Below, piece after piece: positions 1 through 25,538 of a stretch of 25,538 nucleotides of DNA; position 1 is the first letter of the stretch; the number at the start of each line of letters is the position of its first letter. The notes below the pieces were generated by a model. It saw only the letters and a program-made list of their open reading frames with translations. It searched no databases and had not been told where the DNA came from. The translations under genes and the position numbers were made by a program. Origin of the DNA: a virus; the IMG/VR virus record IMGVR_UViG_3300034375_004603, positions 1-25,538 of that record; one strand, 5' to 3'.

Positions 1-1
1 T

Positions 2-31
2 GTTCTGGAAGAAATACTAGACAGCTTCTAA
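2..31 (+). CDS. 3' end of an upstream gene (partial)
   Basis: Frame 2 reads VLEEILDSF and then a TAA stop; the start lies outside the window. The nine residues are acidic and helical like the ends of many small phage proteins. Frame 1 is also open to 60 but gives an Arg/Pro-rich tail that looks less natural. The product cannot be named. A short hairpin follows directly. Confidence 0.35.
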   Translation, partial: VLEEILDSF

Positions 32-38
32 CGCCGAA

Positions 39-54
39 ACGCCCGCGAGGGCGT
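39..54 (+). terminator. GC-rich hairpin, possible weak terminator
   Basis: ACGCCC (39-44) and GGGCGT (49-54) pair perfectly around a GCGA tetraloop, just after the stop of the partial gene. No T-run follows, so it is not a classical intrinsic terminator. It may act as an RNA 3'-end stabiliser or a processing signal. Confidence 0.35.
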
Positions 55-118
55 CCGTGACGGGGTGGCTCCCCGCGCGCTGACGAGGCAAGCCGCTAGA
101 GAATTTGGAGCACACAAC

Positions 119-313
119 ATGAACGAACTATTCATCCGCGCAGTTGACGTATACGGCCAGCGTAAGTTCTACCCGGCTTGCGACAAGGCAGAAACGCTGG
201 CCCGCATCGCTGGCACCAAAACCCTTACGGAAGGGACGCTGGAGCAGGCGCAGAAGCTAGGCTTCAAGGTGCGCTTGCAGCAAGAAATGGTTTGTGCCAA
301 GCTTGGCTTCTAA
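119..313 (+). CDS. small hypothetical protein (64 aa)
   Basis: The protein begins MNELFIRAVDVYGQRKFYPACDKA and is basic, with no membrane segment or known motif that I can see. The ATG at 119 is chosen because GGAG (106-109) lies at good distance; an in-frame GTG at 65 has no such site and adds a poorly protein-like stretch. The gene opens the packed run of small leftmost genes. This position is typical of phage genes expressed early that modify the host, but the role of this one is unknown. Confidence 0.65.
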   Translation: MNELFIRAVDVYGQRKFYPACDKAETLARIAGTKTLTEGTLEQAQKLGFKVRLQQEMVCAKLGF

Positions 314-337
314 TTGGGACTTAATGGAGGAAACACC

Positions 338-622
338 ATGGAACGAATCACGATCAAGCACCTTCGCCACGTTGTCGCACTTCTTAACGATGCAGCGGGC
401 GCGGCCCGTGAGCCTTACACGCGGGACGAGCAGGGCCAGTTCCGCGCCAACGTTGGGACCTTCACCATTGACCGCGCATACGGCGGCTTTCGCTTAGAGC
501 GCATCACCAGCGAGGGCGGCGGCGCTCGTGATATCTCCCCACGTGGGACGGCTCGCGAGGTTCACGAGTTCATCCGCGCCATGCTGGCGGGCCTTGACCT
601 TGCGCAGGAGGTGGCAGCATGA
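338..622 (+). CDS. hypothetical protein (94 aa)
   Basis: The start is ATG 338 with a strong GGAGG (326-330) seven bases upstream; the longer reading from 314 lacks a site. The sequence begins MERITIKHLRHVVALLND and continues with a TFTIDRAYGGFRLERI stretch that suggests a small beta-sheet core between two helices. This arrangement is common in phage hypothetical proteins that describe a parameter table or bind small ligands, but I recognise no family. The stop overlaps the ATG of the next gene (ATGA), so translation is probably coupled. Confidence 0.7.
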   Translation: MERITIKHLRHVVALLNDAAGAAREPYTRDEQGQFRANVGTFTIDRAYGGFRLERITSEGGGARDISPRGTAREVHEFIRAMLAGLDLAQEVAA

Positions 623-777
623 ACGCCGCAGCACGCAAAGAATACGAACGCCACGCCCGGCTTAATCGCTGGGCAGCATGGGCCGGCATGACCATCGCGG
701 CCCTTACCATCACCGCCGCCGCTTCGCTACTGCTTGGGACATGGTGGCTCGCTGTATCGCTAATATTCACGGCATAG
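619..777 (+). CDS. small membrane protein (52 aa)
   Basis: The ATG at 619 overlaps the previous stop as ATGA. A short charged N-terminus (KEYERHARLNR) is followed by two hydrophobic stretches, about residues 18-39 and 42-52, so two short membrane helices or one long hairpin are likely. There is no lipobox or signal-peptide cleavage site. It immediately precedes the methyltransferase-like gene, and another small membrane protein follows that gene. The role is unknown; inner-membrane localisation is inferred from hydrophobicity alone. Confidence 0.6.
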   Translation: MNAAARKEYERHARLNRWAAWAGMTIAALTITAAASLLLGTWWLAVSLIFTA

Positions 778-789
778 GAGTGACGCAAA

Positions 790-1341
790 ATGAAAGTTTT
801 AGTAGCTTGCGAGTATTCGGGAACGGTGCGGGATGCGTTCATTGCGGCAGGGCACGAAGCCCTTTCGTGTGACCTTCTGCCAACAGACGTTCCAGGCCCC
901 CACTACCAAGGCGACGTGCGCGACGTGCTGCACGATGGCTGGGACTTGATGATTGCGCACCCACCATGCACACACTTGGCCGTCAGCGGTGCGCGGTGGT
1001 TCAAGGACAAGCAGGCCGAACAGGCCGAAGCGCTGGATTTTGTGCGCTTGCTGCTCGACGCACCTATTGAGCGCATCGCGCTAGAGAACCCAATCAGCGT
1101 AATTTCAAGTCGCATCCGAAAGCCCGACCAGATCATCCAGCCTTGGCAGTTTGGGCACGGCGAAACGAAGGCTACCTGTCTGTGGCTAAAGGGTCTGCCG
1201 AAGCTGGAGCCTACCAACATCGTAGACGGGCGAGAGGCGCGCGTGCACAAGCTGCCGCCGAGCGCTGACCGCTGGAAGATTCGCTCCACAACTTACAAAG
1301 GAATCGCCGAAGCAATGGCGCAACAATGGGGAAAAATGTAA
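790..1341 (+). CDS. minimal cytosine-C5 DNA methyltransferase-like protein (183 aa)
   Basis: The fold resembles the catalytic half of cytosine-C5 methyltransferases. An N-terminal SAM-binding strand and loop is visible (VACEYSGTVRDAF, residues 5-17, with CDL at 27-29). A motif IV-like PPC has its cysteine at residue 60, and a motif VI-like ENP lies at 99-101. The usual PCQ reads PCT, and ENV reads ENP. At 183 residues it is about half the usual length and has no obvious target-recognition domain. It may therefore need a partner, modify a nucleotide or another base context, or act without methylation. AGGAG (776-780) precedes ATG 790. Family assignment is fairly sure; activity is not. Confidence 0.7.
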   Translation: MKVLVACEYSGTVRDAFIAAGHEALSCDLLPTDVPGPHYQGDVRDVLHDGWDLMIAHPPCTHLAVSGARWFKDKQAEQAEALDFVRLLLDAPIERIALENPISVISSRIRKPDQIIQPWQFGHGETKATCLWLKGLPKLEPTNIVDGREARVHKLPPSADRWKIRSTTYKGIAEAMAQQWGKM

Positions 1342-1544
1342 TGGAAATCAATGCTTTAACTGTATACCTTGCCCTCGGGATAGTGTGCGCGCTCGCTATG
1401 TGGGCCGAAGACTTCGAGAACAGGCGCGACACTTTCAATGTGTGGGAATATGTGTTAATCATAACACTTGGGCCAGCGCTCGCAGTTATAAACTTTATAA
1501 TGCTGGTCCATAAAGGCATCAAACAACGCAAGCAGGGAAGGTAG
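1341..1544 (+). CDS. small two-helix membrane protein (67 aa)
   Basis: The start is ATG 1341, which overlaps the methyltransferase stop (TAATG); an in-frame ATG 15 bases upstream is inside that gene. Two hydrophobic segments are visible, about residues 7-24 and 41-61, joined by a charged loop (EDFENRRDTFN). A basic tail (HKGIKQRKQGR) suggests both ends face the cytoplasm. I recognise no family. It could be an early host-envelope modifier or a superinfection-exclusion factor, but that is conjecture from size and position. Confidence 0.6.
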   Translation: MEINALTVYLALGIVCALAMWAEDFENRRDTFNVWEYVLIITLGPALAVINFIMLVHKGIKQRKQGR

Positions 1545-1548
1545 CACA

Positions 1549-1833
1549 ATGGCTAACATAGATTACGACGACAATTACGAATGGCTCTGCGAAAAAGCAA
1601 AGATACGGGAAGGGTTGGCGCAAGAGTGGCTCCGCGAAACCATAGCGGCAGGCGATTCGGACGAGCTTTACATCCCCATCGGGGACGACCTGACCCCGCT
1701 ATTGCTGGAAGTGGGCAAGCGCTTCGCCGGCTTCGAGGAAGCGCTAGCGAAGGCCATAGACGCGAAGTATTATCAAGAGATTGACGACTACATGGAAAGC
1801 ATTACAGACTGGCACGAGGAGTATGGGCTATGA
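1549..1833 (+). CDS. acidic hypothetical protein (94 aa)
   Basis: The start is ATG 1549 after a GGGAAGG site. The protein is strongly acidic (DYDDNYEWLCEKAKIREGLAQEW at the start, EEYGL at the end) and helical, with no membrane segment. Strong negative charge in a small early phage protein is sometimes linked to DNA mimicry, but nothing specific supports that here. The stop overlaps the ATG of a 23-codon ORF (ATGA). Confidence 0.7.
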   Translation: MANIDYDDNYEWLCEKAKIREGLAQEWLRETIAAGDSDELYIPIGDDLTPLLLEVGKRFAGFEEALAKAIDAKYYQEIDDYMESITDWHEEYGL

Positions 1834-1901
1834 GTGTGTGGCGCTACGGCCCACGCTATGCGCAGAAAAGTGTGTCAATCGCCGCAAACTATGCGCAGTA
1901 A
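1830..1901 (+). CDS. very small ORF (23 aa), possibly not a gene
   Basis: ATG 1830 overlaps the upstream stop as ATGA, and the frame reads MSVWRYGPRYAQKSVSIAANYAQ before TAA. The reading frame covers both copies of an 18-bp direct repeat, so the DNA may be kept for its sequence and not for a peptide. Coupled start position favours translation; the tiny size and repeat content argue against a functional protein. Confidence 0.3.
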   Translation: MSVWRYGPRYAQKSVSIAANYAQ

Positions 1902-1906
1902 AGTGT
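1856..1906. repeat. 18-bp direct repeat, two copies
   Basis: CTATGCGCAG(A/T)AAAGTGT occurs at 1856-1873 and 1889-1906. The copies match at 17 of 18 positions and are 33 bp apart, about three helical turns. It is one of the few short spaces between left-arm genes. That spacing suits a dimeric or cooperative DNA-binding protein, so an operator is possible. No good -10/-35 pair is visible beside it. Confidence 0.6.
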
Positions 1907-1948
1907 AACGTGTAAGGATTACTTACCAGTTCAACAGGAGAAAACGCT

Positions 1949-2182
1949 ATGAATCTTGGCACAGAGCTAACGCGCTACCTTGCGCAAGGCATCGACCTGC
2001 AACACCGCCGGCTTGAGCGCACACGCTGCTTAGCAAACGGCGAGCCATACCAAAAACAATATGAAGAGATTGTGAAGTGGAAGCAAGACAGGCGTGAAGG
2101 TTCTTTGCGCAACGAAACCGTGTTCCCCGCAAACTGGGGCACAGTGTACGAAACCAACGACCGCTGGGAGTTTGGAGCATGA
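1949..2182 (+). CDS. hypothetical protein (77 aa)
   Basis: The start is ATG 1949, preceded by AGGAG (1936-1940). The sequence is rich in Arg/Glu and tryptophan (RRLERTRC, VKWKQDRREG, DRWEFGA) and looks like a small helical soluble protein. No domain is recognised. It follows the direct-repeat spacer, so it may head a short transcription or translation unit, and its end overlaps the next start. Confidence 0.65.
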   Translation: MNLGTELTRYLAQGIDLQHRRLERTRCLANGEPYQKQYEEIVKWKQDRREGSLRNETVFPANWGTVYETNDRWEFGA

Positions 2183-2382
2183 TGACCATTGAAATATGCG
2201 AAGAGCAGTTGCACGCAATCATAATCAAAGAGCTGTCCGCACAGCTAAGCTATTTTAAACAGGACTTGGAAGAGGGCAGGGTGGGGACGTTCTCTTTCGA
2301 TTGGGACGAGGACAGGAAGCAAGTGAAGCGTATGGTAAAAGCGCTTGAGCGCGTGCTTGACTGGTACGGGGTGACGCCATGA
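2179..2382 (+). CDS. conserved-type small phage protein (67 aa)
   Basis: Two adjacent start codons (2179 and 2182) follow GGGAG (2166-2170) and GGAG (2174-2177); either could be used. The body has a long helix and a segment FSFDWDEDRKQVKRMVKALERVLDWYG. I recall similar patterns, acidic then basic and ending in WYG, in small podovirus proteins, but have no name or function for them. There is no membrane helix. The stop overlaps the start of the next gene. Confidence 0.65.
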   Translation: MMTIEICEEQLHAIIIKELSAQLSYFKQDLEEGRVGTFSFDWDEDRKQVKRMVKALERVLDWYGVTP

Positions 2383-2705
2383 CCATGACGACAGCAGAAT
2401 TGATACAAGCCGGCCAGGACGCCGCAGAAGCCGCTGTGCGGGCCGCTGAGGCTAGGCAGTACGGCCCTATGCCTAACCCCTTTACGTCGCCTGAGAGCTA
2501 CGAGGTGGACGCTCAGGTGCTAGTGTACTGTGGGGACACCAAAACGCCTGTCGTTACGCTGCCATTCTGGTCCGATCACGTGAACGGTGACGTGCGCGAG
2601 CGTGTCTTGGAGATTGCAAAACAGATGGCAGCAGCGTATGCTTATTCAACCGATTGGGACGTAACAGTACAAGTTATTATTAATCACAGGATGATAGCGT
2701 TATGA
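2379..2705 (+). CDS. hypothetical protein (108 aa)
   Basis: ATG 2379 overlaps the previous stop (ATGA). An alanine/glutamate-rich helix (residues about 5-26) precedes an alternating strand pattern (EVDAQVLVYCGDT, TPVVTLPFWS, WDVTVQVII), suggesting an alpha+beta fold. No catalytic motif is seen. Gene order gives no clue beyond membership of the left-arm small-gene cluster. Confidence 0.65.
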   Translation: MTMTTAELIQAGQDAAEAAVRAAEARQYGPMPNPFTSPESYEVDAQVLVYCGDTKTPVVTLPFWSDHVNGDVRERVLEIAKQMAAAYAYSTDWDVTVQVIINHRMIAL

Positions 2706-2797
2706 GTGATCCGTATAAACAATGTCGCTTCTGGTCTTACCATCGGAAATGTTTTTTAACTTACGACGAATGGATTAAGGAGAGCTGGGATGACTAA
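2702..2797 (+). CDS. tiny Cys/Trp/Tyr-rich ORF (31 aa)
   Basis: ATG 2702 overlaps the previous stop (ATGA) and its end overlaps the next start. The peptide reads MSDPYKQCRFWSYHRKCF and then LTYDEWIKESWDD. Two cysteines and a histidine lie close together, but that is too few for a confident metal site. The aromatic content and the coupled start and stop favour a real small gene; the short length leaves doubt. Confidence 0.45.
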   Translation: MSDPYKQCRFWSYHRKCFLTYDEWIKESWDD

Positions 2798-2969
2798 GAG
2801 TTTAACCGCAGCGCGCGCTAACGCGTACCAACTGCTGCTCAAGACGTACGAAATCCTGTACCGTGTGGAGCATCAGCTTAGCGACGACGAAGCGCGATTG
2901 CTTATTGACATTGCGCAAGCTATTGAAACGCTTGATGAAAAGCTGAACACTGACGAGGAGGAGCAGTGA
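2790..2969 (+). CDS. small helical hypothetical protein (59 aa)
   Basis: ATG 2790 has AAGGAG (2777-2782) at ideal distance. The sequence is almost wholly helical and acidic, with a regular leucine/isoleucine pattern (YQLLLKTYEILYRVEHQL, ARLLIDIAQAIETLDEKL), so a two-helix bundle or dimer is likely. No family is recognised. The stop TGA overlaps the next ATG (TGATG). Confidence 0.6.
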   Translation: MTKSLTAARANAYQLLLKTYEILYRVEHQLSDDEARLLIDIAQAIETLDEKLNTDEEEQ

Positions 2970-3145
2970 TGGAAGATAAACAGTTTCACGTCGAAGTGAT
3001 TGAAGTAGTGGAGAACGAAGACGGCAGCGCTACGGTGGTGCTTGACATGAACAGCGAAGCGGCCCATGCGTTCCTTAGCTTGGGCGTGCTGCGTGCCATA
3101 GAGGCGGGACTTGAGGCTGCAGAGGAAGCGCAAAATGCTGACTGA
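2969..3145 (+). CDS. small conserved-type hypothetical protein (58 aa)
   Basis: ATG 2969 overlaps the upstream stop; GAGGAGGAG lies just before it. The N-terminal half looks like two beta strands (FHVEVIEVVEN, SATVVLDM) and the C-terminal half like a helix (AAHAFLSLGVLRAIEAGLEAAEEA). This strand-strand-helix layout recurs in small phage proteins of unknown role. It overlaps the next gene by 11 bases. Confidence 0.65.
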   Translation: MEDKQFHVEVIEVVENEDGSATVVLDMNSEAAHAFLSLGVLRAIEAGLEAAEEAQNAD

Positions 3146-3383
3146 AAAGCTGTCTGGCGTACTCACGGAAGCCATGCACGAGTTCGCTTCGGAAATCGTA
3201 GTGGCAGAGCTTCAAGATTATTATAACTTAATGGTTAGTTTTTATGTGTACCCGGAGGACGTAACCGTTTTGCGGGCCATTGAAACCGTACTGGGAGACT
3301 ACATGGAAGCAGAGGAACATGCCGCATGGCTGCGCGACAACCGCTACGGGGGATTCTTGAGTGACGATACACACACCGATTAA
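3135..3383 (+). CDS. hypothetical protein (82 aa)
   Basis: The start is ATG 3135 after GAGGAAG; a longer reading from 3111 has no better site. The protein is acidic and mostly helical, with an aromatic stretch (YYNLMVSFYVYPED) in the middle. Nothing points to a function. Its last 23 bases overlap the GTG start of the next gene. Confidence 0.65.
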   Translation: MLTEKLSGVLTEAMHEFASEIVVAELQDYYNLMVSFYVYPEDVTVLRAIETVLGDYMEAEEHAAWLRDNRYGGFLSDDTHTD

Positions 3384-3759
3384 GGAGAAGGAGATACTGC
3401 GCCGCCGGCTCGCTGCAGACGTAGCAGAGTACACGGCGAGGGGCGGCGTGACCGAAGCCATAACGCCGGAGCAGTACCGGCAGCACAACATTGAACGTGA
3501 AGCAAGGCGTGACAGAGAGTCCGCAATGCGAGACTTGGAGCAGCAGATGGACAGCAGCTACAACTCATGGGACTTGATCGACGTGCGCACCGAAGCACGT
3601 ACCGGCCTGCTGTCCCGCACCTACGGCAACTTCGACACAGTTGACGGTGAGGACATCTACATGCCAGGAGATGGACCCTTAAGGGTTCGCAGGGAGCTTG
3701 ACTTCTTCATGGAAACGGACCCCGAGGACATCGTAGATGACGAACCGTACGAAGACTGA
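3361..3759 (+). CDS. charged hypothetical protein (132 aa)
   Basis: GTG 3361 is the only standard start before the conserved-looking body. Just inside the gene, at 3382-3393, sits a double Shine-Dalgarno (AAGGAGAAGGAG) with only ATA or CTG codons at usable distance. A non-standard start there cannot be excluded. The protein has a highly charged helical first half (residues about 10-65) and an acidic end (ETDPEDIVDDEPYED). No domain is recognised. It overlaps the next gene by 23 bases. Confidence 0.6.
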   Translation: MTIHTPIKEKEILRRRLAADVAEYTARGGVTEAITPEQYRQHNIEREARRDRESAMRDLEQQMDSSYNSWDLIDVRTEARTGLLSRTYGNFDTVDGEDIYMPGDGPLRVRRELDFFMETDPEDIVDDEPYED

Positions 3760-3910
3760 TCACTACCGGGACATCACGCGCCCGGAACTGGAGGAGCTGT
3801 ACTACTACCTGTCAAACCCGGAGACAGACACCGAGATTGCAATGCAAGACATCGCCAAAGAATATGGAGAGAATGTGATGAATCTGCTTTTGTCCATGAT
3901 AGACCATTGA
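3737..3910 (+). CDS. small hypothetical protein (57 aa)
   Basis: ATG 3737 lies inside the end of the previous gene. The sequence is helical and acidic (ELEELYYYLSNPETDTEIAMQDIAKEYGENVMNLLLSMIDH). It is the last member of the small-gene cluster. Its TGA stop lies within the -35 box (TTGACT) of the promoter for the primase-helicase gene, so the two functions share bases. The function is unknown. Confidence 0.6.
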   Translation: MTNRTKTDHYRDITRPELEELYYYLSNPETDTEIAMQDIAKEYGENVMNLLLSMIDH

Positions 3911-3935
3911 CTTTCACCGAAAAATATGGTAAGAT
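3907..3935 (+). promoter_or_regulatory. sigma70-like promoter P1 before the primase-helicase
   Basis: TTGACT (3907-3912), a 17-nt spacer ending TATGG, and TAAGAT (3930-3935). Transcription would start near 3942, just upstream of GGAGG (3950-3954) and ATG 3960, giving a very short leader. The TATGGTAAGAT block is shared with two further promoters in the window. Confidence 0.8.
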
Positions 3936-3959
3936 GTTAGGCCCTTTACGGAGGACGTA

Positions 3960-5609
3960 ATGCTTCAGCAGCGAAAAGCTAATTGCATAAGACACACAGC
4001 GTGTGAGTCGTGCGGAAGCAGCGACGCCAACGCAGAGTACGATGATGGCACCTACTTCTGCTTCTCATGCAACACATACACACCAGCCACCCGCAAACAA
4101 CAGGAGCGGATAATGGAGGTTAGTCTAACGAAGGACGCAGAGCTGGAGCGCTTGATTGCTAAGTGGGCCGCAGCGCCTGCAACCAGCATCCCAGAGCGCA
4201 ACATTACGTCAACGTACACAAAGCACTATGGCGTTGTGGTCGATGATGGCAAGCACTACTACCCATACTTCTCTGACGAGTCTTCAGAGCCTGTAGGTTT
4301 TAAGGTGCGTCATGTTGCCACCAAAGGCTTTGTGTCTATCGGTAATACGAAAGACGCTGGCCTCTTCGGGCAGCAGCGTTACGGCAACCACAACCAGCGA
4401 CGCATTGTGGTTACGGAAGGGGAGCTGGATGCCGTAGCGGCCAACCAAATGTTCGATGGTAAGGCTGCTGTTGTGTCCCTTAAGAACGGCGCTGGCGCTG
4501 CGGGGCGGGACTTCAAGGCAGCGTACCAGTTCCTTGACGGCTTTGAAGAAATCATTCTGTGCTTTGACGCAGACGATAAGGGCCGTGAAGCTATCGAAAA
4601 GGCAGCGGAAGTATTCGCTGGCAAGCTGCGTGTCATGAAGCTAGACCCGCGCATCGGCAAGGACGCATGCGACTACCTGAAGGCAGGCCGCCAGAAGGAC
4701 TTCACGGACGCGTACTGGAGCGCTTCGCTCTACACGCCGAAGGGTGTGCTGTCCAAGGACGAGCTGCTTGATCGCCTTCTAGCGCCCCGTCCGCGCAGCC
4801 TTGGCGACTACCCGTGGACTAAGCTAAATGAACTAACCTACGGCTTCCGCCCTACGGAGCTTGTCACCATCGCTGCAGGCAGCGGGCTGGGTAAGTCCAG
4901 CATCCTGCGTGAGATCGTGATGCACATCAAGAACACCACGAACAACCGCATCGGCTGTCTGTTCATGGAGGAGAGCGTCGAGCGTACCGCTGAAGGCTTC
5001 ATGAGCGTGGACCTAGACACGCCGCTACACCTGCCCATCAGCACCGTAACGCGCGGCTCTCAGGAGTATTGTGATTCCTTTGAACGTGTGTATGGGGACG
5101 ATAGGCTGTTCATCATGGACGCTGGCTTCGACATTGGCGCTAGCGTTGACGATGTTGTGTCCCGTGTACGCTTCCTAGCCAAGGCGCTGGACTGCAACGT
5201 CATTGTGCTAGACCACATCTCAATCTTAGTGTCCGCTGGTCAGCAGGGCGACGAACGCAAAGCCCTTGACGAGATCATGACTAAGCTGCGGACGCTAACC
5301 CAGGACACGGGCATTGTGCTGTTCGCTGTGTCACACCTCAAGCGCCCCGACGGTAAGGGCCACGAGGAAGGGGCCGCTACGTCCGTCGCGCAACTGCGCG
5401 GCAGTGCGTCCATAGCCCAGCTCAGCGACTTCGTAATCGGCTTGGAGCGTAACGGCCAAGCTGAGAATGTAACTGAACGCAACACCACGCACATTCGCGT
5501 GTTGAAGAACCGCTTCAGTGGCATCACCGGACCAGCCGGACACCTGCTCTACAATATGGAGACGGGACGGCTTACGGAACACACGCCGCCGGAAGAGGAG
5601 GCGCTATGA
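3960..5609 (+). CDS. DNA primase-helicase, T7 gp4-like (549 aa)
   Basis: A bifunctional replication enzyme that makes RNA primers and unwinds the fork. Zinc-finger cysteines are C15, C18, C34 and C37. The TOPRIM core has TEGELD (152-157; E153) and FDADDKG (202-208; D203, D205). The RecA-like helicase half has a Walker A GSGLGKS (307-313; K312) and a Walker B ending at D418-H419. Length and domain order match T7 gp4 (566 aa). The start ATG 3960 has GGAGG at good distance. An internal start at codon 52, with its own Shine-Dalgarno, could give a helicase-only form. The gene heads the replication module behind promoter P1. Confidence 0.97.
   Translation: MLQQRKANCIRHTACESCGSSDANAEYDDGTYFCFSCNTYTPATRKQQERIMEVSLTKDAELERLIAKWAAAPATSIPERNITSTYTKHYGVVVDDGKHYYPYFSDESSEPVGFKVRHVATKGFVSIGNTKDAGLFGQQRYGNHNQRRIVVTEGELDAVAANQMFDGKAAVVSLKNGAGAAGRDFKAAYQFLDGFEEIILCFDADDKGREAIEKAAEVFAGKLRVMKLDPRIGKDACDYLKAGRQKDFTDAYWSASLYTPKGVLSKDELLDRLLAPRPRSLGDYPWTKLNELTYGFRPTELVTIAAGSGLGKSSILREIVMHIKNTTNNRIGCLFMEESVERTAEGFMSVDLDTPLHLPISTVTRGSQEYCDSFERVYGDDRLFIMDAGFDIGASVDDVVSRVRFLAKALDCNVIVLDHISILVSAGQQGDERKALDEIMTKLRTLTQDTGIVLFAVSHLKRPDGKGHEEGAATSVAQLRGSASIAQLSDFVIGLERNGQAENVTERNTTHIRVLKNRFSGITGPAGHLLYNMETGRLTEHTPPEEEAL
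4102..4115 (+). promoter_or_regulatory. internal ribosome binding site and start for a short primase-helicase form
   Basis: AGGAG (4102-4106) lies six bases before an in-frame ATG (4113-4115, codon 52), directly after the zinc-binding domain. T7 makes a zinc-finger-less gp4B from an internal start at a comparable place. The site is seen in the sequence; its use is inferred by analogy. Confidence 0.6.
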
Positions 5610-5794
5610 AGTCACCGTGTCGCAGCGAGTGTGAGCTGGAGGGGGACGTGTGCACTGGCTGCGGTAGAACCAAGGAGCAAATCGTGCGCTGGTCACGATA
5701 CACCGACGAGCAGCGTGAACAAATTATGGAGGAATTAGGATGCGTCCCCGCTCAGCCTCAGCGCTTCGTGTCGAGGAGCTGGAAAGATTACTAG
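5606..5794 (+). CDS. DUF1289-family small cysteine protein (62 aa)
   Basis: The N-terminus matches the DUF1289 pattern: SPCRSECELEGDVCTGCGRT with cysteines C5, C9, C16 and C19, then EQIVRWSRYTDEQREQIM. The four cysteines suggest a metal or iron-sulphur site; the biochemical role of this family is not known to me. Cellular members are common in proteobacteria, so this may be host-derived. ATG 5606 overlaps the primase-helicase stop (ATGA), and the gene sits between that gene and the RNR. Confidence 0.8.
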   Translation: MKSPCRSECELEGDVCTGCGRTKEQIVRWSRYTDEQREQIMEELGCVPAQPQRFVSRSWKDY

Positions 5795-5961
5795 ACCAAG
5801 TGTCTAAGAAGCTTGACAAACTAGAACGTATGTATTTCAACAAGGGAGTAGATGATGATTCCAACAAGCAACCCAAGCTACAGCGCCTTCATTCATGCGA
5901 GTCGGTACGCTCGCTGGCTGGAGGACGAGCAGCGGCGCGAGACGTGGGACGAGACGGTTAA
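5740..5961 (+). CDS. possible small coiled-coil protein overlapping the RNR start (73 aa)
   Basis: The frame from ATG 5740, after GGAGGAATTAGG, fills the only gap between the DUF1289 gene and the RNR. Residues about 11-34 form a convincing charged helix (VEELERLLDQVSKKLDKLERM). After that the frame runs 110 bases into the RNR gene and turns into low-quality sequence. Either a true overlapping gene or a chance open tail on a short peptide is possible. The function is unknown. Confidence 0.45.
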   Translation: MRPRSASALRVEELERLLDQVSKKLDKLERMYFNKGVDDDSNKQPKLQRLHSCESVRSLAGGRAAARDVGRDG

Positions 5962-7765
5962 CCGCTACGTCGGCTACTGGAAAGACAAGGGCATGATCGG
6001 CGGCAATGAAGTCAAGCGCTTCAAGAAAGCCATCCATGACCTTGACGTAGTGCCGAGCATGCGCGCCCTCATGACGGCTGGCCCCGCGCTGGACCGTGAC
6101 AACGTAGCCGGCTTCAACTGCGCCTACCTTGCCATCAACGACCCGAAAGCTTTCGACGAGCTGATGTACATCCTGCTCTGCGGAACGGGCGTAGGCTTCA
6201 GCGTGGAGCGCGAGGAAGTCAAGAAGCTGCCCATCGTGGCCGAAGAGTTTGACAGCACGGACACCACGATTGTCGTAGCGGACAGCAAGATTGGCTGGGC
6301 TAAGAGTACGCGGCAGCTAATCGCCATGCTCTACGCTGGCGAGGTGCCCAAGCTAGACTACTCCCAGGTACGCCCCGCTGGTGCACGCCTCAAGACCTTT
6401 GGCGGTAGGGCGTCTGGGCCGGAGCCGCTGGAAGACCTGCACCGCTTCCTTGTGGACGTGTTCAAGGGCGCTGCGGGTAGGAAGCTCACCGACCTAGAGT
6501 GCCATGACATCTGCTGCAAGATCGCTGAGATCGTGGTGGTGGGCGGCGTGCGTCGCTCTGCCCTCATCAGCCTGTCGAGCCCCGTGTCTGACCGCATGCA
6601 GGCCGCTAAGTCTGGGCAGTGGTGGGAGCGCAACAGCCAGCGTGCCCTCGCTAACAACAGCGCAGTGTACGACGAGAAGCCCGACTTCCCGTTCTTCATG
6701 AGCGAGATGAAGGCGTTGTACGAGAGCTACTCTGGTGAGCGTGGCATCTTCTCACGGGAAGCAGCACGCAACATTGCAGGGCGTAACGGAAGGCGGGACA
6801 ACACCGCAGCCTTTGGGTGTAACCCGTGCAGCGAAATCCTCCTGCGCCCCGCTGAGTTTTGCAACCTGAGCGAAGTGATCGTGCGGTCCACCGATACGCT
6901 TGACCAACTGCTGGAGAAGGTGGAGGTGGCTACGGCTTTCGGTACGCTGCAAGCTACGCTCACCAACTTCCGCTACCTGCGCTCTGTGTGGAAGAAGAAC
7001 TGCGAGGAGGAGGCGCTGCTTGGTGTCAGCTTGACGGGCCTCATGGACCACCCTGTGCTTAACGGCAGCAAGGGGAACAAGAAGCTTGAAGAGTGGCTGA
7101 CTGTCATGCGTGAGCGTGCCGTCAACGTGAACAAGCAGTGGGCGGAGAGCCTTGGCATCAACCCTGCTGCGGCCATCACGTGCGTCAAGCCTAGCGGTAC
7201 GGTGAGCCAGCTTGCGCTGTGCGCTTCAGGCATCCACCCCAACTACTCACGGTACTACGTACGCACCGTACGGCAGGATAACAAAGACCCCATGACGGAC
7301 TTCCTGCGCGCCCAGGGCGTACCGTATGAGCCGTGCGTCATGAAGCCCGACACCACCACCGTGTTCAGCTTCCCGATTGAAGCACCGAAGACCTCCATCT
7401 TCCGTAATGATGTGGGCGCCATCGGACAGCTTGAAGTGTGGAAGCAGTATCAGCTACACTGGTGTGAACACAAGCCGTCCATCACGGTGTACTACAAGGA
7501 AGACGAGTTCTTTGCTGTATGCCAATGGATTTGGGACAACTGGGACATCATGTCTGGTATCTCCCTGCTGCCCTACGACAACGGCACGTACCGTCAGGCG
7601 CCGTATCAGGAGCTTACGGAGCAGGAGTACAAGTCCTTGTCGTCTAAGATGCCTGAGATTGACTGGGCTGCTCTGCCTGCCTTTGAGCGGGGCGACACCA
7701 CCACGGGTAGCCAAGAGCTGGCCTGCACCGGGGGAGTTTGTGAAGTTGTAGGCTCTGGGGCTTGA
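5852..7765 (+). CDS. adenosylcobalamin-dependent ribonucleotide reductase, class II monomeric (637 aa)
   Basis: Reduces ribonucleotides (probably triphosphates, as in Lactobacillus leichmannii RTPR) to deoxynucleotides for phage DNA synthesis. Key residues are present: C90 (AGFNCAY) and C337 as the redox pair, and N324-P325-C326-S327-E328 as the active site with C326 the thiyl-radical cysteine. C625 and C630 in the tail (CTGGVC) would be the re-reducing pair. The C326-C337 and C625-C630 spacings equal those of the Lactobacillus enzyme (408-419 and 731-736). It is shorter than that enzyme (739 aa). AAGGGAG (5842-5848) precedes ATG 5852. It needs B12 from the host but no oxygen. The stop lies in the -35 box of the next promoter. 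Confidence 0.95.
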   Translation: MMIPTSNPSYSAFIHASRYARWLEDEQRRETWDETVNRYVGYWKDKGMIGGNEVKRFKKAIHDLDVVPSMRALMTAGPALDRDNVAGFNCAYLAINDPKAFDELMYILLCGTGVGFSVEREEVKKLPIVAEEFDSTDTTIVVADSKIGWAKSTRQLIAMLYAGEVPKLDYSQVRPAGARLKTFGGRASGPEPLEDLHRFLVDVFKGAAGRKLTDLECHDICCKIAEIVVVGGVRRSALISLSSPVSDRMQAAKSGQWWERNSQRALANNSAVYDEKPDFPFFMSEMKALYESYSGERGIFSREAARNIAGRNGRRDNTAAFGCNPCSEILLRPAEFCNLSEVIVRSTDTLDQLLEKVEVATAFGTLQATLTNFRYLRSVWKKNCEEEALLGVSLTGLMDHPVLNGSKGNKKLEEWLTVMRERAVNVNKQWAESLGINPAAAITCVKPSGTVSQLALCASGIHPNYSRYYVRTVRQDNKDPMTDFLRAQGVPYEPCVMKPDTTTVFSFPIEAPKTSIFRNDVGAIGQLEVWKQYQLHWCEHKPSITVYYKEDEFFAVCQWIWDNWDIMSGISLLPYDNGTYRQAPYQELTEQEYKSLSSKMPEIDWAALPAFERGDTTTGSQELACTGGVCEVVGSGA

Positions 7766-7791
7766 CACACCCCCGCTCCGTATGGTAAGAT
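7762..7791 (+). promoter_or_regulatory. sigma70-like promoter P2 before the polymerase block
   Basis: TTGACA (7762-7767), an 18-nt spacer ending TATGG, and TAAGAT (7786-7791). The predicted start near 7798 places the following hairpin at the very 5' end of the transcript. The RNR stop codon (7763-7765) is embedded in the -35 box, as the upstream stop is at P1. Confidence 0.8.
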
Positions 7792-7804
7792 AAAACCGTT
7801 ATGT

Positions 7805-7858
7805 AGCGTTACGGCAAACCTAATACAGCAATACCAATATTAGTTAGGCCGTAACGCT
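7805..7858 (+). promoter_or_regulatory. leader hairpin with 11-bp stem and nested inner stem
   Basis: Bases 7805-7815 pair with 7848-7858 (11 bp, AGCGTTACGGC with its complement). Inside, 7820-7825 pairs with 7838-7843 (CTAATA/TATTAG), or alternatively CCTAA with TTAGG (7819-7823/7844-7848). A further copy of GTAACGC follows at 7862-7868. No T-run follows the stem, so a 5' stabiliser, an RNase III site, a protein-binding leader or an operator fits better than a terminator. Confidence 0.65.
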
Positions 7859-7888
7859 TACGTAACGCTAGCATAAAGGAGCAACGTT

Positions 7889-8101
7889 ATGAGCAGAATG
7901 GGTGATTATGTAATAGCCCTGCAGGAAGAAGAGGAACTCAACTGGCTTAGGAGAAAGCCGCATGAAGTTAGCAGTGTTGGACATAGAGACGAATCTTTCA
8001 CACGACACGATCTGGATGGCTGGGGTGTATCTGCCCGCTCAGAACGCCAGCGTACACTGCGCTACGTCATCCGAGCTGTCGGCAACGCTGAAAGACGTTG
8101 A
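7889..8101 (+). CDS. small ORF overlapping the polymerase start (70 aa)
   Basis: AAAGGAG (7875-7881) stands at good distance from ATG 7889, the first start after the leader hairpin. The first 24 codons (MSRMGDYVIALQEEEELNWL, then RRKP) look like a genuine acidic helical protein. The frame then runs 140 bases into the polymerase gene in another frame. It may be a real overlapping gene or a short leader peptide that couples translation to the polymerase. No family is recognised. Confidence 0.55.
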   Translation: MSRMGDYVIALQEEEELNWLRRKPHEVSSVGHRDESFTRHDLDGWGVSARSERQRTLRYVIRAVGNAERR

Positions 8102-9605
8102 TGGCATCATCGGCCACAACCTCCTGTCCTTCGACCTTCCTGTGCTGCACCGTGTGTGGGGCTGGGAATGGACCGGAACGGTCTATGACACCATGGTCAT
8201 GGGCCGTCTCCTTAACCCTCCTGCTGAAGGCGGGCATTCTCTAAAGGCTTGGGCGCTGCGGGCCGGCAAAGAACTCAAGGACGAGTTCGATGTCGCCGAC
8301 TTCGACAAGGGCCTGACGGACGAAATGATCCGCTACTGCCTGCAAGACTGCCGTGCTAACTGGGACGTGTACGAACACATCGTCGCAGAGCTAGACCGCC
8401 AGGGCTTCAGTCAGCAGTGCCGTGACCTTGAGCATGACGTTGCTAAAGCTACGGCACTGCAGATCGCGAACGGCTTCGCCTTCGATTTCCCCACTGCTTG
8501 CAATCTTTATTGCGAACACGAGCAGCGCATGCGGGAAATTGAAGCGGAGCTGCAGGCCATCTTCCCACCCATCGTGGAGGAGCGGTGGTCTGAGAAGACC
8601 GGCAAGCGCCTTAAGGATAGCGTCACTGTGTTCAACGTAGGCTCCCGCCCGCAGGTGGCGAAGCGCTTGGCGCAGAAGGGCGCCGTGTGGAAAGACACCA
8701 CGCCTACCGGACAGCCCAAGGTTGACGAGTCTACGCTTAAGCAGAACGAACACATTCCCGAAGCCGCTCTGGTCCTTGAGTACCTTACGCTTCAGAAGCG
8801 CTACGGCATGCTTAAGAACTGGCTTGATGCGGTGCAAGACGATGGTCGTATCCATGGCCGTGTCAACACGTGCGGTGCCGTGACGGGCCGCATGACGCAC
8901 AGCTCACCCAACATGGCACAGATTCCTAGCGACTCTCTGTACCGCCAATGCTTCGTTGTGCCTGAGGGCAGCAAGCTTGTCGGCATTGACGCTAGTGGCC
9001 TTGAGCTGCGCATGCTGGCCCACTACATGGACGACCCAGAGTACACGGACCTGATCCTTAACGGCGACATCCACACCTACAATCAGCAAGCTGCCGGCTT
9101 GGACACTAGACCGCAGGCGAAGACGTTCATCTACGCCTTCCTCTACGGTGCCGGTGACGCCAAGATTGGCAGCATTGTAGGCGGGTCGTCACGCAAGGGC
9201 GCACAGCTCAAGCAGCGCTTCCTAGACAGCCTCCCTGCCCTCCTGAAGCTGATTAACAAGGTGGCTAGGCATGGGTTGCAGGGCAGCTTACCGGGGCTTG
9301 ACGGGCGCCGTGTGCTGATACGTAGCGAACACGCAGCACTCAACACTTTGCTGCAATCCGCTGGTGCTATCGTAATGAAGCAAGCGCTGGTGCTAGCGAC
9401 CAACAAACTGGCACGCTACGGCTACCCATACAAGCTGGTGGCTCAAGTGCATGACGAGTTTCAGGTAGAGGTGCCTGAAGAGTATGCGCAGCAGGTAGGC
9501 GCAGTGTTCCGTAACGCGATAAGGGAGGCAGGACGTACGCTAGAGTTGCGCTGTCCACTGGACGGTGAGTACAAAATTGGAAACAACTGGAGCGAGACAC
9601 ACTAA
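7962..9605 (+). CDS. family A DNA polymerase, T7-like, with 3'-5' exonuclease (547 aa)
   Basis: Replicative polymerase. Exonuclease motifs: D7-I-E9, N53/D58 in GHNLLSFD, and Y125/D129 in YCLQD. Polymerase motif A is DASGLELR with D343. Motif B (O-helix) has R383, K387 and Y391 with the same spacing as R518, K522 and Y526 of T7 gp5. Motif C is VHDE with D498. At 547 residues it is clearly shorter than T7 gp5 (704), so the thioredoxin-binding insertion is probably absent. AGGAG (7949-7953) precedes ATG 7962. Tyrosine at the O-helix position matches the usual state of lytic T7-like phages. Confidence 0.97.
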   Translation: MKLAVLDIETNLSHDTIWMAGVYLPAQNASVHCATSSELSATLKDVDGIIGHNLLSFDLPVLHRVWGWEWTGTVYDTMVMGRLLNPPAEGGHSLKAWALRAGKELKDEFDVADFDKGLTDEMIRYCLQDCRANWDVYEHIVAELDRQGFSQQCRDLEHDVAKATALQIANGFAFDFPTACNLYCEHEQRMREIEAELQAIFPPIVEERWSEKTGKRLKDSVTVFNVGSRPQVAKRLAQKGAVWKDTTPTGQPKVDESTLKQNEHIPEAALVLEYLTLQKRYGMLKNWLDAVQDDGRIHGRVNTCGAVTGRMTHSSPNMAQIPSDSLYRQCFVVPEGSKLVGIDASGLELRMLAHYMDDPEYTDLILNGDIHTYNQQAAGLDTRPQAKTFIYAFLYGAGDAKIGSIVGGSSRKGAQLKQRFLDSLPALLKLINKVARHGLQGSLPGLDGRRVLIRSEHAALNTLLQSAGAIVMKQALVLATNKLARYGYPYKLVAQVHDEFQVEVPEEYAQQVGAVFRNAIREAGRTLELRCPLDGEYKIGNNWSETH

Positions 9606-10129
9606 TGAAACCTAAATTTAAAAAACTGCCGTCTAACAAAAGACTTAATGAGCTGCTGCGGTACAATCCTCAAACCGGCGAGCTGCGGTGGAAAACTAAT
9701 CGAAGAGGGACAGCTAAGGCCGGACAACTTGCTGGTGTTATAGACAAACCTAATGGATACGTTAAAGTATGTATTGATAATGTGCGATATAAAGCGCACC
9801 GTATTTGTTACAAGATGGCTACTGGGTGGGACGTCGGAATATTTGAAATTGACCACATTAATGGAGTAAGGTCGGACAATAGGCTTTCAAACTTACGCAT
9901 GGTAGACGCTTTAACAAATCGAAAGAACACAAAACGTAGATCAGACAATACCTCAGGATATACTGGAGTCTACTTTATCAAACGTAGCAAAAAATGGCGG
10001 GCACAACTGAAAGTGAATGGAAAAAAAGTTCACCTTGGTTGCTTTGAAAAACTAGAAGATGCAGTTGCGGTACGTGCTGCAGCAGATGTTAAGCATGGCT
10101 TTCATGTTAACCACGGGAGGGCTGCATAA
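9605..10129 (+). CDS. HNH endonuclease with AP2 DNA-binding domain (174 aa)
   Basis: A free-standing homing-type nuclease. The HNH core spans about residues 60-110 (AHRICYKMATG, EIDHINGVRSDNRLSNLR, RKN). An AP2-like three-strand region follows at about 118-150 (GYTGVYF, KWRAQLKVNGKKVHLGCF). GC is about 42% by my hand count over 9661-10080, far below the flanking polymerase gene, which marks recent insertion. ATG 9605 overlaps the polymerase stop (TAATG), so it landed without harming that gene. The likely role is its own spread between phage genomes by cutting alleles that lack it. Confidence 0.9.
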   Translation: MKPKFKKLPSNKRLNELLRYNPQTGELRWKTNRRGTAKAGQLAGVIDKPNGYVKVCIDNVRYKAHRICYKMATGWDVGIFEIDHINGVRSDNRLSNLRMVDALTNRKNTKRRSDNTSGYTGVYFIKRSKKWRAQLKVNGKKVHLGCFEKLEDAVAVRAAADVKHGFHVNHGRAA

Positions 10130-10132
10130 CGC

Positions 10133-10161
10133 TTGACAAACAAAGCAAAGTATGAGAAGAT
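10133..10161 (+). promoter_or_regulatory. sigma70-like promoter P3 before the SSB-like gene
   Basis: TTGACA (10133-10138), a 17-nt spacer and GAAGAT (10156-10161). The block TATGAGAAGAT resembles the TATGGTAAGAT of P1 and P2 with two changes. It fills the gap after the HNH gene, so the apparent open frame from TTG 10133 is promoter and leader, and the protein starts at 10208. Confidence 0.65.
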
Positions 10162-10207
10162 AATACCAGTGGTCAATACCGGCCACGCAACTAACAAGGA
10201 ACTAAAC

Positions 10208-10654
10208 ATGGAAAACCAAATCGTTCAACTCCGCGCTACCATTAGCTTCCCGTCCCTGGTGGACGAGATCACCTACCGTGGCGCACCCACCGGCAAGTAC
10301 GGTGTGCAACTCACCAACCTCAGCGACCGTGCCCTTGAGCGGTTGGAAGAGCTAGGAGTGGAGACTAAGCAGAAGCCCGACGACAAGTACGCTCGTGGTA
10401 AGTTCATTGAGTGTAAGTCGCAGTACCCGATTGACAACAGCGGCAAGTTTAACATCTTGTTTGAAGACGACGGCAAGACGCCCTTTGAGGGCAGCCCCCG
10501 CGAGATTGGGTACGGCTCTGTGGTGCGCGCTAAGATCAAGGCGTACAAGGGACGTGACGGCGTGTGCCGCCCCTCGCTAGTCAGCATGGCTATCGAAGAG
10601 CTGGCTAAGCCCGAAGTCAGCGTAGACGAAGACGCAATGGCCGAGGTGCTGTAA
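10208..10654 (+). CDS. single-stranded-DNA-binding-like protein (148 aa)
   Basis: The start is ATG 10208 with AAGGA (10196-10200). The sequence begins MENQIVQLRATISFPSL and has a strand-rich body (residues about 5-130) with many Lys/Arg and aromatic residues (KFIECKSQYPI, GKFNILFEDD, GYGSVVRAKIKAYKG). It ends in an acidic tail (VSVDEDAMAEVL). An OB-type body plus acidic tail, and a place between polymerase and exonuclease, fit a gp2.5-type SSB. The assignment rests on architecture and context, since I see no diagnostic motif. Confidence 0.6.
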   Translation: MENQIVQLRATISFPSLVDEITYRGAPTGKYGVQLTNLSDRALERLEELGVETKQKPDDKYARGKFIECKSQYPIDNSGKFNILFEDDGKTPFEGSPREIGYGSVVRAKIKAYKGRDGVCRPSLVSMAIEELAKPEVSVDEDAMAEVL

Positions 10655-11385
10655 TGCGCTGGGGTCTGGACGGCGACATCATTCTGTATAGCGTGGCGTT
10701 CGCCGCCAAGGATGACCCCATTGCGTTTGCTTGTCGTTCAGCGCGCTCCGTCTGCGAGCAGATTATGCAGGAGCTTCGGGCGGAGGGCGTTGAAATCTAC
10801 CTAACAGGGGGCGGTAACTACCGGCACGAGTACGCCTGTGACACCTACCCGTACAAAGGCAACCGTAAGTCCGACAAACCGCAACACTTCACGGCGCTCA
10901 AGGAGTACATGATTGACTCTTTGGGCGCCGTTGTGGTTGAAGGCGAAGAGGCAGACGACAAGCTTGGCTATATGGCGTGTCAGCACGGCCACGGTATTGC
11001 AACGCTAGACAAGGACCTCTACGGCGTCCCCGGTTGGCACTGGAACTGGAGGCGCAGGGAGTTATTTCACGTGTCACCCGAAGATGCAGACCGCTTTTTC
11101 TACAAGCAGCTAATCACTGGCGACGCTACGGACAACATCCCCGGATTGTTCAAGCGCTTGGGCCAGAAGGCCACACGCAAACTCCTTGATCCCATCGAAG
11201 ATATGTACGACCCCGCTGAGATGTATGCTTACGTTCGTAACGTGTACGCTGAAGCCTTCGATAAGGTGGGCATGTGTGTGGACGAGAAGGAGCAGATACT
11301 GGACGACTGGCTACTACGACAAGGGAGGCAGCTATGGATTCGCAGGCAGGAGGGGGAGCTGTGGGCGTTCCCAGTGGACGCGTAG
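10654..11385 (+). CDS. 5'-3' exonuclease, FEN / T7 gp6-like (243 aa)
   Basis: Removes RNA primers and degrades host DNA in T7-type replication. Metal-binding acids in family order are: D6 and D8 (LDGDI), a cluster EGEEADD (96-102), D119 and D121 (TLDKDL), and D157/D160 (ITGDATDN). A helix-turn-helix DNA clamp follows (IPGLFKRLGQKATRKLL). A KGNRKSDKP segment fits the arch that contacts DNA. ATG 10654 overlaps the SSB-like stop (TAATG). The 3' end overlaps a small gene by 52 bases. Confidence 0.93.
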   Translation: MRWGLDGDIILYSVAFAAKDDPIAFACRSARSVCEQIMQELRAEGVEIYLTGGGNYRHEYACDTYPYKGNRKSDKPQHFTALKEYMIDSLGAVVVEGEEADDKLGYMACQHGHGIATLDKDLYGVPGWHWNWRRRELFHVSPEDADRFFYKQLITGDATDNIPGLFKRLGQKATRKLLDPIEDMYDPAEMYAYVRNVYAEAFDKVGMCVDEKEQILDDWLLRQGRQLWIRRQEGELWAFPVDA

Positions 11386-11495
11386 AGCATGTCCTGACCT
11401 ACCCTCAGCAGCTTAAACCACTACTGCGTATGATCAAGATGTGGCTTAAGGACCGCCACCGAATTAGAATCATACTGGAAACACTGGATGACTAA
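11334..11495 (+). CDS. small hypothetical protein (53 aa)
   Basis: GGGAGG (11323-11328) stands five bases before ATG 11334, which decides the start although it lies inside the exonuclease gene. The N-terminal third (DSQAGGGAVGVPSGRVEHV) is flexible. The rest is a basic amphipathic helix (QQLKPLLRMIKMWLKDRHRIRIILETL). It could contact DNA or a replication protein, but no family is recognised. The end overlaps the HNH gene start. Confidence 0.6.
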   Translation: MDSQAGGGAVGVPSGRVEHVLTYPQQLKPLLRMIKMWLKDRHRIRIILETLDD

Positions 11496-11847
11496 GCGAG
11501 TAGCACGGACGCGTAATGATGGCAAGTGGACGGAGGCACGCTACTTTGGCTTTATCCGTAGCGCCCTCCGCTCTGCTTTCCAACGCTGGGGCCCGAAGCA
11601 CAGTGCCAAGCAAGCCGCTAAGGTAGCGTACAACACCTACGAATGCGCCCACTGCGGTGGCTGGTTTGGGACAAGGCAGGTGGAAGTGGACCATATTGTA
11701 CAGTGCGGGTCGTTACGGAACTACGACGACCTCCCCGGTTTCGTAGAGCGTATGTTTTGCGAAGCTGATGGATTCCAAGTGCTGTGTAAAGAGTGCCACC
11801 AAGCTAAAACTAACGAAGAACGTGACGCAAAGAAGAGGAGTAAATAG
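11488..11847 (+). CDS. HNH nuclease with zinc-binding cysteines (119 aa)
   Basis: ATG 11488 overlaps the preceding gene. The core has CAHC (C53, C56), DHI (D68, H69) and CKECH (C100, C103, H104), the zinc-supported beta-beta-alpha metal nuclease layout. Codon use matches its neighbours and it lies between exonuclease and metallophosphoesterase. A resident recombination or junction-resolving function, filling the slot of T7 endonuclease I or T4 endonuclease VII, is therefore more likely than a homing element. That role is inference; the nuclease fold is clear. Confidence 0.8.
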   Translation: MTKRVARTRNDGKWTEARYFGFIRSALRSAFQRWGPKHSAKQAAKVAYNTYECAHCGGWFGTRQVEVDHIVQCGSLRNYDDLPGFVERMFCEADGFQVLCKECHQAKTNEERDAKKRSK

Positions 11848-11848
11848 C

Positions 11849-12535
11849 ATGGCAAGGGTCGGCATTATCGGTGACACACACTTGCCCTACGAGCTTGACG
11901 GCTACTTGGAGTTTTGCCAAGAGCAGTTTAAGGCTTGGAAGGTGGACACTGTGGTGCACATCGGTGACTTCATCGACAACCACAGCCTGTCATTCCACGA
12001 CAGCGAGCCGCTGCTGCACAACGTACACGGAGAGTACGAGTCTGCGCTGGAGCGGGCTAAGCGCTGGTACGCAGCGTTCCCCAAGCTCACCCTGATCCTT
12101 GGCAACCATGACCGCATCCCGGCACGGCAGCTACGGAAGCTAGGCATGGAGCCCTCCATCTACATGCGGCCCCTGGAGGAGCTGCTGGAGATGCCGAAGG
12201 GCTGGCAGATTGAGGAGCAGATTGAGATTGACGGCGTGCTGTACCATCACGGCGAGAGCGCTAACGGTGTCAACGGCTTCCGCAACGACGCCAAGCAGCG
12301 CATGCAGTGCACCGTGTCAGGCCACAACCACAGCAACCTTGGCGTGAGCTACACGGCTAGCGACAGGGAGCTGGTGTGGGGCATGGCGGTAGGCTGCGGC
12401 GTCAACCAGAAGCACCTCGCCTTTGCCTATGGGCGACACTTCAAGCTCAAGCCCATCATTGGCTGCGGCGTGGTCATTGACGGCGTACCATACCCGGAGC
12501 CTATGGACCTTGGCTCTAAGATCAGGAGGGTTTGA
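11849..12535 (+). CDS. calcineurin-like metallophosphoesterase (228 aa)
   Basis: The start is ATG 11849 with GAGGAG (11835-11840); the open frame upstream belongs to the HNH region. Metal ligands appear in the family order: GDTH (D9, H11), GDFIDNH (D40), GNHD (85-88), and a late GHNH. The substrate cannot be told: candidates include 2',3'-cyclic ends, nucleotides, or DNA in the manner of Mre11/SbcD. Position beside exonuclease and HNH genes favours nucleic-acid or nucleotide processing. AGGAGGG at its 3' end serves the next gene. Confidence 0.9.
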   Translation: MARVGIIGDTHLPYELDGYLEFCQEQFKAWKVDTVVHIGDFIDNHSLSFHDSEPLLHNVHGEYESALERAKRWYAAFPKLTLILGNHDRIPARQLRKLGMEPSIYMRPLEELLEMPKGWQIEEQIEIDGVLYHHGESANGVNGFRNDAKQRMQCTVSGHNHSNLGVSYTASDRELVWGMAVGCGVNQKHLAFAYGRHFKLKPIIGCGVVIDGVPYPEPMDLGSKIRRV

Positions 12536-12538
12536 GCC

Positions 12539-12715
12539 GTGACGCTGCACGAAGACCCGCTGATTGAGCGTGTCCTTAACCACTGCGACGCTATAGAAAT
12601 CTTTGAGCTATGCGACATAACTACAGAGGAGCTGGTAGAAGTGCTTAGAGGACACATCTTAGACAACCGAGAACGCTTCCTAGAATACATGGAACGATGG
12701 GATGATTGGGCATGA
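12539..12715 (+). CDS. small acidic hypothetical protein (58 aa)
   Basis: GTG 12539 is chosen because the strong AGGAGGG (12524-12530) lies eight bases upstream. The protein begins MTLHEDPLIERVLNHCDAIE and continues with TTEELVEVLRGHILDNRERFLEYM. I recall this helical, acidic pattern in other small podovirus proteins of unknown function. It is soluble with no motif. The stop overlaps the next ATG (ATGA). Confidence 0.65.
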   Translation: MTLHEDPLIERVLNHCDAIEIFELCDITTEELVEVLRGHILDNRERFLEYMERWDDWA

Positions 12716-12993
12716 AGGTAGTTAAAGGAGACTTCAAGAAGAACAGCAAGGACAAGCACAAGGTTGTCGATATGCTTCAGTCGCTGCGCGACGCGCTCGG
12801 CACCTTTGAAGACGACAACCCAGAGGTAGCGGTGGAGAGCGCTTGCGTCATCTTCATCGAAGGCAGGGAGTTTGTGCTGGCCTCTAACGGCCTACACCCC
12901 GACACCGTTAACATGCTGTTTGACATCGGTAAGTACCAACTCATCATGGGAGGTTTTGAAAGTGAAGAAAGCTACGACGGCCCCGTCCACTGA
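12712..12993 (+). CDS. hypothetical protein (93 aa)
   Basis: ATG 12712 overlaps the stop of the preceding gene; an in-frame ATG six bases earlier is also possible. A basic start (VKGDFKKNSKDKHK) leads into a helix (VVDMLQSLRDALGTF) and two probable strands (ESACVIFIEGREFVLAS). The layout looks like a small alpha/beta protein. No name is justified. Its 3' end carries the GGGAGG used by the DUF3310 gene. Confidence 0.65.
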   Translation: MKVVKGDFKKNSKDKHKVVDMLQSLRDALGTFEDDNPEVAVESACVIFIEGREFVLASNGLHPDTVNMLFDIGKYQLIMGGFESEESYDGPVH

Positions 12994-13195
12994 AGCTAGT
13001 AAGCGCCAGGAAGGCGGGGACCACTACCGCCTAGCTATTCAGCCCATCGACTTCATCTACCAGAACGGGCTGGGCTTTATGGAAGGCAACGTGGTGAAGT
13101 ACGTGACACGCCACGAGCAGAAGGGCGGCAAGGAGGACTTGCTCAAAGCCATTCACTACTTGGAGCTGCTGATTGAGCGGAGGTATGGACCGTGA
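12962..13195 (+). CDS. DUF3310 family protein (77 aa)
   Basis: GTG 12962 is decided by GGGAGG (12948-12953). The core matches DUF3310: GGDHYRLAIQPIDFIYQ, GNVVKYVTRHEQKGG, EDLLKAIHYLELLIE. Phage members are often annotated as nucleotide kinase-like, which I regard as unproven. A helical, acid-rich domain close to MazG-type folds and a location next to MazG support a nucleotide-linked role. It overlaps the stop of the gene before by 32 bases and couples to the gene after by GTGA. Confidence 0.85.
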   Translation: MKKATTAPSTEASKRQEGGDHYRLAIQPIDFIYQNGLGFMEGNVVKYVTRHEQKGGKEDLLKAIHYLELLIERRYGP

Positions 13196-13410
13196 AAGGG
13201 TACTTGCACCGCGTCTTCCACGCCTTATCCGTACTGGCAAACGTAGTGTTCCTGAACGGACTGCCGTATGAGTCCGTATCAGGACGCTGCCACCGCGAGG
13301 GCTGGGAGCGAGCCGAAGAGGCACTGGATGACCTGTTCTGGTTCGACAAGAACCACTGCTACAACAGCCACATCAATGAACGTGTATGGGCAAGGGAGTT
13401 GACGAAGTGA
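13192..13410 (+). CDS. conserved-type phage hypothetical protein (72 aa)
   Basis: GTG 13192 overlaps the DUF3310 stop, and GGAGG (13179-13183) is eight bases upstream. The body shows LSVLANVVFLNGLPYESVSGRCHREGW... followed by FWFDKNHCYNSHINER. I recall the combination of NVxxxGxPxExxSxR with a final DxxHC in many phage proteins with no known role. The two cysteines and histidines might bind metal. Soluble, or at most weakly hydrophobic at 10-25. Confidence 0.7.
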   Translation: MKGYLHRVFHALSVLANVVFLNGLPYESVSGRCHREGWERAEEALDDLFWFDKNHCYNSHINERVWARELTK

Positions 13411-13709
13411 GCTTTGAAGAACTAGAGCAGCGCGTAGCTGAATGGCATGACGACCGCAACCTAATCCTAGGCAGCAGCGACGCAGCACAAATGCACAAGC
13501 TGCTAGAGGAAGTGCAGGAGCTGGACCAAGATGTCCATGATGGCTTTGACTTGCGGGATGAACTAGGCGACTGCTTGGTGGTGTTGATTAACATTGCGAC
13601 GCGTAACGGGTTTACGCTGAAGCAGGCGCTAACGGTCAGCTACAACAAGATTAAGGACCGCAAAGGACAGATGCGCCACGGCATCTTCGTGAAGGAGGAG
13701 GACCTGTAG
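13407..13709 (+). CDS. MazG-like nucleotide pyrophosphohydrolase (100 aa)
   Basis: GTG 13407 is chosen because AAGGGAG (13392-13398) fits it and the stop of the preceding gene overlaps as GTGA; ATG 13386 has no site. The all-alpha NTP pyrophosphatase motif is visible: E34, E35 and E38 (LLEEVQEL), then E52 and D55 (DELGDCLVVL). Phage MazG proteins hydrolyse (d)NTPs and have been proposed to alter ppGpp or dispose of unwanted nucleotides; here it would partner the RNR. It is the last gene of the left arm. Confidence 0.88.
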   Translation: MSFEELEQRVAEWHDDRNLILGSSDAAQMHKLLEEVQELDQDVHDGFDLRDELGDCLVVLINIATRNGFTLKQALTVSYNKIKDRKGQMRHGIFVKEEDL

Positions 13710-13718
13710 AGGGGCAAG

Positions 13719-13749
13719 GCGCCCGCCGAGTGTGCTGCTCAGCGGGCGC
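13719..13749. terminator. hairpin between the converging arms, probable two-way terminator
   Basis: GCGCCCGC (13719-13726) pairs with GCGGGCGC (13742-13749). After one C/A mismatch, GAG pairs with CTC around a seven-base loop. It lies in the 45-bp gap between the MazG and 915-aa gene ends, so it can stop transcripts from both sides. T-runs are weak on either strand. Confidence 0.75.
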
Positions 13750-13754
13750 TACGC

Positions 13755-16502
13755 TTATTCCTCGTCTAGCTTATCAGAAACGGCTTTATATATTGGACCA
13801 ATTAAAGGCATCCTTTCAAGCGTTTCGTTAGGCACAACTTCCCCTTTTGTGAACAAATTAGATACGTCTTTCATCAAGCCTTCAACGACCGGAACAACAG
13901 GCAGAAAGTTAGAAGTTATTTGTTCGTACGGATTTTGCGCAAACAAATGAGCAGCGTATTGGTTGCCGCCAAACGCACCAATAGTAGGAATAGACATCAT
14001 TTGGTAGAATGCCAGCATAGGAACATTCCCGTAATCAGGCGACTCTCCTTTTAATATTTGACGCGACTCGTTTACCACCCCGTAGCCGCCGCCAGAAATC
14101 AAGAAGTACGCAAGCATATCTTTAAGAGCTTCTTTGCGCTTAGCTTTATCGCGGGTTTTTAGACCAGCGCCAACCCGCTTACGAATAAGCTGTAGCTGCG
14201 TCATGGCAAACCCCTTGAGCATGTAAAGTATGCGCACTTGCGGCAGGCTTAGCTGCTTTAAAGAACTACTTGCCGAGCTTATCGGCTGCAGGTCAGACAA
14301 GTTAATAAGGGCCAACTGCTTAACAAGCTCGTTACTGGTGTCTTTATTTTTAAGAGCCTCTTCTAGCTCTGCAATTTCAGCACGATTAAAAGTATATCGC
14401 CACTTAGCGCGCCACTTGCTTGCATTAGCAGCTAACTGGTTAAACTCCTTGCCCAGCGCTGCGGACATAATTTTACCTTTAGCCCAGCCGTCCATGCCTT
14501 TAAAGCCTGAATATTTCATTGAAAAATCAACAAGCTTTTGAGAGCGGTCTACGGCCCAGTCTGCTAGCGTGCTGTTTACAAAAGACCCATCAGCCCTCTT
14601 AGCCCTGTTCATAATTTCGCTATGAATCTGCTGGGCTACCCCTACATCTTCAACGGAAAGTTTAAACCCGTTTTTATTTGCAAGGGCTTCAAAAGTTTCT
14701 CGTCTGCCGTTTGCCCAAGCGCTGTTAAATACGTCATGAAACTGCAAGGCTGCGCCGTATGGGTTTCCAATAGCAGACGCGTAGCCAACATTACGCAGCG
14801 CTTGCAACTCTTTAGCCATACTGCGTTGGCTTCCCCAAACTACTTGGTTGTAAATTTCAACAGCGTTGCCTACTTCTTCGTCGCCAAGCCCAGAACTTCT
14901 TAATACGCTTTCAAGACGTTTCCCAAAGTAGCTGCCTTTTGCTATTTCGGCCAGCTCTTCTGCGGTCGTGGCAGCCTTAATTCCAAGAACTTTATTAACC
15001 TCGTTAAGCTGAGCGTGCGAGCGCATCCAGTAGTGATGCGAGTCTACGGGGTTCATAACAGGAGCTTCTTCGCCCACTTTAGACAAACCCGTACCGTCAG
15101 CATTTAATCGTGCAACTTTAAGTTTTTGCTTAGCGCTGACATCAGCCGTAGACAAACGAGAAGCTTGTTCTGCGGCTTTACGCTCAGCTTCAAGCGTTTC
15201 TAAAGTTTCTGTTGCTAAATCTGATTTTTTGTCTGTTCTATCAGCAGCAATAGACATATAGCCACGATTGCGTTTAAAGCTTTGTGTGCCTTTGGCAATA
15301 TCATTAAGATAACTTTCTTGTTCTTTAATAAACCGTCTAAAGTTATTAAAACCTTGCTTATCATTAAGCTCTCTACGCACAGTGCGTAACGCTACAGCGC
15401 GCTGCTTTGCGGATAGCTCTGGATTTGCATAATCTGCAATTGCCGCTTTAAGCAACGGAGCGTTGGGCGCTGCTTCAATAGAATCGCGAAGCTCAAACAT
15501 TTTGTTTTTTTCAAATAATTGGTCAATCTTGTTAATTACACGCTGTCCGTTAATGGCTCCCCTATTAAGCCTAGCTGAAAACGGCTTGCTTACTTTTTTC
15601 TCTGCGTAGTCTTTAACAGGCTGGAACCATTTGTCAAACCCGTCTTGCACTTCCTCAATCTTAGGGCGCAACGCTGTCATCATGTCGCCAGTAGTATCGC
15701 TAAGAGCTGACACGGCGTCCCGTCCTGCCTTAGCTAATGAAGGCGACACGGATTCCGCAGCCTTAAACGCAAGCTCTCCAATATCTTCCGCAACATCTTT
15801 TGCTTTAATGGCTGTAGACTGAGCCGCTGTAGACACACGATTCATAGCAGCGTCGGCTAGCTCTCCAAGCGTCTTGCTTTCTGGGGCGGTGCCCCGCACC
15901 AAAGAGCCACCAACGGCGCCCGCTGCGGCTCCTAAGCCAGCAATAAGCACGTCTTGCATACCGAGAGAGTTAATACGCTCACCGATGTCGCCTTGCTTTT
16001 CACCAAGCGCATACGTGCTGCCCTCTACGGCACCGACCGCAGCGCTTGCCGCAGCATTAGCAGCACGTGTGGTGCCCGCTTTACCGGCTAGTTTAGCTGC
16101 TCCTTTTAACGCGGCAGCACCAGTAAGCAAGCCGGTACCAACACCACCGGCAACTTCAGCCGCAAGCGCAATGCCTGGACTTTGCTCTTGGAAACGCTGC
16201 TCTACGTCTTGCTGCCGAGCAAGCATCTTGTCAAAGGAAGCACTAAAATCCTCTTCACCCATAACAGATGCTTCTTTGCCAAGAATACGGGCACGCGTGG
16301 AGTCGATTGCAGCAAGGGCAGCAGAGGCCGCTTCATCGCCAAAACCAAACAGCAGGCCATCAAGAATCTTAGTGCCAAAGCCTTGAATATCTTCAGCTAC
16401 TGTGGTCTGGTCTGCTAAGTTTAAAGCAGCAAGCGCAGTCTCTTCGTCCGGCGCATCAACTTCATACTCTTCGCCGTCAACAGTAATTTCATAGATAGGC
16501 AT
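13755..16502 (-). CDS. large internal virion / ejection-type protein (915 aa)
   Basis: The last gene of the structural arm. The N-terminus (MPIYEITVDGEEYEVDAPDEETALAAL) is a small strand-strand-helix unit seen at the front of other large phage virion proteins. Gly/Ala-rich hydrophobic stretches at about 110-200 could insert in membrane. Long helical charged regions follow. Near the end, LPQVRILYMLKGFAMTQLQLIRKRV plus a hydrophobic AYFLISGGGYGVV segment resembles a motif I know from ejected podovirus proteins. It probably helps DNA cross the cell envelope. Base composition falls to about a third GC in the middle (15181-15360). The start overlaps the upstream stop. Confidence 0.7.
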   Translation of the reverse strand: MPIYEITVDGEEYEVDAPDEETALAALNLADQTTVAEDIQGFGTKILDGLLFGFGDEAASAALAAIDSTRARILGKEASVMGEEDFSASFDKMLARQQDVEQRFQEQSPGIALAAEVAGGVGTGLLTGAAALKGAAKLAGKAGTTRAANAAASAAVGAVEGSTYALGEKQGDIGERINSLGMQDVLIAGLGAAAGAVGGSLVRGTAPESKTLGELADAAMNRVSTAAQSTAIKAKDVAEDIGELAFKAAESVSPSLAKAGRDAVSALSDTTGDMMTALRPKIEEVQDGFDKWFQPVKDYAEKKVSKPFSARLNRGAINGQRVINKIDQLFEKNKMFELRDSIEAAPNAPLLKAAIADYANPELSAKQRAVALRTVRRELNDKQGFNNFRRFIKEQESYLNDIAKGTQSFKRNRGYMSIAADRTDKKSDLATETLETLEAERKAAEQASRLSTADVSAKQKLKVARLNADGTGLSKVGEEAPVMNPVDSHHYWMRSHAQLNEVNKVLGIKAATTAEELAEIAKGSYFGKRLESVLRSSGLGDEEVGNAVEIYNQVVWGSQRSMAKELQALRNVGYASAIGNPYGAALQFHDVFNSAWANGRRETFEALANKNGFKLSVEDVGVAQQIHSEIMNRAKRADGSFVNSTLADWAVDRSQKLVDFSMKYSGFKGMDGWAKGKIMSAALGKEFNQLAANASKWRAKWRYTFNRAEIAELEEALKNKDTSNELVKQLALINLSDLQPISSASSSLKQLSLPQVRILYMLKGFAMTQLQLIRKRVGAGLKTRDKAKRKEALKDMLAYFLISGGGYGVVNESRQILKGESPDYGNVPMLAFYQMMSIPTIGAFGGNQYAAHLFAQNPYEQITSNFLPVVPVVEGLMKDVSNLFTKGEVVPNETLERMPLIGPIYKAVSDKLDEE

Positions 16503-17983
16503 TAGCTACCCTTCTTTCTAATCGTAACCTGCTTTCCGTTTAAAGTTTTCGTTTCTACGCCAAGGAACTCGTCTACAGCATTAGTGCCAAGCCCCATTGC
16601 TTGCCAAATAGAACTATCACGCCGTCGCATTTCTTCAAGGACAATATTACGAATACCTTCTACGTCCGTTACGCCATCAGCGGCGGCACGCGCAGCCAAG
16701 TCAGCCAAAGCCTCTTCGTTGTCCAAAATATCGCCAGCAAGGTCTTCAACATCTTTGTCAAAAAGATCAAACCACTGGGAACCTTCGCGCTCAAGCTGTC
16801 GCAGCACTCCAGGCACAGCGTCTTTAACAATACCATACGACAAAGCTTTAGTAGCCGTAACAGACCGGCTTTTAGCCGCTTCAGACTGCGCCCTTTGTCG
16901 CAAACTAGCACGCCCAGACTTAGGCGTTTGTTTCCACGTAGCCAGTTCATTTTCAGATACGCCCAGCTCTTTAGCCAAAGCAATTTCTTCTTCGGTTAGC
17001 GGACCTGTTTCTTGAATAGTTTCTTCATAGCCGCGCATCTTATCTTCGTATTCTGCCATACCGGCATCGTATTGACGAAGCAAGTCACCATATCCACGGT
17101 CTTTCATATCATTACGAACTCGGTCAATGTCGTCTTGATTACCAGATGCTTGAGCCGCTTCAAGCGCCCGCATGCCAAGCGCCCGCTCGTTTTGCCTGCG
17201 AAGCGTTTCAATATTTTCTTGTTGCGTAATACGAGAGTTATAATTAGTTTGTGCGCCGCTTACTAAATTCCTAGTAACGTCTGCGCCCATGTCAAAGAAC
17301 GTAGCCGCATTGTTTGCAGCAGTTTGCAAAGCAGCCAGCCGCGCTTGTTTAGTCTGACCGTCAAGAGTTTCGTCGGCCAACGTAGCCTCTACTGCTTGCG
17401 CAATATTTGCAATAGCCGCCTGTCCTTTAACGTTTTTATCTAGTTGTTCTTCAGCACGAATGCGGTCCCTAATCTGGCCTTTTTGAATAAGCGCCGTGTT
17501 GTATTCGCGTTGCGTGCTAGTAGCCAATCCAGCAGTTTCAAGAGCATTCAAACCATATTGGGAAGCCGCATTATTAGCCGCCATTTGCAAAGAAGCAAGC
17601 TGGTTAGTGCGCTGTGCTTCATTAAGGCTAGTGTCTTGCAGCACTTCGTTCATGCGTTGTTTAATGTTAGCAATCGCTGTTTGACCAATGCGTGTGTTTT
17701 CAACAAGCTGTAGCTCGCGCTGCCTTTCTGCTTCAGCAAGGTTACGTGCTTCAAGTGCCTGTGCCTGACCAGTAAACAGCCGCGCTTGCTCAGTGTCACC
17801 AATACGCCCCTGAAACGCCGCTTGACGCTGCAAAGACTCAACACTGTTTGGGTCTAGTTGTGGGCGGAACGCAGTCACAATGGGCCGCATAAGCCCTTCT
17901 CCGGCTCCACTCATGCCGCCAATAGCGCCCCCAATCTGCGACAACATTCCGCCAAGGTTGGCGCTTGCGTCTCTACCTGCCAT
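16502..17983 (-). CDS. helical internal virion-type protein with internal duplication (493 aa)
   Basis: Almost wholly helical, Ala/Gln/Glu-rich, with a glycine-rich N-terminus (MLSQIGGAIGGMSGAGEG). Residues about 100-171 and 187-258 are repeats of each other without gaps (GQTAIANI... and GQAAIANI..., both with LQ-AANNAA). It lies between the 372- and 915-aa genes, the usual place for internal-core or ejection proteins in T7-like arms. AAGGAG stands before ATG 17983. The role is inferred from position and composition; no enzyme motif is visible. Confidence 0.65.
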   Translation of the reverse strand: MAGRDASANLGGMLSQIGGAIGGMSGAGEGLMRPIVTAFRPQLDPNSVESLQRQAAFQGRIGDTEQARLFTGQAQALEARNLAEAERQRELQLVENTRIGQTAIANIKQRMNEVLQDTSLNEAQRTNQLASLQMAANNAASQYGLNALETAGLATSTQREYNTALIQKGQIRDRIRAEEQLDKNVKGQAAIANIAQAVEATLADETLDGQTKQARLAALQTAANNAATFFDMGADVTRNLVSGAQTNYNSRITQQENIETLRRQNERALGMRALEAAQASGNQDDIDRVRNDMKDRGYGDLLRQYDAGMAEYEDKMRGYEETIQETGPLTEEEIALAKELGVSENELATWKQTPKSGRASLRQRAQSEAAKSRSVTATKALSYGIVKDAVPGVLRQLEREGSQWFDLFDKDVEDLAGDILDNEEALADLAARAAADGVTDVEGIRNIVLEEMRRRDSSIWQAMGLGTNAVDEFLGVETKTLNGKQVTIRKKGS

Positions 17984-17994
17984 GATGTCGCTCC

Positions 17995-19113
17995 TTAACT
18001 AAATAAGCCTTCAAGCCCAAGTTGCTCAAGCAAGCTAGAACCTGCTGGAGCCCCGGCGCCAATACTTCCAATAGCCGTCATGCCCGCACCGAACAAGTTA
18101 CCGAACAGCTCGCTTGCTGCCTTCTCGGCATTGATCTGTGCCTGAATGCCGCCAAGGCCAAGCTGCGCACCGTAACCGGCGCCAGTGAGCTGGCCGGTCT
18201 GGGCCATTTCGGCTGCCTGTTGTCCCACCTGCAGCGCATTAAGCTGTTGCTGCAGCGGCGTAAAGGCCGTGGTGTAACCCTGCAGGCCAAGCTGCCCACC
18301 GGCTTGCGCAATGTCTGCTAGCATGCCAGCACCTTGCTGCCCAAGCTGTGCTTGCTGTAGCCCAAGCTGCCCAAGATTGGTGCCAAGCTGGCCTTGAAGC
18401 TGACCGGCTTGCGTACCAAGCTGACCAAACTGTGCAGCCATATTGGCACGGTTCATTGCTTCTTGCTGCGCTTGCCCCATAGCCTGGAACGCTGCTTGAT
18501 TGGTGGCCTCTGCTCGCGCACGGGCCATAGCGGCATCCTCAGCGGTGCCACCAAACTGTGAACCGCGCAGCCCACCCCTACCCATAGCAAACTCACGGGC
18601 CTGCTGTGCGGCCTGTGCGCGCTGAAGTCCAGGCTCTTGCAGTGCCATAGCGCGCTCAAACACTTGCTGCTCACGCCCTGCCGTGTCCAGCATGGCTTGC
18701 TGCATTGCCTGCTGCGACGCACCCAGGGCGCCAGCTTGTTGCCCCGCTAGGCCAGCCTGCCCAGCTTGCATCGCAGCTAGCGCTTGCGCATAGGCCGGGT
18801 TGGTCATTGCTTGTTGTAGTGCTTGACCGGCAGCGTCAAAGCCCGCTCCAGCGCCTCCAAACATGCTCTGACCGGCTTGCAGCATAGCCTGCTGTGGGCC
18901 TACGCCTACGTCCAAACTCCCCGTAGGGCTAATCGTAGAGCGTCCTAGGCCGGTCTGCACACCGTAGCCACGGAAAGCAGCTTGATCTTGTAGCTGCCTA
19001 CCCAGCTCTTGAATCTGTGCAGCGCCTTCGCGCCCAGTCTGCCGAATATCTTCAGCCATTTGGTAGCCAGCAGCAGCGCTACCGGCACCTGCCAGCAAAT
19101 CAAAAAGGCTCAT
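17995..19113 (-). CDS. Gln/Ala/Gly-rich virion protein (372 aa)
   Basis: Starts MSLFDLLAGAGSAAAGYQMAEDIRQTGREG and is then low-complexity, dominated by Q, A, G and L (LGQLGLQQAQLGQQ, QAMLQAGQSMF). The DNA shows repeated CCAAGCTG octamers for these LGQL units. A Gly-rich hydrophobic end (ELFGNLFGAGMTAIGSIGAG) could be membrane-active. Its location next to tail tubular B and before two other large proteins suggests a small internal or ejection protein. No family name is certain. The start directly abuts the stop of the previous gene. Confidence 0.6.
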   Translation of the reverse strand: MSLFDLLAGAGSAAAGYQMAEDIRQTGREGAAQIQELGRQLQDQAAFRGYGVQTGLGRSTISPTGSLDVGVGPQQAMLQAGQSMFGGAGAGFDAAGQALQQAMTNPAYAQALAAMQAGQAGLAGQQAGALGASQQAMQQAMLDTAGREQQVFERAMALQEPGLQRAQAAQQAREFAMGRGGLRGSQFGGTAEDAAMARARAEATNQAAFQAMGQAQQEAMNRANMAAQFGQLGTQAGQLQGQLGTNLGQLGLQQAQLGQQGAGMLADIAQAGGQLGLQGYTTAFTPLQQQLNALQVGQQAAEMAQTGQLTGAGYGAQLGLGGIQAQINAEKAASELFGNLFGAGMTAIGSIGAGAPAGSSLLEQLGLEGLFS

Positions 19114-20826
19114 TTAGATAATCCTCCCGATGAGGGTCTGTACGTTAATCTCTTGAAGGCTACACGTGTTGCCGTTAACTTCAATGCGGAATCCAATAAT
19201 CACTGACTCGCCGCTCCCTTTTGCGTTCACGCGATAGCGCTTAATAGTTGTAAGGCCAGGACCGTATTCGTCAGTCTGGTTAAAGTATGCTACGTTGTAT
19301 AGCGCTGGAGCCTGAGCGGTGATTGTCAAGGACTTAGTGTAGTCAAGGCGCCCACTATACCCCCACCCTGCGTACGCTTGAGCGTTAGACAACGTAGACA
19401 CAACAGTAAAGTCAATCTGCTTTACGAACTTAGAGTTGGCAGGCTGACCAAACGTAAATGAATTAGACTCATACTTAAACTCAAACGGCTCATCATTGTA
19501 GTTTAGGCCGTCATCGTACAAGAAGCAGCCGTAGCCGCTGGCGCTGCTTGCTAGCAACACGCGGGCTTCGCCGGCCACCTCGTAGTACATGGCACGCTCC
19601 CAGACCGTGTTGGTCCAGCGCGTCACCTTGTTGCCACCTGTTACGCTAGGCGCTCGCATCTCAATCGCAAACGCTTGCAAGTCGTTACTAAAGTTGACAA
19701 CCGTCAAGTTCTCATCAGGCCAGTACGACAGCGAGATAGTGGTCTTGTCTGCCGTAAGCGCAATGATGTCCGTGATGTCACGGCGTACGTTAGAGGTTAG
19801 ATCGCCAAGCGGTGCAGACTTCTCTTGGATTGTACGGCCCAAGGAGCGTACACCAGAGTCGTCAACAAACAGCACGTCAGAGCCAATGTTAGCGATGGCG
19901 TCGCGGTTCACGCAGCCAATGCCACTAATGGTATCGGCTAACACGATGCCGTCAGCGGCTGCAGGATCGCCCACAGCGGCGTTGTTGTACACCAAGATAG
20001 ACTGACGGCCAAAGATAAACAATGCGCCGTTGTGCGCCGCAATGCCTACAATACGGTCAGTACCGCTGGGCCAGTATTCGTTGACGTTAAGGATGCCGCC
20101 AGTGTTCTGCGCATCGGCAGGCACAGCACGCCCATCGTACCACTGCGTGGCAATGAGCAGGTCGCTGTAGTAAATGCTTTGGTAGTCACCGTTTACGCCA
20201 CTAACCCACAAGCGACCATAAGCGGCTGCGGCTACGTCACCGTTAATGACTGCCGCAATGGTACCGCTGTCGTCCTGTGGCTTAATGTAGTCTACGTCGT
20301 TAGTACCAGTGAACAGCTTAACAATCGTGCTGCCGTCATACTCAAGGCATTCGTTACCGGCGCTAAACACGTACATCTTGTCGTTAAAGCTGACAATGCG
20401 GGCGTCAGCCAGCGCGCTGTCATCGACGAGGGTTGGATAGCTAATCTCATCCAGCTCGTACGTAGGACCGGCGCTGGTGGTAAGCTTGCAGATAAAGTAG
20501 TCGTCTTGCAGCAAAGAGCCAGATGCGTTATACTGATACACACCAACCGTAGCTAGCACGTAAATGGTGCCATTGATGTCGCCGTGGCCCAGGCGGTGCG
20601 TCTTGATCTGTGTGTCTGCTACGCCAACCGCTGCGCTATACGTTACGTTAACCGCAGTGGTAAACTCCGTCCAAGGCTTACGAGAGCCAATACGACCAAA
20701 CTTATCTACAACAGCATTGTCGGCAACAAGCGCAAAGCCGGGGTCTTGCTGAAGCGGAGAATCTTCCGTATTCAGCCCTTGAAACCCCGGAGCGCTAACC
20801 GTAATGTTCTGTTGTTGCTGCGCCAT
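19114..20826 (-). CDS. tail tubular protein B-like nozzle protein (570 aa)
   Basis: Beta-rich throughout, opening with MAQQQQNITVSAPGFQGLNTEDSPLQQDPGFALVADNAVV. That start (a plain promise of residues N, G, L near APGFQGLNTEDSP) recalls the tail nozzle or stabilisation proteins of podoviruses. Repeated strand pairs typical of a propeller follow (YVFSAGNECLEYDGSTIV, LWVSGVNGDYQSIYYS). It follows the tail tubular A gene with a TAATG overlap, the T7 gp11-gp12 order. The length is less than T7 gp12 (794 aa). It forms the distal part of the short tail. Confidence 0.75.
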   Translation of the reverse strand: MAQQQQNITVSAPGFQGLNTEDSPLQQDPGFALVADNAVVDKFGRIGSRKPWTEFTTAVNVTYSAAVGVADTQIKTHRLGHGDINGTIYVLATVGVYQYNASGSLLQDDYFICKLTTSAGPTYELDEISYPTLVDDSALADARIVSFNDKMYVFSAGNECLEYDGSTIVKLFTGTNDVDYIKPQDDSGTIAAVINGDVAAAAYGRLWVSGVNGDYQSIYYSDLLIATQWYDGRAVPADAQNTGGILNVNEYWPSGTDRIVGIAAHNGALFIFGRQSILVYNNAAVGDPAAADGIVLADTISGIGCVNRDAIANIGSDVLFVDDSGVRSLGRTIQEKSAPLGDLTSNVRRDITDIIALTADKTTISLSYWPDENLTVVNFSNDLQAFAIEMRAPSVTGGNKVTRWTNTVWERAMYYEVAGEARVLLASSASGYGCFLYDDGLNYNDEPFEFKYESNSFTFGQPANSKFVKQIDFTVVSTLSNAQAYAGWGYSGRLDYTKSLTITAQAPALYNVAYFNQTDEYGPGLTTIKRYRVNAKGSGESVIIGFRIEVNGNTCSLQEINVQTLIGRII

Positions 20827-21473
20827 TACACAGTCATCCAGACGTTATCGTAATCGTTAAGGGAAGCATCCCAAGCAATAGCGTCGCTAAGATACACATT
20901 AGCTAGCGAGAACAGCTCTGCTGCCGTTTGACCACCCACTTCGCCACGCTCACGTGCTGCCATAGCTAGCGCCGTGTACACAACGGGCTTAGAGGGCACA
21001 AGCAATACATCGTTTTTGTCGCTGAGTTCTGCTTGACGCTTGAAGCCGTATACGGTGTAGTTGTATACGCCATCAGGTTTCGGGAATAGCTGTATTTGGA
21101 TGTCGTAATTGCTGTCTACACCGTTGACTGCATAGTACTTGGGTTTGTTGTTTGCTGGCGATGCGGCTTGTCGCTTGCGAATAGCGCTTAGCTGTTCTTG
21201 CTTAAGCTCCACTCCGTCATCCTTAAGGATAGCCTCTATCTTACCATAATTTCCTGCATTTGTCAAGCTATATAGGTTGTCATCTGCAGCAGTAGTAATG
21301 GACCATTCGTGCCGCAGCGCATTCCAAGTGTGTGCATCTTCGACAAGCTGCTTAGCATCGTTTACTAACGCAGTAACCATTTCAGCTACGGGGTCATCAA
21401 GACCCGTTACGTCCGTTACGGTGTCTTCACGTAACCGCTGCAGCACTTGATTCACAGCTTCCAAATACGTCAT
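20826..21473 (-). CDS. tail tubular protein A-like (215 aa)
   Basis: The start MTYLEAVNQVLQRLREDTVTDV is the hallmark of T7 gp11-like gatekeeper proteins, followed by the LVNDAKQLVEDAHTWNALRHEW helix and a small beta part. Length matches the family (T7 gp11, 196 aa). It joins the portal to the tail nozzle. ATG overlaps the preceding stop (ATGA). A strong minus-strand promoter lies within the coding sequence over residues about 70-79. Confidence 0.88.
   Translation of the reverse strand: MTYLEAVNQVLQRLREDTVTDVTGLDDPVAEMVTALVNDAKQLVEDAHTWNALRHEWSITTAADDNLYSLTNAGNYGKIEAILKDDGVELKQEQLSAIRKRQAASPANNKPKYYAVNGVDSNYDIQIQLFPKPDGVYNYTVYGFKRQAELSDKNDVLLVPSKPVVYTALAMAARERGEVGGQTAAELFSLANVYLSDAIAWDASLNDYDNVWMTV
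21238..21266 (-). promoter_or_regulatory. sigma70-like promoter P4 inside the tail tubular A gene
   Basis: On the minus strand, TTGACA (21261-21266), a 17-nt spacer ending TATGG, and TAAGAT (21238-21243). It repeats the TATGGTAAGAT block of P1 and P2 exactly. Transcription would start near 21231, so the first complete gene served is tail tubular B, followed by the three large virion genes. The bases also encode LTNAGNYGKI. Confidence 0.75.
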
Positions 21474-23275
21474 GATAACATTCCTCGTGCTTGCGCAATG
21501 TAATCAACATAGGGCGCAATAGCTTTCTTTTGGTATGGCGTTAAGGTTGTGTACTTAAACAACTCGGACCATTGCGGCTTAAACGCAGCGCCTGCTGCAG
21601 CGGCCATCATGCCTGCGCCCAGGCCCGTGCCGTCACCGCTGCCGTCGCCTTCTCCGTCACCCTGTCCGTCACCTTCTCCGTTACCTTCGCCGCTTCCTTC
21701 TCCACCGCCAACACCAGAGCCAACTCCAGTGCCATCGCCAGTGCCCTCGCCGCCTACGTCAACGCTTTGGTCGCCGCCGGTAGCTCCGCTTTCAACACCT
21801 TCAGTGGCCGTATCGACAGGCTCTACGGTGGTCGTATCGACAGGCTCTACGGTGGTCGTATCGACAGGCTCTACGGTGGTCGTATCGACAGGCTCAATGT
21901 CTGCCGTAGTATCGGCGTCAATGGTAGAATCTAATAAGCCACCCGCAGCACCAATCAAGTCACCGGTAACGTCAACAACTTCGTCTTCTTGCGGCGTGTA
22001 ACCCGGAACAACATCGCCCGGCTCAAAGATAACATTGCCTTGTGGTTCAAAGCCGTCAAAAACAGGACGCCAATTTTCTTCAATCTCGTCCCAAACGTAA
22101 CCAATAACGGCTGGCTCTACCGGTGTAGTGTCAACTTCACCATAAAGGTCTTCTGGTAAGTTGTCGTTCCATGTTCCGCCAGTGTATCGCTCCCATTCTC
22201 TAATAAGCGCGTCACGTAAGTCCGGGTCGGTTTCTTGAAAAATTGCTTCATACATTTGACGACCAATAACGTCGTCATAGCCTACAGTTTCTTCAATACC
22301 TGAAGCAGGCGCTGAGCCTTCCTGTGTGCCCTCCTGAGCGCCGCTAGTGTCACCCTGTACTTCCCCATCAGTCTGGGCCGCAGCGCCTCCTGTAGGGGCC
22401 GTAGCGCCGCCTGCAGAGCTACCACCGCCGCCTCCTCCCTCTTCTTCTTTTGGATCAACAACAGGCTCTACGTACGTAGGCGGCTGGTCAAGGATAACCG
22501 GAACGCCACCAACAGTAGCACTACGAGGTCCGTATATTTCGGGCAAGTCTAGCTCGTCGTCTTGCCGCTCTGCTTCCATAACAGCAGGGCCTGCAGCGCT
22601 TAGTGCAGACAATGCGCTAACGCCTGTGTCTGCTGCCATTTGCGTAGCGCGGCTTGCTGCAGGCAGCACTTGGCCTATATCAACGCCTGCTAAACCGCCG
22701 CTTACGGCACCAGACAACGCGCCTTGAAGCGGGTCTTGTCCCGTTGCAGCAGCCATGCCGCCACCCAAAATAGCCCCAGTACCTGCTGTAGCTGCTGTCG
22801 CTGCGGCTCCGGTTAAGGTAGGAAACAACGAACTAACAATACCACCAGCCGCAACAGGAACAGCAAGGGACATTAAGCCACCGGCAAGCGCCGCTAGCTC
22901 AGGCCGTACGGTGTTACGATATGCAACATTCTCTGGCAAGTTACGATATGCCGCAAGCTCTTCCGTAGCTTGTTGGTACTCTTGAGGCGTTAAGCTTCCA
23001 GCTCCTACGTCAACACTAACGCCTTGCGCGTCCCGTGCTGCAAGAATCTGACGGTCCATGTCAGGGTCGCCAGTAAGCTCTTGTGCAGCAATGCCGGTAG
23101 CGTTTGCAGGAACTGCAGTAGTAGGCTGAGGAGCAGGCTGTGATGCAGCCGTTACAGCTTGCGTAAGAGTCTGAGCCGGCTGACCAGTTTGTGCCGCAAC
23201 AGCAGCAGCAATTTGATCAGGCGTAAGCGTTACGCCACCAAAGCTTAAAGGAATGCCAAAGCTAAAGCCACCCAT
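21470..23275 (-). CDS. disordered, repeat-containing virion-type protein (601 aa)
   Basis: Three parts are visible. Residues 1-220 are Ala/Gly-rich with hydrophobic segments (LAALAGGLMSLAVPVAAGGIVSSL, GTGAILGGGMAAATG). A middle part has a GGGGGGSS linker and folded-looking acidic regions (MYEAIFQETDPDLRDALIREWERYTGG). A late acidic region carries VEPVDTTT repeats and a run of GEG/GDG units. A short helical end follows (LFKYTTLTPYQKKAIAPYVDYIAQARGML). No enzyme motif is seen. Placement between lysis genes and tail tubular A suggests a virion component. Its start overlaps the preceding stop (TAATG). Confidence 0.6.
   Translation of the reverse strand: MGGFSFGIPLSFGGVTLTPDQIAAAVAAQTGQPAQTLTQAVTAASQPAPQPTTAVPANATGIAAQELTGDPDMDRQILAARDAQGVSVDVGAGSLTPQEYQQATEELAAYRNLPENVAYRNTVRPELAALAGGLMSLAVPVAAGGIVSSLFPTLTGAAATAATAGTGAILGGGMAAATGQDPLQGALSGAVSGGLAGVDIGQVLPAASRATQMAADTGVSALSALSAAGPAVMEAERQDDELDLPEIYGPRSATVGGVPVILDQPPTYVEPVVDPKEEEGGGGGGSSAGGATAPTGGAAAQTDGEVQGDTSGAQEGTQEGSAPASGIEETVGYDDVIGRQMYEAIFQETDPDLRDALIREWERYTGGTWNDNLPEDLYGEVDTTPVEPAVIGYVWDEIEENWRPVFDGFEPQGNVIFEPGDVVPGYTPQEDEVVDVTGDLIGAAGGLLDSTIDADTTADIEPVDTTTVEPVDTTTVEPVDTTTVEPVDTATEGVESGATGGDQSVDVGGEGTGDGTGVGSGVGGGEGSGEGNGEGDGQGDGEGDGSGDGTGLGAGMMAAAAGAAFKPQWSELFKYTTLTPYQKKAIAPYVDYIAQARGMLS
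21630..21712. repeat. short GEG/GDG-coding repeats
   Basis: Twelve-base-like units with variants of CCGTCACCTTCT encode a minus-strand run of glycine alternating with Glu, Asp, Ser or Asn. The copies are imperfect, so the array is older than the neighbouring 24-bp array. It makes a flexible, strongly acidic segment. Confidence 0.75.
21809..21895. repeat. 24-bp tandem repeat, 3.6 copies
   Basis: Perfect units at 21809-21832, 21833-21856 and 21857-21880, and a partial fourth at 21881-21895. The unit is a multiple of three and encodes VEPVDTTT on the minus strand, so copy changes keep the frame. Identical copies indicate recent expansion. Confidence 0.95.
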
Positions 23276-23472
23276 TAGTCTTCCTTGTCAAGATTGGAGG
23301 TGCGCTTAAGATAAAAGCGCAGCGCCGCCAAACCGGAACAAATACCAATCAATGCAGCAATCATTTGCATCCACTCAGTGATGAGCGGAAGGTTGGCCGT
23401 AATGGCCCCAAGCACGGACGTAGCGGCCAACTGGTCCGCAACCTTGTGTGCATTATCTTGTAGCTGTTGCAT
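23275..23472 (-). CDS. small membrane protein, holin candidate (65 aa)
   Basis: ATG 23472 overlaps the lysozyme stop (TAATG), and GGAG stands seven bases upstream; the longer reading from TTG 23490 is unlikely. A polar helix (QQLQDNAHKVADQLAATS) is followed by one or two hydrophobic segments (about residues 19-33 and 36-53) and a charged end (RFYLKRTSNLDKED). Size and place beside the lysozyme fit a holin or antiholin. Which of the small membrane proteins here is the true holin cannot be decided from sequence. Confidence 0.65.
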   Translation of the reverse strand: MQQLQDNAHKVADQLAATSVLGAITANLPLITEWMQMIAALIGICSGLAALRFYLKRTSNLDKED

Positions 23473-23918
23473 TATTGGACTCCGCGCCAATCTTTGCTTT
23501 GGAATAGTGCAGCTTCAGCGGCGCGGCGTCTAACTAGCCCATCAAGGACTTTTCCGCCAGCACGCACCCAGCGCATCATCTGCTCTGGTACTTCTACGTA
23601 CTGATAGTTGTTTAGCTTTCGGAGGAGCGTTGACTCTGCCAGATTGCCAGCGCCAAGGTTGAAGGTCCAGGATACAAGAGCGTCGAACTGCTGCTGAGTA
23701 AGCGGGACTTCCACCAAGCGCGTAACAGCTTGCTCAAACGTTTCCAAATCTTCAATAAGAAATGCTTCAGCGGCTTCTTGGTCAATGCTATCTCCTTCCT
23801 TTACGTCAGCAGTGTGCCCATAGCCAATAGTCCACACCCCAGCAGGACACAGGTAAGCATCAAAACGGCAGCCTTCAAAGTGTCGTATGAGTTCAATTCC
23901 TTGAGGTCCTGTCCGCAT
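23472..23918 (-). CDS. endolysin, GH24 lysozyme (148 aa)
   Basis: Cleaves peptidoglycan at the end of infection. The T4-type catalytic arrangement is visible: E15 in HFEGCRFDAY, C24 in the position often held by Asp or Cys, and T30 in WTIGYGHT. Conserved ALVSWTFNLGAG and RRAAEAALF segments follow. There is no signal peptide or signal-anchor segment, so a holin must let it out of the cytoplasm. Length is normal for phage GH24. ATG 23918 lies three bases after the preceding stop. Confidence 0.95.
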   Translation of the reverse strand: MRTGPQGIELIRHFEGCRFDAYLCPAGVWTIGYGHTADVKEGDSIDQEAAEAFLIEDLETFEQAVTRLVEVPLTQQQFDALVSWTFNLGAGNLAESTLLRKLNNYQYVEVPEQMMRWVRAGGKVLDGLVRRRAAEAALFQSKDWRGVQ

Positions 23919-23921
23919 TGC

Positions 23922-24395
23922 TCAGTCCTGCCGCTGACTAGAGCCAAAGTAAAAAGCGATAACGGTGCTAAAGCTGCCAGTAATGCTGCCGAGAATAAGG
24001 TTAATAATAGCATCACTGTTTTGCTCGTGTGGTAAAACCGTTACAAGGATGATGTAGCCAGCAAACAGGCAGCACAGAGAAATAGCTAAAAAGCGTGCGG
24101 TCCAGTCTTTGCTAAAGTGCTTGCGCGCATCCGCTGTGTCAGCAGTTTGCAAAGCGTAGAGGTCTACGTCTAGCTCCTTCATGCGCGCTTCAAAGTCCAG
24201 CTCAGCTTTCTTAATTTCCGTAAGCTGCTCAGGCGTGGCTTGCGTTAGCGCTTTCTGCAAGCTGCGCTCGTCGGTGTCACAGCCCAATACGCCAGCAATA
24301 GCGGAAGCTGCAGCGCCTCCTAGCGGACCACCAAGGGCCGTTCCAAGGGTAGGCGCTACGGCCCCGATAATGTTCTTGATTGCGTCAAAAGCCAT
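23922..24395 (-). CDS. three-helix holin-like membrane protein (157 aa)
   Basis: Begins MAFDAIKNIIGAVAPTLGTALGGPLGGAAASAIAGVLG, a glycine-rich hydrophobic segment. A charged helix follows (LTEIKKAELDFEARMKEL), and two clear membrane helices come late (FLAISLCCLFAGYIILVTVL and AIINLILGSITGSFSTVIAFYFG). The layout matches the 3TM holin family I know from gene-transfer agents and podoviruses. ATG 24395 overlaps the preceding stop; the longer frame from 24416 is ruled out by that gene. It lies directly upstream of the lysozyme. Confidence 0.75.
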   Translation of the reverse strand: MAFDAIKNIIGAVAPTLGTALGGPLGGAAASAIAGVLGCDTDERSLQKALTQATPEQLTEIKKAELDFEARMKELDVDLYALQTADTADARKHFSKDWTARFLAISLCCLFAGYIILVTVLPHEQNSDAIINLILGSITGSFSTVIAFYFGSSQRQD

Positions 24396-24556
24396 TAGCG
24401 CTCCCTTGAGTTCCAAAGTTCAAAAAGTACGCGAACCTTTTCCTTTACGGTTTCCAGTTCGCTGTGCATTTTGGCTAACACTATGACCAAGCTAATAAAG
24501 CCAGCAAAAACGGGCCACAGCGACAGCAACAACTCTAGCTGATCAGGCCCGTCCAT
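24395..24556 (-). CDS. small single-pass membrane protein (53 aa)
   Basis: MDGPDQLELLLSLWPVFAGF begins the frame. One membrane helix (about residues 8-28) is followed by a charged helix KMHSELETVKEKVRVLFELWN. I have seen this TM-plus-heptad design, ending in LFxLWN, in other podovirus lysis regions. It probably works with the neighbouring holin-like protein. The start lacks a good Shine-Dalgarno but is five bases after the previous stop, so coupled translation is likely. Confidence 0.65.
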   Translation of the reverse strand: MDGPDQLELLLSLWPVFAGFISLVIVLAKMHSELETVKEKVRVLFELWNSRER

Positions 24557-24561
24557 GCGGC

Positions 24562-24753
24562 CTAGCCGTCAGCGTTGCGGTTCTTGCCTACGTTACCGGC
24601 CACGACGTTAAGGACACGCAGCGCAATGGCTACGTACTTGTCGTCAACCTTCGTGGGCGTTAGTGCCGTGATGGCCGTCGCTGCGGAGATTAACGACGTA
24701 ACCGCCGTAAGCCATGCAGGGAATGCGTCGAAGAAAGCGAAGAAAGCATCCAT
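24562..24753 (-). CDS. small membrane protein (63 aa)
   Basis: ATG 24753 overlaps the stop of the preceding gene (TAATG); a GTG six bases earlier is less likely. An aromatic start ([15 protein letters not shown]) leads into a membrane helix ([16 protein letters not shown]), then a soluble helix ([25 protein letters not shown]). It is one of four small membrane proteins beside the lysozyme, so a lysis or membrane-related role is plausible. No family is recognised. Confidence 0.65.
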
Positions 24754-25055
24754 TACCACGGCACTCCACTAGCGCTGGTCGGGTTCTTCTGGGCTTCGAT
24801 GTTAGCTGCAAGGGCCGCTTCGGTGGCGTCCTTGTCCACAGCGTCCCACACCCAAGCCAGTACGTCAGCCTCGGTGAGGGCGTCGTAGGGCTTAAAGTCA
24901 GGCGCAGCGGCATCAGGCGTAAAGCCACAAGTGCCGTAGCTGGAAGCGCTGTAGTCGCCGTCAGAGGCCGTGCAGCGCCAGTGAGCCACGCACACTCCGC
25001 CGTCAGAAAGCTCGCGCTCAAGGGTGGAGATGGTCCAGTTAAAGGTTGCTGCCAT
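24753..25055 (-). CDS. DUF7936-like phage protein (100 aa)
   Basis: Begins [20 protein letters not shown] and continues [28 protein letters not shown]. It ends in an acidic helix with the tail [19 protein letters not shown] know this start and end from phage proteins placed beside tail fibre genes (DUF7936); their function is not established. AAGGAG stands before ATG 25055. The location directly after the tail fibre gene suggests a fibre-related or virion role. Confidence 0.75.
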
Positions 25056-25057
25056 GG

Positions 25058-25538
25058 TTATGCTCCTTCAAGCTGCGCCACGCGGGCGCGTAAAGATTGG
25101 ATTTCTTTAACGAGCATGGGCACCAGCTTGGAGTAGTCCACGCCCATCATGTCCTCTTCGGTTTCGCCTTGGGACACAGCCTCCGGGGCTACTTCAAGTA
25201 ACTCCTGCGCCACCATGCCGTATTTCTGGTGTGAGCCGTCAGCCTTCCAGTCAAAAGACCGGACTTGGATGGCATCTACGGTTGCGCCTGCGTCTTCTGC
25301 GTCCGCAATATTTTCCTTTAGGCGAGCGTCGGAGGAGGTGTTATAGGCGGTGGAAGACGTTGTGGTCGTAATGGTCCCGACTACGCCCCCTGTGCTTGTG
25401 TCGTAAAACCGGACACGTTGCCCCGCCCCGCCGTAGTTGTACCACTCACCCGTGCCGTAGAAATTGCTCCCAGCATCAGTGTTTACTGCCGTTGCCGATG
25501 ACCGGCCCAGTATTAAGTGGCCGTTGGAGTCGATGCGC
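25058..25538 (-). CDS. tail fibre/spike C-terminus with S74 intramolecular chaperone domain (partial)
   Basis: The 5' part lies beyond the right end. The visible 159 residues include a Gly/Thr/Ser-rich stretch (NFYGTGEWYNYGGAGQ) and then the peptidase S74 hallmark TSSDARLKENI. KYGMVAQELLEVAPEAV, VDYSKLVPMLVKEIQSL and a coiled-coil end follow. S74 domains help trimeric fibres fold and then cut themselves off just before the serine of the S-D-x-R-L-K motif. The upstream fibre would carry host binding. Confidence 0.93.
   Translation of the reverse strand, partial: RIDSNGHLILGRSSATAVNTDAGSNFYGTGEWYNYGGAGQRVRFYDTSTGGVVGTITTTTSSTAYNTSSDARLKENIADAEDAGATVDAIQVRSFDWKADGSHQKYGMVAQELLEVAPEAVSQGETEEDMMGVDYSKLVPMLVKEIQSLRARVAQLEGA

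Follow-up and report, generated by a model that had tools for sequence, protein, structure and literature searches.

Gene organization of the locus

The DNA analysed here, an uncultivated virus record of 25,538 bases (IMGVR_UViG_3300034375_004603), is referred to as the window. Its early region consists of short genes followed by those for DNA primase/helicase, ribonucleotide reductase and DNA polymerase, the polymerase having its best relatives, among the matches listed, in Pelagibacter and Roseobacter phages at ~ 42–46% identity. The locus of interest comprises three adjacent plus-strand genes: U (619–777), which encodes a small hydrophobic protein of 52 aa; the gene for a 183-aa protein (790–1341), hereafter the enzyme; and D (1341–1544), which encodes a protein of 67 aa. 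The spacing between U and the enzyme gene is 12 nt, and the enzyme stop codon TAA shares bases with the ATG start of D (TAATG at 1339–1343), in agreement with the original prediction that the flanking genes are coupled, or nearly so, to the enzyme gene in translation. Both flanking products had also been described as membrane hairpins. A hydropathy scan found two hydrophobic segments in D, for which this description is fair, and one in U, for which it is uncertain. The interval first proposed for the locus, 790–1544, covers D but leaves U outside.

A member of PHROG 757

The enzyme matches PHROG 757, a family annotated as "DNA methyltransferase", at E = 7.9e-75, with residues 1–182 of its 183 aligned to positions 15–220 of the 247-position profile; it is a further member of this already catalogued phage family. 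It is under purifying selection, with a median dN/dS of 0.10 over 20 pairs of relatives (those with usable dS out of the 60 most similar pairs at 80–98% identity). Since the family match and the low dN/dS coincide, a chance occurrence of the 183-aa open reading frame is excluded.

Relatives are widespread. A translated search found them in 902 of 50,697 phage records, with coverage of at least 80% of the query in 356. For example, Prochlorococcus phage P-SSP6 has a relative of 80% identity, and others occur in Rhizobium, Flavobacterium, Vibrio and Arthrobacter phages, in Drexlerviridae, and in RB49-like and HK578-like coliphages. A relative is also contained in a 5.6-kb ssDNA microvirus record that is marked UNVERIFIED. 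Confirmation of candidate stretches gave 589 relatives in viral contigs (the best 80 of them 72–88% identical) and 168 more in a collection of bacterial and archaeal genomes, where the best 80 span many phyla. Large as the family is by the phage and genome-collection counts, the window member yet has no match in Pfam at E up to 10, PF00145 included, and none in NCBIfam at E up to 1; PF00145 was reached by just one of 82 relatives (E = 4.9e-4). Searches of PDB sequences with the single protein or with the A2 profile returned chance matches only. A reading of the enzyme as one of the PADLOC defence families was likewise unsupported (best E 0.041).

The named members P-SSP6 PRUG_00008, RB49p189 and HK578 gp32 have in common with the window enzyme a signature of Cys, Glu, Lys, Thr and Arg residues, and no family-defining difference separates them from it. 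The window copy stands at the short end of the family, some longer members carrying an insert before motif VIII; a motif-I-like LFDGSG is present in distant members. In the literature searched we found no tested activity for PHROG 757 or for any phage-encoded C5 enzyme lacking a recognition domain, and a result for this family would bear on hundreds of annotations. The accessible part of a paper on microvirus diversity mentions accessory methyltransferases just in general terms. The m5C methyltransferase tested in a Sinorhizobium prophage study belongs, according to the accessible part of that report, to another family of relatively large proteins (~ 700 aa).

Predicted fold and the missing recognition domain

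The AlphaFold2 model of the enzyme, built from an alignment of 82 sequences, has a mean pLDDT of 93.0 and a pTM of 0.89. When it was compared with the PDB by Foldseek, 49 of the 50 matches listed were C5-cytosine DNA methyltransferases (best E 1.5e-6), headed by DNMT3A, DNMT3B, DNMT1 and M.HhaI. A second structural aligner placed 177 of the 183 residues on DNMT3A (chain 634–908, Z 13.6, 3.2 Å) and 178 on M.HhaI (chain 12–322, Z 13.5). The model covers the core from the start of the SAM-binding part through the C-terminal helix, but the matched DNMT3A and M.HhaI domains are ~ 95–135 residues longer, and it can therefore be deduced that the target-recognition domain is missing. Only ~ 26 residues lie between the last strand (129–134) and the last two helices (161–180). 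Together with the PHROG 757 match and the profile alignment of motifs described below, the fold bears out the original description of a half-size protein resembling cytosine C5 methyltransferases, and the structural alignments confirm the absence of a target-recognition domain that had been proposed with it.

In the BFVD collection, the enzyme matches 48 viral models at E up to 0.001, with 58% identity for the best of them. Two entries, A0A6J5SE15_1 (1397 aa, Helicase/UvrB) and A0A6J5NPY6_2 (1126 aa), have the enzyme fold inside larger phage proteins; these are possibly natural fusions, which could hint at a partner.

Active-site residues

The predicted reading frame contains, as originally described, the motifs PPC (residues 58–60) and ENP (residues 99–101). 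For comparison, we assembled a reference set of 18 canonical C5 enzymes through PF00145 from bacterial genomes, 11 of the 12 genomes having one. HHalign aligned the family profile to this set with a probability of 83 and E = 9e-6. Cys60 (codon 967–969, plus strand, as are all codons given here), the predicted nucleophile of motif IV, falls on the cysteine of PCQ, and Glu99 (1084–1086), the predicted base-contacting acid of motif VI, falls on the glutamate of ENV; each is invariant in 82 of 82 relatives. Asp42, kept in 77 of the 82, aligns to the motif III aspartate, and Phe121-Gly122 to the FG that precedes motif VIII. The enzyme thereby has the fold, the PPC cysteine, the EN glutamate and the motif III aspartate in common with the canonical C5 DNA methyltransferases (PF00145; for example, M.HhaI and DNMT3A), but it differs from them in having no target-recognition domain. 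Asp28, kept in 81 of 82 family members, was considered as the ribose-binding acid; its position in the order of motifs would suit this role, but in the profile alignment it did not come to lie at that place.

Another difference concerns motif VIII, whose RxR is kept in all 18 canonical enzymes. At this place the window enzyme appears to have KxT, so that Lys127 and Thr129 (Lys127-Ala128-Thr129, codons 1168–1176) would replace the canonical arginines of QxRxR. Beyond residue 122, neither full-length nor global profile alignments are meaningful, and the equivalence therefore rests on a gapless extension from the confidently aligned block. Lys127 is kept in 81 of 82 family members and Thr129 in all 82. 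The change is notable because the active-site Glu and Arg of C5 enzymes face N4 and O2 of the cytosine, according to the accessible part of the paper on CmoX (PMC12783734). It is this O2-contacting arginine that Thr129 appears to replace, which weighs somewhat against the enzyme being a typical cytosine methyltransferase.

An altered motif VIII is what might be expected if the protein were an inactive or structural relative in which the fold is retained and serves to block enzymes of the host, for instance through binding of SAM or of the host proteins that modify DNA. We consider this improbable, since all 82 divergent members keep Cys60, Glu99, Thr129, Trp132 and Arg165 and dN/dS is low, a combination more likely for a catalyst.

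CmoX itself, the DNA cytosine C5-carboxymethyltransferase of phage S-B43 (PDB 8YF3; PMC12783734), provides a further comparison. It has the C5-methyltransferase fold in common with the enzyme (Z 11.7), but its chain in the structure has 333 residues as against 183, and its motif reads SPPC rather than HPPC. The same paper, in the part accessible, gives the place of M.HhaI Asn304 as Arg350 in CmoX, which binds the carboxy group of the cofactor (PMC12783734). The invariant Arg165 of the enzyme (codon 1282–1284) would sit at about this cofactor-selecting place: a count backwards from where the ranges aligned with DNMT3A, M.HhaI and CmoX end brings it within ~ 1 residue of M.HhaI Asn304. DNMT3A, which also has an arginine there, uses SAM, and so Arg165 alone does not indicate a carboxymethyl cofactor. 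Among 32 contigs with the PHROG 757 family, none had a CmoA above the TIGR00740 cut-off, with a single match below it at 16.9 bits. The contigs thus leave an association of the family with CmoA unsupported, although a host CmoA could substitute.

The enzyme gene is an insert between two paired genes

A scan for D returned eight loci, all of which also contain U. In seven of these, U and D are 10 bp apart with no methyltransferase gene between them, an arrangement first seen in L302, which was fetched through its reductase gene and lies on the same contig as L387. The remaining locus, L382, is the only one of the eight to contain the enzyme, and over 5,541 bases it is 99.8% identical to the window. 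Both have a gene-precise insert (778–1340 of the window, plus strand) where the seven related loci have their 10 bp. The enzyme gene is a separate cargo inserted into a pre-existing U–D pair, U being the partner of D and not of the enzyme. Because the insertion is precise to the gene and the two membrane-protein genes were already paired, we conclude that the enzyme acts alone.

In a tree of the D region (nine rows, five of them distinct), four contigs without the enzyme form the fully supported sister group of the window lineage, and the enzyme is likewise absent from the more distant rows. The enzyme gene looks to have been gained recently in the window lineage, a single gain there being the simplest reading of this tree, the root of which is not fixed. 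The window and its sister contigs form a clean natural pair with and without the enzyme.

These loci bear directly on one proposal of the original prediction, namely that the three genes form an unrecognised anti-host unit of membrane proteins plus methyltransferase. The tight spacing and the overlapping stop and start codons in the window would suit such a unit, but the U–D pair occurs without the enzyme in seven of eight loci, and the proposal is thereby refuted; we would assign it next to no probability. Nor do the membrane genes accompany the enzyme in its close viral relatives, and a lack of co-occurrence is what the original prediction had named as evidence against the unit. Among the 80 close viral relatives (the best 80 of 589), the best match to U or D was at E 0.2, the window's own copy excepted, and these loci thus have no recognisable copy of either flanking protein.

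A crude hydropathy scan of neighbours, which took the longest open reading frames and a 19-residue window, agrees with this. Of 81 loci, one (L060) was dropped for having no open reading frame. With the window left out, 79 relatives were scored, none of which had proteins with hydrophobic segments on both sides of the enzyme; such a segment was found in 2 of 42 upstream and 3 of 61 downstream reading frames. Including the window brings the upstream count to 3 of 43, its own D being missed by the filter.

More generally, relatives of the enzyme have no fixed partner, and their setting is one of genes for replicating and modifying DNA. An ORF heuristic with a 400-bp distance limit, applied to up to 77 diverse loci, yielded 150 neighbour proteins, which matched 213 PHROG families (one protein may count under several); none of these families covers more than four proteins. 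The commonest matches were primase/helicase, other DNA methyltransferases, endonucleases and Holliday-junction resolvases, along with some ParB-like proteins.

Elsewhere in the early region, positions 344–600 of the window, which contain most of the reading frame before U (PHROG 15017), do not align to contigs L383–L386, where other sequence is present. The stretch is another variable early cassette.

Virion DNA modification and the role of the enzyme

Modification of DNA or nucleotides for the evasion of restriction, the other role named in the original prediction, is plausible. Our preferred reading, which we hold with modest confidence, is that the enzyme is a minimal PHROG 757 C5-cytosine methyltransferase that acts alone as an orphan enzyme and modifies phage DNA as a protection against restriction. 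It would consist of the DNMT3/M.HhaI fold reduced to its core for SAM binding and catalysis, the target-recognition domain having been deleted. By the chemistry expected of this fold, Cys60 would attack C6 of the cytosine while Glu99 holds the base, the methyl group would pass from SAM to C5, and Cys60 would then be released. For want of a recognition domain, the sequence specificity would be expected to be short or relaxed. The protein would be made early in infection.

Phage TB34 provides the one published measurement bearing on the family that our searches found. It has an intact PHROG 757 member of the RB49 type, with 97.3% DNA identity to the RB49 gene, which is annotated as a hypothetical C-5 cytosine DNA methylase and keeps the Cys, Glu, Lys and Thr of the family. 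In a 2026 study, as given in its accessible part, hydrolysis followed by HPLC/MS revealed no detectable modified nucleosides in TB34 virion DNA, and for BrxU this DNA was used as the undigested control (PMC13390438). Since TB34 is unmodified despite its intact member, bulk cytosine modification is not a general product of PHROG 757, and an annotation as "DNA methyltransferase" is, as TB34 shows, no predictor of modification in virion DNA. The result weakens the case for DNA methylation by the window enzyme but does not exclude it, because sparse sites could be missed and the RB49 member is just ~ 30% identical to the window enzyme. For Drexlerviridae, the BASEL study found no simple link between methyltransferase genes and resistance to restriction.

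Phages TB34 and SAP are reported to be 99.96% identical, and the accessible part of the same study describes T-even-type cytosine modifications in SAP DNA and none in TB34, with no responsible gene found (PMC13390438). In our searches both phages (L410 and L411) carry the PHROG 757 gene, with the same identity to RB49, and its presence therefore does not explain the difference between them.

The TB34 observation is also what a C5-methyltransferase fold re-aimed away from dsDNA might produce, acting instead on host tRNA or rRNA, free deoxynucleotides or ssDNA. The lack of a target-recognition domain, Lys127 and Thr129 where all 18 canonical enzymes have RxR, and the relative in the microvirus record would fit such a substrate. 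However, an enzyme acting on free nucleotides should also have led to modified bases in the DNA of TB34, the structures that match best are those of DNA enzymes, and genes for DNA methyltransferases and helicases as well as ParB-like genes are found among the neighbours. We regard a re-aimed substrate as possible but rather unlikely. Virion DNA without detectable modification in a phage with a distant member would be expected of an inactive relative as well.

A more specific and equally tentative proposal is that PHROG 757 has dropped the recognition domain and rebuilt the contact with cytosine O2, through KxT in place of RxR together with the invariant Arg near the cofactor-selecting place of CmoX. 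Such enzymes might modify RNA, ssDNA or sparse sites rather than bulk dsDNA, or might transfer a group other than methyl. If so, they would constitute an enzyme class spread across dsDNA phages, possibly ssDNA phages, and the prophages of many bacterial phyla.

Other features of the window

Several features elsewhere in the window were noted. An HNH endonuclease gene (PHROG 99, E = 8e-63) lies directly after the DNA polymerase gene at 9605–10129. L302 has ~ 60 bp in place of window positions 9605–10189, and the region therefore looks like a second gene-sized insert. A different HNH endonuclease gene (PHROG 1985) is found at 11488–11847. The gap after the gene for a 94-aa protein contains an imperfect direct repeat, CTATGCGCAG(A/T)AAAGTG, at 1855–1905; it is also present in L302, near 1972–2023, and is possibly regulatory. 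On the minus strand, a 915-aa protein (13755–16502) had no PHROG match at E up to 0.001. A 601-aa protein, also on the minus strand (21470–23275), has a stretch rich in Gly, Asp and Glu, and its gene contains a 24-bp tandem repeat at 21804–21895 (3.8 copies, 98% matches) that encodes VEPVDTTT units.
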